Source: Paludicola sp. MB14-C6
GTDB lineage: Bacteria > Bacillota > Clostridia > Oscillospirales > Ruminococcaceae
Length of the DNA stretch: 64,000 nt
NCBI RefSeq assembly: GCF_030908625.1
Contig: NZ_CP133133.1
Coordinates: forward strand, 1,674,001 to 1,738,000
Direction: 5' to 3'
Part shown: in pieces, positions 1 to 64,000 of the stretch
How positions within the stretch are numbered: position 1 is the first letter of the stretch
Layout: each line of letters begins with the position of its first letter
Program-made: the position numbers and the translations under genes
The notes under the pieces: generated by a model
Databases searched by the model: none
Told to the model about the DNA's origin: nothing
What the model saw: only the letters and a program-made list of their open reading frames with translations

Positions 1-128
1 ATGAAACGGAGTTAATCGAACATAATATTTCTAACAACACCTTACAAAAAATCAATCATTTTAATGAATTTCTAACCAAAAACCCTTCAATAGCACAAAG
101 CTTATATATTAGTTTAAATTCAATATAA
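1..128 (+). CDS. C-terminal end of an unidentified protein (5' partial)
   Basis: The frame starting at base 3 stays open from the window edge to a TAA at 126-128, giving about 41 residues that end in SLYISLNSI. It is followed at once by a strong hairpin terminator, as expected for a true gene end. The fragment is hydrophilic with no motif I recognise, so no function is proposed. The start lies outside the window. Confidence 0.55.
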   Translation, partial: ETELIEHNISNNTLQKINHFNEFLTKNPSIAQSLYISLNSI

Positions 129-131
129 GAA

Positions 132-165
132 AAATAACAAGAAGCTTTTTAGCTTCTTGTTATTT
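132..165. terminator. Perfect 15-bp hairpin, likely bidirectional terminator
   Basis: The arms at 132-146 and 151-165 are exact reverse complements around a TTTT loop. It lies just after the stop of the upstream partial gene and just beyond the 3' end of the IS1182 transposase on the other strand, so it could serve both. Confidence 0.7.
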
Positions 166-1607
166 CAGTCTGAAGAAAAAGCCCGATTTTGGCGTAACCA
201 AAGTCGGGCTTTTGAATATATGGTTGAAAATTTGAAAAAAGTGGAAAGGATACAAAAAGGAGAGTTCACCCTCCACTTATGTATTGCCAGCTTTTTAAGG
301 TTCATGCACGCAAATTTAAGCCTAACCCAGTTTGTTACTTGGGCAAGACCTCGATAAGGTGTATAACGCATTGCGTATTTTTCTTTCGCATCAGCAAAAA
401 CTCGCTCAATCGTTTCTTTTCGCTGTGCATAAAGATCTTTGTATTTTATTGCATAACGAATATCTGAAACTTGCTCTAAGTACTCATGCCAAACATGAAC
501 TGTGTATTGTTTCTGGAATTCTTTACTTTCAGTGCATTTGTAACGAAACCCACAGATTTTACAGTCGTTTGGATTGCTTTTAAATTCTTTGTATCCTTCT
601 CTATTCGTGGTGGAATAGTGTAAAACTTTATTGTTTGGACATACTACACAGTCAAAATATTCATCATATGAAAAATCATATTTCTTAAAAAAGCCTTGTT
701 TTGTCATTGGTCTACGATATGGTACTAATAAATCTTTTCCATCATCTATAAGTCTTTTTGCAATATAGGGAGTATTGTAGGCACTATCTGCCACTATTGT
801 TTGGATTTCGGGGTGGTTTTCTTTTAATTTATCATACAAATCATCGAATGCTACGCTGTCATGTACATTGCCTGCTGTTACATGAACATCTACAATGTAG
901 CCTTTTTTGTCACAAGCTGTATGTGCTTCATAAGCAAGGCATTTCTTATGCTCTCCTTTATGAAATACACCGCTTTCAGGGTCAGTGGTTGATTCATTGA
1001 TGATTTTTTCTTCTATTTTAGGTGGCTTTGTATCGTCAAATGGCTTTTTTTTATGTTCTTCTCTATCTTTATTGATTTCGTCCATTAGTTGTTTCTCATA
1101 ATGTTTTGCTGCTACGGGGATTGATTTCTTTACAACCTTTTTTATATTTGCATTTGCTTTTATATGGGTTCCATCTACAAATACCACCTCTGGGTCAAGA
1201 TATCCCATATCATTGATTTCATTCAATATCCAGTTGAAAATGCATGCAATAGTATTCTCGTTAAATCTATGTTTAAAGGCATAACTTATTGTTGTAAAGT
1301 GAGGTATTTGTTCTGTCATTAAATATCCTAAAAACCAACGATATGCACAGTTCATTTGTACTTCTTCTACCAATTTGCGCAACGAACTTATTCCATACAA
1401 ATGTTGTATTAAGACCATTTTGATTAGTACTACTGGGTCTATGCTTGGTCTTCCATTATCTTTACAATACAAATCCTCTACGAAATCATATATATGACAG
1501 AAATCCACTGCACTATCTATTTTTCTAAGCAAATGTTCTGCTGGAATAAATTCTTCTAAGCACAAAAACTCTACTTGTGTTCGGTCTTTTTTAGCTTTAA
1601 CTAACAT
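165..1607 (-). CDS. IS1182-family DDE transposase
   Basis: This 480-residue protein is the normal size for the family and appears intact. Visible features in order: an N-terminal DUF772-like region (about 20-120); the first catalytic Asp in FVDGTHIKANANI (about 144); the second Asp in VADSAYNT (about 273); a cysteine cluster of the form CPNN...CKICGFRYKC (about 322-358); and the catalytic Glu in ETIERVFADAKEKY (about 405). The last 30 residues are read through a hairpin at 178-213 (arms AAAGCCCGA/TCGGGCTTT), which probably ends transcription inside the gene. The start is ATG at 1607, the only good start in frame. It catalyses cut-and-paste movement of its own element. Confidence 0.9.
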   Translation of the reverse strand: MLVKAKKDRTQVEFLCLEEFIPAEHLLRKIDSAVDFCHIYDFVEDLYCKDNGRPSIDPVVLIKMVLIQHLYGISSLRKLVEEVQMNCAYRWFLGYLMTEQIPHFTTISYAFKHRFNENTIACIFNWILNEINDMGYLDPEVVFVDGTHIKANANIKKVVKKSIPVAAKHYEKQLMDEINKDREEHKKKPFDDTKPPKIEEKIINESTTDPESGVFHKGEHKKCLAYEAHTACDKKGYIVDVHVTAGNVHDSVAFDDLYDKLKENHPEIQTIVADSAYNTPYIAKRLIDDGKDLLVPYRRPMTKQGFFKKYDFSYDEYFDCVVCPNNKVLHYSTTNREGYKEFKSNPNDCKICGFRYKCTESKEFQKQYTVHVWHEYLEQVSDIRYAIKYKDLYAQRKETIERVFADAKEKYAMRYTPYRGLAQVTNWVRLKFACMNLKKLAIHKWRVNSPFCILSTFFKFSTIYSKARLWLRQNRAFSSD

Positions 1608-1643
1608 TTAATCACCCTATTTAATTATACCATTTTTCGCGTC

Positions 1644-1679
1644 AAAAGTCCCCTAAATCATCAAATTTAGGGGACTTTT
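1644..1679. terminator. 15-bp hairpin with flanking T-runs
   Basis: Arms 1644-1658 and 1665-1679 (AAAAGTCCCCTAAAT and its exact complement) enclose a 6-base loop. T residues flank both sides, so it could stop transcription coming from groEL (minus strand). It overlaps the candidate right end of the IS1182 element, so it may belong to that element. Confidence 0.55.
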
Positions 1680-1690
1680 TCTACAAGCTG

Positions 1691-1714
1691 AGCTCCCTGA
1701 TTTCTCAGGGAGCT
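1691..1714. terminator. Hairpin downstream of groEL
   Basis: Arms AGCTCCCTGA (1691-1700) and TCAGGGAGCT (1705-1714) enclose a TTTC loop, 30 bases past the groEL stop. There is no clear T-run on the groEL side, so it may act with the next hairpin at 1644-1679. Confidence 0.5.
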
Positions 1715-1743
1715 TTCTACTATTCTATACAACCCACAAAGGA

Positions 1744-3405
<1,662 letters not shown>

Positions 3406-3454
3406 TTATAATGCAATCAAAAGGTTATTAACCTACCGCATTGAATTTAATATT

Positions 3455-3535
3455 TCTCGTTGGTGCATCAAGGATGCCGCACCCTACAACTAATCTTTCG
3501 TGTTGTTTTGTAGGAAACGCATTGTATGCGTTCCG
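3455..3535. repeat. Inverted pair of REP-like palindromes in the groES-groEL spacer
   Basis: One unit reads on the minus strand from GTAGGG (3487-3482) with hairpin arms 3473-3483 and 3462-3469. The other reads on the plus strand from GTAGG (3510) with arms 3513-3522 and 3526-3534. The two heads face each other 22 bases apart. The layout matches the pair at 10381-10447 and the unit type upstream of the RAYT gene. Confidence 0.6.
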
Positions 3536-3565
3536 AGACAGAATGAAGTCGGTGATGTCATTTAA

Positions 3566-3862
<297 letters not shown>

Positions 3863-3879
3863 CTAAAAATAATGTTATT

Positions 3880-3906
3880 TTAGCACTCTTAGAGTCTGAG
3901 TGCTAA
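3880..3906. promoter_or_regulatory. CIRCE operator (HrcA binding site)
   Basis: TTAGCACTC (3880-3888), nine bases, then GAGTGCTAA (3898-3906) is a perfect match to the CIRCE consensus. It lies between the groES promoter and start codon, so HrcA repression with release on heat shock is expected. hrcA itself is not in this window. Confidence 0.97.
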
Positions 3907-3915
3907 CTAATATCT

Positions 3916-3943
3916 ATTGTAGTGTTTTTTTGTAAAAAGTCAA
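3916..3943 (-). promoter_or_regulatory. groESL promoter (sigma-A type)
   Basis: On the minus strand, TTGACT (3943-3938) and TACAAT (3921-3916) are separated by 16 bases, with CIRCE about 10 bases downstream in the initial transcribed region. Confidence 0.85.
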
Positions 3944-4075
3944 TATTTACTTTATGAATTTTTTTTTAAAACATACCGTATTTTATTTTAAAATCTAAGA
4001 TAGAGAAATAACATGGAAAAAAGCAAATAATGTATATAATTTTTCATAAAATACAAAAGTAAAAATAAAAAGATA

Positions 4076-4104
4076 TTGTACTTATTGTCAATATCAAGTA
4101 TAAT
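4076..4104 (+). promoter_or_regulatory. Promoter of the DegV-family gene
   Basis: TTGTAC (4076-4081) and TATAAT (4099-4104) are separated by 17 bases, about 36 bases ahead of the start codon. Confidence 0.6.
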
Positions 4105-4139
4105 AAAATTAAATGTAGTCGAAAGGATGTCTTACCGAT

Positions 4140-5030
4140 ATGAATATAAATAACTACTCTATCATTACAGATGTTACTTGTGATTTACCTCAAGATTATT
4201 TAAAGAAGAATAAAATCACAACAATGCCATTAACCTATACTATGGATGAGGTTGAATATGATGGAACAGCTGAACGTTCTTTGCATCCAACTGATTTTTA
4301 TGCTAAGTTACGCAGCGGTACTATGGCAAAAACTGCACAAGTTACTCCGGACAAAGCAAAAGAATACTTTAAACCAGAACTAGAAAAAGGTAACGACATT
4401 CTATATATCGGATTTTCATCTGGTTTGAGTGGCACGTTTCAAAGTGTAACGATTGCTAAATCTGATTTAGACGAAGAATATCCAGATAGAAAAATAATTG
4501 TAATTGATTCTTTGTGTGCTTCTTTAGGTCAAGGCTTATTGGTTGACTATGCAGTTAATCAAAAAGCAAAAGGAAAATCCATTGATGAAGTTGCAAAATT
4601 AGTGGAAGATATTAAACTAAGAGTTTGTCATTACTTTACAGTAGAAGATTTAAACCATCTACATCGTGGCGGGCGTGTATCAAAAACATCTGCTGTTATA
4701 GGATCCATTCTTGGAATTAAACCGGTTATGCATATGGACAATGCAGGTAAGCTGATTCCGATTGGAAAAGTAAGAGGCAGAAGACAATCTTTAGATGCTT
4801 TGGTTGAAAAGATGGGAACAAAACTATCTGATTATAAAAACGATTATGTTTTTATTTCTCATGGTGATAGCCAAAAAGATGCAGAATATGTTGCTTCTAA
4901 AGTAAAAGAGAAATTTTCAATTAAAACACAAATAATTAACTATGTAGGACCTGTTATTGGTTCACACTCCGGTCCGGGTACAATTGCATTATTTTTTATT
5001 GGTGCAAACCGTGATGAAAAACCACTATAA
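4140..5030 (+). CDS. DegV family fatty-acid-binding protein (FakB type)
   Basis: DegV proteins bind a long-chain fatty acid; FakB members present it to the kinase FakA for phosphorylation before phospholipid synthesis. The 296-residue cytosolic protein has family length and hallmarks: TDVTCDLP near the N-terminus (about 11), SSGLSGTFQS (about 93) and the HRGGRVSKTSA loop (about 175), which carries the family's conserved Arg. The start is ATG at 4140, with AAAGGAT about 9 bases ahead. It is transcribed alone from a good promoter. A FakA homologue (YloV type) is encoded at 43031-44680, so a complete kinase system is plausible. Which fatty acid it binds cannot be read from sequence. Confidence 0.92.
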   Translation: MNINNYSIITDVTCDLPQDYLKKNKITTMPLTYTMDEVEYDGTAERSLHPTDFYAKLRSGTMAKTAQVTPDKAKEYFKPELEKGNDILYIGFSSGLSGTFQSVTIAKSDLDEEYPDRKIIVIDSLCASLGQGLLVDYAVNQKAKGKSIDEVAKLVEDIKLRVCHYFTVEDLNHLHRGGRVSKTSAVIGSILGIKPVMHMDNAGKLIPIGKVRGRRQSLDALVEKMGTKLSDYKNDYVFISHGDSQKDAEYVASKVKEKFSIKTQIINYVGPVIGSHSGPGTIALFFIGANRDEKPL

Positions 5031-5204
5031 AAATTTTTTAATACAGTTGTGTTAAAATTAATTATCAGCAATATATAGTCTACTATCATGATAGAAAAAC
5101 AAATCAATATGGATGGGATAAATGAGATATTCTGTTAATCAAACTATTCACACACGAAGTATGCGAAAATGAAAAATTCGCACTTGTTGTGGAAAGGAGA
5201 CCAA

Positions 5205-6326
5205 TTGATTGTGAAAAAGAAATTACTGATTATTTTTATTTGCTTGGTATTGTTTATGACTTTGATTATTACAGGTATTTTTGTGTTTCCAATGTTTTTT
5301 CGATTGAACAATAAGGATGAAAGTTTAAGGGAAAAGGCATCAAGTATAAGCACAATCTCAGATGTAGTTGATCCGGATTCTGATTATCAATATCAAGGAA
5401 TAAAGCCAACTGATGAAAAAGATAAAGCATTTAAAGTGGTAGGTTATTATCTAGGGGATAAAGAACCAATTTTAGATCGTATTCAATTTAATGTGGTAAC
5501 TCATATTATTTATGCATTTGCTATTCCTAAAGAGGATGGTACTCTGCGCCCTTTTGATTATCCGGAAACGGCTAAGGCGTTGGTAAAGCAAGCACATAGT
5601 AATAATACCAAAGTTTTACTCGGCATTGGGGGATGGTCGTATAAGGATATTCCCTTGCAATCTGATTTTGAATCCGCAACTGCAACAGATGAAAAAATTC
5701 GAAAATTCGGCGATTCTATTATTGCTATGACCAAGAAATATGGTTTTGATGGTGTAGATATGGATTGGGAACATCCAAGAGCAGGAGCATCTTCAGAAGT
5801 ACAATACGAAAAGCTAATGGTATATTTGAGTAAACGTTGTAAGGATGAGAAGATGTTGCTGACTGCTGCGGTGATTAGCGGTGTAGATGCGGATAACGTT
5901 AAGATTAAAGATGCAATGGCTCATACCGATAAAGTATTATCTTTAGTAGATTGGATTAACGTTATGGCTTATGATGGTGGGAATGAATCTCGGCATTCTC
6001 CATATGAGTTTGCTGTAAAATGCGGTGAATACTGGCGAGATTCTCGTAAAGTTTCTCCTCAAAAAGTAGTGATAGGTGTTCCTTTTTATGCAAGACCATC
6101 TTGGAAATCATATGATGAAATCTTAAAAGTATTCCCAGATGCGTACAAAAATGATCAAGTTCCCCAAGAAGACCGTTTTGATTATTATAATGGTGTTGTG
6201 ACGATGGAAAAGAAGGCAAAATGGGCTAAGGATAATGTAGGTGGCGTTATGATTTGGGAGCTAACTAAAGATACGTTGGATAAGAGTAAAAGCTTATTAT
6301 CTGCAATTCAAAAAGGTATAAAATAG
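5205..6326 (+). CDS. Membrane-anchored glycoside hydrolase family 18 protein
   Basis: GH18 enzymes cleave beta-1,4-linked N-acetylglucosamine polymers such as chitin or peptidoglycan-derived glycans. The protein has an N-terminal transmembrane segment (about residues 5-28, no lipobox), a short linker, then a single GH18 barrel with the catalytic signature DGVDMDWEH (general acid Glu) and the barrel strand VVGYYLGDKEP at the start. No chitin-binding or LysM module is visible. A GGAGA site lies 5 bases before TTG 5205 and 11 before GTG 5211; upstream in-frame ATG 5169 would place that site inside the gene. A nagB gene at the window end fits amino-sugar use, but linkage is only suggestive. Confidence 0.88.
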   Translation: MIVKKKLLIIFICLVLFMTLIITGIFVFPMFFRLNNKDESLREKASSISTISDVVDPDSDYQYQGIKPTDEKDKAFKVVGYYLGDKEPILDRIQFNVVTHIIYAFAIPKEDGTLRPFDYPETAKALVKQAHSNNTKVLLGIGGWSYKDIPLQSDFESATATDEKIRKFGDSIIAMTKKYGFDGVDMDWEHPRAGASSEVQYEKLMVYLSKRCKDEKMLLTAAVISGVDADNVKIKDAMAHTDKVLSLVDWINVMAYDGGNESRHSPYEFAVKCGEYWRDSRKVSPQKVVIGVPFYARPSWKSYDEILKVFPDAYKNDQVPQEDRFDYYNGVVTMEKKAKWAKDNVGGVMIWELTKDTLDKSKSLLSAIQKGIK

Positions 6327-6337
6327 CTGTAAAAATA

Positions 6338-6362
6338 AAGGGGAGGATAATACCTCCCTTTT
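6338..6362 (+). terminator. Terminator after the GH18 gene
   Basis: Arms GGGAGG (6341-6346) and CCTCCC (6353-6358), extended by AA/TT pairs, enclose an ATAATA loop and are followed by TTTT. Confidence 0.8.
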
Positions 6363-6460
6363 GTTATGTTATTAGAGCAAAATATAGACAACGAAAAGCA
6401 TTCTATGACAAGATTGAATGTAATGATTTTGATATACTAAACACACAAGGAGCTGATACA

Positions 6461-7303
6461 ATGGAATGGGTAAAAGCTGTAAATCAGGCAATAAGCTATA
6501 TGGAAGAAAATTTATTTGAGGATATTACTTGCGAAAGTGTTGCAGACCATGTATATCTTTCTAGCTTTCATTTTCAAAGGACATTTGCTATGCTAACAGA
6601 ATTGACAGTTGGGGAATATATACGAAACAGGCGGCTGTCCTTGGCGGGTGAAGAATTAGTAGCAACCAAAGAAAAAATTATTGATATTGCTTTGAAGTAT
6701 GGATATCAAACGCCTGAAAGCTTCACAAAAGCATTCACAAGGTTTCATGGAGTAACACCTAGTGAAGCGAAAAAAGAAGGTGCAGTTTTAAAGTCATTTC
6801 CACCCCTTGTAATCAAAATTATTTTAGAAGGTGGTACGAGTATGGATTATCAGATTGTAAAAAAAGATGCATTTCAAGTTGTTGTAAAAAGTCGTATATT
6901 TAAAGAAGAAACTTCAGCAACCGAAATTCCAAAGTTCTGGACAGAATATTTTAACTCGGGAGTCGCAGAAAAAGTGTGCGGAGCAATGGGTATATGTGCA
7001 GCAGAAACATGTAATAAAAAAGATTGGAAATATGGTATTGGATGTGACAAAAAATTAGTACAAGAAATTCCGGATGGATTTGAAGTATGGAATATTCCTG
7101 CAAATACATGGGCGATTTTTCACTGCGTAGGAGCAATGCCTAAAGCAATCCAAGCAATGTGGAAGCGCATTTATTCGGAATGGCTACCATCTTCAAACTA
7201 TGAGTTATTGCCTGATTATGATATTGAGTTTTATACAGAAGGTGATAACAGCAGTGAAGATTATGTAAGTGAAATCTGGATTCCGGTTAAAGAGAAACAA
7301 TAG
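6461..7303 (+). CDS. AraC-family regulator with GyrI-like ligand domain
   Basis: The first ~105 residues form a double helix-turn-helix AraC domain (FHFQRTFAMLTELTVGEYIR, then DIALKYGYQTPESFTKAFTR), and residues ~125-280 resemble the GyrI/SOUL-like effector-binding fold of Rob/BltR-type regulators. Such proteins sense small hydrophobic molecules and activate nearby genes. The DNA-binding domain is N-terminal, the reverse of classical AraC. The ATG follows AAGGAG by 8 bases. No obvious target operon is adjacent; the IS256 element directly downstream may have separated it from one. Confidence 0.9.
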   Translation: MEWVKAVNQAISYMEENLFEDITCESVADHVYLSSFHFQRTFAMLTELTVGEYIRNRRLSLAGEELVATKEKIIDIALKYGYQTPESFTKAFTRFHGVTPSEAKKEGAVLKSFPPLVIKIILEGGTSMDYQIVKKDAFQVVVKSRIFKEETSATEIPKFWTEYFNSGVAEKVCGAMGICAAETCNKKDWKYGIGCDKKLVQEIPDGFEVWNIPANTWAIFHCVGAMPKAIQAMWKRIYSEWLPSSNYELLPDYDIEFYTEGDNSSEDYVSEIWIPVKEKQ

Positions 7304-7471
7304 GAAATAGTAGGGGTGCTTCCATGCAAAGTCATTAACTTAAGGGTTGGGTTCTAGTCTTATGAACTTTCTCAGTGTTGCGTTGCTCGCTATGTTCCCA
7401 ACAGAAAAATGCTACGTATTTATCTGTAAAAGAGGAAGGTGGCACGCTAATGGCGTGACGAGAGACTCCCG
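7304..7471. other. Non-coding stretch of unknown role between AraC gene and IS256 end
   Basis: No open frame of substance occurs here. Several helices are possible: CACGC/GCGTG around 7445-7456, ACAGA/TCTGT around 7405-7430, and GTTGGG with TCCCAAC around 7350-7405. It looks like a structured RNA or mobile-element remnant, but matches no RNA class I can name. Confidence 0.3.
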
Positions 7472-7557
7472 AAAATTTTGTGTAAAAGTGAATAAGGTAC
7501 TTCCAATCAGACAAGAATTAAGATAATAAATTCAAGTATGAAAGGAAGTATTTTTTT

Positions 7558-8784
7558 ATGGAAAAGCAACCGAAAGAGTTATTAAAAGAGTATGTGAACA
7601 GCCAAAACTTCACAAGCACAACAGAGGTTATGCAGGCAATGAAAGAGATGTTCAAAGATGTTCTTCAGCAAGTTATGGATAGTGAATTAGACGAAGAATT
7701 GGGTTACCAAAAAAGTCAAAGAATAGCGAACGATGACGGAAAAAGCATGTCGAAAAATTATCGAAATGGATATTCAAAGAAAACAGTTAAAACACAACTT
7801 GGCGAAGTGGATATTAATGTTCCTCGTGATAGAAACGGTGAATTTGAACCACAAATTATTGGTAAATATAATCGTAATGCTGACGGGATGGAAGAAAAAA
7901 TTATTGCACTTTACTCTTGTGGCATGTCTCAACGAGATATTGCTGAACAAGTAAAAAATCTTTATGATGTAGAAATTTCAGATGGACTAGTAAGCAAGAT
8001 AACAGAAAAAATAATGCCGGAAGTAACAGCATGGCAAAACCGTCCACTAGATAGTGTATACCCATTTGTGTTCATGGATGCAATACACTACAAAGTAAAA
8101 GAAAACAATCAGTTTGTAACGAAAGCAGCATATGTGGTTTTAGGAATTACACTTGAAGGAAATAAAGATATATTGGGCATTTGGATTGGAGAAAACGAGA
8201 GCTCAAAATTCTGGTTGAGCGTTATGAATGACTTGAAATCAAGGGGTTTGCAAGATGTATACCTATTTTGTGTTGACGGTTTAAAAGGTTTTAAAGAAGC
8301 AATCAATGCAGCATATCCCAAAGCGCACATTCAACGTTGTATTATACATCAAATTCGATATTCAACACGATATGTAGGATACAAAGATATCAAGAAGTTA
8401 ATGGCAGATCTAAAACTAGTATATCAAGCTGTTACAGAGGAAGAAGCATTGAATAATCTAATATCATTCAAAGAAAAATGGGGTAAAAGTTATCCTTCTT
8501 GCATAAAGAGTTGGGAGGATAACTGGGATATACTATCAACCTTTTTTGCATATCCAACTGATGTAAGGAAAATAATATACACAACTAATATTATTGAGGG
8601 ATTAAACAGGCAGTTCAGACAAATAACCAAGAATAAACCATCATTTCAAAATGATGATAGTTTAAAAAGGATACTGTATTTAGCTTCAAAGAAAATTGTC
8701 GAACGATGGACACAACGTTGTCGAAATTGGGACGTTGTTTTAAACCAATTAAACATCATGTTTTCGGACAGAATCGCTGGATGA
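7558..8784 (+). CDS. IS256-family (Mutator type) transposase
   Basis: The 408-residue protein is intact and of family length. The catalytic triad is visible as Asp in VFMDAIHYKV (about 165), Asp in FCVDGLKGF (about 235) and Glu in the family signature YTTNIIEGLNRQFR (about 345). An N-terminal helix-turn-helix-like region includes GMSQRDIAEQVKNLY (about 121). The ATG follows GAAAGGAAG. Members move by a copy-out route with a circular intermediate. Nothing suggests inactivation. Confidence 0.95.
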   Translation: MEKQPKELLKEYVNSQNFTSTTEVMQAMKEMFKDVLQQVMDSELDEELGYQKSQRIANDDGKSMSKNYRNGYSKKTVKTQLGEVDINVPRDRNGEFEPQIIGKYNRNADGMEEKIIALYSCGMSQRDIAEQVKNLYDVEISDGLVSKITEKIMPEVTAWQNRPLDSVYPFVFMDAIHYKVKENNQFVTKAAYVVLGITLEGNKDILGIWIGENESSKFWLSVMNDLKSRGLQDVYLFCVDGLKGFKEAINAAYPKAHIQRCIIHQIRYSTRYVGYKDIKKLMADLKLVYQAVTEEEALNNLISFKEKWGKSYPSCIKSWEDNWDILSTFFAYPTDVRKIIYTTNIIEGLNRQFRQITKNKPSFQNDDSLKRILYLASKKIVERWTQRCRNWDVVLNQLNIMFSDRIAG

Positions 8785-8804
8785 TTCTATGTTCAGCCGC
8801 CAAA

Positions 8805-8844
8805 ATTTAATGACAAAAGGGGCATGCCCCTTTTGTCATTAAAT
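8805..8844. terminator. Perfect 40-bp palindrome downstream of the IS256 transposase
   Basis: The sequence is exactly self-complementary about the centre at 8824/8825 (ATTTAATGACAAAAGGGGCA and its complement). It lies inside the element just after the transposase gene and probably works as its terminator, blocking read-through in both directions. Confidence 0.7.
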
Positions 8845-8988
8845 AAACTTGTTTCAACTAACCTATACACTATGTCAATTACTATTTTGTTCCTATTTCT
8901 TGTTCTGATTGTTTTTATATTTACACAAAATTCTTGGTATACCTCGTGACCGAATAGAGTAAATAACTATTAAATTTTCTTAAGTTAT

Positions 8989-9011
8989 TGGGAGGTTTTT
9001 ACACCCTCCCA
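8989..9011. terminator. Hairpin outside the IS256 right end
   Basis: TGGGAGG (8989-8995) and CCTCCCA (9005-9011) enclose a nine-base loop. This may be the original terminator of the locus interrupted by the IS256 element. The remainder of 8936-9170 has no gene. Confidence 0.45.
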
Positions 9012-9049
9012 TTCGTATTTACTTGATTATTATCGTTCGATTACTAAGA

Positions 9050-9126
9050 GTAGGGGCACACATTGTGCGTGCGTTTTATGTAGTATTCTCGTAACCAACG
9101 GCAAGAGCAGAGCCCTTCCCCTACAT
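9050..9126. repeat. Pair of REP-like palindromes in inverted orientation
   Basis: A plus-strand unit starts GTAGGGGCACAC at 9050, and a minus-strand unit reads GTAGGGGAAGGGCT from 9124 leftwards to CCGTTGG at about 9096. The second closely matches the unit at 10419-10447 (GTAGGGCAAGGGCT...CCGTCGG). Here the GTAGGG heads are at the outer ends. Confidence 0.6.
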
Positions 9127-9173
9127 AATATATCTGTATCTTGCAGGTAATACATCATATAACTCTGTAAAAC

Positions 9174-9209
9174 GTAAAATCCCCGTTACAATTGTAATGG
9201 GGATTTTAC
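9174..9209 (-). terminator. Terminator after the Gfo/Idh/MocA gene
   Basis: GTAAAATCCCC (9174-9184) pairs with GGGGATTTTAC (9199-9209), and the inner TTACAATTGTAA is itself self-complementary. On the minus strand the hairpin is followed by a weak T-rich tract. It begins 13 bases past the stop codon. Confidence 0.7.
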
Positions 9210-9222
9210 ACTTATACGGTTT

Positions 9223-10278
9223 TTAGTCAAAAGGTACAACAGTATTAGTTCTTGCAGATTCAAAAGCTGCTTCCATGAACTTCATAACACGCATTAGCTC
9301 ATCATGCTTAATGAGAATATCAGCTTTACCGCTAATAGTAGCCATTACGTTGCGGTAGAAGTCTTTAATATCAGTATCAACATGAGGTAAATCCTCTGTT
9401 TTGATTGTTTCATCCGTTCTAGGAGCCATAGTTTTGGTTAAGCCAGCCGCAGTTTTTACAGGAACGGCATCGTTTTTATCCCAGTCAGTGATACGTACCA
9501 TTTTACCGTGCATATACCAATCTTCGATTGTAGCAGAACCATTTGTACCAAGCATATACCAACGTGGTAATTCAATAAAGTTGCTCGTTCCAACTTCTAA
9601 TAATGCTCTAAGACCACTTTCAAAGGTAACCATTATTTTAAAGCCATCATCAACAAGCTCATTTGTAACATGATCTAATGTGCAGTAGATAGATTTAATA
9701 TTTTCTTTTACCATTTGTAGTAGTTGGTCAATGATATGAACGCCCCAGTCAAGAATCATTCCGCCGCCATGTTCAACCTCTCCACGCCAGTCGCCAGGTA
9801 TACCTCTTGAACCATGTACTCTAGATTCAATACAGTGTACTTCGCCAAGCAGTTTTTCATCAAAGATTTTCTTCATAGTCAAGAAATCTTGATCCCAACG
9901 TCTGTTTTGATGAACAACAAATAGTTTTTTACATTCGTTTGCAGTATTAATCATTTCTTGTAATTCTGCGGAATTCATAGCTACCGGTTTCTCACAAACA
10001 ACGTTTTTACCAGCTTTTAATGCAGCAATCGTTACTTCTTTGTGAACATCATTTGGAGTGGCACATAAAACAATATCTACCTCTTCATCAGCAAGTAATT
10101 CTTCTCTAGAAGCATATGCTACTAGATTATTTTCTTTTGCATAGTCAAGTCGTTCTTGCTTTAAATCAAATACACCTTTTACAAATAAGCCGTCAATACC
10201 ACTCTCAATTAGTTCTCTATGCCAATTTCCCATGCCACCAAATCCAACGATGGCAAGACAATATTTATTATCTCTCAT
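9223..10278 (-). CDS. Gfo/Idh/MocA-family sugar or polyol dehydrogenase
   Basis: These NAD(P)-dependent enzymes oxidise a hydroxyl of a sugar, polyol or glycoside. The 351-residue protein has an N-terminal Rossmann fold (AIVGFGGMGNWH), the family signature CEKPVAMN (about residue 95), whose Lys contacts the substrate, and the catalytic-helix segment DWGVHIIDQLLQM (about 175) with the conserved His. AAAGGAT precedes the ATG at 10278. It is the last gene of the minus-strand sugar cluster and is separated from the rest by 505 bases of repeats. It is only distantly similar to the paralogue at 14565-15650, so the two probably act on different substrates. The substrate is unknown. Confidence 0.9.
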   Translation of the reverse strand: MRDNKYCLAIVGFGGMGNWHRELIESGIDGLFVKGVFDLKQERLDYAKENNLVAYASREELLADEEVDIVLCATPNDVHKEVTIAALKAGKNVVCEKPVAMNSAELQEMINTANECKKLFVVHQNRRWDQDFLTMKKIFDEKLLGEVHCIESRVHGSRGIPGDWRGEVEHGGGMILDWGVHIIDQLLQMVKENIKSIYCTLDHVTNELVDDGFKIMVTFESGLRALLEVGTSNFIELPRWYMLGTNGSATIEDWYMHGKMVRITDWDKNDAVPVKTAAGLTKTMAPRTDETIKTEDLPHVDTDIKDFYRNVMATISGKADILIKHDELMRVMKFMEAAFESARTNTVVPFD

Positions 10279-10380
10279 AGTAGTTATCCTTTCTGTTTTT
10301 TCAACAACATTCTTATCAAGTTGTTAAAAGATAGTAAACGTTATTTAAATTTAGAGTAGGGAAGACTATAATTATTTACA

Positions 10381-10447
10381 GACCATCACAGGTCACCCCT
10401 ACAATACAATGTATCAATGTAGGGCAAGGGCTTGCTCTTGCCGTCGG
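10381..10447. repeat. Head-to-head pair of REP-like palindromes
   Basis: The minus-strand unit reads GTAGGGGTGACC from 10402, with GACC/GGTC arms. The plus-strand unit at 10419-10447 starts GTAGGGCAAGGGC and closes GCTCTTGCCGTCGG. The heads are 16 bases apart, as in the groESL spacer pair. Confidence 0.65.
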
Positions 10448-10510
10448 TAATAAGCAAAATTGAATAAAACGGTCATAATAGCCCAATGAAAGCAGGTTAA
10501 GAGAAATTGC

Positions 10511-10614
10511 GGTACCAACCTCTCCGCCGAATTTGGTTGACACCTCTCCTAAAGAAGAGGCTTTTTCTAGGCTCCTCCTTGGGGGAGCTGTCACTCGCAA
10601 GTGACTGAGAGGGT
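10511..10614. repeat. Palindrome-rich intergenic repeat (MITE-like)
   Basis: A GC-richer block with stacked small hairpins: an arm pair around 10571-10588 (GCTCC/GGAGC) and GTCACT (10590-10595) with AGTGAC (10600-10605), ending in a CTGAGAGGGT edge. Blocks of this look are, from memory, common between genes in gut Clostridia; copy number here cannot be checked. The rest of 10279-10783 has no supported gene; GAATGGA/TCCATTC and GAGTTCAG/CTGAACTC hairpins lie at about 10744-10787, at the end of the next gene. Confidence 0.5.
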
Positions 10615-10783
10615 AATGCTATGATAGAGTTTACCTTTAACTTGCTTGCATTGAATACCACCCCCAACAATTTGGCGGTAGCAAGCCATCCTCTACATCT
10701 ACCGAAATTAGAAGATCAGCGAATATTCCAAATAGACGGGAAGAATGGAGTTATCCATTCTTTGTGAGTTCAGTTTACTGAAC

Positions 10784-11755
10784 TCATGCCCACCACATAC
10801 CGCCTTGTTTTTCAAATACTAAAACTTCTTTTAAGAAGTCAATTGCTTTTGTTAAACCTTCATTAGTTGACATTAAGCTGTCTTCATGTTCAATGCTTAA
10901 TGCATTATCATAGCCTACCATACGAAGCGCAGACACCATGTCTTTCCAATAGCCTAAATCGTTTCCGTATCCACAAGAACGGAAAATCCAAGAACGGTTT
11001 AGTTCATCGCCATAATGTTTGGTATCTAATACGCCGTTTACAGCAGTATTATAGGAATCAACCTTTGTATCTTTTGCATGGAAATGATAAATAGCTCCTG
11101 CTTTGCCTAACTCTTTAATTGCTAGAGTAGGGTCAATTCCTTGCCAAATAAGATGGCTTGGGTCAAAGTTTACACCGATTACATCGCCAACAGCTTCACG
11201 AAGTCTTAACGCAGAAGCAGGGTTATAAACACAGAATCCAGGATGCATTTCTAAAGCAATTTTTGTTACGCCATGTGCTTTTGCAAATGCAGCTTTTTCT
11301 TTCCAATAAGGAATTAAAACTTCATTCCATTGCCAATCTAATATGGTTAAGAAATCGTCCGGCCAAGGGCAAACAACCCAGTTTGGATATTTGGAATTTT
11401 CAGAATCACCAGGGCAGCCGGAGAATGTGTTAATAACATCAATTCCGAGCTTTTCAGCAAGTAGAATTGCCTTGGTTAAAGCTTCATCAAATTCTTTTGC
11501 AATTGATTTATTTGGGTGAATAGGGTTAGCATGACAGCTTAATCCACTAATTGTAACACCATGTTTTGCAATAGTAGCTTTGAATTCCTCTAATTTACTT
11601 TCATCGTTTAATAAAATATCTGGGTTTGCATGTGCAGTTCCAGGATATCCTCCGCAGCCAATTTCAACAGCTTGCACACCTTTACTTACTAAATAAGTAA
11701 GAGCTTCATCCAATGTTTTATCAGATAATAGCGTAGTAAAAACTCCGAGTTTCAT
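10784..11755 (-). CDS. Sugar phosphate isomerase/epimerase family protein (TIM barrel)
   Basis: A xylose-isomerase-like TIM barrel of 323 residues. Strands carry the usual metal and proton-transfer residues: Glu in VEIGCGGYPG (about 31), Glu/His in ALEMHPGF, Asp/His in NFDPSHLIWQG, His in HFHAKDTK and Glu in LSIEHEDS. Family members isomerise or epimerise sugars or keto-inositols, and some cleave 3-keto-glycosides. The ATG at 11755 is the natural start (MKLGVFTTLL). It is one of three such barrels in this cluster; the different lengths (323, 276, 245) suggest separate reactions. The substrate is not readable from sequence. Confidence 0.88.
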   Translation of the reverse strand: MKLGVFTTLLSDKTLDEALTYLVSKGVQAVEIGCGGYPGTAHANPDILLNDESKLEEFKATIAKHGVTISGLSCHANPIHPNKSIAKEFDEALTKAILLAEKLGIDVINTFSGCPGDSENSKYPNWVVCPWPDDFLTILDWQWNEVLIPYWKEKAAFAKAHGVTKIALEMHPGFCVYNPASALRLREAVGDVIGVNFDPSHLIWQGIDPTLAIKELGKAGAIYHFHAKDTKVDSYNTAVNGVLDTKHYGDELNRSWIFRSCGYGNDLGYWKDMVSALRMVGYDNALSIEHEDSLMSTNEGLTKAIDFLKEVLVFEKQGGMWWA

Positions 11756-11833
11756 ATGTATTCAGTCCTTTTAAAAATAGTTTATTTATCTGCATTTGTT
11801 TTAAGCTAAATCAATTTACTAATAATGTTGCAT

Positions 11834-12235
11834 TTAAAAGAAATATCCTTCAACTATATTTACAAACAATGTTCCGTTATCACCTTTAATTGAAAATGCT
11901 CTATTTTTGAAATAGACGGTTTTCTCATTTGCTGAAATAGTAACTTTTGTGTGATCTTTGAGCTCATATACTATTTCAAACTTCGGATTTTCCTTTAGGG
12001 TAGTTCCTAATTTGAAGTTTAGTAAATTCGTTGCATTTCTTGCTATTTCAAGTTCTTTTTCTGTATTCACCACAACTGTTTCGTTGGTAATTTTATTTGT
12101 TATGGTTGAACGGATAATATTTTCTTGTTGAGGAAGACCTAGCAAAGGAATTCCATGAAAAGTAATAAAAAAACAGGAAAATGCAATAAAACACACAATA
12201 AATGTTATGAGACTGTTGAGGATAGTTCTTTTCAT
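11834..12235 (-). CDS. Small anchored protein of unknown function
   Basis: The 133-residue product has one N-terminal transmembrane segment (about residues 7-29), followed by a hydrophilic domain rich in short alternating strands (FEIVYELKDHTKVTISAN...) that should lie outside the cell. No lipobox or known motif is visible. I chose the ATG at 12235 because an AGGTG site lies about 7 bases upstream; a GTG three codons earlier overlaps that site. It sits within the sugar cluster, 78 bases upstream of one barrel and 36 downstream of another, so it is probably co-transcribed. Not recognised. Confidence 0.75.
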   Translation of the reverse strand: MKRTILNSLITFIVCFIAFSCFFITFHGIPLLGLPQQENIIRSTITNKITNETVVVNTEKELEIARNATNLLNFKLGTTLKENPKFEIVYELKDHTKVTISANEKTVYFKNRAFSIKGDNGTLFVNIVEGYFF

Positions 12236-12271
12236 TTTATGCACCTGCTTAGTTTTATATTTGTAATATAA

Positions 12272-13009
12272 TTAACCTTGCATAAATTGCTCTAACATTT
12301 CAAAATCTTTTCGAATAGCCGCAACTTGTTCTTTGGCATGTTCATTTGCTTCCGATTCAACAACAGCCCAATCCATATTGTTTTCTTTTGCAAAACGGAA
12401 AACAGCTTTCATATCAACACTGCCTTCGCCAAGTGTTGTGCCTTGATCGCCTATACCATCTTTGGCATGGAACACATCAATACGGTCTGCATACTTTTTC
12501 AAATAAGTAACAGGATTTTCGCCACCACGATATACCCAATATACATCAAACTCAAGCATGAAGTCTGTGCCTTCCATCTCTTTTGCTAATATATCGATTA
12601 AGTACTCATCGCCATCTTTTTGAAATTCGTGTGCATGATTATGATAACCTAATACCATGCCATTCTCTTTGAATTTTGGTAATACTGCTTTTAACTTGTC
12701 AGCTAATGCAACAACATCCGCTTTGGTTTTCACATCATACCAAGGACAGATAATTCTTGTATTTCCAATTGTTTTATGATATGCAATGGTAGCGTCGGTA
12801 TCATCAAAAATCAATTCAGGAGCAACGTGTGCGCCGGAAACAGAAAGGTTATATTTATTTAACCATTCTTTTACTTGGAAAGCAGGATGATTAAAAAATC
12901 CTGCAAATTCAACGCCTTCATAACCGATTTCAGAAACAACTTTTAATGCCTCTTCAAAATTATCTTTTGCAAGATCTCGAATAGCATATAACTGTACGGA
13001 TTTTTTCAT
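12272..13009 (-). CDS. Sugar phosphate isomerase/epimerase family protein (TIM barrel)
   Basis: A compact 245-residue xylose-isomerase-like barrel. Likely metal-site residues are visible in VEFAGFF (Glu), GYHNHAHEF (His pair), EFDVYWVYRG (Asp), FHAKDG (His) and VVESEA (Glu). The GYHNHxxEF and HAKDG patterns resemble TIM barrels that act on keto-sugars or in 3-keto-glycoside breakdown. The ATG at 13009 follows AAGGAGA. It lies 25 bases after the next barrel gene, an operon spacing. The exact reaction is unknown. Confidence 0.88.
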   Translation of the reverse strand: MKKSVQLYAIRDLAKDNFEEALKVVSEIGYEGVEFAGFFNHPAFQVKEWLNKYNLSVSGAHVAPELIFDDTDATIAYHKTIGNTRIICPWYDVKTKADVVALADKLKAVLPKFKENGMVLGYHNHAHEFQKDGDEYLIDILAKEMEGTDFMLEFDVYWVYRGGENPVTYLKKYADRIDVFHAKDGIGDQGTTLGEGSVDMKAVFRFAKENNMDWAVVESEANEHAKEQVAAIRKDFEMLEQFMQG

Positions 13010-13034
13010 AGTAATCTCCTTTTCACAAATTATT

Positions 13035-13865
13035 TTATAACATTAAGTCACGAATCATTTTAATTGTGTATTTTACGCCACGGTCGCCAAGGTCACCTTG
13101 CCAAACAGCAGAGTGAGGTTCAATGCTTAAGGTTCCATCATAACCTAATGCATATAAAGTACCCATAAATGCGCCCCAGTTTGTTTGGTCGATACCTGCC
13201 GGTGGATCATCAAAACGTTCACCATCAATCATCAAACTACCCTTAATATGAACATGCGCAAAACGATTACCCCATTTTTTCATTTCAGAAAGATAGTTCT
13301 CGCCGTTTGCGTAAATAGAATGAGATGGATCATATTTGATGTATAGGTCTTTCAAATGGCCATGGATTACACTCCAAGCTGGGTCGGAAACAACATAGTT
13401 ATTCCAACGACAGTTATTTGTAGCAACCTTGATTCCATATTTTTTTGCAAATGCAATTAGCTTTTCAAAATAGCTGATTGCTGCAGAATAGTTTTCAAAT
13501 AAAGATAGCTCTTCAACATAGTTACAGCTGCAAACATAAACAGGACAGCCAACTTTTGCAGCTGCTTGAATTAATGTAGTGTCTGCTAGCCATTCCTCTT
13601 CATTATGAGATCCATCTTTGTTGATTTTGTTGCCTGCCCAACGACCAACAGAGCCAACAAATAAGCCTAATTTGTTGCAATCCACTGCAATGCGATCTGC
13701 TTTGTCGTAAAACTCTTGAAAACGGTTATCTGCATCCGCATTGACGCAGAATTCAACAAAATCCAATCCTAATTCTTTTACTTTTTCTAAATGATTAGTT
13801 TCAAAGCCGTAGCTTATAATTCCAAGTTTCATAATACTCATTATCCAAGTTTGATATTGACTCAA
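13035..13865 (-). CDS. Sugar phosphate isomerase/epimerase family protein (TIM barrel)
   Basis: A 276-residue TIM barrel with likely metal ligands in VEFCVNAD (Glu), IKYDPSHSIY (Asp/His), HVHIKGS (His) and LSIEPHSAVW (Glu). The TTG at 13865 has GAGAGG 6 bases upstream and is the best start on ribosome-site grounds. Most relatives begin at the internal ATG 11 codons later (MKLGIISYG, at 13832), which has only a weak site, so the N-terminus is uncertain. It lies 17 bases after the kinase gene, consistent with one transcript. Confidence 0.86.
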   Translation of the reverse strand: MSQYQTWIMSIMKLGIISYGFETNHLEKVKELGLDFVEFCVNADADNRFQEFYDKADRIAVDCNKLGLFVGSVGRWAGNKINKDGSHNEEEWLADTTLIQAAAKVGCPVYVCSCNYVEELSLFENYSAAISYFEKLIAFAKKYGIKVATNNCRWNNYVVSDPAWSVIHGHLKDLYIKYDPSHSIYANGENYLSEMKKWGNRFAHVHIKGSLMIDGERFDDPPAGIDQTNWGAFMGTLYALGYDGTLSIEPHSAVWQGDLGDRGVKYTIKMIRDLML

Positions 13866-13882
13866 ACTGAATCCTCTCTAAT

Positions 13883-14446
13883 TCAATTATTATTTTTGTG
13901 TGATTTGATATACGTTAAAAGAACTTCGGTTCCTTTGTGCATATCGAGTGTGCCGTTTACAATGATATCAGCATGCCAACGTGTAGGCTCAACTAGCTCA
14001 TTGTGACGAAATCGAACAGTATCTAAGTATCTGGTTGCAATTTCATCAAATGATTGACCATAGGTTGCAAAGCGATGAATGCGACGAATGATTCGTTCAT
14101 CACTTTGTAAATCTACGAACACTTTTAAATCAAGTCTTTCCCGAATTTCATCAAGATAAAGCGCAAAGATTCCTTCGATGATTACATAATCCAAAGTTTT
14201 ATTGGAAATTGCTTTATCAAAATCGCAATATAATTTTCCCAGATTTAATGTATCTGGATGATTATGCTCCGGATATTCTTTTCGGGTTATTGGTGCAATT
14301 GTAGTGGGAGTGACTTCTTTAAAATAATCATCCATATTCAGTACAACAATGTTATCATTGTTAAGCTGCTGCTTGAGCGTTTCACATAGTGTGGATTTTC
14401 CGCTGCAAGTTCCTCCGGCAATTCCAATTACAAATGGGTTTGACAT
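13883..14446 (-). CDS. Uridine kinase-like P-loop kinase
   Basis: The 187-residue protein has a Walker A motif GGTCSGKST (about 11-19), a DDYF substrate-binding segment (about 40), the Walker B-like strand DYVIIEGIFAL (about 89) and a lid region with RIIRRIHR, the layout of uridine kinase/phosphoribulokinase/pantothenate kinase relatives. It is shorter than a true uridine kinase (about 205-210). Lying between sugar dehydrogenase and isomerase genes, it more likely phosphorylates the sugar or keto-sugar intermediate than uridine; that is inference. The start ATG at 14446 follows AAAGGATGG. Confidence 0.82.
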   Translation of the reverse strand: MSNPFVIGIAGGTCSGKSTLCETLKQQLNNDNIVVLNMDDYFKEVTPTTIAPITRKEYPEHNHPDTLNLGKLYCDFDKAISNKTLDYVIIEGIFALYLDEIRERLDLKVFVDLQSDERIIRRIHRFATYGQSFDEIATRYLDTVRFRHNELVEPTRWHADIIVNGTLDMHKGTEVLLTYIKSHKNNN

Positions 14447-14477
14447 AAACTGTCCATCCTTTTGGTTGATAATAAAG

Positions 14478-14505
14478 CAAGGGTTACCACTTAAGGTAAC
14501 CCTTG
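14478..14505. terminator. Perfect 11-bp hairpin between dehydrogenase and kinase genes
   Basis: CAAGGGTTACC (14478-14488) and GGTAACCCTTG (14495-14505) enclose an ACTTAA loop. On the minus strand it lies between the upstream dehydrogenase and the kinase, so it may attenuate or end the first part of the operon. Confidence 0.6.
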
Positions 14506-14564
14506 TGGCAGCTGATTGAACCGATACAATTTATGATTTCAAACTAAATAGGTTGTTATTAGTA

Positions 14565-15650
14565 TTAGTCAGCTAAATATACAGGTTTGCCTGTTTTTGC
14601 TGATTCATAAATTGCTTCAAGGATTTGTGTTACAACTAAAGCTTGCTCAGGTTTTACACGAAGCTCAGTACCTTTTGTAATTGCATCAATATAGGTTCTG
14701 GTTTCAATATCAGCAGGAGTAGAAGCAACACCATCAAAATAATCAACACCGCTTGCATTCAAATCCGGTTTAATAACATATTGCTTGTTGAATTTAACGC
14801 CGTTAATGCGAAGGCCATCTACCATATCAGCACCCGCTTTTGTTCCGCAAAGAGTAGTTTTTGCTTCACGAACATCTAAAGTATTTAATGCCCAGCTAGA
14901 TTCAAGAACAATGGTTGCTCCATTTTCCATTACAACAAAACCAAAAGCGGAATCTTCAACAGTAAATTGAGATTGATCCCAATCGCCCCAAGCGTTGCCG
15001 CAATCTTTTTGGTCGCCAAGCTTTTTATATGTAGTACCAACAACCATTTTTGGTTTGTAGTTATCCATCAGCCATAATGTTAAGTCAAGTGCATGAGTAC
15101 CAATATCAATTAATGGGCCGCCGCCTTGTTCATATTCATTTAAGAATACGCCCCAAGTTGGAACAGCACGACGTCTTAAAGCATGAGCTTTTGCATAATA
15201 AATTTCGCCTAAGTCATCTGCTTTACATACTTCTTTTAGATATAGAGATTCCGGATTACAACGATTTTGATAACCGATGGTTAGAATTTTACCTGTTTTC
15301 TTTGCGGTTTCAACCATTTCTTTTGCTTCAGCATAAGTTTTAGCCATAGGCTTTTCACACATAACGTTTTTATCAGCATTTAATGCATCAATTGTAATAA
15401 AGCTATGAGAACGGTTTGGAGTTAAAACGTGAACAGCATCAATTGTTTTGTCTTTTAACAATTCTTTGTAATCTGTATACACTTTTGCATCTTCAGTACC
15501 ATATTCTGATTTTGCTTTAATTGCTTTTTCTTCAATAATATCGCAAAAAGCAACGAGCTCTACTTCCTCATGAAGTTTTTTTAGGGCTGGTAAATGCTTA
15601 CCATTTGCAATACCGCCACAACCGATGATTCCAATTCTTACTTTACTCAT
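14565..15650 (-). CDS. Gfo/Idh/MocA-family sugar or polyol dehydrogenase
   Basis: The 361-residue NAD(P)-dependent dehydrogenase has a Rossmann motif RIGIIGCGGIANG (about 5), the signature CEKPMAKTYAEAKEM (about 95) and GGPLIDIGTHALDLTLWLM (about 180) with the catalytic-helix His. The start is the ATG at 15650, 6 bases after GGGAGA; longer in-frame extensions lack a ribosome site. It is the first enzyme gene after the lacI-type regulator, 73 bases downstream, and so is probably the most directly controlled. It would carry out the first oxidation of the pathway substrate, or a later redox step; which is unknown. Confidence 0.9.
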   Translation of the reverse strand: MSKVRIGIIGCGGIANGKHLPALKKLHEEVELVAFCDIIEEKAIKAKSEYGTEDAKVYTDYKELLKDKTIDAVHVLTPNRSHSFITIDALNADKNVMCEKPMAKTYAEAKEMVETAKKTGKILTIGYQNRCNPESLYLKEVCKADDLGEIYYAKAHALRRRAVPTWGVFLNEYEQGGGPLIDIGTHALDLTLWLMDNYKPKMVVGTTYKKLGDQKDCGNAWGDWDQSQFTVEDSAFGFVVMENGATIVLESSWALNTLDVREAKTTLCGTKAGADMVDGLRINGVKFNKQYVIKPDLNASGVDYFDGVASTPADIETRTYIDAITKGTELRVKPEQALVVTQILEAIYESAKTGKPVYLAD

Positions 15651-15723
15651 AAAAATCTCCCTCTTTTTTTGTTGTTTTCTCAAATAAGTGTCTCTTCTCA
15701 CTGTTGTTAATTAGGACCATAAT

Positions 15724-16719
15724 TTAAATTTGCTTAACAGATTCTCTTTCTACAATCTCATAATCAAGTAGCAGGTGGTTTATATTCGTATCCGTACCAT
15801 TGATTTTGTTAAGCAATAGCTCCATCGCTTGATAACCAATTTCATATTGTGGTTGTTTCAAAGTTGTGATGGAAGGCATATATATCTGTGATAGCTGTGT
15901 GTTATCAAAGCCCATAATTGAAATATCATCAGGAATTTTGATATCGTTTTGTGCAAGTGCTTTCATTGCACCTGCAGCGCAGCTATCGGATATACAAAAG
16001 ATTGCTGTTGGCAACTCGCCTTTGCTTAAAAGCAAAGAACTTGCCCGAATTCCGGCATTAAAGCTGAAACCTTCATTAAAAATCCAATTAGGGTTAACTG
16101 GTATATTGTTTTCTTTTAATGCTTTGCAATATCCATGTTCACGCTTTATTGAAGATTGATAAATATCGCCGGCACCAAAAAAGGCTATTTTTTTATGTCC
16201 TTTTTTAATTAGATAGCTTACTGAATCATAAGCCGCTTTTTCATTGTCAATTGAAACGGTAGAAGTTAAAAAATCTTCTCTTGGTTCACAAGCTTGCACA
16301 ACGTTTACAGCAGATAATTCATTTGTCAAAGTATTGCCATCTTGTTCCGTTGTTAAAAAAACGGCTCCATCTACTAAACGTGTTTTTAACATTTGCATAT
16401 AGCGTTGTTCAATTTTACAGTTACCATGGGTCATACATACCATAACAGTATAACCATGAGGAATTGCTTTTTCTTCAATTCCTTTTACAACACGGGAATA
16501 GAACTGATTGGAAATGGTATTTAACATGACTAGAATTTTTTTCGTTTCTAATCTTCTTAAACTCCGCCCTAAAAGGTTAGGGGAGTAGTTTAATTCTTTT
16601 ATAGCCGCTAACACACGTTCTTTTGTTTCATCTTGAACATTTTCTGTGTTGTTAATTACTCTTGATACAGTTGCCACAGAAACTTGCGCTAGTTTCGCAA
16701 CATCTTTAATGGATGTCAT
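15724..16719 (-). CDS. LacI-family transcriptional regulator of the sugar cluster
   Basis: The 331-residue repressor has the LacI helix-turn-helix at its N-terminus (SIKDVAKLAQVSVATVSRVI), a hinge (about 45-60), then a periplasmic-binding-like sugar-sensing domain with FCISDSCAAGAMKAL and SIMGFDNTQLSQIYMPSIT. The last lies in the effector pocket region. It heads the minus-strand cluster and has a palindromic operator just downstream of its own promoter, so autoregulation and control of the following genes by a sugar ligand is expected. The inducer is unknown. Confidence 0.93.
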   Translation of the reverse strand: MTSIKDVAKLAQVSVATVSRVINNTENVQDETKERVLAAIKELNYSPNLLGRSLRRLETKKILVMLNTISNQFYSRVVKGIEEKAIPHGYTVMVCMTHGNCKIEQRYMQMLKTRLVDGAVFLTTEQDGNTLTNELSAVNVVQACEPREDFLTSTVSIDNEKAAYDSVSYLIKKGHKKIAFFGAGDIYQSSIKREHGYCKALKENNIPVNPNWIFNEGFSFNAGIRASSLLLSKGELPTAIFCISDSCAAGAMKALAQNDIKIPDDISIMGFDNTQLSQIYMPSITTLKQPQYEIGYQAMELLLNKINGTDTNINHLLLDYEIVERESVKQI

Positions 16720-16798
16720 TTTATCATTCCTATTCCGTTTTGATTTTTGCCTTATGAAAAGGATTACATTTGTAGCCTGAAAAATAATGTAACCTTAA

Positions 16799-16816
16799 AA
16801 TGTAACGGATTACATT
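16799..16816. promoter_or_regulatory. Probable LacI-type operator
   Basis: AATGTAA (16799-16805) and TTACATT (16810-16816) form an inverted repeat with a CG/GA centre. A weaker related half-site, GGATTACATT, lies at 16761-16770. The main site lies directly after the predicted -10 box, where bound repressor would block initiation. Confidence 0.75.
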
Positions 16817-16824
16817 GCAACTAG

Positions 16825-16853
16825 ATAATACAATATTCTTTTTGAAAAAGCAA
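16825..16853 (-). promoter_or_regulatory. Promoter of the lacI-type regulator and sugar cluster
   Basis: On the minus strand, TTGCTT (16853-16848) and TATTAT (16830-16825) are separated by 17 bases; the operator begins 9 bases downstream. Confidence 0.65.
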
Positions 16854-16887
16854 TACCCAAATGCAAAATAATTTAAAAAAGACATAA

Positions 16888-16924
16888 AATTTCCGCAATG
16901 AAATTTGGTTACATTGCGGAAATT
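16888..16924 (-). terminator. Terminator after the CAT-family gene
   Basis: The 13-base arms at 16888-16900 and 16912-16924 are exact complements (CCGCAATG core). The minus-strand side is followed by a T-rich stretch. Confidence 0.75.
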
Positions 16925-16929
16925 GATAT

Positions 16930-17670
16930 TTAGTAATTTTTGAATTGATTTGTTTGTTTTCTATATCGGTTATTGAGGTCATTTCTAAAAATACGAGTAT
17001 CGTATTCGTCCTCTTTGTTTTCTTGTTTTGGATTTGGAATGTACTTCAATGGGTCATTTAAGAAATCCTGCATTTTTTCAAAGTATCGACCAACATGAAC
17101 ACCGTCGATTAACGCATGATGCCCTTGCACAGAGAGCGGAAGAAGCAGTTTGTCACCTTCTTTAAAATATTTACCCCATGTGATGCGAGGCACACTGTCA
17201 ACAGGATTCATTTCAATCGGATGCGTTACACTTGTGAAAGATATCCAAGGTAAAGAGGTAATATAAAGGGTATCATCTGTACCCGGCTCATCTTCAATTT
17301 TCACTTCGTCTTTGTGCAACTCAATATTGGCAATTGTAAATTCGACAAAGCGATAAAATTCGTCAATGAATTCTGCGTTATAAAAGCTGAATACATCTTT
17401 TGAAGTCATAATTGTAAAAGATGGATTTACAATATCATGCTCTATTATTTTATCATCACGAATGCGATAACGAAATTCCGGAATATCATTTGCAATTTTC
17501 GTTGCAACATAAACAAAGGATAAGAAAAAAGGCTTGTTGCGTTGTTTTATAAAATGATAGAATTTTGTAATATCTACATTTGCACAAACATTGAAATGCG
17601 GATAGCTTAGGTCTTTAAAATACTCGAAATGTGCTTTTCGAGGAAATGTATTCAAATCAATTTCTTTCAA
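16930..17670 (-). CDS. Chloramphenicol acetyltransferase family protein (CatA type)
   Basis: CAT enzymes transfer acetyl from acetyl-CoA to chloramphenicol, acting as cytosolic trimers. The 246-residue protein keeps the active-site motif HHALIDGVH (family form HHxxxDGxH, catalytic His second, about 185), the N-terminal FPRKAHFEYF, and the SFT/SLPWISF segments that line the pocket. It is about 25 residues longer than classical CatA, mostly in a charged C-terminal tail. It is a single gene with its own terminator. The core residues support acetyltransferase activity, but many chromosomal CAT-like proteins are not proven to act on chloramphenicol, so resistance is not claimed. Confidence 0.85.
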   Translation of the reverse strand: MKEIDLNTFPRKAHFEYFKDLSYPHFNVCANVDITKFYHFIKQRNKPFFLSFVYVATKIANDIPEFRYRIRDDKIIEHDIVNPSFTIMTSKDVFSFYNAEFIDEFYRFVEFTIANIELHKDEVKIEDEPGTDDTLYITSLPWISFTSVTHPIEMNPVDSVPRITWGKYFKEGDKLLLPLSVQGHHALIDGVHVGRYFEKMQDFLNDPLKYIPNPKQENKEDEYDTRIFRNDLNNRYRKQTNQFKNY

Positions 17671-17755
17671 AAAAATCCCTCCTAGTTTATATGGCTTTAT
17701 TTACTGTCATTGTAGCACTTTGATTTTGAAAATTCAATTATTTTTATACTATGAC

Positions 17756-17783
17756 TTGTAAATTATGATATTACTGCTATAAT
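17756..17783 (+). promoter_or_regulatory. Promoter of the interrupted gene
   Basis: TTGTAA (17756-17761) and TATAAT (17778-17783) are separated by 16 bases, about 60 bases before the ATG at 17844. Confidence 0.5.
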
Positions 17784-17843
17784 CAAAAGTATAGTAAATA
17801 TTTATCTGATTATACATAAAAAAGAAACGAAAGAAGAGCTACA

Positions 17844-18284
17844 ATGATAAACCGAAAACTATGGATAAGCGTTGGAATAATACTTGTTATTGCAATTATT
17901 GTGATTGGTATTATTATGGCTTGTTTTACAACTCGTTCATTTGAGCAGGTATATCAAGATTGTAATCTTATTTAGTATGTAAATCTAGTTGATTCAAACA
18001 AAGGCGGAAAAGAATTTGCGGTCACTAGCAAAGAAAAAATCAATCAGCTTTTATCGATATTGAAACAAACAAAGTACAAACGAGTTTGGTTCTATGGGAA
18101 TAAAAAAGGATGGTCTTATAAAATATCTTTATGTGAAGGTAATACCAATCAAACTATTTCAAGATATGAAATAGTCGCTATAAGCAGTAACCATTTAAAA
18201 GTGAACGGAAAAGTATATGCGGTTGCTTCACCTGTTTATCGTCAATTGAATAATATCATAAATGAAATGATATCAATATCTTAA
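17844..18284 (+). pseudogene. Small anchored protein gene broken by an in-frame TAG
   Basis: One frame runs from ATG 17844 to a TAA at 18282-18284 (147 codons), interrupted only by a TAG at 17973-17975. The first 43 codons give a basic start, a transmembrane segment of about 20 residues (IILVIAIIVIGIIMACF) and an extracellular stem. The part after the TAG continues with a charged domain of alternating strands. The architecture resembles the small anchored protein at 11834-12235. AAGAAGAGC precedes the ATG, and a promoter is visible. The downstream part could restart at TTG 18060, but without its anchor. The simplest reading is a recent nonsense mutation (or sequencing error); no function is recognised. 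Confidence 0.7.
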
Positions 18285-18307
18285 TCAAAAAAATGATATA
18301 ATAATAT

Positions 18308-18336
18308 TTGACATTTTTGTGGGAATGAAATATAAT
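18308..18336 (+). promoter_or_regulatory. alaS promoter
   Basis: TTGACA (18308-18313) and TATAAT (18331-18336) with a 17-base spacer: a perfect consensus, about 7 bases before the T-box leader. Confidence 0.9.
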
Positions 18337-18342
18337 AAAGAA

Positions 18343-18580
18343 TATATATCAAAAGCGTTGAAAAGAATGTTTCTATTATCGTTATTTCAAGAGAGAGAAC
18401 GGACGGTGTAAGTTCTCAATAACCGATAGAAATTGCTATCTTGGAGCTTTCAGCGAAAGCTGTAACGTAAATCCTGCGTTAAAGGAATCAAAGTGGTCTT
18501 TGTTTCAATACAAAGACAATTTGGGTGGTACCACGGAAAGCTATGCCTTCGTCCCATTTGTTGGACGGAGGCTTTTTATA
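18343..18580 (+). ncRNA. T-box leader (tRNA-Ala sensing) of alaS
   Basis: The invariant T-box GGGTGGTACCACGG lies at 18523-18536. It is followed by a terminator hairpin (CCTTCGTCC at about 18546, GGACGGAGG at about 18563) and a T-run at 18573-18577. A GCT alanine codon at 18435-18437 sits in the expected specifier position after GATAGAAATT. Uncharged tRNA-Ala pairing at the specifier and T-box favours the antiterminator, so alaS is read when charged tRNA-Ala is short. Confidence 0.93.
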
Positions 18581-18649
18581 TGCATTTTTCCAATAAGGGC
18601 ATAACTGTATTTTGAGTAAATTTTTAAACAAGAAAAGGATGGATTTGTA

Positions 18650-21274
18650 ATGAAATGGACGGGATTGAATGAATTAAGAGAGAAATATCTTTCTTTTTTT
18701 GAAAGCAAAGGGCATCTTCGTTTGCCTAGTTACTCATTAGTGCCACATAACGATAAGAGCTTATTTTTAATTAACTCCGGTATGGCACCAATGAAGAAAT
18801 ACTTTTTAGCACAAGAAACTCCACCTTGCAAAAGGGTTACTACTTGCCAAAAATGTATTCGTACACCCGATATCGAAAACGTAGGTAAAACGGCTCGTCA
18901 CGGAACTTACTTTGAAATGCTTGGAAACTTCTCTTTCCAAGATTATTTCAAACATGAAGCAACAAAATGGGCTTGGGAATTCTGCACAGAAGTATTAGAT
19001 TTACCGATAGATCGTTTATGGGTATCTATCTATTTAGATGATGATGAAGCATTTGACATTTGGACAAAAGAAGTAGGCGTAGATCCTACTCATATTGTTC
19101 GTTTAGGTAAAGAAGATAACTTCTGGGAGCATGGTAGTGGCCCTTGCGGTCCTTGTTCTGAAATCTATTTTGACCGTGGCATTGAAAAAGGCTGTGGCTC
19201 TCCTGATTGTGCAGTAGGTTGCGAATGTGACCGTTTTGTTGAATTTTGGAATTTAGTATTCAGTCAATTTGACAGTGATGGAAACGGAACATACACTCCG
19301 TTAGAAAATCCGAATATTGATACAGGTATGGGACTAGAGCGTCTTGCTTGTATTATGCAAGAAGTAGATAACTTATTTGAAGTAGATACCATGCAAAACA
19401 TCATGAAACATATTAGCGATATTGCAGGTATCACTTATAAAGATGATGTGAAAGCTGATGTTTCCCTTCGTGTAATCACAGACCATATCAGAAGCACAAC
19501 ATTCATGATTGGTGATGGCGTTATTCCTTCTAATGAGGGCAGAGGCTATGTGCTTCGCCGTTTATTGCGTCGTGCTGCTCGCCATGGCCGTTTATTGGGC
19601 ATTACTCGTCCATTCCTAAGTGAAGTTGTAGATACTGTTATCAATGAAAATAAATCTGCTTATCCTGAGTTAATGGAAAAAGCACAATATATTAAAAAGA
19701 TGGTAAAAAACGAAGAAGACAGCTTCGCAAAAACCATTGAAAAAGGCTTGGATTTATTAACAACAATTATTGATAATGCAAAAGATAAAATTTTATCTGG
19801 TGAAGATGCTTTCCGTTTATATGATACTTATGGCTTCCCAATTGATTTAACAAGAGAAATTATTGCTGAAAAAGGTATGGAAGTAGACGAAAAAGAGTTT
19901 ACTCGTTTGATGAACGAACAAAGAGAGCGTGCAAGAGCAGCTCGTGCTACAGGTGATGCATTCGGTGGATCATGTAATGTCATTGACATAGAAGGCGTTA
20001 CAACGGAATTTGTTGGCTATGAAACGCTTCAAGCAGATGCAAAAGTATTGGCATTAGCTTGTGAGGGCGAGTGTGTGGAATCTGTTATTGCTTCTCAAAG
20101 AGTAATCATTGCAACAGACGTTACTCCTTTCTATGCAGAAAGTGGCGGACAAATTGCAGATAAAGGTCAAATTGTTTCAGATAATTGTATTGTAAACGTG
20201 TTTGATGTAAAAAAAGCAGGAACTTTAATTTTACATTCTTGTGAAGTAGTAAGTGGCCAGTTAAATATTGGTGATCAAGTTTCTATGAGAGTAGATAAAA
20301 AGTTTAGAAATGCAATTACACGCAATCATACTTGTGCTCACTTATTACAAGCGGCTTTAATTAACAACCTAGGTGATCATGTTCATCAAGCAGGTCAATT
20401 GGTAACTGCAGATCGTTTACGTTTTGATTTTAGCCATTTTGAAGCATTAACAAGAGAGCAAATTGAGACGATTGAACGTGAAGTAAATAAGGTTATCCTA
20501 GCTGGTATTGATGTAAATCGATATGAAACAGATATTCAATCTGCAAAAGCAAAAGGCGCAATGGCTCTATTCGGAGAAAAATACGGAAATATCGTAAGAG
20601 TTTGTGAAGTAGGTAACTATTCATTGGAGCTTTGCGGTGGTACTCACGTAGATAACTCTGCAAAAATCGGTTTGTTTAAAATCATTAGTGAAAGCTCTGT
20701 TGCAGCAGGTGTAAGACGTATTGAAGCAGTAACAGGATACGAAGTATTGGTATTACTAGATAATAACGTTAAAATGATTAACGATGCTGCAAAAGAATTA
20801 AAATTAACAAATTCGGCTGAATTGGTCTCACGTTGTTCACAAGTTATGCAAGAGCTAAAGGATAAGGCAACTGAAGTGGATAGATTAACACAAAAGATGG
20901 CCGACAGCCGAGTAGATGGCTTATTTGAAAACGTGCAAAGTGCGGGCGAAGTGAACTACATTACAGCTTTGTTAAGTGGTACTAAACCAGATACTCTTCG
21001 TGTATTGGGTGATAAGATTAAAGAAAAAGCACCAAACACCGTTGCACTATTGGTATCTATGGTTGACAATAAAGGTACGATGCTTTGTGTATGCGGACCT
21101 GAGGCTGTAAATCGTGGCGCTCATGCTGGAAAAATAGTTGGAAAAGCAGCAGCTATAACAGGTGGTAAAGGCGGCGGACGTGCAGATAACGCTATGGCTG
21201 GTGTCAATGATAATACTAAAATTGATGAAGCTTTCGTTGCATTAGAGTCTATTATTAAAGAAGTAATTGGATAA
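18650..21274 (+). CDS. alaS: Alanyl-tRNA synthetase
   Basis: Charges tRNA-Ala with alanine in the cytoplasm. The 874-residue protein has the class II catalytic domain at the N-terminus (LREKYLSFFESKGH, then GMAPMKKYF and HGTYFEMLGNFSF). Next come the tRNA-binding helical region, the editing domain with zinc ligands in NHTCAHLL (about 560) and CGGTH (about 665), and the C-terminal DHHA1 oligomerisation domain ending GGKGGGRADNAMAG. All expected motifs are intact at full length. AAAAGGATGG precedes the ATG at 18650. It is expressed from its own T-box leader and ended by a strong hairpin. Confidence 0.99.
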   Translation: MKWTGLNELREKYLSFFESKGHLRLPSYSLVPHNDKSLFLINSGMAPMKKYFLAQETPPCKRVTTCQKCIRTPDIENVGKTARHGTYFEMLGNFSFQDYFKHEATKWAWEFCTEVLDLPIDRLWVSIYLDDDEAFDIWTKEVGVDPTHIVRLGKEDNFWEHGSGPCGPCSEIYFDRGIEKGCGSPDCAVGCECDRFVEFWNLVFSQFDSDGNGTYTPLENPNIDTGMGLERLACIMQEVDNLFEVDTMQNIMKHISDIAGITYKDDVKADVSLRVITDHIRSTTFMIGDGVIPSNEGRGYVLRRLLRRAARHGRLLGITRPFLSEVVDTVINENKSAYPELMEKAQYIKKMVKNEEDSFAKTIEKGLDLLTTIIDNAKDKILSGEDAFRLYDTYGFPIDLTREIIAEKGMEVDEKEFTRLMNEQRERARAARATGDAFGGSCNVIDIEGVTTEFVGYETLQADAKVLALACEGECVESVIASQRVIIATDVTPFYAESGGQIADKGQIVSDNCIVNVFDVKKAGTLILHSCEVVSGQLNIGDQVSMRVDKKFRNAITRNHTCAHLLQAALINNLGDHVHQAGQLVTADRLRFDFSHFEALTREQIETIEREVNKVILAGIDVNRYETDIQSAKAKGAMALFGEKYGNIVRVCEVGNYSLELCGGTHVDNSAKIGLFKIISESSVAAGVRRIEAVTGYEVLVLLDNNVKMINDAAKELKLTNSAELVSRCSQVMQELKDKATEVDRLTQKMADSRVDGLFENVQSAGEVNYITALLSGTKPDTLRVLGDKIKEKAPNTVALLVSMVDNKGTMLCVCGPEAVNRGAHAGKIVGKAAAITGGKGGGRADNAMAGVNDNTKIDEAFVALESIIKEVIG

Positions 21275-21284
21275 ATATATAACA

Positions 21285-21330
21285 ATGCAAAAACTGCTGG
21301 AACAAGTGTTGTTCTCAGCAGTTTTTGCAT
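21285..21330 (+). terminator. alaS terminator
   Basis: Exact 15-base arms ATGCAAAAACTGCTG (21285-21299) and its complement (21316-21330) enclose a 16-base loop, just after the stop. A and T tracts in the arms allow action in both directions. Confidence 0.85.
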
Positions 21331-21383
21331 AATGAAAATTGATGATAAGGAAAGAAGTTAGCATATTAAATTTAGGCATACAT

Positions 21384-22424
21384 TTAGTGTTTTAGGTTTT
21401 TATTAAAGAAGGAAACAAAGCTCGTTTCAACAAAATCACTTGGAATAAAATGGCCACAATCTTTAATTGTAATAAGTTCATGGGCGATATTTTTCTCTTT
21501 CATGATTTTAGATAAGTAGATACAGCCATTTGGTATCCAAGGGTAAGAATCACATGTGCCAACTTGTATATTAATTGCTTTTAGTTTATCTTTTTTCTGT
21601 AAGTAGTTATCTAGTTTTTGGTTGAAGTCACCAAAACCGCTTTCCCATTTGGTGATAATTTCATTGTCATCTTTTGAACCATCAAAGGTTGGGATTTTCG
21701 TCATAATGTCTGGGACGTTCGGCATTGGGCAAAATGCTTGACCGTATCCTGTTTTGAAATTCTCATCGGATTTCCATGTTTTGAGAGCATCTTTTAAACC
21801 ATTTTCATCAAAAACGCCAGGGCTTAGTGCATATACAGAGGAGAATGCCTCAGGATGTTTGAGTGCGAGATTTAAGCAAGCATATCCCCCCATAGAAAAT
21901 CCACTAACCCCTCGGCTATCTTTTGAAGCAATCGTGCGATAGTTAGAATCTACGTATGGGATAACTTCTTTAATTACGAAATCCTCCCAGTTTCCGATAA
22001 TAGGAGAATTTACATAAAAGGATCCACCATGTTTGTTTTCACCAGAAACTTCTATTATGATAAATTCATTTGCTATGTCTTGATTCCTGTTTTTGAGCTC
22101 TAATACTTTGTTGCCAATGACTCCTGGACCTTCTTGAAAGCCATGAAAGAAATAAACAGTGGGATATTTTTTGTCTTTATTATCAAAGTATGATGGAGGA
22201 AGACTAACAACTATTTCTTTTTTGCATGGTTCGTTGATTAAGTTTTGTGCAATTGATTTCGATTCTATTGAAACCATAGACACATATTTTTTTTCTTGTT
22301 GAGAAGAGGTGGTTTGTGAGGAATGAGTAGCTAATAAATCATTGCTTTGTTTCTCAGGTGTACAACCTGTTACTGTAATAAAAAATAAAATAAATGCAAT
22401 AATTGGAGTAACTATTTTTTTCAT
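21384..22424 (-). CDS. Lipoprotein esterase (alpha/beta hydrolase, esterase D/S-formylglutathione-hydrolase-like)
   Basis: The product begins with a signal peptide ending in a lipobox-like TVTGC (about 18-22), so it should be a lipid-anchored exoenzyme. The 346-residue body has the alpha/beta-hydrolase signature GFSMGG (Ser nucleophile, about 165) and a late His in CGHFIPSDF (about 330); PTVYFFHGFQEG marks the oxyanion region. Related enzymes remove acetyl or feruloyl groups from polysaccharides or cleave other esters. I chose the ATG at 22424 because AAGGAGA lies 9 bases upstream. It is divergent from the AraC gene at 22547, which may control it. Confidence 0.87.
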   Translation of the reverse strand: MKKIVTPIIAFILFFITVTGCTPEKQSNDLLATHSSQTTSSQQEKKYVSMVSIESKSIAQNLINEPCKKEIVVSLPPSYFDNKDKKYPTVYFFHGFQEGPGVIGNKVLELKNRNQDIANEFIIIEVSGENKHGGSFYVNSPIIGNWEDFVIKEVIPYVDSNYRTIASKDSRGVSGFSMGGYACLNLALKHPEAFSSVYALSPGVFDENGLKDALKTWKSDENFKTGYGQAFCPMPNVPDIMTKIPTFDGSKDDNEIITKWESGFGDFNQKLDNYLQKKDKLKAINIQVGTCDSYPWIPNGCIYLSKIMKEKNIAHELITIKDCGHFIPSDFVETSFVSFFNKNLKH

Positions 22425-22462
22425 AAGCAATTATCTCCTTAAATCTTATTAGGAAAAAAGTC

Positions 22463-22491
22463 TTTACCAAATGATGAAAATATTATATAAT
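22463..22491 (+). promoter_or_regulatory. Promoter of the AraC-HIT transcript
   Basis: TTTACC (22463-22468) and TATAAT (22486-22491), 17-base spacer, in the divergent region between the esterase and AraC genes. Confidence 0.6.
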
Positions 22492-22546
22492 GAAAAAAAC
22501 AAGTAAAATGAACAATTCTTGCTATTCTTATCGCGGAGGCTGACAT

Positions 22547-23458
22547 ATGGAAAATGAAGGCTATTTGGTAGTGAATCGCGTTGTAAATTATATTGAGCAA
22601 AATATAAAATCTCAAATTTCCTTAGATGATATTGTGGAGTATGCTTATGTATCGAAGTATCATTTGCATAGATTATTTAAAGCATTAACCGGTCATTCTT
22701 TAATGACGTATGTGCGAGGGCGAAAAGTATCATCAAGTTTAAAAGAATTGTTTTATACGGATTATTCTATTATAGATATTGCTTATGAATATGGATTTGA
22801 ATATGAGCAATCTTATATACGTGCATTCAATGCACAATATAAAATGACTCCATATTATGTAAGAAAACATAAACCAACTTTAGAATATGTTGAGCAAATT
22901 GATGTTTCGTTGCTAAAATGTGTGGCAAAAGGATTACTTTTAAGTCCTAACTTTGTTTTAAAGCCTAAGTTTTATTTAGTAGGAATAAACCAAGATATTG
23001 TTCATGCTGAAAATTATGTACTGTTTACCGCAAATAAAAGTATGTTGAATTTTTATCAGAAAGATGTAATGAGTATAGAAAATGCACTAAGTTATGATGT
23101 GATTTATGGCTTAGTTACTTATTCTGAAAATCCCAGTTTACATAATTTCTATATGCCAAGTGTTGAAGTTATAAAGCCAACGATTATACGTGAGCCTTTT
23201 TCGTGCAAAACAATTCCCACTAGCAAATATGCAGTATTTAAATATATTGGTTTTCATCCTTCAAAGGATATTACAATTTTAGAATTGGATGCAATTTATA
23301 ACGTTTTAGATGAATGGATATTTAACAGCGAAGTTTATGAATCGTACTCCAATTATCATTTTGAGCGAATTGATAATACAATTTGCTCAGATAATTATTG
23401 CGAGTTAGACATATACTTACCTATTAAAAATAAGATTGATGAAAGAAAAGAGGAATAA
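22547..23458 (+). CDS. AraC-family regulator with C-terminal effector domain
   Basis: Residues ~8-105 form the AraC double helix-turn-helix (YHLHRLFKALTGHSLMTYV, then DIAYEYGFEYEQSYIRAF). The rest (about 120-303) resembles a GyrI-like effector domain but is divergent. The arrangement is the same as in the regulator at 6461-7303. A GCGGAGG site precedes the ATG at 22547. The gene is divergent from the esterase lipoprotein, the most likely target, and only 2 bases from the HIT gene downstream, so those two are co-transcribed. The ligand is unknown. Confidence 0.85.
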   Translation: MENEGYLVVNRVVNYIEQNIKSQISLDDIVEYAYVSKYHLHRLFKALTGHSLMTYVRGRKVSSSLKELFYTDYSIIDIAYEYGFEYEQSYIRAFNAQYKMTPYYVRKHKPTLEYVEQIDVSLLKCVAKGLLLSPNFVLKPKFYLVGINQDIVHAENYVLFTANKSMLNFYQKDVMSIENALSYDVIYGLVTYSENPSLHNFYMPSVEVIKPTIIREPFSCKTIPTSKYAVFKYIGFHPSKDITILELDAIYNVLDEWIFNSEVYESYSNYHFERIDNTICSDNYCELDIYLPIKNKIDERKEE

Positions 23459-23460
23459 TT

Positions 23461-23799
23461 ATGGACTGTATTTTTTGTAAAATAGCAAATGGAGAAATCC
23501 CTAGCAATAAAGTATACGAGGATGAAACAGTATTGGCGTTTCACGATATTACTCCACAAGCACCTGTTCATGTGTTGGTCATTCCAAAACAGCATATCAG
23601 TAGTATGGCAGATATTACTGCTGAAAACAGTGCTGTTGTGGCGCATATCAGTGAAGTAATTGCAAGTTTGGCAAAAGAGTTAGGCTTGGAAAATGGATTT
23701 CGTGTGATTACGAATTCCGGAGAAGACGGAGCGCAATCAGTTAAGCATTTGCATTTTCATGTATTAGGCGGAAAGAAACTAACTGAAAAAATGGCATAA
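23461..23799 (+). CDS. HIT-family nucleotide hydrolase (Hint type)
   Basis: A 112-residue cytosolic protein with the full Hint architecture. It starts MDCIFCKIANGEIPSNKVYED and contains HDITPQAPVHVLVIPK and the C-terminal histidine triad KHLHFHVLGGK (HxHxH, catalytic His in the middle). Family members hydrolyse AMP-lysine and other aminoacyl-AMP conjugates. It starts 2 bases after the AraC stop and overlaps its ribosome site (AGAGGAATA), so translation is probably coupled. Confidence 0.95.
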   Translation: MDCIFCKIANGEIPSNKVYEDETVLAFHDITPQAPVHVLVIPKQHISSMADITAENSAVVAHISEVIASLAKELGLENGFRVITNSGEDGAQSVKHLHFHVLGGKKLTEKMA

Positions 23800-23854
23800 T
23801 AAAACCCTTTTGAAACAGATTCTAATATAGCATCGTTGTAAAGGTGGTAATTTT

Positions 23855-26059
23855 ATGACGCGACCAATGATTACAGTAGGAATAGCATTTCTTGCTGCAA
23901 CATTTGTTGCGTCATTTTTTGTTGGGGTTTGGGTTGCTGCTGGCTATGCTGTAATCCTACTGCTTTTAGTTGTGTTGTTATTGCAAAAGAAAAAGAACTT
24001 TCGAGTGGCTTCTGTGGCTATTGTGATTGCTATGTTATTGGGTGTGACTGGGTACTGGGCAAAGTACAGATTTGAATATTTACCAATACTAAAGTTGGAT
24101 AATCAAACTGTAACAGTAACCGGAGTTATAACCAATCAATATCAGAATGAAAAGGGTACAGCAGTTTATGAGATGAGGGTAAAAGATGTAGAGGGGCATA
24201 AAATCCCTTCTTTTCATAGTAACATTTACTCAATCACACCATTTCAAGCAGAAAATTACGATACCGTCCAAATGCAAGTTGAGTTTCATAAAATCACAAG
24301 TACAACCTCGTTTGATGCAAAAGCTGTCAATCAAACAAAAGAACTGTATGTAATCGGCTATGCCAAAGGGGAACCGTTTCAAATTACATCACCCAAAGTA
24401 AGACCGCCATCTTTTTATTTGCAAAAGTTAAATGGCAATTTGTGTGATAGAGTGGATAAGTATTTACAACCGCCAACTTCGGGAATGGTAAAAGCAATGT
24501 TACTTGGTCAACAAAACGACATTGAGCCCTTACTACAGCGTTCATTATCAAGAGCGGGAATTATCCATATCATTTCAATTTCAGGAATGCATATTACATT
24601 TTTAGCCGGTTTCTTGTTTGTATTGTTAAAATTATTTCGTATACCTAACTGGTTAAACAGCCTGATTGGTATTGTTGTGATATGGTTGTTTGTTGCGTTG
24701 GTTAATTTTCAGATTGCCACAGTACGCTCTGCAATCATGGTAACCGTTTTATTAGCAGGTAATCTCTTTGGACGGCCGGTTGACTTGGTGAATTCTCTTT
24801 TCCTTTCGGGGACAATGATTGTAATAGTAAATCCATTTTCTATTCAGAATATCAGTTTTCAGCTCACCTTTTTAGCTACATTAGGTGTGCTTTTGTGCGT
24901 AAAGCCAATAAAGAACTGGGTCCAAAGCAAATGGAGAATTCAGAATACAATTTTATTAAGCTTGATTGAGAGTATTGCTTGCACAATTGGCGCTACATTA
25001 TTCATATTACCTGTTTTAGCGTTTACATTTGGCGGGATAAGTTTGGTATCTCCAATTGCAAATATAATAGCTGTACCGCTTACGCCATTGATTATGTTGG
25101 GAAGTATTGCGTTACTGATATCAAGCTGTATACCGTTTTTAGCTCCTGTTACATATTTTATTGGCAATGTTATTGCATTTCTCAATAGAGTTTTGATACA
25201 ATCAGCAGATATTTTGCAAAAGCCTTCTTATGCATATGTAGGCATGAACTATCGTTTGGTTAAACTATGGCTGATTATTTCGGCAATTGGAATTGCAGTT
25301 TTTCTGCTGTTTTGTTGGGTTACCAATAGAAAAGATTTCAAAATAGCAATATATCGTTTCATTGGCTGTTCTTTATGTTGCTTTATTGGTATTTTATTGA
25401 ATTGTAGCATGCAAGAAAGTCAAGACTTAAAAGTAACCACGATTGGATCGTATGAAACGCAGGCTATAGTAGTAACTTATCAAAAGAAAGCGACTGTAAT
25501 AACGTATGTAACTGATGGTTATATTCATAAGTCAGTTGTGAATTATTTGGACAGTAAGAATGTAAATCAGGTAGAAAGCTTAATTCTTTTACAAGACAAT
25601 ACAAAGAAAATAGAGGATATTGCATATCTTATGAAAACGAAAAAGGTATCAACCGTCATGATAAACGAACAGAATCAGTTGATAGATTATTTTCAATTAA
25701 ATAATCCTCAAAAGAGTAACTTACTCTTACTAAATCGAAATTATCGAGTAAAAGCCAATGAGTTAATGTGGTTTGATGTTGTTTCTCAAGATAAGGAACA
25801 GTCCGTTTTATTGAATATGGGTAAGCGGAGAATAGGTATTACCAATAGCGGAAAATTTGCACAAAATAATCCAGCTGAAATCCTTTATTTTTCACAAAAA
25901 AATATTACAAGAATTGAGCAATTTTCTTCAAAATATGTTATACTCATAGATAGATGCAAAAAATCAGCCAAAGTATCCAAGAAGCAATGTTTTGATGCAT
26001 ATGAAAATAGCTTGGAACTTACGGTAAATAAAAATGGAACCTATAAAATAAGGAAGTGA
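23855..26059 (+). CDS. comEC: ComEC/Rec2-family DNA uptake channel with a degenerate C-terminal domain
   Basis: ComEC carries single-stranded DNA across the membrane during transformation. The 734-residue protein has two N-terminal hydrophobic segments and an OB-like/DUF4131 region (about 25-165). The Competence domain with many transmembrane helices follows (about 200-500), containing the signature ISISGMHITFLAGF (about 239). The C-terminus (about 520-734) follows the layout of the usual metallo-beta-lactamase domain, but the position of the HxDxDH metal motif reads LLQDNTKK, so metal ligands are missing. The ATG follows GGTGG. It is followed 4 bases later by holA, a common pairing in Firmicutes. 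Confidence 0.9.
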   Translation: MTRPMITVGIAFLAATFVASFFVGVWVAAGYAVILLLLVVLLLQKKKNFRVASVAIVIAMLLGVTGYWAKYRFEYLPILKLDNQTVTVTGVITNQYQNEKGTAVYEMRVKDVEGHKIPSFHSNIYSITPFQAENYDTVQMQVEFHKITSTTSFDAKAVNQTKELYVIGYAKGEPFQITSPKVRPPSFYLQKLNGNLCDRVDKYLQPPTSGMVKAMLLGQQNDIEPLLQRSLSRAGIIHIISISGMHITFLAGFLFVLLKLFRIPNWLNSLIGIVVIWLFVALVNFQIATVRSAIMVTVLLAGNLFGRPVDLVNSLFLSGTMIVIVNPFSIQNISFQLTFLATLGVLLCVKPIKNWVQSKWRIQNTILLSLIESIACTIGATLFILPVLAFTFGGISLVSPIANIIAVPLTPLIMLGSIALLISSCIPFLAPVTYFIGNVIAFLNRVLIQSADILQKPSYAYVGMNYRLVKLWLIISAIGIAVFLLFCWVTNRKDFKIAIYRFIGCSLCCFIGILLNCSMQESQDLKVTTIGSYETQAIVVTYQKKATVITYVTDGYIHKSVVNYLDSKNVNQVESLILLQDNTKKIEDIAYLMKTKKVSTVMINEQNQLIDYFQLNNPQKSNLLLLNRNYRVKANELMWFDVVSQDKEQSVLLNMGKRRIGITNSGKFAQNNPAEILYFSQKNITRIEQFSSKYVILIDRCKKSAKVSKKQCFDAYENSLELTVNKNGTYKIRK

Positions 26060-26063
26060 ACTT

Positions 26064-27104
26064 GTGCCAAAATTAAATGAAACTGAATTAAAACAAAGAA
26101 TAGCTCAAGGGCAGCTTGCGAACATCTTTTTTTTATATGGACAAGAAGATTTTTTTGTATCAAAATATGCAAAAGAAATTATCGATAAAGTAGTTGCAAA
26201 ACAGTTTGAAAGTTTTAATTTGAACTGGTTTCATGGGGACAAGCTTTCTTTGGATGAGTTAGAAGACGCAATAGAATCGCTTCCGATGATGGCAGATAGA
26301 AAATGCGTAGTTGTACAGAATTTAGATATTGATGGATTGTCTAAATCTGATTATGAGAAGCTAAATGAATTATTAAAGTCGCCAAATGAGATGACAGTTG
26401 TTGTGTTCTTTGCAAATAAAATTCAATATGATGTGAAAAAGTCATCTCGTGTAAAGACCTTTTTGAATTTTGTTCAAAAAGATGGAATTGTTTGCGAGTT
26501 TACAATAAAAGATAAATCAACTTTAAAAAGAGAATTATGTAGTAGAGCCAAAAAGGAATCGGTTGAATTGGATATGCCAATTGCTGAGTATTTCATTGAT
26601 CGTTGCTCTATGAATTATGGAATTCTAATTAAAGAATTAGATAAGTTAATACATTATGTTAAAGGCATGAATCAAGGCTTTGAAATTACGAAAAAAGCTA
26701 TTGATTTATGCTGTATTCCAACAATTGAATCCAATGCATTTAAACTCTCTAATGCCATCGTGCAAAAAAATTACGAAAAGGCATTTTTACTATTGGATGA
26801 ATTGTTCTATCAGCGACAAGAGCCGTTAGCCATTTTAGGCGCATTGGATATGTGCTTTTATGATCTATATCGTGCTAAGGTAGCAATTGAATCTGGAAAG
26901 ACAGCAGAAGAAGTTCAATCAGATTTCGGATATTCTCCAACTCGAAGCTTTGCAATCAGAAATGCTTTTCGAGATGCACGGGCGAGCTCAACTGTACAAA
27001 TACGCCGCTATATCAATATTTTAGCGGAAACCGATTATAAATTGAAATCATCCAAAGCGGATCAGCAATTACTTTTAGAACAGATGATTGCAAAAATGAT
27101 ATAA
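26064..27104 (+). CDS. holA: DNA polymerase III delta subunit
   Basis: The delta subunit opens the sliding clamp within the clamp loader. The 346-residue protein has the N-terminal segment NIFFLYGQEDFFVSKYAKEI (a degenerate P-loop region), an LPMMADRKCVVVQNLD strand, and the C-terminal collar helices (RRYINILAETDYKLKS). The start is GTG at 26064 with AAGGAAG upstream, 4 bases after comEC, so translation is coupled. Length and order match other Firmicutes. It is constitutive housekeeping. Confidence 0.94.
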   Translation: MPKLNETELKQRIAQGQLANIFFLYGQEDFFVSKYAKEIIDKVVAKQFESFNLNWFHGDKLSLDELEDAIESLPMMADRKCVVVQNLDIDGLSKSDYEKLNELLKSPNEMTVVVFFANKIQYDVKKSSRVKTFLNFVQKDGIVCEFTIKDKSTLKRELCSRAKKESVELDMPIAEYFIDRCSMNYGILIKELDKLIHYVKGMNQGFEITKKAIDLCCIPTIESNAFKLSNAIVQKNYEKAFLLLDELFYQRQEPLAILGALDMCFYDLYRAKVAIESGKTAEEVQSDFGYSPTRSFAIRNAFRDARASSTVQIRRYINILAETDYKLKSSKADQQLLLEQMIAKMI

Positions 27105-27173
27105 GCGGTAATATTATTGTAAGAAATATTGCAGTTTTATGCTCTTAATATATTATGGGGGAAAGAGCTAAGG

Positions 27174-27770
27174 ATGGAAAAATTATTGATAAAACAAGCT
27201 ATCATAGTAGAAGGCAAATATGATAGAATGAGGCTGAAAGAATTAGTAGACGCAACAATTATAACTTCAGATGGATTTCGGATTTTTAAAGATAAAGAAA
27301 AGTGTGCAATGATTCGAGCAATTGCAAAGAAAGACGGTATTATTATCTTAACGGATTCTGATGTAGCGGGATTTCGCTTGCGTTCTTTTTTGCGTTCGGT
27401 TGTTCAAGATGGAAAAATATTGAATATCTATATTCCGCAAGTTGAGGGAAAAGAGAAACGCAAAGAAATTGCTTCAAAAGAAGGTCTCCTTGGAGTAGAG
27501 GGGATCGGCGTTAATACTTTGCGTAAATTATTTCAAGATGCTGGGATTATGGATCAACAAAATGAGGCTGTCAAACAGACCATTACCAAGAAGCATTTTT
27601 ACGAGGACGGTTTAATCGGTCAACAAGATTCGAAGCAAAAAAGGTTGGCTTTATTAGAATACTTGAATTTACCGAATTACTTAACTACCAATAGCATATT
27701 AGAAATTATCAATCGTCTCATGACGAAAGAAGAATATGATAATTATATCCAAAAGGGAAATAGCAAATAA
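27174..27770 (+). CDS. TOPRIM-domain RNase M5-like protein (DUF4093)
   Basis: The 198-residue protein opens with a TOPRIM fold: acidic site EGKYD (about 14) and DSDVAGFRLR (about 61), the two metal-binding motifs. A C-terminal DUF4093-type region contains LEYLNLPNYLTTNS. RNase M5 matures 5S rRNA precursors, and this gene is the likely counterpart. The ATG at 27174 follows GGGGGAAAG; an upstream in-frame start lacks a ribosome site. It sits 69 bases after holA, probably in the same operon. Confidence 0.85.
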   Translation: MEKLLIKQAIIVEGKYDRMRLKELVDATIITSDGFRIFKDKEKCAMIRAIAKKDGIIILTDSDVAGFRLRSFLRSVVQDGKILNIYIPQVEGKEKRKEIASKEGLLGVEGIGVNTLRKLFQDAGIMDQQNEAVKQTITKKHFYEDGLIGQQDSKQKRLALLEYLNLPNYLTTNSILEIINRLMTKEEYDNYIQKGNSK

Positions 27771-27809
27771 GATGTTACAAACTGTATATAGAAAAAGGAG
27801 GACAATCCA

Positions 27810-29216
27810 TTGGTTTTTTCAAGTATGACATTTTTATTTGGCTTCTTGCCAATTGTGCTGTTATTTTATTATGCAGCACCTCTCAAGATAAAAAACCTGA
27901 TTCTTATGGTTTCGGGAATTTTCTTTTATGCTTGGGGTGAACCAGTTTATGTTGTACTGATGTTGTTTACAACGGTGGTTGATTATACTGCCGGCAGACT
28001 TATGGATAAAATGGACAGTAATAAAAAGGCAAGGTTGCTTTGCCTACTCGGTTCATTAATTATTAACTTAGGATTGCTTTGTGTATTTAAATATAGTTCA
28101 TTTATCATCACTAATATCAATAATGTGTTTGGAACAACCATTATTGATCCGAAATTACCACTTCCAATTGGTATCTCATTTTACACATTTCAAAGTTTAT
28201 CTTACACAATTGACTTATATATGCGTAAAATCAAAGTGCAAAAAAATCTTGTTAACTATATCGCATATGTTGCTTTGTTTCCACAAATTGTTGCGGGACC
28301 AATTGTACGATATGCAGATGTTGCAAATGAGTTAGAGAGTCGACAAATTGGATATTCCAAAGTTGCTGATGGTATCGGTATTTTTATTCGTGGTTTGGCA
28401 AAAAAACTGTTGCTTGCCAATAATATCGGTATGGTATGGACTACAGTCAGTGCAACGCCTTTTGAACAATTACCGACGATGACTGCTTGGATTGGTATTT
28501 TGGCGTTTACTTTTCAAATTTATTATGACTTTTCAGGCTATTCTGATATGGCAATTGGTATGGGCAAGATGCTCGGATTTAATTTCCCAATCAACTTTGA
28601 CCATCCTTATATGGCAAAGAGCATCAGTGAGTTCTGGCGTAGATGGCATATTACCTTAGGTTCATGGTTTAAGTCATATGTTTATTTTCCTATGGGCGGA
28701 AACCGAGGTGGTACTTGGAAAACGCTCCGAAACCTATTAGTGGTTTGGTTTTTAACGGGACTTTGGCACGGTGCAAGCTGGAACTTTGTTTTGTGGGGCT
28801 TGTATTTTGGCGCTTTAATTATCTTAGAAAAATTCTTTTTAGGTAAATGGCTGAAAAAGTTGCCAAATATTTTACAATGGATGTATGCGTTTTTACTTGT
28901 TGTATTTGGTTGGGTTTTCTTCGAGCTGACTTCAATAAGCCAAATCGGTGCCTACTTTAAGGCAATGTTCGGGTTGAATGGAGCAGGTTTCGGCAATCAG
29001 CAAACAATATATTTGCTACTTACCAATGCAATAGTTTTTCTAGTATGTATCGTTGGTTCTACAACGTTTTTAAGAAAAACAGCAAAACCTGTTGCAGGAA
29101 AAGTACCGAAAATATACGGCTATCTTAAAGTTATAATTGAGATTGTAGTATTTTTAGTTTGTATTTGTTATTTGGTAAATGCAAGCTATAATCCATTCTT
29201 ATATTTTAGATTCTAA
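27810..29216 (+). CDS. MBOAT-family membrane O-acyltransferase (AlgI/PatA type)
   Basis: A 468-residue polytopic membrane protein with about 10-12 transmembrane helices. The family signature includes YFDFSGYSDMAIGMGKMLGF-like residues near 243 and the HITLGSWFKSYVYFPMGGNR segment (about 285). The active His lies in LTGLWHGASWNF (about 320). Such proteins pass acetyl groups from cytosolic acetyl-CoA across the membrane for O-acetylation of cell-surface polysaccharide or peptidoglycan. The start is TTG at 27810, 8 bases after GGAGG. The DHHW-protein gene 14 bases downstream is its expected partner. The acceptor polymer is unknown. Confidence 0.93.
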   Translation: MVFSSMTFLFGFLPIVLLFYYAAPLKIKNLILMVSGIFFYAWGEPVYVVLMLFTTVVDYTAGRLMDKMDSNKKARLLCLLGSLIINLGLLCVFKYSSFIITNINNVFGTTIIDPKLPLPIGISFYTFQSLSYTIDLYMRKIKVQKNLVNYIAYVALFPQIVAGPIVRYADVANELESRQIGYSKVADGIGIFIRGLAKKLLLANNIGMVWTTVSATPFEQLPTMTAWIGILAFTFQIYYDFSGYSDMAIGMGKMLGFNFPINFDHPYMAKSISEFWRRWHITLGSWFKSYVYFPMGGNRGGTWKTLRNLLVVWFLTGLWHGASWNFVLWGLYFGALIILEKFFLGKWLKKLPNILQWMYAFLLVVFGWVFFELTSISQIGAYFKAMFGLNGAGFGNQQTIYLLLTNAIVFLVCIVGSTTFLRKTAKPVAGKVPKIYGYLKVIIEIVVFLVCICYLVNASYNPFLYFRF

Positions 29217-29230
29217 AAGGAGGGATTACG

Positions 29231-30364
29231 TTGAGTCATAAGAAAGTAGCTGTCGTGGCATTTTTTATCATATTAATTATGATTCCAATGGTAACCTTCT
29301 TGTTGCCAAAGAAATCGTTCTCTGAAACCGAAAATAGAAAATTAGCGGATGCACCACAGTTTTCCGTAAGAAATTTTTTAGATAAAAGTTTTATGAATGA
29401 AGCCGAATCATTCATGTCTGATCATTTAGTATTTCGTAATCAATTTAGTTCTTATAAAACAAAAATGGAGCTTCTACAAGGAAGAAAAGAAGTAAATGGC
29501 GTATTTATCAGTAATAAAATGCTGCTTGAAAAAGTAGATGAAGTAAAGCCAACCATTACAAACGGTAATATTGATGCTATCAACAAATTTGCTGCAAAAC
29601 ATAAAGGAAAAATCAATACAAGTATCATGCTTGTACCAACGGCGGCAGAATTTTATCCGAATAATATATCAAGAAATGCCAGCGTGTTGGATCAGACCAA
29701 ATATATTCAAAATTTTTATACAAAGTTAAAAAATATCAATTGTATTGATGCATATGCCCCACTTTCAGCGGCAGCAGAAAATTATATTTTTTATAAGACC
29801 GATCACCACTGGACAACATTTGGTGCTTATGTTGGGTATTCGGCTATGTCAAAAGCACTAAGTTTTAAACCTGCTACGGTCGATATGTTTAATATAGAAT
29901 ATGTTCCCGATGACTTTTTAGGTACGTTATACTCAAAAGTATTATATGGGGAAAAATTAGCTGATCGCATGGAATTATATCACTACGTAAAAGGTGAAGT
30001 AGTAACAGATGTTGTTAAATATACAAATCACAATAAACAAACATACCCTTCTATTCTGTTCCGTAATAACTTAGAAAAAAAAGACAAGTACAGTGTGTTT
30101 TTAGGTAGTAATGAACCGATTGTAAAAATTAAAAGTAAAGTACAAAATGGGCAAAAGCTTATTATGTTTAAAGACTCGTATTCTCATGCTCTTATGCAGT
30201 TTTTGCCTCTTCATTATGAAGAAATTGTTTTAGTGGATACTCGTTATCTCAATAAACCGCTTGAGGAATATGTTAATATTAATGATTATCAACAAGCAGT
30301 CTTTTTATATAATATTTCCGGATTCGTAAAAGACTCAAGTGTAAAGAAAGTCGCAAATTATTAA
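29231..30364 (+). CDS. DHHW-motif SGNH-like acetyltransferase partner (AlgX/AlgJ/PatB type)
   Basis: The 377-residue protein has an N-terminal signal anchor (about 6-26), the SETENRKLADAP motif typical of this family (about 36), the signature KTDHHWTTFGAY (about 190) with catalytic Asp/His, and the SYSHALMQFLP segment (about 315), which holds the likely Ser nucleophile in FKDSYSHA. It acts outside the membrane, receiving acetyl from the MBOAT protein encoded just upstream. The start is TTG at 29231 after GGAGGG. The two form a standard MBOAT/SGNH pair. Confidence 0.9.
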   Translation: MSHKKVAVVAFFIILIMIPMVTFLLPKKSFSETENRKLADAPQFSVRNFLDKSFMNEAESFMSDHLVFRNQFSSYKTKMELLQGRKEVNGVFISNKMLLEKVDEVKPTITNGNIDAINKFAAKHKGKINTSIMLVPTAAEFYPNNISRNASVLDQTKYIQNFYTKLKNINCIDAYAPLSAAAENYIFYKTDHHWTTFGAYVGYSAMSKALSFKPATVDMFNIEYVPDDFLGTLYSKVLYGEKLADRMELYHYVKGEVVTDVVKYTNHNKQTYPSILFRNNLEKKDKYSVFLGSNEPIVKIKSKVQNGQKLIMFKDSYSHALMQFLPLHYEEIVLVDTRYLNKPLEEYVNINDYQQAVFLYNISGFVKDSSVKKVANY

Positions 30365-30400
30365 TATATATTAAGAAATGACGTAAGGGATGGTTATGCA

Positions 30401-31486
30401 ATGAAAAAGAAAATTTTATCTATGGCAATCGTTTTAAGCTTAATGGTAACAATTTTTACGGGGTGCAATGGCAATAATGCAAATAAAGCGGCAAATGCAT
30501 CAGAAGGTACGGCGAATTCGTCAAACACAAATTCGGAAGGAATAAAAGATGGTCCAACCAATCCGTTTACCGGAGAGATTGTCCAAGATAAAGAAGCTAG
30601 TTTAAATCGTCCAATAGCTGTTATGGTTAACAACATAAAAGTATCTTTACCCCAAAAGGGAATTGCAGATGCCGACATTATCTATGAAATGCCTGTAGAG
30701 GGTGCTATTACACGTTTGATGGCTGTTTTTTCTGATTATAATAAACTGAAAGATATTGGTTCTATTCGTTCTGCAAGACATGACTATGTAGAGTTAATTG
30801 CGCCGTACCAGCCAATTTATGTTCATTTTGGTGGAAGTGTTGCAGGGAAAGAAGCAATTAAAAATAATAACGTAGAAGATATAGATGGCCTTTATATGTC
30901 CGGAACTGCTTTTTATCAAGACAAGGAACGTTTGAAAACAAAAGCAAGAGAACATACTTGGTTTACAAATACGCAAAAATTGCAAAAGGGTATCGCTCAA
31001 AAAGGCTATCAAACAAAACTAAAGCAACCAATTCAACCATTATTCCAATTTGCAAAACCAAAAGCAAACGTAATGCAAGAAAATGCTGAAGCTGTTGATA
31101 CAAATAAGGTGACTTTTCCTTTTTCAACAACGCAAAACTCTTCATTTACTTATAATACTGAAACAAAGCAATATGAAAAAGGTCAGTTTGGCGAACCACA
31201 TATGGATGTTGGTGCAAATAAAGTTGCATCTGTAACAAATGTGTTGATGATGTATACAGATGTTGGGTTTGTGCCCGGTACAATCAATAAAGAAATTAAC
31301 CTTGCTAAAGGAGCTGGATATTATATATCTAACGGAAAACGTATTGAAGTTACTTTTTCTAAAAAAGGTATTAATGATAATCTAAAAGTATTCGATAAGA
31401 GTGGAAAGGAATTAGTGATAAATGCGGGCAAAATATGGGTTTGCGTAATTCCGCAAGAATTGAAACAAGGTATTTCATTCCAATAA
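30401..31486 (+). CDS. DUF3048-family lipoprotein (YerB-like)
   Basis: The 361-residue product has a signal peptide with a lipobox (VTIFTGC, about 15-21) and a Ser/Asn-rich linker. The first domain, with RPIAVMVNNIKVSLPQKGIA and SIGSIRSARHDYVEL motifs, is followed by a second domain ending GKIWVCVIPQE. YerB relatives are lipid-anchored on the outer face and linked to the cell wall; the exact activity is unsettled. It follows the O-acylation pair by 36 bases and may share its transcript, which would fit a cell-envelope role. Confidence 0.87.
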   Translation: MKKKILSMAIVLSLMVTIFTGCNGNNANKAANASEGTANSSNTNSEGIKDGPTNPFTGEIVQDKEASLNRPIAVMVNNIKVSLPQKGIADADIIYEMPVEGAITRLMAVFSDYNKLKDIGSIRSARHDYVELIAPYQPIYVHFGGSVAGKEAIKNNNVEDIDGLYMSGTAFYQDKERLKTKAREHTWFTNTQKLQKGIAQKGYQTKLKQPIQPLFQFAKPKANVMQENAEAVDTNKVTFPFSTTQNSSFTYNTETKQYEKGQFGEPHMDVGANKVASVTNVLMMYTDVGFVPGTINKEINLAKGAGYYISNGKRIEVTFSKKGINDNLKVFDKSGKELVINAGKIWVCVIPQELKQGISFQ

Positions 31487-31504
31487 GAAAAGAGGACGAA
31501 GAAT

Positions 31505-32206
31505 ATGGGAAAGTTATCAGAGTTGAAATCAACCTTTGTAAGAACAACTAGAGGAAGAGCGCCGAGCATTAAAATGTACTCATTAGGAGAAGAACTTTTA
31601 AATGCAATTACCCATGGACTTGGAGCATTGTTTGGCGTTGCAGGAGCAGCTTATCTCATTGTATTCACTAGCTTATTTTGCGATGCTTGGTCTATAGTAA
31701 GTGCGTCAATTTATGGCGGTTCGCTTATCATTCTTTATACAATGTCAACGCTCTATCATGCATTGACTAACGAAACTGCAAAAAAGGTGTTTCGTGTATT
31801 TGATCATTCAACCATTTTTTTATTGATAGCAGGTACCTATACACCGTATACTTTAGTAACCATACGTGAAGAAGGAATATGGGGATGGCTTGTATTTGGA
31901 GTTGTATGGGGAAGTGCGGTTGTTGGTATAACATTCAACGCAATCAGCGTTGAAAAGTTTAAAAAGCTATCTATGATATTATACATCGCTTCCGGATGGG
32001 CGGCAGTATTAGCAATGATGCCGATTATTCGAAATTTAGCACCAAACGGTTTATGGCTGATGCTTCTTGGCGGTATATTCTATACTGGTGGTATTGTATT
32101 TTATAAAATGAAGCATAAAAAATATTTTCATGGCATTTGGCATTTGTTTGTATTAGCGGGTAGTGTTTCACATTTCTTCTCCATTTTATTTTATGTTTAC
32201 CAATAG
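31505..32206 (+). CDS. Hemolysin III family membrane protein (YqfA/PAQR-like)
   Basis: The 233-residue protein has seven predicted transmembrane helices. The PAQR/HlyIII zinc residues are visible: Ser and His in STLYHALTN (about 80), Asp in FRVFDHSTIF (about 98), and C-terminal His residues in HGIWHLFVLAGSVSHF (about 212-226). Proposed activities in the family are metal-dependent lipid or ceramide-type hydrolase; hemolysis is historical naming. The ATG follows AAAAGAGGACG. It is 18 bases after the YerB-like gene. Confidence 0.9.
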   Translation: MGKLSELKSTFVRTTRGRAPSIKMYSLGEELLNAITHGLGALFGVAGAAYLIVFTSLFCDAWSIVSASIYGGSLIILYTMSTLYHALTNETAKKVFRVFDHSTIFLLIAGTYTPYTLVTIREEGIWGWLVFGVVWGSAVVGITFNAISVEKFKKLSMILYIASGWAAVLAMMPIIRNLAPNGLWLMLLGGIFYTGGIVFYKMKHKKYFHGIWHLFVLAGSVSHFFSILFYVYQ

Positions 32207-32263
32207 AGTGAAAAAGAGAAGCGTTAAGAAATCTGATGGGATATAATGGAGTGGGAATAGCAA

Positions 32264-33379
32264 ATGATATATGTTTCTTGTGAAAATTTAAAACCAGGTA
32301 TGATTTTAGCAAAAGATATTTGGTGCAGATCATCTTTTTTACCATTACTTTGTGCTGGCAATAAATTGAGTGACAGAATTATTCAAAATTTTAATGAAAA
32401 AGAAATTAGGGGAGCTTACATTGAGTGCCCTGGTAGTGAAGGTATTGAAATTGAAGAAATCATACCAATGGAAGTTAAAGTTCGTGTAAGCGCAGAAATT
32501 GAGCAGATTTTTAAGTGTATGCAAAATGAAAAAGGTAGTATTTTCACTTGCATGGATACGTTAAATCGTGTTGCAGATTACTTAGTTGATATAATTACAG
32601 AGAACGATGATTGCATGCTTAATATTATTGATTTGAAAAATTATAATGAATACGCTTATGTACATAGCATGCAAGTGGGAATTTTATCCACTTTGATAGG
32701 TAGAAAAATGGCATATTCCTCAAGTAAATTGAAAGATTTGGCGATATCGGGTATTTTGCATGATATCGGGAAAACTTTTGTTCCTACAGCTATTTTGGAT
32801 AAAGAAGGTCCGCTTACTTCAGATGAATATTCTATTATGCAAAAGCATCCAAAGTTTGGTATTGATAAGCTTATGTCATGTGGGAGTATAAGTGGAGATG
32901 TTTTAGAGGGTATTATAAATCATCATGAAAAAGTAGATGGAACAGGTTATCCATATCATTTGGTTGAAGATGAAATATCCGAATTCGGAAAGATAATTGC
33001 AATTGCTGATGTTTATGATGCATTAACCTCGACTAGAACATATCGAGATGCATGGGAGCCACATGCTGCAATCAACTATATGATGAGTTGTACGGATAGC
33101 CATTTTAATGTAGATTTACTAAGCAAATTTTTAACAGTTGTTGCTGCATATCCTGTTGGTGTACTTGTAAAGCTTAATAATGGCTTAGTTGGCGTAGTAA
33201 CGAATACAGTCGAAGGCTTGCCTTTAAATCCAATTGTAAAGGTATTATCTCCTGGAAAAGAACGGGGAACCATACTTGACTTAGCCAGAGATCCGAAGTG
33301 TTTTACAATTCAAGTTGTAGATACAATTAAAAATCCTGTAGAATTTTTAGAGTCATTAAATCAGACTATGGTGTGTTAA
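32264..33379 (+). CDS. HD-GYP domain phosphodiesterase, probable cyclic-di-GMP hydrolase
   Basis: The 371-residue cytosolic protein has an N-terminal DUF3391-like region (about 1-90), then a full HD-GYP domain: HSMQVGILSTLIG (about 132), HDIGK (about 166), HHEKVDGTGYPYHL (about 225, the GYP element) and IADVYDALTSTRTYR (about 249). All metal-binding His/Asp are present, so cleavage of cyclic-di-GMP is expected. No receiver or sensor domain is attached. It lies 57 bases after the HlyIII gene and ends at a strong terminator. Confidence 0.9.
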   Translation: MIYVSCENLKPGMILAKDIWCRSSFLPLLCAGNKLSDRIIQNFNEKEIRGAYIECPGSEGIEIEEIIPMEVKVRVSAEIEQIFKCMQNEKGSIFTCMDTLNRVADYLVDIITENDDCMLNIIDLKNYNEYAYVHSMQVGILSTLIGRKMAYSSSKLKDLAISGILHDIGKTFVPTAILDKEGPLTSDEYSIMQKHPKFGIDKLMSCGSISGDVLEGIINHHEKVDGTGYPYHLVEDEISEFGKIIAIADVYDALTSTRTYRDAWEPHAAINYMMSCTDSHFNVDLLSKFLTVVAAYPVGVLVKLNNGLVGVVTNTVEGLPLNPIVKVLSPGKERGTILDLARDPKCFTIQVVDTIKNPVEFLESLNQTMVC

Positions 33380-33391
33380 TATATTACATAG

Positions 33392-33432
33392 AAAAAAGCA
33401 AGAAATGATTAAACTTCATTTCTTGCTTTTTT
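33392..33432 (+). terminator. Terminator after the HD-GYP gene
   Basis: The arms 33392-33408 and 33416-33432 are exact complements (GCAAGAAATGA core) with A and T tracts at the base, so it can work on both strands and also stop the minus-strand small genes. Confidence 0.85.
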
Positions 33433-33478
33433 CTTAGCTAATTTTTAATTGCTAATGCAATTAAAAATTAGTAGTTGT

Positions 33479-33814
33479 TTATTGAATGTATCCTGAAATA
33501 CCTAAAAGAAAGCTTAAAATTAGGATTATGAAAGATGTTGCAATAAAAAATAGCAGAGAGTTTTTTATTGTACGAATATGTTTTGCTTGTTGAACTAACA
33601 TCAACTTTTCAAGTTGTTCCAATGAATAATGGTTTTCTTGCGAAATGCAAAAAGTATCAGTATATTCGGGTGTTGGTTGATAACCAAAATGGGTGTTTTC
33701 ATTGCTATCTAGTTTTGCTGGAATCGTATTATTTTCGTTCTGGCTACAGATGGTTGTATGAATGATATCTAGTTCTTCCATTTGCTCAATATACTCTTGT
33801 TCAAAAGTTTTCAT
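33479..33814 (-). CDS. Tail-anchored small protein, paralogue of 34265-34594
   Basis: The 111-residue protein has an acidic, hydrophilic N-terminal region, the segment LMLVQQAKHIRTIK (about 71-84), and a single C-terminal transmembrane helix (FFIATSFIILILSFLLGI). With no signal peptide and the helix at the end, it looks tail-anchored with the bulk in the cytoplasm. It aligns along its length with the protein at 34265-34594. The VQQAKHIRxIK block and membrane segment are strongly shared, and weaker M-EL-I, T--C and F positions match in the N-terminal half. GGAGGG precedes the ATG. Family not recognised. Confidence 0.75.
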   Translation of the reverse strand: MKTFEQEYIEQMEELDIIHTTICSQNENNTIPAKLDSNENTHFGYQPTPEYTDTFCISQENHYSLEQLEKLMLVQQAKHIRTIKNSLLFFIATSFIILILSFLLGISGYIQ

Positions 33815-33877
33815 AGTTATCCCTCCATTATAGTTATATCTTAATTATAGTGAAGTAAAATTGGAAATACAAGCCTA

Positions 33878-34195
33878 TTATTTAATATTATAATCCGATC
33901 TTCGACAAGTTAAAAAATAAAGTAGAATAAAAATCAAATATGTTGTAATTAAATGCCGAAAGCCATGATTGCCAAGTAAAATAATTATGAATAGAAAAGT
34001 TCCACTGACAGTAAGAATGAAAAACTTATCATATTGATATTTGGTATGGATGAGGCAATCCGCTTTGTCTGCAATCATTATACATAAAATAGCACATATA
34101 AGTGACCATATCAAAGAAGAATGAAAGCTGAATATTAACATCATAATTACAACATTAATGACTAAGCAAAAAAATCGTGATGCAGTATGATGCAT
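33878..34195 (-). CDS. Small polytopic membrane protein of unknown function
   Basis: The 105-residue protein has about four hydrophobic stretches (about 8-26, 28-45, 58-75 and 83-98) separated by short charged turns (DKADCLIHTKYQYDK). The ATG at 34195 follows TAGGAGAG. It lies between two genes for paralogous tail-anchored proteins, all on the minus strand with 60-70 base gaps, so the three probably form one transcript. No known family recognised. Confidence 0.7.
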   Translation of the reverse strand: MHHTASRFFCLVINVVIMMLIFSFHSSLIWSLICAILCIMIADKADCLIHTKYQYDKFFILTVSGTFLFIIILLGNHGFRHLITTYLIFILLYFLTCRRSDYNIK

Positions 34196-34264
34196 AGCAA
34201 CTCTCCTATTCTAATAATCTCATATACTATTATTATAGAAAAGTTATGAAAGATATGTTGGTTT

Positions 34265-34594
34265 TTACAAGGTTGCAAGAATACCAAGTAAATAAAATAT
34301 AAGAGATATTATTCCTAAAAAAGCAAAGAAAACAGCACATTTTTTTATAATACGAATATGCTTTGCTTGCTGAACCATCATAAGCATATAAAGCTCCTCA
34401 TTGGAACAATCGTGGTTAATAAGGTGTACAAATTCATTTGTGCGATCCGGATCTTTTGCAAATCCCAGAGGTAAATCCTTGCCTTTTTCATCTATTTCCC
34501 TTAGAACCTTTGTTTCTTGCGGGTTACAATGCCTTGTGCTTAGAATATTTAATTCGCTCATACCACTACGAAAATTACTATTAAAACAATTCAT
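34265..34594 (-). CDS. Tail-anchored small protein, paralogue of 33479-33814
   Basis: The 109-residue protein has the same plan as its paralogue: a charged N-terminal part, MMVQQAKHIRIIKK (about 71-84) and one C-terminal transmembrane helix (FFAFLGIISLIFYLLGI). An internal Met (MSELNILSTRHC, residue 12) aligns with MEELDIIHTTIC of the paralogue and could be an alternative start, but AGGAG lies ahead of the longer ATG at 34594. The function is unknown. Two paralogues flanking a polytopic protein suggest a membrane complex. Confidence 0.75.
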   Translation of the reverse strand: MNCFNSNFRSGMSELNILSTRHCNPQETKVLREIDEKGKDLPLGFAKDPDRTNEFVHLINHDCSNEELYMLMMVQQAKHIRIIKKCAVFFAFLGIISLIFYLLGILATL

Positions 34595-34628
34595 TCTGTC
34601 ACTCCTAAAAATGTAATATCAAATCTGT

Positions 34629-35738
34629 TTAGCTAAGCTTGAACTTTAACATAACAGGATTATGGTCGGAATACATAAAGTCGGTGTCAATATTATTTGC
34701 TACTGCACTAACGTTATCGGATACAATAAATCCGTCTATTACAACCGTGTAGTTTTGTCCTTTTACATAAGGCATATCTGTACTGCGACAAGTTGGAATT
34801 TTGGCTGCATTATTTGCTATAGCAAAGGAAAATCCATCCGCTAAATTTTCGTCATTCATTTCGTAAACCCATTCAGGAACCTTTTGATTGGTTTCAAAAA
34901 CTGTTTTTGTGTGTGCGATATCGTGATTAAAATCTCCGCCAACAATTACATAATTGCCTTTAGCATACTCTTGTTTTAATGTGCTATTTAGTACAGCAAG
35001 TTGCTTTTCTCTTATTTTACCGCCTTTATCATAAGCAGACATATGCGAGTTAATCAGTACAAGCTCTTTTCCGTTATCAACTGGAATACGTGACACTAAA
35101 AAGCATCTGTCTAAATCAGTGAATTTAGTGATAAAGCTAGGATCAACAGGATATTGTTTACGAATAGATTCGGAAATGTTATATTTACTCATAGTTGTGA
35201 TACCGCCGTCAACAGCGCCATGAGGATCTAATAAAGGATATAATAAGAAAGCTGAGTGAAAGTTATTGGCAAAGCTGAGCGAATAGTTAGCTCCCAAAGT
35301 CTTTAATTGTGCATACTGATTAACCTTATGACTACGTGTTGCTTTCATATCGACCTCTTGAAACATATAAAAATCGGAATCAAGGGAATCAACACTTGAA
35401 AGAGCTCCTTTGGTATTATTAATTACGGTCTGTTTATCTTTTGCTTTTGAATTTTTTCCTGTTACTAAGGTGCCATCTTTCATTTCGCCACTATCCATGA
35501 AAAACGAAAAATCATGATTGTATGCACCAAAACCGATATTGTATGTAACCAATGAATGTTCTTGACCAGTTTTTAATATTTTTTTAGAAGGGTTTTCCAC
35601 AGCGATTTTTGTGTTGTCGTCAATTCTATAGTACTGAAGATTCATATACACAACATAACCAACAACAGCGATAAATAAAATTCCAATTACGATTAAAAGG
35701 CTAATTCCAATTGATTTCAATAGTTTCAAGCTTTTCAT
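34629..35738 (-). CDS. Membrane-anchored endonuclease/exonuclease/phosphatase (EEP) family protein
   Basis: EEP-fold enzymes cut phosphodiester or phosphate bonds in nucleic acids, phospholipids or sugar phosphates. The 369-residue protein has an N-terminal transmembrane helix (about 8-31). The fold's catalytic residues follow: Glu in YMFQEVDMK (about 145), VGGDFNHDIAH (about 258) and SDHNPVMLKF at the end. I chose the ATG at 35738 after AGGATGTG; a longer in-frame extension lacks a site. The catalytic domain should face outside. An exported nuclease or phosphatase is the best guess. Confidence 0.82.
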   Translation of the reverse strand: MKSLKLLKSIGISLLIVIGILFIAVVGYVVYMNLQYYRIDDNTKIAVENPSKKILKTGQEHSLVTYNIGFGAYNHDFSFFMDSGEMKDGTLVTGKNSKAKDKQTVINNTKGALSSVDSLDSDFYMFQEVDMKATRSHKVNQYAQLKTLGANYSLSFANNFHSAFLLYPLLDPHGAVDGGITTMSKYNISESIRKQYPVDPSFITKFTDLDRCFLVSRIPVDNGKELVLINSHMSAYDKGGKIREKQLAVLNSTLKQEYAKGNYVIVGGDFNHDIAHTKTVFETNQKVPEWVYEMNDENLADGFSFAIANNAAKIPTCRSTDMPYVKGQNYTVVIDGFIVSDNVSAVANNIDTDFMYSDHNPVMLKFKLS

Positions 35739-35806
35739 TTCGTCACATCCTAATTTAATATACTTGTAGTGTAGCATATTTGGGAAATATATTCAATGCA
35801 AATGTA

Positions 35807-35836
35807 AAATCCCTCATCCAAACGGATGAGGGATTT
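35807..35836 (-). terminator. nifJ terminator
   Basis: AAATCCCTCATCC (35807-35819) pairs with its complement (35824-35836) around a four-base loop, 50 bases past the nifJ stop. It also lies just upstream of the EEP gene. Confidence 0.8.
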
Positions 35837-35887
35837 ACTATAACAAATTGTTGTTTAATCCAGTTAGAGAATAGTCTTGATTAAAAA

Positions 35888-38800
35888 TTATTCTTGAGCT
35901 GCTTTTGCAACAAGTTGTGCATATTTATCTTTTGCGTTAGCTTCTGCTTTAGCGAATAATTGCTCTGCTCTTGTTGGGTTTGCACGAGCAAGAGAGTTAT
36001 AACGAACTTCACCCATGATGAAGTCTTTGTAGCTAGCAGTAGGAGCTTTAGAGTCTAATTGGAATGGGTTTTTGCCTTCAACAGCTAGACGTGGGTCATA
36101 TCTGAATGTATGCCAATAGCCTGCTTCAACAGCACGTTTTTCTTCTGTTTGAGCAGAGCCCATACCAGTTTTAATACCGTGGTTGATACATGGTGCATAA
36201 GCAATAACAAGAGATGGACCGTTGTAGCTTTCTGCTTCAACAAATGCTTTAATAGCTTGGTTGTAGTCAGCACCTTGTGCGATTTGTGCAACATAGATGT
36301 AACCGTAGCTCATAGCAATACCAGCAAGGTCTTTCTTCTTCACTTCTTTACCAGCAGCAGCGAATTGAGCAATTGCACCGGTTGGAGTAGATTTAGAAGC
36401 TTGACCGCCTGTATTAGAGTAAACTTCAGTATCGAATACTAAGATGTTTACATCTTCGCCAGAAGCAAGAACATGGTCAACACCGCCGTAACCGATATCG
36501 TAAGCCCATCCGTCACCACCGAAGATCCAAACAGATTTTTTAGCTAGGTAATCTTTTGCAGCTAAAATATCTTTTGCACCATCACAGTTGCAGTTTTCTA
36601 ACATTGCAACTAATTTGTCAGTAGCAATACGGTTAGCAGAACCATCGTTTACTGTATCAAGATATTCTTTGCAAGTAGCTTTTGCAGCTTCATCGCAAGC
36701 GTTAGCCATAATAGCTTCTACTTTTTTGATTAGTCTGTTTCTAATTGCAGATTGTGCAAGATACATACCATAACCATATTCAGCGTTATCTTCAAATAGA
36801 GAGTTAGCCCAAGCAGGACCAAAGCCTGATTTGTTTACTGTGTATGGAGTTGAAGGAGCAGAACCACCCCAGATAGAAGAACAACCGGTTGCGTTAGAAA
36901 TATACATTCTGTCGCCAAATAGTTGTGTTACAAGTTTAGCATATGGAGTTTCTCCACATCCAGCACAAGCACCGGAGAACTCTAATAGAGGTTGTTTAAA
37001 TTGGCTACCTTTAACGGTAGATTCTTTAAATTTAACACCAACTTCAGGTTTTGTAGGAAGATCAATGCCGTATGCAAATGCATTTTGTTCTTCTAATTGA
37101 GAATCAAGAGCTTGCATTGTAAGAGCTTTGTTTCCTTTTTTACCAGGACAAACGTTTACACAAGAGCCGCATCCAGTACAGTCAAGTACAGAAACAACCA
37201 TAGCAAAGTTTAGACCAGGCATACCAGTCATAGGAGCAGATTTTGTTCCGCATGGAGCATTTTTCAATTCTTCATCAGTCATTACAACCGGACGAATTAC
37301 AGCATGAGGACAAACATAAGAACAGAAGTTACATTGGATACAGTTGTCAGGATTCCAAGCTGGAACGTCAACAGCAATACCACGTTTTTCGTATGCAGCA
37401 GAACCTTGTGGGAATACACCGTCAGCCATATGAGTGAAAGTAGAAACAGGAAGTGTATTACCTTTTTGTGCAGTTACAGGAACTAGGATGTTGTTAACAT
37501 AGTCAACTAGATCTTTTCTATCGCCTGTAGCAACATGAGTTAAGTCAGTATCAGCTGCGGTAGCCCATTCAGCAGGAACTTTAACTTCAACAACATTTTT
37601 TGCACCAGCATCAATAGCATCATGGTTCATCTTAACGATGTGTTCACCTTTTTTGCCATAAGAAGCAGTTGCAGCATCTTTCATGTATTTAACAGCATCA
37701 TCAGCAGGGATAATGTTAGCTAATTTAAAGAAAGCAGATTGTAGAATAGTATTGATTCTTCCGCCAAGACCGATTTCTTTACCAATTTTAACACCGTCAA
37801 TAGTATAGAACTTGATGTGTTTTTTAGCAATGTCACGTTTTACTTGACCAGGAAGTCTTTCTTCGATTTCAGCCATGTCCCAACCACAGTTTAATAGGAA
37901 TACGCCGCCTTCTTTTAGGTCAGCAGTCATATCATATTTTGTTACATAAGATGGGTTATGACAAGCAACGAAGTCAGCTTTATTGATTAGGTAAGTTGAT
38001 TTAATTTTTGGAGCACCAAATCTTAAGTGAGAAACTGTAATACCGCCAGATTTCTTTGAGTCATAGTCAAAGTAAGCTTGAACGTTCATATCAGTATGGT
38101 CACCGATAATTTTGATTGAGTTCTTGTTTGCACCAACAGTACCGTCAGCACCAAGACCCCAGAATTTACAACAAGTAATACCAGCAGGAGTTGTGTTAGG
38201 ATTTTCAGTAATCTCTAATGATAAATCAGTAACATCATCTACGATACCAAGAGTAAATCTATTTTTCGTTGTGTTTTTGAATGCAGCAATGATTTGTGCA
38301 GGAGTTGTGTCTTTAGAGCCAAGACCGTAACGTCCGCCCAATACAGGGATTGCATCAAATTTAGAACCTTTAAGAGATGCTACTACATCTAAGTATAGAG
38401 GCTCGCCAAGTGCACCAGGCTCTTTTGTTCTGTCTAATACAGTGATGTGTTTAACGGAATCAGGAATAGCTTCGATTAACTTTTCTGCAACGAAAGGTCT
38501 GTATAATCTTACTTTAACAACACCGTATTTACCACCGTTAGCATTTAAGTAATCGATAGTTTCTTCGATTGTATCGTTAACAGAACCCATAGCGATAATG
38601 ATGTTTGTTGCATCAGCAGCACCATAGTAGTTGAATAATTTATAATCTGTACCGATTTTCTCGTTTACTTTGTTCATATACTCTTCAACGATACCAGGAA
38701 CAGCATTGTAGTAAGAGTTAGAAGCTTCTCTTGCTTGGAAGAAAATATCAGGGTTTTGAGCAGTACCTTTTAGAACTGGGTGTTCTGGATTTAAAGCTCT

Positions 38801-39421
38801 CGCTCTGAAAGCGTTGATAGCGTCCATATCAACCATTTCTTTTAGGTCAGCGTAATCCCAAGCAGCAACTTTTTGCAGCTCATGAGAAGTTCTGAAACCA
38901 TCAAAGAAGTGAATGAAAGGAACTCTAGATTTAATAGTTGACATATGAGCAACTGCGCCTAAATCCATAGCTTCTTGTGGGTTTGTGCCAGCAAGCATAG
39001 CGAAACCGGTTTGACGACAAGCGTAAACGTCTGAGTGATCGCCGAAGATAGATAGTGCATGAGAAGCGATAGCACGAGCAGAAACGTTAATTACGCAAGG
39101 TAGTAACTCACCAGCAATTTTATACATATTAGGAATCATTAATAATAAACCTTGAGATGCTGTGTAAGTAGTAGTTAAAGCACCAGCGGAAAGAGAACCG
39201 TGAACAGCACCAGCAGCGCCTGCTTCTGATTGCATTTCAACAACTCTTACTCTTTCGCCAAAGATATTCTCTTTGCCTTCTGCTGACCATTTGTCAGTAG
39301 CTTCAGCCATATTTGATGATGGAGTGATTGGGTAAATCGCAGCAACATCAGTAAAGGCGTAGGATGCATGAGCGGCAGCAGTGTTACCGTCCATGGTTTT
39401 CATTTTTCTTTTGATTGCCAT
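35888..39421 (-). CDS. nifJ: Pyruvate:ferredoxin (flavodoxin) oxidoreductase
   Basis: Oxidises pyruvate to acetyl-CoA and CO2 while reducing ferredoxin, a central step of anaerobic fermentation. The 1177-residue single-chain enzyme keeps the full domain order: pyruvate-binding domain with YPITPSSNMAEATDKW (about 28), gamma domain, CoA-binding domain, two-cluster ferredoxin domain (CIQCNFCSYVCPHAVI and CTGCGSCVNVCPGKKGN, about 680-760), then the thiamine diphosphate domain with CAGCGETPYAKL and FGGDGWAYDIGYGG (about 825 and 960). The ATG at 39421 follows AAGGAGG. With PduL (59597-60169) it would lead to acetyl phosphate. The upstream region holds an array of hairpin repeats. Confidence 0.98.
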   Translation of the reverse strand: MAIKRKMKTMDGNTAAAHASYAFTDVAAIYPITPSSNMAEATDKWSAEGKENIFGERVRVVEMQSEAGAAGAVHGSLSAGALTTTYTASQGLLLMIPNMYKIAGELLPCVINVSARAIASHALSIFGDHSDVYACRQTGFAMLAGTNPQEAMDLGAVAHMSTIKSRVPFIHFFDGFRTSHELQKVAAWDYADLKEMVDMDAINAFRARALNPEHPVLKGTAQNPDIFFQAREASNSYYNAVPGIVEEYMNKVNEKIGTDYKLFNYYGAADATNIIIAMGSVNDTIEETIDYLNANGGKYGVVKVRLYRPFVAEKLIEAIPDSVKHITVLDRTKEPGALGEPLYLDVVASLKGSKFDAIPVLGGRYGLGSKDTTPAQIIAAFKNTTKNRFTLGIVDDVTDLSLEITENPNTTPAGITCCKFWGLGADGTVGANKNSIKIIGDHTDMNVQAYFDYDSKKSGGITVSHLRFGAPKIKSTYLINKADFVACHNPSYVTKYDMTADLKEGGVFLLNCGWDMAEIEERLPGQVKRDIAKKHIKFYTIDGVKIGKEIGLGGRINTILQSAFFKLANIIPADDAVKYMKDAATASYGKKGEHIVKMNHDAIDAGAKNVVEVKVPAEWATAADTDLTHVATGDRKDLVDYVNNILVPVTAQKGNTLPVSTFTHMADGVFPQGSAAYEKRGIAVDVPAWNPDNCIQCNFCSYVCPHAVIRPVVMTDEELKNAPCGTKSAPMTGMPGLNFAMVVSVLDCTGCGSCVNVCPGKKGNKALTMQALDSQLEEQNAFAYGIDLPTKPEVGVKFKESTVKGSQFKQPLLEFSGACAGCGETPYAKLVTQLFGDRMYISNATGCSSIWGGSAPSTPYTVNKSGFGPAWANSLFEDNAEYGYGMYLAQSAIRNRLIKKVEAIMANACDEAAKATCKEYLDTVNDGSANRIATDKLVAMLENCNCDGAKDILAAKDYLAKKSVWIFGGDGWAYDIGYGGVDHVLASGEDVNILVFDTEVYSNTGGQASKSTPTGAIAQFAAAGKEVKKKDLAGIAMSYGYIYVAQIAQGADYNQAIKAFVEAESYNGPSLVIAYAPCINHGIKTGMGSAQTEEKRAVEAGYWHTFRYDPRLAVEGKNPFQLDSKAPTASYKDFIMGEVRYNSLARANPTRAEQLFAKAEANAKDKYAQLVAKAAQE

Positions 39422-39452
39422 TTTTATATCCTCCTTGAAATTTGAATACATA

Positions 39453-39535
39453 TTATATCATAAGCGTAGCGTTGATATAATTGACGATACGCGGCTTTGG
39501 CGAAGCCAAACTTCGCGTCGTCATATAAATATATA
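39453..39535. repeat. Tandem hairpin repeat upstream of nifJ, copy 1
   Basis: The unit reads ATCATAAGCGTAGCGTTGAT, then TATAATTGACGATACGCGG, and closes at CTTCGCGTCGTCATATAA. The segment 39484-39522 folds as GACGA/TCGTC, CGCG/CGCG and an inner TTTGGC/GCCAAA stem. The copy begins 32 bases upstream of the nifJ start, so it lies in the leader or promoter region. Confidence 0.8.
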
Positions 39536-39556
39536 AAATAAACACGTGAGTGTTTG

Positions 39557-39640
39557 TTTTATCATAAGCGTAGCGTTGATATAATTGACGATACGCGGCT
39601 TTAGCAAAGCCAAACTTCGCGTCGTCATTAAAATATATGA
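39557..39640. repeat. Tandem hairpin repeat upstream of nifJ, copy 2
   Basis: Nearly identical to copy 1 with a 105-base period. The stem-loop at 39587-39626 differs in the inner stem (GGCTTT AGC AAAGCC), still fully paired. A separate small hairpin (AAACAC/GTGTTT, about 39539-39556) lies between copies 1 and 2. Confidence 0.8.
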
Positions 39641-39656
39641 TAAACCCCATTAAGGC

Positions 39657-39740
39657 TTATTATATCTAAACGAAGTGTTGATATAATCGGCGATATACGA
39701 AATTAAAACAAATTTCGTGTCGTCAAAAAAATATATATGA
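39657..39740. repeat. Tandem hairpin repeat upstream of nifJ, copy 3 (diverged)
   Basis: Keeps the TCTAAACGAAGTGTTGATAT start and the GTCGTC end, but its stem has changed sequence while still pairing (ACGAAATT with AAATTTCGT, 39698-39718). It is followed by a perfect ATAAACC/GGTTTAT hairpin at about 39740-39757. The change with retained pairing suggests that the structure matters. Confidence 0.65.
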
Positions 39741-39759
39741 TAAACCAAGTGGTTTATTA

Positions 39760-40189
39760 TATGAAGTGTGCAAGGTTATTATTTACTTGTAAACGAGTAA
39801 CCATCCAATTAAATTAAAATAAAAAGAATTCGGTTGTTTGCAGTATAATTATTAAGCATATAGATATTTTTGTTGAAAAATGTCCAAGCTGCTTTACACG
39901 CTTGTTTTTATTTTATCATCTTTCCTTATTAATGTAAAGGGAAATGCAAAGAAATATTGTTAATGTAAATGGTTGCATTTCCATTAATAATATAATTAAA
40001 TCTGCATCTTTTGAAACGTCTATTTTCTGAAAAAAGAAAATATAATACTGACAAATAAATGAATATATTAGTTGAAATAATAAGCCCAATTTTACTTGAA
40101 GGCTTTCATATTGAATCGTTTGTCATAAACTAACTTTAACATAAAAACAACATTTTTTATTACGATGCTGTAAATAAAACTAGGATTCA
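39760..40189. other. AT-rich intergenic region between nifJ and the CNNM gene
   Basis: No gene found. It must contain the nifJ promoter on the minus strand; a weak candidate is TGGACA (39886-39881) with TATATG (39862-39857). Apart from general AT-richness I see nothing else that can be supported. Confidence 0.4.
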
Positions 40190-40218
40190 TTGACATTTTA
40201 TCAAAAAACCTTTATAGT
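40190..40218 (+). promoter_or_regulatory. Promoter of the CNNM/CorC-like gene
   Basis: TTGACA (40190-40195) and TATAGT (40213-40218) with a 17-base spacer, about 95 bases ahead of the start codon. Confidence 0.8.
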
Positions 40219-40312
40219 AAAAGAGTCTAAGTAAAAATGCATATAATATGCTATAGGCAGTACGAATTGATTTCGTATGAAATAATTTAGGACCACTGAA
40301 AGGGGTTTCGTA

Positions 40313-41650
40313 ATGGACGACGTCGGGCGATATTTAGGTAGTATTGTAATTTTTTTACTACTAACCGTAATCGCAATGTTTTTTTCAGGTCATGAAGCAG
40401 CAATTGTATCATTGAACGAAAGTAGATTAAAACGATTAGCGGAAGAAGATAACCCAAAGGCTAAAAAACTGTTGACAATCAAAGAGCATCAGTTTCATTT
40501 TTTACTGAAAATGGATATCTGTGCTACGTTTTGTATTGTAGCAGCTTGTTTGGTTGGAACATATGTATATTCACCTGTGTTGCAAGTATTATTCGAAAAA
40601 TGGTTTGGAAAAGCGGGTTGGATTTCTGTAGTTTCGTTTTTGATCATTTTCGTTCTTTCTGTTTTTATAGCTTTTGTTATTGGTAAAACACTGCCGAAAA
40701 AACTAGTTGCAAATAAGCCGGAATCATTTGCATTGTTTTCTGTAGATTTTATTCGAGTGTTAGGTGCTTTATTTAAACCGATTACTTTTATGATTATGAA
40801 AACAGCAAAAGGTTTTATCAAACTAATCGGTATTAATCCAAGCAGTGAAAACAGTGATGTAACCGAAGAAGAGATTCGTATGCTTGTGGATGTTGGAAAT
40901 GAAAATGGCACCATTGAGTTATCTGAACGTGAAATGATTAACAATGTGTTCGAGTTTAATGATCGAACTGCAGAAGAAATTATGACTCACAGAACCGATA
41001 TCATAGCTGTGGAAAAAGAAGATCCATTATCTGAAGTGATTCAACTTGGCATTGAAGAGGGCTTTTCTCGTATACCGGTTTATGATGATGTGATAGATAA
41101 TATTGTGGGTATAATATATGTGAAAGATTTGCTGACTTTGATTGGCACATTAGATATTAGCGGCAAAAAAACGGAAGAGTTTATGCGTGGCGTAATTTAT
41201 GCTCCTGAATCAGCACGTTGTAGAATGCTCTTTAAGGAGCTAAAAGAAAAGAAAACACATATGGCCGTTATTGTAGATGAATACGGTGGAACTGCTGGTG
41301 TCGTTACAATGGAGGATTTATTGGAATCTATTGTTGGTAATATACAAGATGAATATGACCAAGAGGATGATGAAGTTAAAAAAATCGATGAAAATAACTA
41401 TTCTTTAGATGGCGGATTGAGTATAGAAGAAATTGAGAAATTATTTGATATCAGCTTATCTGTGGATGAAGATACGGAAACACTCGGTGGATTAATTGTC
41501 AATACATTGGGAAGAATTCCATCCGAAGAGGAATTTCCGACTGTAGCGGTTTGTGGTGTGGAATTTACTGTTGCAAAAGTTGAGGACAGACGTGTGGTTC
41601 GAGTGAATGCAAAAGTTTTGCCTCAAACGCAACAGATAGAAGATAAATAA
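40313..41650 (+). CDS. CNNM/CorC-family membrane protein with CBS domains (hemolysin-like)
   Basis: The 445-residue protein has a DUF21/CNNM membrane domain with about four helices (1-190), a pair of CBS domains (about 205-335, MTHRTDIIAVEKEDPLSEVI and MAVIVDEYGGTAGVVTMEDL) and a C-terminal CorC_HlyC domain (about 350-440, ending DRRVVRVNAKVLP). Family members are Mg2+/Co2+ transporters or regulators, with CBS pairs sensing ATP-Mg. GAAAGGGG precedes the ATG. It is first in a transcript that continues with ymdB, asp23 and fakA. Confidence 0.92.
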   Translation: MDDVGRYLGSIVIFLLLTVIAMFFSGHEAAIVSLNESRLKRLAEEDNPKAKKLLTIKEHQFHFLLKMDICATFCIVAACLVGTYVYSPVLQVLFEKWFGKAGWISVVSFLIIFVLSVFIAFVIGKTLPKKLVANKPESFALFSVDFIRVLGALFKPITFMIMKTAKGFIKLIGINPSSENSDVTEEEIRMLVDVGNENGTIELSEREMINNVFEFNDRTAEEIMTHRTDIIAVEKEDPLSEVIQLGIEEGFSRIPVYDDVIDNIVGIIYVKDLLTLIGTLDISGKKTEEFMRGVIYAPESARCRMLFKELKEKKTHMAVIVDEYGGTAGVVTMEDLLESIVGNIQDEYDQEDDEVKKIDENNYSLDGGLSIEEIEKLFDISLSVDEDTETLGGLIVNTLGRIPSEEEFPTVAVCGVEFTVAKVEDRRVVRVNAKVLPQTQQIEDK

Positions 41651-41697
41651 AACGTGTATTTTTAGTTAAAAGAATTTACACATAGACGGAGTAATAA

Positions 41698-42465
41698 ATG
41701 AAGGTATTGATGATTGGTGATGTTATATCACAATTAGGATGTGATTTTCTTCGCCAAAAATTACCGCAACTAAAGCGGGAAATGAAAATAGATGTTGTCA
41801 TTGCAAATGGAGAAAACTCAGCAGTTGGAAACGGAATATTGCCGACAAGTGCAAAGTCTTTGCTTGATAGTGGGGTTGACATTATAACAACTGGCAACCA
41901 TGTATATAAACGATTTGAAATATTAAACTATTTTGAAGAAAATGATCAGGTAATTCGTCCTGCAAACTTTCCGGATTCAGCAAGTGGAAAAGGTTATTAT
42001 ATTTATGATGGCGGTTACTATCAGCTAGCGGTTATCAATTTGTTGGGAACTTCTTTCATGGAGCCGCTTGCATGCCCTTTTGAAACAATGGACAAACTGC
42101 TCGAAAAAATCGATTGTAAATATATTTTAGTTGATTTCCATGCAGAAGCCACAGGTGAGAAAAAAGCTTTGGGTTATTATTTAGATGGCAAAGTAAGTGC
42201 AGTAGTTGGTACTCATACACATGTGCAGACTGCGGATGAACAGATTTTGCCTCAGGGAACAGGCTTTATAACGGATTTGGGTATGACAGGGCCGATTGAT
42301 TCAGTACTTGGAGTAAATCCACAAAATGTAATTACTCGATTAAGAACCCATATGCCAACTCGATTTGAGGTAGCCGAAGGTAAATGTCGAATGGAATGTG
42401 TATTGTTGGAATTGTGCGAAAAAACGGGAAAATGTAACCATATTACGAGATTACGGATTGAATAA
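41698..42465 (+). CDS. ymdB: YmdB-family metallophosphoesterase
   Basis: YmdB is a di-iron/manganese 2',3'-cyclic nucleotide phosphodiesterase that affects sporulation and biofilm decisions in Bacillus. The 255-residue protein has the characteristic motifs MIGDVISQLGCDFL (Asp ligand, about 7), NGENSAVGNGI (about 37), TTGNHVYK (His ligand, about 64), VDFHAEATGEKKALGYYLDG (about 147) and GTHTHVQTADEQILP (about 173). Length and order are normal. It starts at ATG 41698 after GACGGAGTAA, 47 bases past the CNNM gene. Confidence 0.94.
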   Translation: MKVLMIGDVISQLGCDFLRQKLPQLKREMKIDVVIANGENSAVGNGILPTSAKSLLDSGVDIITTGNHVYKRFEILNYFEENDQVIRPANFPDSASGKGYYIYDGGYYQLAVINLLGTSFMEPLACPFETMDKLLEKIDCKYILVDFHAEATGEKKALGYYLDGKVSAVVGTHTHVQTADEQILPQGTGFITDLGMTGPIDSVLGVNPQNVITRLRTHMPTRFEVAEGKCRMECVLLELCEKTGKCNHITRLRIE

Positions 42466-42574
42466 TCTTAACATTTCGTGTATAATATTGAGAAGATAGA
42501 TGTACGATACGTATTTATGTGAAGCAGCTTTGTTAAAAGCAAAAATAAGTATTGCATCAAAGGAGATGTCTTTT

Positions 42575-42928
42575 ATGGTAAAGCTTGAAAATCATTTGGG
42601 CGTAATTGATGTATCACATGAGTATTTTGTGAACTTAGTTGGTAGTGCTGTTATTAGTTGCTTTGGTGTTGCTGCAATGGCAACTGCAGACGCAACGCAA
42701 GGATTTTTACAGAAGTTCAAAAGAAATGATAACTTAGATAAAGGCATACGTGTGCGTGTGAAAAATCAAAAACTTGTTATTGATTTGCATATTATTGTTA
42801 CTTATGGAACAAATATTTCAGCAATAGTAAAAAGCATCATGCATAAAGTACAATATACCGTCGAAGAAAATACTGGTTTCAGCGTAGCAAGAGTGAATGT
42901 TTTTGTTGACGGGATGAAGACTGTATAA
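42575..42928 (+). CDS. Asp23/Gls24-family envelope protein (YloU type)
   Basis: The 117-residue protein has the Asp23 fold pattern: ISHEYFVNLVG-like entry (about 12), GVAAMA, then the strand block GIRVRVKNQKLVIDLHIIVTYG and a C-terminal TGFSVARVNVFVDGM. I chose the ATG at 42575 because AAAGGAGA lies 8 bases upstream; an in-frame start 25 codons earlier has no site. The order asp23 - fakA - recG is conserved in Firmicutes, which supports the call. Members bind the membrane surface through partners and respond to envelope stress; the precise role is open. Confidence 0.9.
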   Translation: MVKLENHLGVIDVSHEYFVNLVGSAVISCFGVAAMATADATQGFLQKFKRNDNLDKGIRVRVKNQKLVIDLHIIVTYGTNISAIVKSIMHKVQYTVEENTGFSVARVNVFVDGMKTV

Positions 42929-43030
42929 AAATTTGAAAATAAAATAAAAAATAACGCCGAAGCAGCGCTGAAGCGTACATTTAATGTACAATGAGAATAT
43001 TTTGTGCATGGTAAAGAGGAGTGCAGTAGG

Positions 43031-44680
43031 GTGATACAAGGAAATGTTTTAGCAAAAGCTATTATTTCAGGTGCGAATAATATCACGAATAATAAACAAA
43101 TGGTGGATGAATTGAACGTATTTCCTGTTCCAGATGGTGATACAGGAACGAATATGTCAATGACAATTAACGCAGGCAAAAAGGAATTGGAGTTATTAGA
43201 TAATCCAACCGTAGAAAAAGCTGCTGAAGTTGCAGCATCTGCTTTATTACGTGGAGCAAGAGGAAACTCCGGAGTTATTTTATCTTTGTTGTTCAGAGGC
43301 TTTGCAAAAGGATTAAAAGGAAAAACAGAAGCCAATGGGCAGGATTTAGCCAAAGCGTTGACACTAGGTGTTGAAGCTGCATATAAAGCAGTTATGAAGC
43401 CAACAGAAGGAACGATTCTAACCGTTGCAAGAGTTGCTGCTGAACATGCAACAGAATTAGCTTTACAAACCAATGATACAACGATTGTATTTGATGAAAT
43501 TGTAGCAAGAGCAAAAGAAGCATTAGACCAAACACCTGAAATGCTTCCTGTATTGAAAAAAGCAGGAGTAGTGGATGCAGGTGGTATGGGTTTACTTGTA
43601 ATATTCAAAGGAATGCAAGCAGTAATCTGCTCAGGTGAAGAAGTTAAAACAGTTGAAAAAACAACTACGAATAAGGCTGTAGCTCCTGTATTGAATGCTG
43701 TTGCGGAATATGAAGGCGAAATTACCTTTACTTATTGTACAGAGTTTATTGTAGATAAAAAAGAGGATTGTCCTGATGCATTAAAGCTAAGAGCATATCT
43801 TGAGACAATAGGCGATAGCGTTGTATGTGTGGATGATGAAACGATTATAAAAGTACATGTTCATACGAACAATCCTGGTAATGCATTGCAAGAAGGATTG
43901 AAGTTTGGCCAGTTAATCAATATGAAAATCGAAAATATGCGTGAGCAGCATCAAGCAAAAATCAATGAATCAGAACGAACAAAGGCGAGCGATGAGTATT
44001 TACCGGTAGATCCAGAAAAACAATTCGGTTTTGTTGCAGTATGTGCAGGAGCAGGTTTACAAGGGTTGTTTGCTGATTTAGGTGTTGATAAAATTGTGAG
44101 TGGTGGTCAGACAATGAATCCAAGCACAGACGACATTTTACGTGCAATTGAAGCTACTCCGGCTGAAACAGTATTTGTATTACCAAATAATAAAAATATT
44201 ATTATGGCTGCGGAACAAGCAGTAAAACTTGCAGATAGAAGAGTATGTGTATTGCAAACACGAACAATACCGCAAGGGATTTCAGCAATGCTTGCATTTG
44301 ATCCAGAAGCGAGTTATAGCGAAAACCGTTTGAATATGACAAAGCAATTTGATAGAGTTCAAACCGGTTTAGTAACATTTGCTGCAAGAGATAGCGAGTT
44401 TGATGGACATTCCATTAAAAAAGGTGAAATATTAGGACTTGATAACGGTAAGCTCAGTTTCACAGAAAAAGATTTAAATAAAGCACTTCTTCGTTTAACC
44501 AAAACGTTAGCAAAAAAATCCGACGGAACATTCATTACGATTATTTATGGTAGTGACGTAACAGATGAGCAAGCGGAGAAAGTTTATAATTCCATTTCAG
44601 AAAAATACGGAAATGAATATGAAATAAACCTAATCAATGGTGGGCAACCGGTTTATTATTACATTCTTTCTGTTGAATAA
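43031..44680 (+). CDS. fakA: Fatty acid kinase ATP-binding subunit FakA (YloV, DAK2 domain)
   Basis: FakA phosphorylates a fatty acid held by FakB (DegV family). The 549-residue protein has a DhaL/DAK2 nucleotide domain (about 1-200) with the metal-binding Asp residues in FPVPDGDTGTNMSMT and GARGNSGVILS, a middle domain around FTYCTEFIVD (about 230-310) that holds HVHTNNPG, and a C-terminal DegV-like domain from about 335 (GLQGLFADLGVD, IVSGGQTMNPST). The start is GTG at 43031, 9 bases after GGAG. It lies between asp23 and recG as in other Firmicutes. A DegV-family partner is encoded at 4140-5030. Confidence 0.93.
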   Translation: MIQGNVLAKAIISGANNITNNKQMVDELNVFPVPDGDTGTNMSMTINAGKKELELLDNPTVEKAAEVAASALLRGARGNSGVILSLLFRGFAKGLKGKTEANGQDLAKALTLGVEAAYKAVMKPTEGTILTVARVAAEHATELALQTNDTTIVFDEIVARAKEALDQTPEMLPVLKKAGVVDAGGMGLLVIFKGMQAVICSGEEVKTVEKTTTNKAVAPVLNAVAEYEGEITFTYCTEFIVDKKEDCPDALKLRAYLETIGDSVVCVDDETIIKVHVHTNNPGNALQEGLKFGQLINMKIENMREQHQAKINESERTKASDEYLPVDPEKQFGFVAVCAGAGLQGLFADLGVDKIVSGGQTMNPSTDDILRAIEATPAETVFVLPNNKNIIMAAEQAVKLADRRVCVLQTRTIPQGISAMLAFDPEASYSENRLNMTKQFDRVQTGLVTFAARDSEFDGHSIKKGEILGLDNGKLSFTEKDLNKALLRLTKTLAKKSDGTFITIIYGSDVTDEQAEKVYNSISEKYGNEYEINLINGGQPVYYYILSVE

Positions 44681-44693
44681 TTAGATAAACCCG

Positions 44694-44717
44694 AGAGCGA
44701 ACGTTGTTCGCTCTTTT
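44694..44717 (+). terminator. Terminator after fakA
   Basis: AGAGCGAAC (44694-44702) and GTTCGCTCT (44706-44714) with a three-base loop and TTT following. Confidence 0.75.
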
Positions 44718-44809
44718 GTATATTTTAATTTGGTTTTTATTGCGTTTCAAAAATTATCGTGGTAAGATGAAGAAAAGGGTATTTCATTATAAGAAATGAG
44801 GTAACGAAA

Positions 44810-45067
44810 ATGCGAAAAGAGATCTATTTAAAAGATATTAAAAATAAGCAATTAAAAATGCTGATTTGGATTGGTTGTGTTTTGGTAGTCGCTTTAATCG
44901 TGTTAATTGTTTCGGCAATTTCTGCTTCAATTGGAATTGCTATTTTGCTTCCAGTTTCGATTATTGCGGGAATCTCTGCTGTTATTGCATTTGTTGGCTT
45001 TTTTGTTGCAGTACCCGTTTGGTTAATTATGAATCGTAAAAAAAGAAACCATAAAATAGATAAATGA
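44810..45067 (+). CDS. Small membrane protein of unknown function
   Basis: An 85-residue protein with two hydrophobic helices (about 16-36 and 41-67) between basic ends (KDIKNKQLK... and NRKKRNHKIDK), so both termini are probably cytoplasmic. The ATG at 44810 follows GAGGTAACG. It lies 10 bases before recG and is probably co-transcribed with it. No family recognised. Confidence 0.7.
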   Translation: MRKEIYLKDIKNKQLKMLIWIGCVLVVALIVLIVSAISASIGIAILLPVSIIAGISAVIAFVGFFVAVPVWLIMNRKKRNHKIDK

Positions 45068-45077
45068 GGATAGAAAA

Positions 45078-47120
45078 GTGAGCGTTACGTTAAATGACCG
45101 AATTGAAAAGCTAAAGGGTGTTGGCGAACGGCGTGCAAAGCTATATCATAAGTTAGGAGTAGATACCATCTACTCCTTATTGCAATTTTATCCAAGAACC
45201 TATTTAGATTACTCAAAGCCTGTGCCAATTGCAGATACAATTATAAACGATAATAACGTTATATTAGCAACTGTATTTCGAAAACAAGGTGAGAAAAGAA
45301 TTCGAAAGGGACTTTCTGTATTTAAGGTCTATGTAAATGATGGAATGAGTAATCTTATTATTACAATATTCAATTCCAAATGGCAGTATGAAGCGTTAAA
45401 AGAAGGAGAACAATACTATTTTTACGGTAAGGTTACGGGAACTTTACTGAAAAGAGAAATGACAGCTCCTTTATTTGTTACCGTAGAAGAGGGCGATATG
45501 TTTCGCCCAATCTACAGCTTAACTGAAGGCTTGACCAATAAAATGATACAAACCAATGTGAAAGAGGCATTAGAGGTATGGGGCGATTGCTTGGATGATG
45601 CAATTCCGAATGAAATAAAAATGAAGCATAACCTTTGTCATCTTCGTTATGCAATTGAAAATATACACTTTCCCAAAGATGAGGAAGCATTGCAGCTCGC
45701 TCGATTTCGGTTAATGTTTGAAGAATTATTGGTATTGCAGTTAGGCTTGATTTTATTAAGAAATAAAGTAAGAACCGAAACGGGAATCATGATAAAAGAT
45801 TGTGATATGGTACCTTTTTATGAATCTTTACCGTTCACATTAACAAATGGGCAGCAGCAAGCAATAAACGAGGGACTTGCCGATATGAAGCGAAACATAC
45901 CAATGAACCGTTTGTGCCAAGGAGATGTAGGCTGTGGTAAAACGATGGTTGCCGCTGCATTAAGTTATGCTTGTCATCATAACGGATTTCAATCTGCAAT
46001 TATGGCACCTACACAAATATTGGCAGAGCAGCATTATGAAACGTTAAGTAATTTGTTGACACCACTTGGAATACACTGTTGTTTACTAACAGGTTCTCAA
46101 AAAGCATCTGAAAAAGCGGCATTACTAGAGGGTATTGAAAACGGGGAATATAGCGTAGTCATTGGCACACATGCTTTGGTGCAAGATACCGTAGTTTTTC
46201 GTAAACTTGGGTTGGTAGTAACGGATGAGCAGCATCGTTTTGGTGTATCGCAAAGGGCAAAGTTGGCTAACAAGGGCGATAATCCGCATTTACTTGTTAT
46301 GTCTGCAACGCCAATTCCGAGAACACTTGCATTAATCATCTATGGGGATTTAGATGTATCTGTTATCAAAGAGCTGCCTAAGGGTAGAAAGCCGATTGAA
46401 ACTTATGCAATAGGAACAGATAAAAGACTTCGTGCGTTAAGCTTTATTAAAAAACACATTGATCAGGGAAGACAAGCATATATTGTTTGCCCGCTTATTG
46501 AAGAGAGTGAAAGCGACCTTATATCCATTCAAGAATATATCAAGGGCTTGCAGAAATCCCCTTTGAGTAACTATAGAATTGCTGCTTTAAACGGTAAGCT
46601 GAAAGGTACTGAAAAAGAAGCAATTATGGGTGCCTTTAAACGCAATGAAATTCAAGTGTTGGTTTCTACAACGGTTGTCGAGGTAGGTGTAGATGTACCA
46701 AATGCCAATATTATGTTGATTGAAAATGCAGAACGGTTTGGTTTGTCACAATTACACCAATTAAGAGGACGTGTTGGGCGAGGAGAATATCAAAGCTTTT
46801 GTATTCTCGTTTCTGACCATCAGGGTGAAGAAAATAAAAAGCGCTTGCAAACCATGACCAAAACCAATGATGGATTTTTAATAGCAGAAGAGGATTTAAA
46901 GCTGCGTGGACCTGGCGACTTTTTCGGAGTGAAACAGCATGGGCTTCCGGCTCTTAAAATTGCAAATTTAGTAGATAATATGGATATGCTACATATGACG
47001 CAAGAAGTAGCGAAAGAAATTTTAGAGTCAGATAGTAAACTTCAATTGCCAGAACATAGAGGTTTGCGAAATGAAGTAAAACGATTGTTTTATCAAAATG
47101 AACAGCGAGCTTTAAATTAA
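45078..47120 (+). CDS. recG: ATP-dependent DNA helicase RecG
   Basis: RecG reverses stalled replication forks and processes branched DNA. The 680-residue protein has the N-terminal wedge/OB domain (about 1-240) with the GVGERRAKLYHKLGVDT helix-hairpin region. Helicase motifs follow: Walker A GDVGCGKTM (about 285), DEQHRFGVSQR (about 388), SATPIPRTLAL (about 414), VSTTVVEVGVDVPNA (about 533) and the QLRGRVGRGE arginine-finger motif (about 560). The start is GTG at 45078 after GAGGATAG. It follows fakA and a small membrane gene, the usual Firmicutes neighbourhood. Confidence 0.97.
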   Translation: MSVTLNDRIEKLKGVGERRAKLYHKLGVDTIYSLLQFYPRTYLDYSKPVPIADTIINDNNVILATVFRKQGEKRIRKGLSVFKVYVNDGMSNLIITIFNSKWQYEALKEGEQYYFYGKVTGTLLKREMTAPLFVTVEEGDMFRPIYSLTEGLTNKMIQTNVKEALEVWGDCLDDAIPNEIKMKHNLCHLRYAIENIHFPKDEEALQLARFRLMFEELLVLQLGLILLRNKVRTETGIMIKDCDMVPFYESLPFTLTNGQQQAINEGLADMKRNIPMNRLCQGDVGCGKTMVAAALSYACHHNGFQSAIMAPTQILAEQHYETLSNLLTPLGIHCCLLTGSQKASEKAALLEGIENGEYSVVIGTHALVQDTVVFRKLGLVVTDEQHRFGVSQRAKLANKGDNPHLLVMSATPIPRTLALIIYGDLDVSVIKELPKGRKPIETYAIGTDKRLRALSFIKKHIDQGRQAYIVCPLIEESESDLISIQEYIKGLQKSPLSNYRIAALNGKLKGTEKEAIMGAFKRNEIQVLVSTTVVEVGVDVPNANIMLIENAERFGLSQLHQLRGRVGRGEYQSFCILVSDHQGEENKKRLQTMTKTNDGFLIAEEDLKLRGPGDFFGVKQHGLPALKIANLVDNMDMLHMTQEVAKEILESDSKLQLPEHRGLRNEVKRLFYQNEQRALN

Positions 47121-47156
47121 TAAGAATAAGATTACAATGTTGAAAATCGGAAAGGA

Positions 47157-48035
47157 ATGAAATCAATTAGAGTATTAAAATATACTATTACACAAGAGCA
47201 TAACGGGAAAACAGTTCAAGACTTTTTAATCGGGGAGCAAGGTTATTCCCGACGTATTATTACAAGGCTAAAACAAAATCGTGGGGATATTCTTTTAAAT
47301 GGTGAGCATATTCGCATGGTTGATCCTATTCATGAGGGCGATATCATACAAGTATCGCTCCACGAAGAAACCTATATTCATTCAAACAGTGAGCTGCAGG
47401 TTCCAATTATATATGAAGACGATGATGTTATCGTTTATAATAAACCGGCAAATATGCCAGTTCACCCTTCTCGTAACCACCAATATGATACTTTGGCAAA
47501 TGCTTTTTGCTATCATATGGAGCAGAAGCATATGCGGGCGACGTTTCGACCGATTAACCGATTGGATCGAGACACAAGCGGTTTAGTAGTAGTTGCAAAG
47601 AATGCACTTAGCGCATCGAAGCTATCAGGTGCAGTTGAAAAGGAGTATACTGCAATTGTTTGTGGCAAGGTTACTCCGCTAGAGGCAACAATTGATGCGC
47701 CAATTATACGATTGGATGATTTCCATATCAAACGTGGAGTAGATAAAAACGGACAGCGTTGTGTTACCCATTATAAAGTGGAGTTGCAAAATGAAAAATA
47801 CTCTCTTGTTCGAATTCATCTTGAAACAGGACGCACGCATCAAATACGAGTTCATTTCAGCCATATTGGATACCCATTAGCAGGTGATGATATGTATGGT
47901 GGAGATATGACAGACATCAAAAGGCAAGCGCTTTGCTGTAATGAGGTATTATTTTTACATCCGCAAACGAACAGTACCATCAAATTATGCATAAATATTC
48001 ACGATGACATGAATAAACTCGTGCAATGTGAATAA
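47157..48035 (+). CDS. RluA-family RNA pseudouridine synthase
   Basis: The 292-residue protein has an S4-like RNA-binding N-terminus (FLIGEQGYSRRIITRLKQNR, about 22-41) and the RluA catalytic domain with the catalytic Asp in NRLDRDTSGLVVVAKN (about 137). The RTHQIRVHFSHIGYPLAGDDMYG block (about 222) follows. It isomerises uridines in rRNA or tRNA; the target site cannot be told. The ATG at 47157 directly follows GGAAAGGA, an unusually short spacing, with no better start nearby. Confidence 0.93.
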   Translation: MKSIRVLKYTITQEHNGKTVQDFLIGEQGYSRRIITRLKQNRGDILLNGEHIRMVDPIHEGDIIQVSLHEETYIHSNSELQVPIIYEDDDVIVYNKPANMPVHPSRNHQYDTLANAFCYHMEQKHMRATFRPINRLDRDTSGLVVVAKNALSASKLSGAVEKEYTAIVCGKVTPLEATIDAPIIRLDDFHIKRGVDKNGQRCVTHYKVELQNEKYSLVRIHLETGRTHQIRVHFSHIGYPLAGDDMYGGDMTDIKRQALCCNEVLFLHPQTNSTIKLCINIHDDMNKLVQCE

Positions 48036-48148
48036 ATATTCACAAAACTTGCATTTTCCTCTTGCAATTATTCAAAACATATGTTAGAGTATTATCAACA
48101 AATAAAACAAATACTAATTTGAAGAAAACATAATGGAGGAATGGCAAT

Positions 48149-48910
48149 ATGAAAAAAATAATATCAATATTACTGATAACAATCATGGTTGCTGCAATGT
48201 TTGTTGGTTGTAAGGGAAATGAAAACAGCTTAGAAGCAATCAAAAAAAATGGCAAAATTACAATGTTAACAAATGCAACTTTTGCACCATTTGAATTTGT
48301 TGAAAACAATAAGGTTGTTGGTGTTGACCCTGAGTTAGCTCAAATGATCGCAGATGAAATCGGCGTAAAGCTTGAAATTACAAACATGGACTTTGATTTA
48401 TTAGTTGACTATGTAAAAACAGGTAAAGGCGATTTTGCTGCAGCAGGAATGACAATTACAGATGAAAGAAAAAAACAAGTGGATTTTTCAATTGAGTATA
48501 CAACTTCTACACAATATATTATTGTGAAAAAAGGTACAGATGTAAAATCATTTAGTCCAAATGGAAAAGTAATTGGTGTTCAACAAGGAACAACAGGTGA
48601 CTTATTCTATGCAAGCGACAAAAAGGTAATCCAAGCGAAAGAAGTAAAACGTTATAAATCATCAATAGATGCTGCGAAAGATATCCTTTTAGGAAGAGTA
48701 GATTGCGTTATAGTTGATGAACTTCCTGCTAAAAAAATTGTAGAGCAAAATAAAGATACATTAGAATGCTTTAACCCAGGTTATGAGCCGGAATCATATG
48801 CTTTTGCAGTAAAGAAAGAAAATAAAGAATTATTAGATGTAATTAACAAAGTATTGCAAAAACAAGTAGAAAGTGGTAAAGTGAAAGAACTAGTACTAAA
48901 GCACTCATAA
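48149..48910 (+). CDS. Amino acid ABC transporter substrate-binding lipoprotein
   Basis: The 253-residue protein has a signal peptide with lipobox FVGC (about 18-21) and a periplasmic-binding type II fold (family 3): ITMLTNATFAPFEFVENNKVVGVDPELAQMI at the start and GRVDCVIVDELPA near 190, residues typical of polar amino acid binders. It captures the amino acid outside the cell for the permease and ATPase encoded next. The ATG follows TGGAGG. A strong hairpin after the gene could make it more abundant than the permease. The precise amino acid is not readable. Confidence 0.94.
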   Translation: MKKIISILLITIMVAAMFVGCKGNENSLEAIKKNGKITMLTNATFAPFEFVENNKVVGVDPELAQMIADEIGVKLEITNMDFDLLVDYVKTGKGDFAAAGMTITDERKKQVDFSIEYTTSTQYIIVKKGTDVKSFSPNGKVIGVQQGTTGDLFYASDKKVIQAKEVKRYKSSIDAAKDILLGRVDCVIVDELPAKKIVEQNKDTLECFNPGYEPESYAFAVKKENKELLDVINKVLQKQVESGKVKELVLKHS

Positions 48911-48929
48911 TTAAAAAAGAATAGTAATA

Positions 48930-48958
48930 TAACAGCAGACGATTACTGTCTGCTGTTA
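48930..48958 (+). terminator. Intercistronic hairpin after the substrate-binding gene
   Basis: TAACAGCAGAC (48930-48940) and GTCTGCTGTTA (48948-48958) are exact complements. With no long T-run it probably stabilises the upstream mRNA or partly terminates, giving more binding protein than permease. Confidence 0.65.
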
Positions 48959-48979
48959 TGTTGATTTATTAGAAAGGTA

Positions 48980-49675
48980 ATGGAGAGAATGGAAGGCATT
49001 TTAAATGAGATATATGATGCTCTATTTAAAGAACAAAGATATCTAATGATATTAGATGGCTTAAAAAATACGCTTATTATTGCACTTTTTGCAACCATAA
49101 TCGGTGTAATAATCGGAACGATTGTTGCAATAGTAAAAAATGCGAGCATTGGACGTAAATCACTTTGGATTTTTGATAAAATATGCGATTTATATATTAC
49201 AATTATTCGTGGCACTCCGCTTATGATTCAATTATTGATTTTGGCAGGAGCAATTATGGCATCAGTTAAAAACTACATTCTGATTGCTATTGTTGGATTC
49301 GGTTTGAACTCTGGTGCATATGTTGCCGAGATTATTCGTGCGGGTATTTTAGCAGTAGATAAAGGGCAAATGGAAGCAGGACGCTCTTTGGGATTAACCA
49401 GCGCACAAACAATGAAAAAAATAATAATGCCACAAGCAATTAAAAACATATTACCGGCTTTAGGCAATGAGTTTATTGTATTGTTAAAAGAAACATCCAT
49501 TGCAGGATATATTGCCGTTCAAGATTTAACGAATGTCGGAAACGTGATTCGTGCAAGTTCCTATAATACTGCGATATATTTCATTATTGCAGGTATTTAC
49601 TTATTGTTGGTTGTTGGTATGACAGCCATTTTAAAACGTTTTGAGATGAGGTTGGCTAAGAGTGATAGAGGTTAA
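48980..49675 (+). CDS. Amino acid ABC transporter permease
   Basis: The 231-residue HisM/GlnP-type permease has about five transmembrane helices and the EAA loop contacting the ATPase ([25 protein letters not shown], about 113-138), followed by the [15 protein letters not shown] coupling segment. Two starts are possible: ATG 48980 (after GAAAGG) or ATG 48989 (after GGAGAG). Its 3' end overlaps the ATPase start by 14 bases, so translation is coupled. Confidence 0.94.
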
Positions 49676-50384
49676 AAATTTATACAAAAAATTCGGCGAT
49701 AATCATGTGTTAAACAATATTACTGAAACAATTTCCAAAGGCGAAAAGGTTGTTGTTGTCGGTCCTTCAGGTTCCGGTAAATCTACATTTTTACGTTGCC
49801 TTAATTTATTAGAAATGCCAACCGACGGAGAGATTTGGTTTGAAGGCAATAATATTACCGATAAAAAAACGAATATCAATCAGCTAAGACAAAAGATGGG
49901 AATGGTATTTCAACATTTTAATTTGTTCCCACATTTAACAATTCTACAAAATATCACATTAGCACCAATTACGTTAAAATTGCAAACGAAAGAAGAAGCG
50001 GAAGCCAATGCCAAACGTTTATTGGAGCGAATTGGTCTTTTAGATAAAGCAGACAGCTATCCTTCTATGATTTCAGGTGGCCAAAAACAACGTATTGCGA
50101 TTGTTCGTGCGTTGGCAATGAATCCTGATGTTATGTTATTTGATGAGCCAACTTCTGCACTTGACCCTGAAATGGTGGGCGAGGTATTAGAACTCATGAA
50201 AGAACTTGCAAATGAAGGTATGACGATGGTTGTGGTTACTCATGAAATGGGATTTGCCAGAGAAGTTGCTACTCGTGTATTATTCATGGATGGCGGACAA
50301 ATTGTAGAGCAAAACAATCCAAAAGACTTTTTTGAAAATCCACAGCATGAACGTTTACAAGAATTTCTTGCAAAAGTGCTTTAA
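49662..50384 (+). CDS. Amino acid ABC transporter ATP-binding protein
   Basis: The 240-residue ATPase (GlnQ/HisP type) has Walker [10 protein letters not shown] (about 33-41), Q-loop FQHFNLFPH, signature [11 protein letters not shown] (about 134), Walker [13 protein letters not shown] (about 154) and H-loop [11 protein letters not shown] (about 188). It powers import with the two preceding gene products. The start is GTG at 49662, overlapping the permease gene. A strong terminator follows. Confidence 0.96.
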
Positions 50385-50393
50385 TAAAATTAG

Positions 50394-50420
50394 AAAAAAC
50401 TGGCGAAAGCCAGTTTTTTT
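50394..50420 (+). terminator. Terminator of the amino acid ABC operon
   Basis: AAAAAACTGGC (50394-50404), a GAAA loop and GCCAGTTTTTT (50409-50419): a classic rho-independent structure. Confidence 0.92.
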
Positions 50421-50576
50421 GTTATAATAGATAGTATAAAGTTAGAATCCACGATTCGTGGAGTCATTCAATTACTCGTAGGTAGCAATCTTTTTGCAAT
50501 ATAGTATAGTAGTTAATGAAGGCGAAAATCGAAAGAAAATCTTTCAATCTTTGCTGCGAAAGGAGTAGGTATTACT

Positions 50577-51269
50577 ATGGAACAAATACAGATAAGTTAT
50601 ATGATAGCAACAAGAAGAAAGCAACTCGCAATGACACAGCAACAGATAGCAGATCAACTAGGAGTAACGAATAAAGCGGTATCTAAATGGGAAACAGGAG
50701 ACGGTTATCCTGATATTACTATCATTCCTGCTTTAGCTGAAATTCTACAAATAACTACCGATGAGCTTTTAACCGGGGAAAAGTCAAAATTACAAATAGT
50801 ATTTAACCCTAATGCCCCATATACAAAAAACGAATGTATACATGAATTTAGTACAATGAAACCAGTTACTATTTTTTTAACGGTATTAGGGGTAATTTTA
50901 GCATTCTGTTTTTGGATTGCATGGCAAAGCTTTGCATGGTCATTTGGGGTATGCGGTGTTCTAACTGCAGTAAGTTTATTCTGTCGTTATGTTGCATTTA
51001 TTGAATTCAAAAATAAACTCAGTCGTATAGGAGATACCTCAGTTGATTTTAATGAGCTAAAAGCGGAAGAATACAATAGTGTTTTATGGAATGTGTGGCT
51101 TGGTATAACACCATTATGTTATATGATAATCAAGCAATTCTTGATTGGATATCTTCTAAACCCTGCACCTGATTTCGTACATTTATTGCTTTCGTGGTTA
51201 TTAGCAGCTTTTATTTCTTTAATCATTACTATAGTACTAAGAAAGAAGGCAAAAGGCATTTTACGATAA
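50577..51269 (+). CDS. XRE-family regulator with membrane segments
   Basis: The 230-residue protein has an N-terminal helix-turn-helix (ISYMIATRRKQLAMTQQQIA, then LGVTNKAVSKWETGDGYPDI, about 5-45). Three or four transmembrane helices follow (about 98-120, 121-140, 170-192 and 205-222). Such membrane-tethered XRE proteins may sense envelope conditions. GAAAGGAG precedes the ATG. A single-gene unit ending at a terminator shared with the convergent exporter operon. The target genes are unknown. Confidence 0.88.
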   Translation: MEQIQISYMIATRRKQLAMTQQQIADQLGVTNKAVSKWETGDGYPDITIIPALAEILQITTDELLTGEKSKLQIVFNPNAPYTKNECIHEFSTMKPVTIFLTVLGVILAFCFWIAWQSFAWSFGVCGVLTAVSLFCRYVAFIEFKNKLSRIGDTSVDFNELKAEEYNSVLWNVWLGITPLCYMIIKQFLIGYLLNPAPDFVHLLLSWLLAAFISLIITIVLRKKAKGILR

Positions 51270-51273
51270 CAGT

Positions 51274-51307
51274 AAAAAATCACTCCAAGTAAATGGAGCG
51301 ATTTTTT
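51274..51307. terminator. Bidirectional terminator between XRE gene and exporter operon
   Basis: AAAAAATC-CTCC (51274-51286) pairs with GGAG-GATTTTTT (51295-51307), with one A/C mismatch. A-runs and T-runs on both sides suit the convergent genes. Confidence 0.85.
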
Positions 51308-51312
51308 GTTTG

Positions 51313-53172
51313 TTATGCAATTGCTTCGGTTCGTTCAAATTGAGAATTATATAGATTTGCATAGAATCCATTTGCCGAAATAAGCTCTTCATGGTTACCT
51401 TGCTCGATGATATCGCCATCTTTCATAACTAAGATTAAATCGGCGTCACGAATGGTTGAAAGCCTATGAGCAATAACAAAGCTGGTTCTTCCGCTCATTA
51501 GATTATCCATAGCTTTTTGAATACGGATTTCTGTTCGGGTATCAACAGAGCTTGTTGCTTCGTCTAAAATCAAAATCTTAGGGTCAGCAAGAATGGCTCT
51601 AGCAATGGTAAGCAACTGCTTTTGTCCTTGTGAAATGTTGCTTGCCTCTTCATTTAACTCCATTTGATAGCCTTTTGGAAGTGTCTTGATAAAATGGTCA
51701 ACATGAGCCGCTTTTGCAGCTGCAATTACTTCTTCGTCAGTTGCATTTAATCTGCCATAACGAATGTTTTCCATAATCGTATCGTTAAATAACCAAGTAT
51801 CCTGTAATACCATACCAAACATATCTCGTAGTTCAGTGCGGTTAAAATCGCGAATATCGTGGCCGTCTATTAAGATTGCGCCACTATTCACATCATAAAA
51901 ACGCATAAGCAGTTTAATCATAGTTGTTTTACCTGCTCCTGTAGGCCCAACTATAGCTACTTTTTGTCCTTGTTTTACAGTAGCGCTAAAGTCGTTGATA
52001 ATAATTTTTTCTGGATCATAGCCAAAATGAACAGCCTTGAAAGCAACATTGCCTTCTAGTTTATCAATATGAACTGGATTTTCAACAAATTGATCTTCTT
52101 CTTCCTCGTTCAAAAATTCAAATACACGTTCTGCAGCTGCAGCGGTAGATTGTAGTAGATTAGCGACTTGAGCCACTTGAGCAATTGGTTGGGTAAAGCT
52201 GCGGATATATTGAATAAAGGATTGAATATCACCAACTTGAATGGTGTTTTTGATTACAAGGTATCCACCAAGAATGGACACTGCAACATAGCCTAGGTTA
52301 CCAACAAACGTCATAACAGGCATCATCATTCCGGATAAAAATTGAGATTTCCAAGCAGATTGATAAAGTGTTTCATTCATTTTATCAAATTCATTTGTAA
52401 CCTTTTCTTCTCCATTAAATGCTTTTACAATGTTTAATCCACCGAATACTTCTTCAACTTGACCATTTACATGACCAAGATATTCTTGTTGTGATTTAAA
52501 GTATTTTTGTGAACGTTTGACAACGCCAGTAATCAAAAGCATGGATAATGGAAGAATCAAAAGCGCAACTAAAGTCATTTGCCAGCTGATAGAAAACATC
52601 ATTATCAGTACACCAATGATTAAAGTAATGGATGAAATAACTTGAGTCATACTTTGGTTTAAGCTTTGGCTTAAAGTATCAATATCGTTTGTCACTCTTG
52701 ATAACACTTCACCATGTGTTCTGCTTTCAAAATATTTTAATGGCATACGATTGATTTTTTCGGAAATTTCTTTTCTAAAATTATAAGAAACCTTTTGCGT
52801 TACGTTAGTCATGAAATAACCTTGAAGAAAAGAAAATACTGCACTGATAATATATAGTCCAAGTAAGAATAAAAGGATGGTTCCGATTTTTGTAAAGTTA
52901 ATTCCTCCACCTTGCCCTTTAATTTTTTCAATCAAACCATTGAAAATTTCAGTGGTTGCATTACCTAAAATTTTTGGACCAATTATTGCGAAAGCAGCAC
53001 TTCCAATTGCAAAAATAACAACAAGCAAAATAGATAATTTATATTGAGCAAGATGAGAAATCAAGCTTTTCATTGTGCCTTTAAAGTTTTTTGCTTTTTC
53101 GCCGCTCATAGCGCCCATAGGGCCGCCCATGCCGCCCATAGGGCCACGCTTTGGTTGTTTTGCATTACTCAT
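51313..53172 (-). CDS. ABC exporter half-transporter, catalytically competent subunit
   Basis: The 619-residue fused permease-ATPase begins with a Gly/Met-rich tail (RGPMGGMGGPMGAM), then six transmembrane helices (about 40-330) and the ATPase: Walker A GPTGAGKTT (about 405), signature NISQGQKQLL, Walker B ILILDEATSSVD with catalytic Glu, and the switch His in VIAHRLSTI. It pairs with the subunit encoded upstream to export drugs or lipids. The ATG at 53172 follows AAAGGAGGAG and overlaps the upstream stop by 8 bases, showing translational coupling. The substrate is unknown. Confidence 0.93.
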   Translation of the reverse strand: MSNAKQPKRGPMGGMGGPMGAMSGEKAKNFKGTMKSLISHLAQYKLSILLVVIFAIGSAAFAIIGPKILGNATTEIFNGLIEKIKGQGGGINFTKIGTILLFLLGLYIISAVFSFLQGYFMTNVTQKVSYNFRKEISEKINRMPLKYFESRTHGEVLSRVTNDIDTLSQSLNQSMTQVISSITLIIGVLIMMFSISWQMTLVALLILPLSMLLITGVVKRSQKYFKSQQEYLGHVNGQVEEVFGGLNIVKAFNGEEKVTNEFDKMNETLYQSAWKSQFLSGMMMPVMTFVGNLGYVAVSILGGYLVIKNTIQVGDIQSFIQYIRSFTQPIAQVAQVANLLQSTAAAAERVFEFLNEEEEDQFVENPVHIDKLEGNVAFKAVHFGYDPEKIIINDFSATVKQGQKVAIVGPTGAGKTTMIKLLMRFYDVNSGAILIDGHDIRDFNRTELRDMFGMVLQDTWLFNDTIMENIRYGRLNATDEEVIAAAKAAHVDHFIKTLPKGYQMELNEEASNISQGQKQLLTIARAILADPKILILDEATSSVDTRTEIRIQKAMDNLMSGRTSFVIAHRLSTIRDADLILVMKDGDIIEQGNHEELISANGFYANLYNSQFERTEAIA

Positions 53173-55396
53173 GTTCAAGCTCCTCCTTTGATAATTGTGA
53201 TTGAGCAATTTGTTTGTATACATCACAGCTTTTAAGAAGCTCTTTATGAGTTCCTTTGCCGATAATTTGACCTTCATCTAATACAATTATTTGGTCAGCG
53301 TGTAGAATGGTACTGATTCTTTGTGCAACAATTAAAACGGTACTGTTAGCAGTATTGCTTTTCAAGGCTTTACGTAAAGCAACATCCGTTTTATAGTCAA
53401 GTGCAGAAAAACTGTCATCAAAAATATATACTTCCGGTTGCTTTGCAATCGCTCTTGCAATAGAAAGACGTTGCTTTTGGCCGCCTGATACATTGGTGCC
53501 GCCTTGTGAAATTTCAGAGTTATACTGCTCCGATTTGCTTTCGATAAATTCGGTTGCTTGGGCTATTTCAGCAGCTTTTTTCATAACGTCATCCGAAGTG
53601 TCATATGCGCCATATTTTATATTGGATTCAATTGTACCTGAGAACAATACACTTTTTTGAGGAACATATCCAATTTTTTCTCTTAAATCGTGTAAGGTTA
53701 CGTTGCGAATGTCTACGCCATCTAATAAAATCTCGCCCTTTGTTACATCATAAAAACGAGGTATAAGGTTAATCAAAGTAGATTTACCACTACCCGTACT
53801 TCCGATAAATGCCGTTGTTTCCCCAGGCTTTGCAACAAAGCTAATATTGGAAAGGACATCTTCTAAAGCATCTGGATAATGGAAGGAAACATCTTTAAAC
53901 TCAACATATCCTTTGTGGTCTAATTTTGTTTCTTGCGGTGTTTCAGGGTCGATAATACTGCTGTTCGTTTTTAATACTTCATCAATACGTGCTGCAGAAA
54001 CAGAAGCACGAGGTAGCATAATTGAAATCATAGAAATCATTAAGAAGGACATAATAATTTGCATGGTATATTGAATAAACGCCATCATATCGCCAACTTG
54101 CATAGCACCTGTGTCGATTCCCTGTGCACCTTTCCAAACAATTAAAATAGCAATACTGTTCATGATAAACATCATAGCCGGCATCATAAATGTCATAATG
54201 CGGTTTACAAATAGATTTGTTTTTGTTAAATCACGGTTTGCTTTATCAAAACGTTGTTCTTCATGCTTTTGTGTGCTGAATGCACGAATAACAGGAATAC
54301 CCGTTAAAATTTCACGAGTAACGAGGTTTAGTCTATCAATTAAAGATTGTAATTTCTTGAATCGAGGCATTGCTACACCAAATAGAACAAGGACAAGAGA
54401 TAATATTGCCATAACAGCTACTGCAATAATCCATGCCATAGAAGTGTTCGTATTTAATACTTTAATAACACCGCCGATACCAAGGATTGGTGCATAGAAA
54501 ACAATACGTAACAGCATAACCATCAGCATTTGAATTTGTTGGATGTCATTTGTGCTTCTTGTTATCAATGAAGCAGTAGAAAATTTGTCTAGTTCAGCGT
54601 TAGAGAAGGATACTACTTTTCGGAAAACACCTTGGCGTAAATTCATACCAAGTTTTGCAGCAACACGAGCTCCTAAATAGCCTACCAATACCGTTGCAGC
54701 CATACTTAGTAATGCAATACCAATCATTTTTAAACCTGCTAAAAGAATGAAATTGCTTTGTAAACGCTCGGTGTTAATGCCGATGGCAGTGTATTCTTTC
54801 TTGGTAAAGGCAACTGCACTTTGTCTTATAATACTATCCGGCATATCTTGAAACATTGCATTAATTTTATCGACCAAAGGGGTTAGCTGTTGCTTTGGTA
54901 GGTTAGCAAGAATATCTAAAGTAGATAGAGTTGCTTGCTTCATTTGTGGTGGGAGTTGAGCCTTTAAGTTATCTTCAAAAGGCTTGAGTTCTTTTGCTCC
55001 GCTTTCTAATCCACCTACTAAAAGCATCGGTTTTGCAAAAATGTTGTTAAGCTCTTCTATTTTTGATTTATCTTTGGTGTTAAGTTGATATAATGGTTCT
55101 TTTTCTAAAACATTATACTGGCTTTTTAAAGCATTCCCGACTTCTAACAGTGTATAGGAATCTAAGACCTTTTTATAATCACTTTCTGATATGAATAGGC
55201 TGAGTTTTTCCATTTCAGCTTTGCGAATAACATCGGGAGTAGCCTGTTCAATACCACCTTGCTGAATACCGACATTAACGATCTTGGATGTATAATCCGG
55301 TAAGGATAGATCGCAAACTGCTTGCACAACCAAAAGTGCAACAATTGCTAAAATAGAAAAAGTAAATTGTTTCAGATGTTTGATGAGTTTAAACAT
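53165..55396 (-). CDS. ABC exporter half-transporter, degenerate-site subunit
   Basis: The 743-residue subunit has a transmembrane helix, then an unusual extracellular insertion of about 160 residues (about 35-200), the remaining helices (about 210-470) and an ATPase: Walker A GSTGSGKST, signature VSGGQKQRLSI and Walker B VYIFDDSFSALD. Here the catalytic Glu is Asp, and the switch His is Gln (VAQRIST). This is the pattern of the inactive site in heterodimeric exporters of the TM287/288 or BmrCD kind. It is the first exporter gene after the MarR gene and is coupled to its partner. Confidence 0.92.
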   Translation of the reverse strand: MFKLIKHLKQFTFSILAIVALLVVQAVCDLSLPDYTSKIVNVGIQQGGIEQATPDVIRKAEMEKLSLFISESDYKKVLDSYTLLEVGNALKSQYNVLEKEPLYQLNTKDKSKIEELNNIFAKPMLLVGGLESGAKELKPFEDNLKAQLPPQMKQATLSTLDILANLPKQQLTPLVDKINAMFQDMPDSIIRQSAVAFTKKEYTAIGINTERLQSNFILLAGLKMIGIALLSMAATVLVGYLGARVAAKLGMNLRQGVFRKVVSFSNAELDKFSTASLITRSTNDIQQIQMLMVMLLRIVFYAPILGIGGVIKVLNTNTSMAWIIAVAVMAILSLVLVLFGVAMPRFKKLQSLIDRLNLVTREILTGIPVIRAFSTQKHEEQRFDKANRDLTKTNLFVNRIMTFMMPAMMFIMNSIAILIVWKGAQGIDTGAMQVGDMMAFIQYTMQIIMSFLMISMISIMLPRASVSAARIDEVLKTNSSIIDPETPQETKLDHKGYVEFKDVSFHYPDALEDVLSNISFVAKPGETTAFIGSTGSGKSTLINLIPRFYDVTKGEILLDGVDIRNVTLHDLREKIGYVPQKSVLFSGTIESNIKYGAYDTSDDVMKKAAEIAQATEFIESKSEQYNSEISQGGTNVSGGQKQRLSIARAIAKQPEVYIFDDSFSALDYKTDVALRKALKSNTANSTVLIVAQRISTILHADQIIVLDEGQIIGKGTHKELLKSCDVYKQIAQSQLSKEELEHE

Positions 55397-55449
55397 GAAT
55401 TGTTATCCTTTCAAGTAAAGAGTATCTATATCATACACCATTTAGTATG

Positions 55450-55920
55450 CTATTCATTGATAAATGGTGGAATATGTGGCGAAGCAATAAAATTACTGTT
55501 AAATGTCTCTATTTTTTTTCCAAAGTCAATAAACTGTTTGATTAAGTCAATACCGACCTCATCAATAACCTTAGCATAATAAGCGTTAATTTGTTTTGAC
55601 ATTTGCTTGTATTCTTGTTCTCCATTTTTAGTTAGTTGAAGGAAAACTTGACGACGATCTTGCTTGGAATAAATACGTTCAATGAAACCTGTGTCATCTA
55701 GTTTATTCAAGACAGGAGTAATAGAGGCAGGTGCTACTCTCAATACCTCGCTTAAATAAGATGGTTGTGGGGGAGCTGATTTCTTAGATATATAGTCGCC
55801 AATAGTCAATAAAACTATAGTTTGCGCATGAGTTAAATGGGATACAACGTTTATACAGTTAATATTGCATTGCTGTAACGCTTTAATTGCTTCGAATATT
55901 TCTTGTGTCAAAAGATTCAT
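55450..55920 (-). CDS. MarR-family regulator of the exporter operon
   Basis: The 156-residue protein has the MarR winged helix: SYLSEVLRVAPASITPVLNK recognition region (about 77-96), then the wing ERIYSKQDRRQVFLQLTKNG. It lies 53 bases upstream of the exporter genes on the same strand, with a perfect palindromic operator over its own promoter. It is therefore probably an autorepressor released by an exported compound. AAAGGATG precedes the ATG. Confidence 0.92.
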   Translation of the reverse strand: MNLLTQEIFEAIKALQQCNINCINVVSHLTHAQTIVLLTIGDYISKKSAPPQPSYLSEVLRVAPASITPVLNKLDDTGFIERIYSKQDRRQVFLQLTKNGEQEYKQMSKQINAYYAKVIDEVGIDLIKQFIDFGKKIETFNSNFIASPHIPPFINE

Positions 55921-55926
55921 CCTTTC

Positions 55927-55949
55927 TATAATTAGATTTTCTAATTATA
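55927..55949. promoter_or_regulatory. MarR operator
   Basis: A perfect inverted repeat: TATAATTAGA (55927-55936), TTT, TCTAATTATA (55940-55949). It overlaps the -10 box of the marR-exporter promoter, so binding would shut off the operon. Confidence 0.85.
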
Positions 55950-55972
55950 TTACAATCTAATAATTAATTCAA
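55944..55972 (-). promoter_or_regulatory. Promoter of the marR-exporter operon
   Basis: On the minus strand, TTGAAT (55972-55967) and TATAAT (55949-55944) are separated by 17 bases. The -10 box is the right edge of the palindromic operator. Confidence 0.8.
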
Positions 55973-56170
55973 TTAAGAAAATATGAACGTAATTAAAACA
56001 TTCAATGGATTCCATAAAAAAATTATGAATGATATTTATAATATGTAATGAAAGCATAATATTATCTACAGTTATTATGTACAGATACCATCATAATTCT
56101 CAGTAAACTGTAAATAGGATTTGTATAAAACTGTCAGTTGAATTTATATATTTAGTGAAAAAGCAAATAC

Positions 56171-56199
56171 TTGTCAAAGACAGAATTTAGTAGTATAAT
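56171..56199 (+). promoter_or_regulatory. proS promoter
   Basis: TTGTCA (56171-56176) and TATAAT (56194-56199), 17-base spacer, 37 bases before the ATG. No T-box lies in the short leader, unlike alaS. The stretch 55973-56170 shows nothing else. Confidence 0.88.
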
Positions 56200-56235
56200 G
56201 AAAAATATATAAATTTTAAAAGGTGGTTATAAACT

Positions 56236-57675
56236 ATGGCAGGGCAAAAAAAGATGGTCGAAGACATTACTGCAATGGACGTCGACTTTGCAAAATGGTA
56301 TACTGATGTAATTAAAAAAGCTGAGCTTGTGGATTACTCTAGCGTGAAAGGTTGTATGGTAATTCGCCCGTATGGCTATGGCATATGGGAAAACATCCAA
56401 CACGATTTAGACGCAAGATTCAAAGCACTTGGACACGAAAATGTATATATGCCTATGTTTATCCCCGAAAGTTTATTACAACGTGAAAAGGATCATGTAG
56501 AAGGATTTGCACCGGAAGTTGCTTGGGTTACTCATGGCGGAAATGAACGTTTAGCAGAACGTCTTTGTGTTCGTCCAACTTCTGAAGTGTTATTCTGTGA
56601 ACATTATAAAAATATTATTCACTCTTATAGAGATTTACCAAAGCTATATAACCAATGGTGTAACGTAGTTCGTTGGGAAAAAACAACTCGTCCATTCTTA
56701 AGAACTTCTGAGTTCTTATGGCAAGAAGGCCATACAATGCATGAAACAGAAGAAGATGCAAGAAAAGAAACACTTCAAATGCTGAAAGTGTATGAAGATT
56801 TTTATCGTGAAACATTAGCTATTCCTGCAATTACAGGTCAAAAAACCGAAAAAGAAAAATTTGCAGGTGCAGTTGAAACTTATACGATTGAGCCTATGAT
56901 GCATAATGGTGTTGCATTACAAGGCGGTACTTCTCACTATTTCGGTGATGGATTTGCAAAGGCATTTGAAATTACCTATACTGATAGAAACAACAAACCA
57001 CAATATCCTCATCAAACTTCTTGGGGCGTTTCTACTCGTATGATTGGTGCAATCATCATGACACATGGTGACGATAACGGATTGGTATTACCTCCAAAAA
57101 TCGCTCCAATTCAAGTCGTTATTCTTCCGATTGCAATGCACAAAGAAGGCGTGTTGGATAAAGCTGCTGAATTAAGAGATCGTTTGAAAGCAAACTATCG
57201 TGTAAAACTAGATGATTCCGATAATTCACCGGGATGGAAGTTCAGTGAATACGAAATGAAAGGTGTTCCGCTTCGTCTTGAAATTGGACCAAAAGATATT
57301 GAGAATAATCAATGTGTATTGGTTCGTCGTGATAATCGCGAAAAAGTCTTTGTTAGCTTAGATAACCTTGAACAAGAAATTGAAACTGCACTACAAGCTG
57401 TTCATGATGGATTATATAATCGTGCATTGGAAAATCTTAAAGCAAAAACACATACTGCAAAAAACTTTGATGAATTCGTAGATACTGCGAAAAACAAGCC
57501 AGGATTTATCAAAGCTATGTGGTGCGGTGATGTCGAATGTGAAAATAAGATTAAAGATGTTACCGGCGGCGTAAAATCTCGTTGTATTCCATTTAACGAA
57601 GAGGCAATCGGCGATACTTGTGCTTGCTGCGGCAAACCTGCAAAACACTTAGTTGTTTGGGGTAAACAATATTAA
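56236..57675 (+). CDS. proS: Prolyl-tRNA synthetase (short, archaeal/eukaryotic-like form)
   Basis: Charges tRNA-Pro. The 479-residue enzyme is the short ProS form without the bacterial editing insertion: class II motif 1 region [16 protein letters not shown] (about 37), motif 2 [21 protein letters not shown] (about 140) with TMHETEEDA, and motif 3 around [17 protein letters not shown]. Next come an anticodon-binding domain and a C-terminal zinc-like domain with four Cys in [10 protein letters not shown] and TCACCGKPA, ending in Tyr as usual. AAAAGGTGG precedes the ATG. Confidence 0.97.
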
Positions 57676-57701
57676 AGGCAAAACTGCTTTTGACAAAAGA
57701 T

Positions 57702-57733
57702 ATAGCGGTACAGAGAAAACTCTGTACCGCTAT
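57702..57733 (+). terminator. proS terminator
   Basis: ATAGCGGTACAGAG (57702-57715) and its exact complement (57720-57733) enclose an AAAA loop. Confidence 0.85.
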
Positions 57734-57761
57734 TTGTATCTAATATAAGGAGAAATGACAT

Positions 57762-58055
57762 ATGGATCAATCAATGAAAGCAATGTGTGGTACTTATTGT
57801 GGAGAATGTGAATGGAAGGAGCCATGTAATTGTCCTGGATGTAAAGCTTGTAAAAGTAAGATGTTCTGGGGCGAATGTGATAAAGCAAAATGTTGTATCA
57901 GTAAAGGGTATGAGCATTGTGGACAATGTGAAGAAATGCCATGCCAAATGTTAAGCGACCTATTTGCTGACCAAGAACATGGTGACAACGGCGCTAGACT
58001 ACGAAACTTAAAAAACTGGACGGATGGAAACGATAGTTACGAGAAGCTAAGATAA
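57762..58055 (+). CDS. DUF3795-type cysteine-rich protein
   Basis: The 97-residue protein has about 14 cysteines, mainly in CGTYCGECEWKEPCNCPGCK and GHC/CGQCEEMPCQML patterns, as in DUF3795 proteins that probably bind metal or iron-sulfur clusters. The function in the family is unknown. The ATG at 57762 follows AAGGAG. It lies between the proS terminator and the RAYT gene and probably needs its own weak promoter, which I could not identify. Confidence 0.85.
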   Translation: MDQSMKAMCGTYCGECEWKEPCNCPGCKACKSKMFWGECDKAKCCISKGYEHCGQCEEMPCQMLSDLFADQEHGDNGARLRNLKNWTDGNDSYEKLR

Positions 58056-58178
58056 TAAAGCTTGAATGAGTTAATTCATTACTTATTACAGTATGATTAT
58101 GTAATGAATTTTGGCTTTTTATATAATATGTAGAACGCTATGTTGTAATTATTGATGCATATTTAATTATTATGTAAT

Positions 58179-58207
58179 GTAGGGAACGACCCCTGTGTCG
58201 TTCCGTC
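58179..58207 (+). repeat. REP-like palindrome upstream of the RAYT gene
   Basis: The unit starts GTAGGG and holds exact arms GGAACGAC (58183-58190) and GTCGTTCC (58197-58204). It ends 22 bases before the RAYT start codon, where REP elements commonly flank their transposase genes. It matches, inverted, a second copy inside the gene at 58487-58513. Confidence 0.75.
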
Positions 58208-58229
58208 TTATGAAATGAGATGATTTTAT

Positions 58230-58700
58230 TTGAACGAATTACCACAAAGAAAATTACAACGATTAAAAGGTTATGATTATTCCCACAATGGCGCATATTT
58301 TATTACAATATGTACGCAAAATCGTCAGCAATTATTTGGTGAAATATTTAATAATACTATGCTGATAAATAATGCTGGTAAAATGATCGAAGAAAGGCTA
58401 TTAAATATTATAAACGATGTTGTTTTTCTTGATAAACATATTATAATGCCCGACCATATTCACGCAATTGTTATTATTAATCACAACGGAACGACACAGG
58501 GACCGTTCCCTACGTTGTCGGAGATTGTGCAGAGATTTAAAACAATAACGACAAAATTGTATATAGACAGTGTAAAAAATGGTGAGTATCCACCGTTTGA
58601 CAAGAAAATCTGGCAAAAATCATTTAATGATAGAATTATCCGTAATGAAAAGGAATATCGTGAGATTAGACAATATATAGATGAAAACCCATTGAAATAG
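58230..58700 (+). CDS. REP-associated tyrosine transposase (RAYT, Y1 HUH family)
   Basis: RAYTs are single-copy relatives of IS200 transposases that cut single-stranded DNA at REP hairpins. The 156-residue protein has the family start PQRKLQRLKGYDYSHNGAYF followed by ITICTQNRQQL, the HUH motif in MPDHIHAIVII (about 70), and the C-terminal helix with the likely catalytic Tyr (EYREIRQYIDENPL). The start is TTG at 58230, with TGAGATGA upstream as a weak site. A REP-like hairpin lies just before the gene and an inverted copy lies within its coding region. A decayed relative occurs at 62003-62263. Confidence 0.9.
   Translation: MNELPQRKLQRLKGYDYSHNGAYFITICTQNRQQLFGEIFNNTMLINNAGKMIEERLLNIINDVVFLDKHIIMPDHIHAIVIINHNGTTQGPFPTLSEIVQRFKTITTKLYIDSVKNGEYPPFDKKIWQKSFNDRIIRNEKEYREIRQYIDENPLK
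58487..58513 (-). repeat. REP-like palindrome inside the RAYT coding region
   Basis: Read on the minus strand from 58513, it begins GTAGGGAACG and ends GTGTCGTTCCG, matching the copy at 58179-58205 in all but 3 of 27 positions. In the gene it encodes residues around NGTTQGPFPTLS. Confidence 0.75.
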
Positions 58701-58724
58701 AAGATTGAACATAATCTTTACATA

Positions 58725-58770
58725 ACGATACCCTCAGAAAAAAGTTATTACTCTTTTCTGAGGGTATCGT
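58725..58770 (+). terminator. Long hairpin after the RAYT gene
   Basis: The arms 58725-58741 and 58754-58770 are exact 17-base complements (ACGATACCCTCAG core) followed by ATTTCTTTATTT. Confidence 0.75.
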
Positions 58771-58815
58771 ATTTCTTTATTTGGCTTATTAACGCTAAGC
58801 ATTTTTGCAACAATA

Positions 58816-58841
58816 AACCCCGAATCTTTTGATTCGGGGTT
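58816..58841. terminator. Second strong hairpin between RAYT and IS200-like element
   Basis: AACCCCGAATC (58816-58826) and GATTCGGGGTT (58831-58841) around TTTT. It may insulate the IS200-like element or have been the terminator of a lost neighbour. Confidence 0.6.
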
Positions 58842-58924
58842 GTTATTATTGGTTGTTGCCTTTAGGCTTAATAAAACCCCTGGTTCTACCAGGGGTAGAT
58901 AAAAAAGCCTTGGCAAAAATAAAA

Positions 58925-58980
58925 CCTCCATGTTAAAATAGTGACGGTTTGGCGACCGTATCACAAAGATAACAAGGAGG
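58925..58980 (+). promoter_or_regulatory. Ribosome-site-sequestering leader of IS200-like tnpA
   Basis: CCTCCATGTT (58925-58934) can pair with AACAAGGAGG (58971-58980), which contains the GGAGG ribosome site, with one mismatch. An inner GTGACGGT/ACCG-TCAC hairpin (58941-58964) closes the structure. Blocking of the ribosome site in the leader is an established way IS200 keeps transposase low; here it is inferred from pairing. Confidence 0.7.
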
Positions 58981-58989
58981 AATTAAGCA

Positions 58990-59457
58990 ATGAAAAATGA
59001 AGTAAAACAGACAGCACATTCAAGTTATAGGTGCGAATACCATATAGTGTTTGCACCAAAATATAGAAGAAAAATAATTTATAAAGATTTGCGAAGAGAT
59101 GTAGGTGAAATATTTCGAAAATTATGCACAGAAATGAAAGTGGAAATAATAGAAGCGGAGGCATGTGTAGATCACATACACATGTTAGTAAGTATTCCAC
59201 CGTATATGAGTATATCACAGTTTGTAGGAACACTCAAGAGTAAGAGTGCACTGATGATATTCGATAGGCATGCAAATTTAAAATATAAATATGGATCACG
59301 AAATTTTTGGTGTAGAGGTTATTTTGTAGATACAGTAGGAAAAAATGAAAAGAAAATAGCAGAGTACATTCGAAACCAATTAGAAGAAGATTATGCAAAA
59401 GACCAAATTTCATTTAAAGAATATACGGACCCGTTTACGGGTAATCAAGTGAAATAG
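58990..59457 (+). CDS. tnpA: IS200/IS605-family TnpA transposase
   Basis: The 155-residue Y1 HUH transposase moves single-stranded DNA. It has YHIVFAPKYRRKIIYKDL near the start, the HUH motif CVDHIHMLVSIPP (about 61), a FWCRGYFVDTVG segment (about 108), and the catalytic Tyr in KKIAEYIRNQ (about 131). The length is normal and it appears intact. The GGAGG site ahead of the ATG is predicted to be masked in the mRNA. It is only remotely related to the RAYT gene 290 bases upstream. Confidence 0.95.
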   Translation: MKNEVKQTAHSSYRCEYHIVFAPKYRRKIIYKDLRRDVGEIFRKLCTEMKVEIIEAEACVDHIHMLVSIPPYMSISQFVGTLKSKSALMIFDRHANLKYKYGSRNFWCRGYFVDTVGKNEKKIAEYIRNQLEEDYAKDQISFKEYTDPFTGNQVK

Positions 59458-59568
59458 GGCAAAAAACAAACAGCCACTTATAGTGGCTGCCTGTAATTGT
59501 GATGCGATGACAAACTTTCAGTACCCCTTTGAGGGGTCAGCACGAGTTGACCCTTCTAGGGTCTGAGC

Positions 59569-59592
59569 AAACCACTAGTTCACTAGTGGTTT
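59569..59592. terminator. Hairpin between IS200-like element and pduL
   Basis: AAACCACTAG (59569-59578) and CTAGTGGTTT (59583-59592) around TTCA, 5 bases past the pduL stop. It could end pduL transcription or form the end of the IS element. Confidence 0.6.
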
Positions 59593-59596
59593 TGAT

Positions 59597-60169
59597 TTAT
59601 AGTTTGATAATTTCGCCGTAAACAACACCTGCACATTGTGCAGCATTTGCTTCGTCAGTGTCTAAATGCATTGCTAATGCAAATTTATCAGATACACGAA
59701 CAACAACATCGCCGAAAACTGTTTTTCTGTCTGGAGTTTCGATTTTAACCCAAACGATGTCTTTATCTTTTACATTTAATTTTGTTGCATCCCCGCAAGT
59801 CATATGTATATGTCTTTTTGCAACAATAACACCTTTTGTTAGCTCAATTTCACCCGCTGGACCAATTAATTTACAAGGTGCACTACCTTCTATATCACCT
59901 GATTCACGGATTGGTGCAGTAACTCCAAGTGTTCTTGCATCAGATAAAGAAACTTCGATTTGTGTTTCAGGACGAACCGGACCTAAGATACTCATAGTAA
60001 GTTGTCCACGAGGGCCAACAACAGTAACTTTTTCATTGGTTGCAAATTGACCAGGTTGTGATAAATCTTTTTTGTTAGAAAGGCTAGCACCTTTACCAAA
60101 CAAAGTTTCTAAATCTGCTTGAGATACATGAAGATGACGTGCAGATGTTTCAACAATAAATTTTTCCAT
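59597..60169 (-). CDS. pduL: Phosphate propanoyl/acetyltransferase, PduL type
   Basis: PduL converts acyl-CoA and phosphate to acyl phosphate. The 190-residue protein has the two zinc-site motifs, ARHLHVSQ (about 8) and AKRHIHM (about 115), and the two repeated barrel halves. There is no shell-targeting extension at the N-terminus (MEKFIVETSARHLH), and no microcompartment genes are nearby, so it probably works in the cytosol making acetyl phosphate. The ATG at 60169 follows GGAGA; in-frame extensions upstream lack a site. It fits downstream of PFOR in fermentation. Confidence 0.92.
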   Translation of the reverse strand: MEKFIVETSARHLHVSQADLETLFGKGASLSNKKDLSQPGQFATNEKVTVVGPRGQLTMSILGPVRPETQIEVSLSDARTLGVTAPIRESGDIEGSAPCKLIGPAGEIELTKGVIVAKRHIHMTCGDATKLNVKDKDIVWVKIETPDRKTVFGDVVVRVSDKFALAMHLDTDEANAAQCAGVVYGEIIKL

Positions 60170-60318
60170 TTTAGTAATTCTCCATTCCACTATATACATT
60201 ATACTCATGTTATTATAATACAAAGTAAACCATTTTTCAATATTAGCTTAATATTTTAAGAAACATTGGAAAAGTATTTGCAAGATTTCATATAAAGTAT
60301 AGCGTATGTAGGGGTTTT

Positions 60319-60672
60319 TTACATCCTTTGATTTAGCCCAAAACTAACAGATAATGCAGTATCAATTAAATTCATTGAATTGCTATCTAAGGCACCCATC
60401 TTTTCTTTTAATCTTTTTTTATCTATTGTTCTGATTTGTTCTAAAAGAACAATAGAGTTTTTTTGAAGACCGCAATTTTCGGCAGGTAATTCAATATGAG
60501 TGGGTAGCTTTGATTTGTCACGCTGACTTGTAATTGCAGCAGCAATGACAGTCGGACTATATTTATTTCCAATATCATTTTGTACAATCAAAACAGGTCG
60601 CATACCGCCTTGCTCCGATCCAATTACCGGGCTTAAGTCGGCATAATAGATTTCGCCTCGTTTGATAGACAT
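60319..60672 (-). CDS. MazF/PemK-family endoribonuclease
   Basis: The 117-residue protein has the MazF start [20 protein letters not shown] (catalytic Arg region), [12 protein letters not shown], the [16 protein letters not shown] loop and the [14 protein letters not shown] dimer segment. These are all features of active MazF/NdoA toxins that cut mRNA at short sequences. The ATG at 60672 follows AAAGGAGTG. No mazE-like antitoxin gene lies immediately upstream, where Firmicutes usually carry it; the nearest open frame there shows no antitoxin features. It may be a solitary MazF or be controlled by a distant antitoxin. Confidence 0.9.
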
Positions 60673-60858
60673 ACTATTCACACTCCTTTTTATTCATTTC
60701 ATCATGCAGTGTTGAAAAATAGCTTGCATATAATATCTATATTGTTGGGTAGTATCTTTCGTTTTATACACATTTTGTTAAACGTCAGTAGTAGAAAATT
60801 CCGGTTTCTTACATGCAAGTAAATGAGTGTATTACTCATGTGCTTTGATAAAAAAGAC

Positions 60859-60887
60859 TTGAGTAACAATAGTCTCAGTATTATAAT
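60859..60887 (+). promoter_or_regulatory. GNAT gene promoter
   Basis: TTGAGT (60859-60864) and TATAAT (60882-60887) with a 17-base spacer. Confidence 0.65.
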
Positions 60888-60953
60888 ATTAAGTACACTT
60901 TGTATTTGATAATGAAACATTGAAGTAAAAGAAGGCGGAGGACTTTATATATT

Positions 60954-61382
60954 ATGAAAATGAAATGGAATTATGGAAAAGAGCATTTATTTGATTGCTT
61001 TTTTGTTAGAAAAAAAGTTTTTGTTATTGAGCAAGGATTTTCAGAAGAGTTAGAGTTTGACGCTATTGATAATATTGCTCATCATTTATGTATCTATAAT
61101 GAGAACGAAGAGCCAATTGCAACAGCTAGACTTTTTTGTGAAAAAGATGTATATCATTGTGGAAGAATATGTATAATAAAAGAGTATAGAGGAACCGGGC
61201 TTGGCGAAATCATTATGAAAGCATTAGAAGAAAAAGCAAGAGAATTGAATGCAGCAGAGCTAGAGCTGAGTGCTCAAGTAAGAGTAAAGCCATTTTATGA
61301 AAAGGCAGGATACCAATCCGTAGGAGCAGAATATATGGATGAGCATTGCCCTCATATTAGGATGATTAAGCATTTAAACTAA
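60954..61382 (+). CDS. GNAT-family N-acetyltransferase
   Basis: The 142-residue protein has the GNAT acetyl-CoA loop EYRGTGLGEIIMKAL (motif A, about 82) and the strand LELSAQVRVKPFYEKAGYQ (about 104), close to the ElaA-like branch. The N-terminal VRKKVFVIEQGFSEELEFD region is typical. It probably acetylates a small amine or a protein N-terminus; the substrate is unknown. GGCGGAGG lies upstream, and two ATGs are in frame at the start (MKMKW). Confidence 0.88.
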   Translation: MKMKWNYGKEHLFDCFFVRKKVFVIEQGFSEELEFDAIDNIAHHLCIYNENEEPIATARLFCEKDVYHCGRICIIKEYRGTGLGEIIMKALEEKARELNAAELELSAQVRVKPFYEKAGYQSVGAEYMDEHCPHIRMIKHLN

Positions 61383-61411
61383 TAATATTTTGTAAATTTT
61401 TCCCTAGTTGG

Positions 61412-61440
61412 TTTACACTTTGTATAAAGTATGGTATGAT
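61412..61440 (+). promoter_or_regulatory. Promoter of the 61.5 kb small gene
   Basis: TTTACA (61412-61417) and TATGAT (61435-61440), 17-base spacer. Confidence 0.55.
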
Positions 61441-61516
61441 AATAATAATTAGACATATGAAGTAGTATAGCTTTTGACAGTTGAAAAGGACTTAGATAAT
61501 GAAAGGGAGGACTATT

Positions 61517-61807
61517 ATGGATAACATAAGCACTGATTTTTTTTCATATAAGGGTAAACCTTTGGTGAAAAAAGGAAACATTATCTATTATGGTAGCATG
61601 AAAGATGAGTATGTAGTGATGATACAAATTCAAGATACAAAAAAAGAAGGCCAACTCACTTTGTCCAATAACATCGTGGTTCAATTGATGAGAACCGGCA
61701 AGGATGTAAAACCACAAGATATGGTGGTAAAGAAAAGCGAAAAAGTTGGAATGTTTAGTGCAATGGAAATTGCAGACATTTGGCTTGAAAGAGCATTATC
61801 CGAATAA
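61517..61807 (+). CDS. Conserved-looking small protein of unknown function
   Basis: A 96-residue cytosolic protein beginning MDNISTDFFSYKGKPLVKKG, with regular strand-like stretches (IIYYGSMKDEYVVMIQIQDT, LTLSNNIVVQLM) and a C-terminal helix (FSAMEIADIWLERAL). I chose the ATG at 61517 after AGGGAGG; the ATG at 61499 overlaps that site. It has its own promoter and a strong terminator, so it is a real single-gene unit, but I do not recognise the family. Confidence 0.8.
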   Translation: MDNISTDFFSYKGKPLVKKGNIIYYGSMKDEYVVMIQIQDTKKEGQLTLSNNIVVQLMRTGKDVKPQDMVVKKSEKVGMFSAMEIADIWLERALSE

Positions 61808-61810
61808 TAT

Positions 61811-61839
61811 AAGCCCACTATTCAAGTAATAGTGGGCTT
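61811..61839 (+). terminator. Terminator of the 61.5 kb small gene
   Basis: AAGCCCACTATT (61811-61822) and its exact complement (61828-61839) with a CAAGT loop. Confidence 0.88.
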
Positions 61840-61866
61840 TGTGTTTTGATAGGGAAGATATATTTT

Positions 61867-61893
61867 GTAATGGCGAACCTGTGTGTTCGCCCG
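61867..61893 (+). repeat. Degenerate REP-like palindrome upstream of the RAYT remnant
   Basis: Arms GGCGAAC (61872-61878) and GTTCGCC (61885-61891) are preceded by GTAAT, where related units read GTAGG. Like the unit at 58179, it lies upstream of a RAYT sequence. The unexplained stretch 61894-62002 has no supported gene. Confidence 0.5.
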
Positions 61894-62002
61894 AGGATAT
61901 TATAAAAAGTTTAAAAGGTGATGAAGATGTTGTTTTAGATTGGAAAATGATGTATGATTGTGGTTAATAGAGCAAATTATTGTTTCATAGGTGGTGATAA
62001 TT

Positions 62003-62263
62003 TTGGAATTATCTAAACGAAAGCAGATCGGTTAGATAAATATAATTATTCGACATACGGGGCATATTTTGTAACGATATGTGTTGCGAATAGACATAGA
62101 TTGTTGTGGAAAAATGTCGAGGATTATAAAACAATTTAAAGGATCAATAACCAAATAGATTGTTTTTTCTATCTGGCAAAAATCATTTAATGATAGGATA
62201 ATCCGCAATGAGCAGGAGTATTGTGAGATTTGGCAATACATAAATGAAAATTGGTTAAAATGA
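62003..62263 (+). pseudogene. RAYT pseudogene (internally deleted, frameshifted)
   Basis: TTG 62003 reads LELSKRKQ, then needs a frame change to continue RLDKYNYSTYGAYFVTIC and VANRHRLL, matching the start of the intact RAYT at 58230. After 62138 a gap follows. The final part resumes as IWQKSFNDRIIRNEQEY and QYINENWLK, with TGA at 62261-62263, nearly identical to the intact protein's C-terminus. The middle third, with the HUH motif, is missing. It is certainly inactive; a decayed second copy. Confidence 0.88.
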
Positions 62264-62276
62264 GAGGAAATTTAAA

Positions 62277-63458
62277 ATGTCAGAAAAACAAATTACGAAA
62301 AAACAACATTATATATCCCAAGGACTCCTTCGACTTTTTTCTATAGACGGAAAAAGTATCTTTGAATGTGATATTAACAAAAAGAAGCAATATAATACTA
62401 GGATAGTAAATGCTATGGAGGAAAACTATACTTATGAATATCCACTGCTTGAAGATAATTTTTTGGAAAAAGAGTTTTCAAAAATTGAATCAGAGTTTAT
62501 TCCTCAAATTGTAAATATAGTAAATTCTCTTGCTAACAATGTGCCTAATTTAAGTAGCATATATGAACTTGTTTCTTCGTTATTTGATACTTTCTTGCTG
62601 TTTTACTATCGTAGTGGCGCGGTACTTTCAGAATTTAGCTATGGAGTTAATGATAATGAATTAAGAAAAAGAGCAAAAGTACGGCGGCTACTTGAAGTAA
62701 TTACAGATCGTGTTTATCTTAAAAAGTTGGCTAACATTTTAAGAAATTGTTACTCATTTTCCGTGCTATATTCAAAAGATAATAATTTTGTTATTTCTGA
62801 CCAATACATATCGACGGTTGCATTATCATTCAAAAATCAGTTTATAAATTCGTCAAATAGAGCTATTGGTATTAAAGAGAGCATGGTTCTTCTACCACTC
62901 TCATCCTCTTACTATATTGCATTATTTCATGGAAAGGTTCCCGCATTTATTCAAAGTAACGAGATTTGTTCATTGTCCCAAGAAGAAGTGTTTATTATAA
63001 ATAAAATAATCTACCATAATTCTTTCAGAAAATGTGCAGGACCAAAAGAAAATACACTTGAGATATTATCACAGCAGGAGTATTCTTCTTTTGGTGCAAC
63101 GCAGGTTTTCTTTAAAAGCAATGATGGTAAATATGGCGGCTATACAAATAAGAAAGAAGTGTTTTTTTATAAAGAAGATCAAGAAATATATATACATAGA
63201 ATTGAATATGCAATGAAGTATTACGAACTAAAGAAATTATATGGTAAAGCTCACTTGCAAAATATTCGATGCCCTTGTTGTTCGGGCTATAAGTTTAAAA
63301 AGTGTTGTCTAAAAAAATATAAAAAAGCCTATCAGTCGGTAGAGGAAACCCAAAAAGCTATACAACCAGACTACAAAATTGGGAGTATTTCAGAAATGCC
63401 AATTTATGAATTCTGGAGTGGCGATGCACAATTATCAAAAAAATATCTAACAAAATAG
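62277..63458 (+). CDS. DUF4238-like protein with C-terminal SEC-C-type zinc motif
   Basis: The 393-residue cytosolic protein starts with the DUF4238 pattern KKQHYISQGLLRLFS (about 8-22) and a mostly helical body (about 60-230) with VISDQYIS (about 172) in the family's usual position. It ends in a zinc-binding SEC-C-type motif, IRCPCCSGYKFKKCCLKKY (about 323-341). DUF4238 proteins are common in accessory and defence-like islands, but no activity is established to my knowledge. The ATG at 62277 follows GAGAGGAAA, whose bases overlap the end of the RAYT remnant. A terminator follows. Confidence 0.8.
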   Translation: MSEKQITKKQHYISQGLLRLFSIDGKSIFECDINKKKQYNTRIVNAMEENYTYEYPLLEDNFLEKEFSKIESEFIPQIVNIVNSLANNVPNLSSIYELVSSLFDTFLLFYYRSGAVLSEFSYGVNDNELRKRAKVRRLLEVITDRVYLKKLANILRNCYSFSVLYSKDNNFVISDQYISTVALSFKNQFINSSNRAIGIKESMVLLPLSSSYYIALFHGKVPAFIQSNEICSLSQEEVFIINKIIYHNSFRKCAGPKENTLEILSQQEYSSFGATQVFFKSNDGKYGGYTNKKEVFFYKEDQEIYIHRIEYAMKYYELKKLYGKAHLQNIRCPCCSGYKFKKCCLKKYKKAYQSVEETQKAIQPDYKIGSISEMPIYEFWSGDAQLSKKYLTK

Positions 63459-63502
63459 AAGCGTTAAACTTTCTATCATCATTTTTCCCCCATCCAAACA
63501 AC

Positions 63503-63528
63503 AAAGCCACCGAGTAATCGGTGGCTTT
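63503..63528. terminator. Bidirectional terminator between DUF4238 gene and nagB
   Basis: AAAGCCACCG (63503-63512) and CGGTGGCTTT (63519-63528) around a six-base loop, lying between convergent genes. Confidence 0.85.
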
Positions 63529-63545
63529 TGCTATATCTAATAATC

Positions 63546-64000
63546 TTATTTACCTAATTTCTTGGCAACAGTTGCGTATGCTTCTTCATCAACGATAACA
63601 GTAACGTCAGGGTGAAGTTGTAGTGCAGATGCTGGAACATCAGGAGTGATAGGTCCAAAGCAAGTTTCATAAATAATATCTGCTTTTGCTGGTCCATTAG
63701 CAATTAGCACGATTTTTTTAGCTTGCATAATGGTTTGAACGCCCATAGAGATTGCAGTCTTTGGAACTTCGTCCATAGTTGCAAAGAATCTTGCATTTGC
63801 AGTGATAGTAGATTCGGTTAAATTTACTTCATGAGTTCCCTTATCAAAGTATTTGTTTGGCTCATTGAAACCGATATGACCGTTGTTACCAATTCCAAGA
63901 AGTTGAACATCAATACCGCCTAAAGCTTTAATTAATGCTTCGTAGCGGTCACATTCAGCTTGCTTGTCGGTAGCTTTACCGTTTGGTACATTGGTGTTAG
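63546..64000 (-). CDS. nagB: Glucosamine-6-phosphate deaminase (5' partial)
   Basis: Converts glucosamine 6-phosphate to fructose 6-phosphate and ammonia. The frame is open from the window edge through the family signature [15 protein letters not shown] (catalytic region) and [12 protein letters not shown], to the C-terminal part [19 protein letters not shown] and VDEEAY, ending at 63546. About 151 C-terminal residues are present; the N-terminal ~90 lie beyond the edge. It fits amino-sugar use, perhaps of products from the GH18 enzyme at 5.2 kb. Confidence 0.95.

Follow-up and report, generated by a model that had tools for sequence, protein, structure and literature searches.

Among the systems closest to the locus described here are the REPtron of E. 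coli and subclass 2.4 of the TnpAY1 proteins. In the former, TnpAREP contacts the GTAG tag of the REP hairpin via its C-terminal tail and a bulge in the REP is needed for activity, and the text of the same article has it that group 3 enzymes without the C-terminal extension still cleave (PMC8266576). In subclass 2.4, which is Bertels's group 4, REPs are inserted within the tnpAREP genes with the reading frame left intact, generally between HuH and Y, and the article text suggests that the inserted REPs have little effect on the protein or its activity (Quentin et al. 2018, PMC6006769). The same text describes double-foot REPs, which could be made by a central deletion between inverted REPs. 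REPs have also been described inside various genes (Di Nocera et al. 2013, PMC3733652). The phenomenon of REPs within RAYT genes is already in print with subclass 2.4, and among the papers listed by text searches of the openly licensed PMC literature we found no account of it besides that in PMC6006769. The passages of that article on the insertions, which are drawn in its Figure S10, mention neither a fixed order of plus-strand then minus-strand copies nor the matching of copies within one gene.

Here we describe a RAYT gene in a 64,000-nucleotide stretch of the genome of Paludicola sp. MB14-C6 (NZ_CP133133.1, positions 1,674,001 to 1,738,000; this whole stretch is referred to as the window). 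We consider it probable that this gene is of a kind that carries predicted cognate REP hairpins in its coding sequence, kept alike by a process acting at the level of the DNA.

The RAYT gene of the window

The window protein belongs to Y1_Tnp (PF01797) with an E-value of 3.4e-07 in Pfam, and matches the NCBIfam model REP_Tyr_transpos, the better of two matching models, at 4.8e-21 and 75.2 bits against a cut-off of 80. The HuH, WQ and Y...N motifs of the Y1 HuH domain are all present, and H76, H78, Q129, Y149 and N153 are invariant across 56 aligned sequences, the window protein included. The AlphaFold model has a mean pLDDT of 88.7 and matches the TnpA proteins of ISDra2 and IS608 as well as the E. 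coli TnpAREP-REP complex 4er8; the motif of L008, a paralogue in the same genome, aligns with Y115-N119 of 4er8, and L008 was in turn aligned to the window protein. A GTAG-tagged palindrome adjoining the gene, which is a hallmark of RAYTs, is also present. The claim that the gene is RAYT-like, put forward in an earlier reading made from the DNA letters alone (the sequence-only reading), is supported. A loss of the catalytic tyrosine, suspected from the motif SFNDRII, was ruled out, since Y149 in QYIDENP is the catalytic residue and is present.

Table 1. Positions in the window of the RAYT gene, its motifs, the associated REP copies and a nearby remnant.
Feature	Positions	Strand	Basis or description
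RAYT / TnpAREP-like Y1 HuH transposase gene, 156 aa, TTG start	58230-58700	+	Pfam, NCBIfam, AlphaFold model
HuH motif His76-Ile-His78	58455-58463	+	Both His residues unchanged in an alignment of 56 sequences
Catalytic Tyr149 to Asn153	58674-58688	+	Tyr149 and Asn153 unchanged in an alignment of 56 sequences
Stop codon at the position of the tail Trp in most genes	58698-58700	+	Comparison of 129 genes
Upstream GTAG-tagged REP	58179-58204	+	8-bp stem, 6-nt loop
Internal GTAG-tagged REP, site M, in coding region	58488-58513	-	6-bp stem, residues 87-95
Left arm of 31-nt inverted repeat	58176-58206	+	Repeat search
Right arm of 31-nt inverted repeat	58486-58516	-	Repeat search
Second RAYT remnant, middle missing (site N to just past site M)	62017-62269	+	See section on RAYT remnants

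Like subclass 2.4 as described in PMC6006769, the gene set to which the window gene belongs has the HuH, WQ and Y..N motifs and the GT[AG]G tag, one double-foot REP of the kind reported for the subclass is left in a remnant (L129, see below), and the window gene has its in-frame REP between H78 and Y149. The motifs given for the subclass in Table 1 of that article are NH[IFV]H, WQ and YIxNNP, whereas the window protein has DHIH, WQ and YIDENP, NH[IFV]H being found in most of the gene set; the window protein is also shorter than the reported subclass median of 194 residues. With the E. coli REPtron (PMC8266576; 4er8) the locus shares the Y1 HuH fold and GTAG-tagged hairpins beside the gene, but its upstream stem is regular, unlike the bulged REPs described for E. 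coli, and one copy lies inside the gene. The IS200/IS605 elements IS608 and ISDra2 have the same catalytic fold and give the top structural matches; elements of this family carry subterminal hairpins at the element ends (PMC6006769), unlike the window RAYT. A separate, intact-looking IS200/IS605-type TnpA gene lies 289 nt 3' of the RAYT gene (58990-59457; NF033573) and is the clearer IS200 member, scoring 151.7 bits with the IS200 model (cut-off 55) against 24.1 for the RAYT. Between these two genes there is an inverted repeat (58725-58770) with 21-nt arms that are 95% complementary and separated by a 4-nt gap, which may be terminator-like or an element end.

The hairpins of the window gene

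The hairpin upstream of the gene and the one inside it lie in the two arms of an inverted repeat that is 90% complementary, with 279 nt between the arms. The copies agree at 28 of 31 positions, and two of the three differences fall in the stem. Both copies start with GTAG, each hairpin forms on the strand bearing the GTAG, and the assignment of both to one GTAG-tagged family is supported. Besides the internal copy, no other 31-mer of the window reaches 22 matches to the upstream one. The sequence-only reading had described a hairpin at 58179-58207 ending 22 nt 5' of the TTG start at 58230 and an inverted copy encoding NGTTQGPFPT, and each of these points is confirmed. Its claim that the copies are nearly identical also stands, but its count of 3 mismatches in 27 positions should be 2 in 27 or 3 in 31, since the third mismatch sits in the flank.

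When folded as DNA, the upstream hairpin reaches -7.8 kcal/mol, a stability equalled in none of 200 shuffles. Since there are two mismatches at the top of the hairpin, the internal copy on the minus strand is limited to the 6-bp stem with a 10-nt loop, and its -5.0 kcal/mol was equalled in 4 of 200 shuffles. In the AlphaFold model its residues lie in a loop that follows the HuH strand (76-83) and precedes the helix at 96-116. The window gene ends at NPLK, the point at which 118 of 129 genes have a Trp and a short tail (three further genes, without the motif, are outside this count). The weak internal stem together with the stop codon where most genes have the Trp tail suggests that the internal REP, or this copy of the RAYT, is in early decay. 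Elsewhere in the window (1644-1684, minus strand), a perfect hairpin of 14 bp with an 8-nt loop is found behind a GTAG.

Internal hairpins among related genes

Relatives were collected by a contig search, which gave 80 loci, and by whole-genome searches of 61, 291 and 40 genomes (overlapping sets). A RAYT match was obtained in 5 of the 61 genomes, with none in the 7 same-genus genomes searched, and in 79 of the 291 genomes of the same-class search. After removal of duplicates there were 132 intact genes, 130 of which, the window gene among them, had both landmarks. These genes were collected through their similarity to five RAYTs, some of which contain internal REPs, so the frequency of internal REPs among them is not that of RAYTs at large. 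An internal hairpin was counted if its foot read GT[AG]G and its stem was 7 or longer, and the null consisted of 50 codon permutations per gene that kept the protein and its codon use. Two sites are distinguished, site N on the plus strand around residues 33-44, and site M on the minus strand between HuH and WQ. In the model of the window protein site N maps to a two-strand turn (37-46); the window gene has no REP there.

Internal hairpins were found in 85 of the 130 genes, compared with a null mean of 3.56 and a null maximum of 7, the remaining 45 including the window gene. Site M was occupied in 75 genes (null mean 1.3), the 6-bp copy of the window not being among these, site N in 51 (null 0.96), and both sites in 46 (null 0.02). 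There was a plus-strand hairpin at M in 12 genes (null 0.56), a minus-strand hairpin just before HuH in 3 (null 0.38), and single genes had a minus-strand hairpin at N or after WQ. The hits before HuH in L071 and L087 and that after WQ in L089 are A+T-rich and look like chance, leaving the hairpin of L019 as the only REP-like one before HuH. A further control left the tag unchanged and permuted everything else. Stems of at least 6 were present at 105 of the 116 M sites bearing a tag (null 10.5, with a maximum of 16) and at 76 of the 88 N sites bearing one (null 5.2, with a maximum of 12). In 47 of 51 genes the plus-strand N hairpin begins in the same codon phase. On a FastTree tree of 118 loop-free columns, in which 55 of 127 forks are open so that change counts are rough, the 75 genes with an M hairpin require at least 49 changes of its stem, and the presence of the hairpin changed at least 27 times at M and at least 23 times at N.

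Since pairing is far above that in codon-permuted controls with the same proteins, the internal hairpins are kept beyond the needs of the protein. This was the check that the sequence-only reading had proposed, and the palindrome proved to be neither freely lost among homologues nor unique to the window. The internal copies are real REPs and not coding coincidences: the sequence of the stem turns over, while pairing and the matching within a gene are kept.

Orientation and matching of the internal copies

At least two internal hairpins were present in 57 genes, and their order was plus then minus in 51, minus then plus in 5, and plus, minus, minus in 1. The window gene shares the plus then minus order, its plus copy lying 5' of the start codon. 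These are counts of genes rather than of independent events, and one ancestral pair that was inherited would also give a common orientation.

The 8-nt arms at N and M of the same gene were identical in 33 of 46 genes and agreed at 7 or more bases in 43, while 11.8% of between-gene arm pairs agreed to this extent; 5,000 permutations never reached the observed total. Relatedness was allowed for by comparing each gene with its nearest relative of less than 95% identity in the loop-free columns (mean 69%), and the gene's own N/M pair matched better than pairs formed with that relative in 27 cases, worse in 5 and equally in 14. Copies flanking the gene (up to 300 nt outside) behave likewise, with flanking and internal arms agreeing at 7 or more of 8 bases in 24 of 31 genes compared with 10% between genes.

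REP copies in related genomes and in the genome of the window

The protein of L019, from a Eubacteriaceae MAG, is the sister of the window protein (local support 89). Its gene contains a 26-nt REP identical to the upstream REP of the window, at a third site just before HuH, and has no hairpin at site M. Flanking copies are found upstream (one base shorter) and downstream (a single mismatch), and the hairpin strands are minus upstream, minus inside and plus downstream. Ten copies of this REP are present in the L019 genome at up to 3 mismatches, five of them exact, with none in the control. This RAYT apparently takes its TAG stop from the GTAG foot of the downstream REP (L019, 2010-2052). Elsewhere on the tree, L156 and L039 have the same stem as the window and L019 REP at site N, and L156 has it also at M; the M stem of L039 differs by a change that is paired between its two arms.

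Of 11 RAYT loci read in the complete Chakrabartyella piscis genome, 7 have a plus and minus pair, with stems that mostly differ. One REP occurs exactly inside three RAYT loci, two of which have identical proteins, and is found 36 times in that genome when up to 3 mismatches are allowed, with no match in the control. Larger arrays were also seen: in L136 site N inside the RAYT gene holds six tagged REPs (696-971), most of them spaced by 42 nt, and in L146 site M of the RAYT holds three (1733-1856, minus strand), spaced by 51 nt, with three more upstream, 132 nt apart.

The REP family of the window is small and rare in its own genome, which consists of one contig of 2.94 Mb and holds four full-length RAYT matches and three fragments. 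With up to 3 mismatches allowed, the GTAG-tagged pattern gave 7 matches, located in 6 places, and none in the control; the untagged stem pattern was found in 7 places at up to 3 mismatches compared with 5 in the control, and in 4 places with at most one mismatch. The other RAYT genes of this genome likewise contain hairpins: one plus and one minus in L006, an internal tagged hairpin with one mismatch in L007, and in L008 one at each of N and M, 1 and 2 mismatches from the perfect-stem pattern. The stems differ. The L006 hairpin has one exact copy in the genome, which is inside the L006 gene, and one at 3 mismatches.

Possible upkeep of the internal copies

The internal REP copies are in frame and confined to a few sites, and most often two of them occur together with their tags facing outward (GTAG hairpin ... 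hairpin CTAC). In the explanation that we consider probable, REP turnover, by copying or conversion within one REP family and perhaps carried out by the RAYT, would keep the in-gene and flanking copies alike; the gene would therefore travel with a substrate that its protein presumably recognises, whatever benefit this may bring. The window gene would have one copy before the start codon and one at site M, the latter having begun to decay. Against this explanation stand the 45 genes that lack an internal hairpin at stem 7, the five genes with the order minus then plus, the one with plus, minus, minus, the order of copies in L019 and the rarity of the window REP in its own genome.

The main rival is passive insertion, the printed view for subclass 2.4, according to which REPs land widely and those that are in frame in tolerant parts of a RAYT stay without upkeep. 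Although we regard it as somewhat unlikely, it is in keeping with the location of site M in a loop and of site N in a turn, with the repeated changes in hairpin presence on the tree and the third site in L019, and with the little impact on activity proposed in the text of Quentin et al. 2018 (PMC6006769), and one old inherited pair could have yielded the common orientation without upkeep. What it explains poorly is the predominance of plus then minus, the single codon phase of most N hairpins, the better match of a gene's own pair than of pairs with its nearest relative, and pairing that survives many stem changes. Orientation and within-gene matching speak against simple tolerated insertion, without settling function. 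That the peptide and not the DNA hairpin is conserved is barely credible. Synonymous recodings of the window protein do already match the upstream copy at about 22 of 31 positions (mean 22.2, sd 1.4), because the peptide itself is a translated REP, but the 28 matches observed were reached by 3 of 20,000 recodings, and pairing across the genes exceeds the codon-permuted controls by far.

Two forms of regulation also have to be weighed. The protein might, as the sequence-only reading suggests, bind hairpins of its own gene, here the upstream and internal ones as single-stranded DNA, and thus limit its expression, and the hairpins do bear the GTAG tag contacted by E. coli TnpAREP (PMC8266576), while the active-site residues checked are all present in the protein. 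The chance of such autoregulation seems small to us, given that the internal stem is weak in the window gene and that 45 of the 130 genes have no internal hairpin at stem 7; the window protein also has no C-terminal tail of the kind that contacts GTAG in E. coli, though tail-less group 3 enzymes are described as cleaving (PMC8266576). Control at the level of RNA, in which the upstream and internal copies would pair in the mRNA and link the 5' leader with the central part of the gene, appears improbable. In the minimum-energy RNA fold of 58160-58700 both arms do pair, at -123.3 kcal/mol compared with -97.6 (sd 5.6) for 100 shuffles (z -4.6), but any inverted repeat would pair in this way, and leader pairing is not general since in 54 of the 130 genes REPs occur inside the gene but are absent from the 300 nt outside it.

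RAYT genes with their own REPs bear on two questions, the role of RAYTs for their hosts and the spread of REPs. They are a natural record of REP specificity in which the enzyme and its likely target are named together, and the two-copy, oriented and matched design offers a direct way to test whether RAYTs move or convert REPs. A bolder reading, which we think rather unlikely, is that the RAYTs of this group are self-contained elements, with an oriented cognate REP pair built in and kept in step with the specificity of the protein by enzyme-driven REP-to-REP conversion. A transferred gene would then bring a seed REP with it, and could be cut at its own REPs with loss of the active-site core.

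RAYT remnants

In the second RAYT remnant of the window, site N is joined to the right flank of site M and both hairpins are gone. This remnant has frameshifts and stops, and shares 86% identity with the window gene across 80 nt close to the 3' end. The alignment of the remnant L129 with L109 stops where the N REP ends and resumes where the M REP starts, and a single double-foot hairpin is left. L131 and L132 break off at the N REP or as much as 8 bases beyond it, and L195 starts two or three bases before it. When read by hand, the breaks in L010, L129, L131, L132, L169, L180, L191 and L195 were apparently at internal REPs, and those in L005, L148, L193 and L205, among others, were clearly elsewhere.

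An automated breakpoint test on 23 remnant loci placed 11 of 33 breakpoints in a REP or within 10 nt of one, which compared with 7.2 expected is not significant (P ~0.08), and the test is noisy in both directions because BLAST gives imprecise ends and the 33 include breakpoints from adjacent intact genes. Eight of 31 remnant loci had been dropped from it by hand, namely the arrays L136 and L146, the degenerate L145, L147, L203 and L204, L200 as the same event as L132, and L207, which overlaps the structure of L191. Ends less than 130 nt from a contig end were also dropped as possible assembly artefacts, 18 loci touching a contig end, and an HMM-based list of 60 ends was noisier still and left out. 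RAYT breakage at internal REPs is a lead only, and deletion between short repeats would also explain remnants with edges at REPs. Self-excision of the 5' part of the gene via the internal hairpin, a suggestion of the sequence-only reading, is possible.

Two of the 5' fragments have distinctive surroundings. In the complete C. piscis genome, the fragment L169 (589-708) ends at site N and lies 45 nt before a full RAYT. The fragment L132 (501-651), which ends a few bases past the N REP, is shared with L200 at 96% over 1.1 kb in two genomes of one genus, and it lies directly 5' of a putative der GTPase gene.
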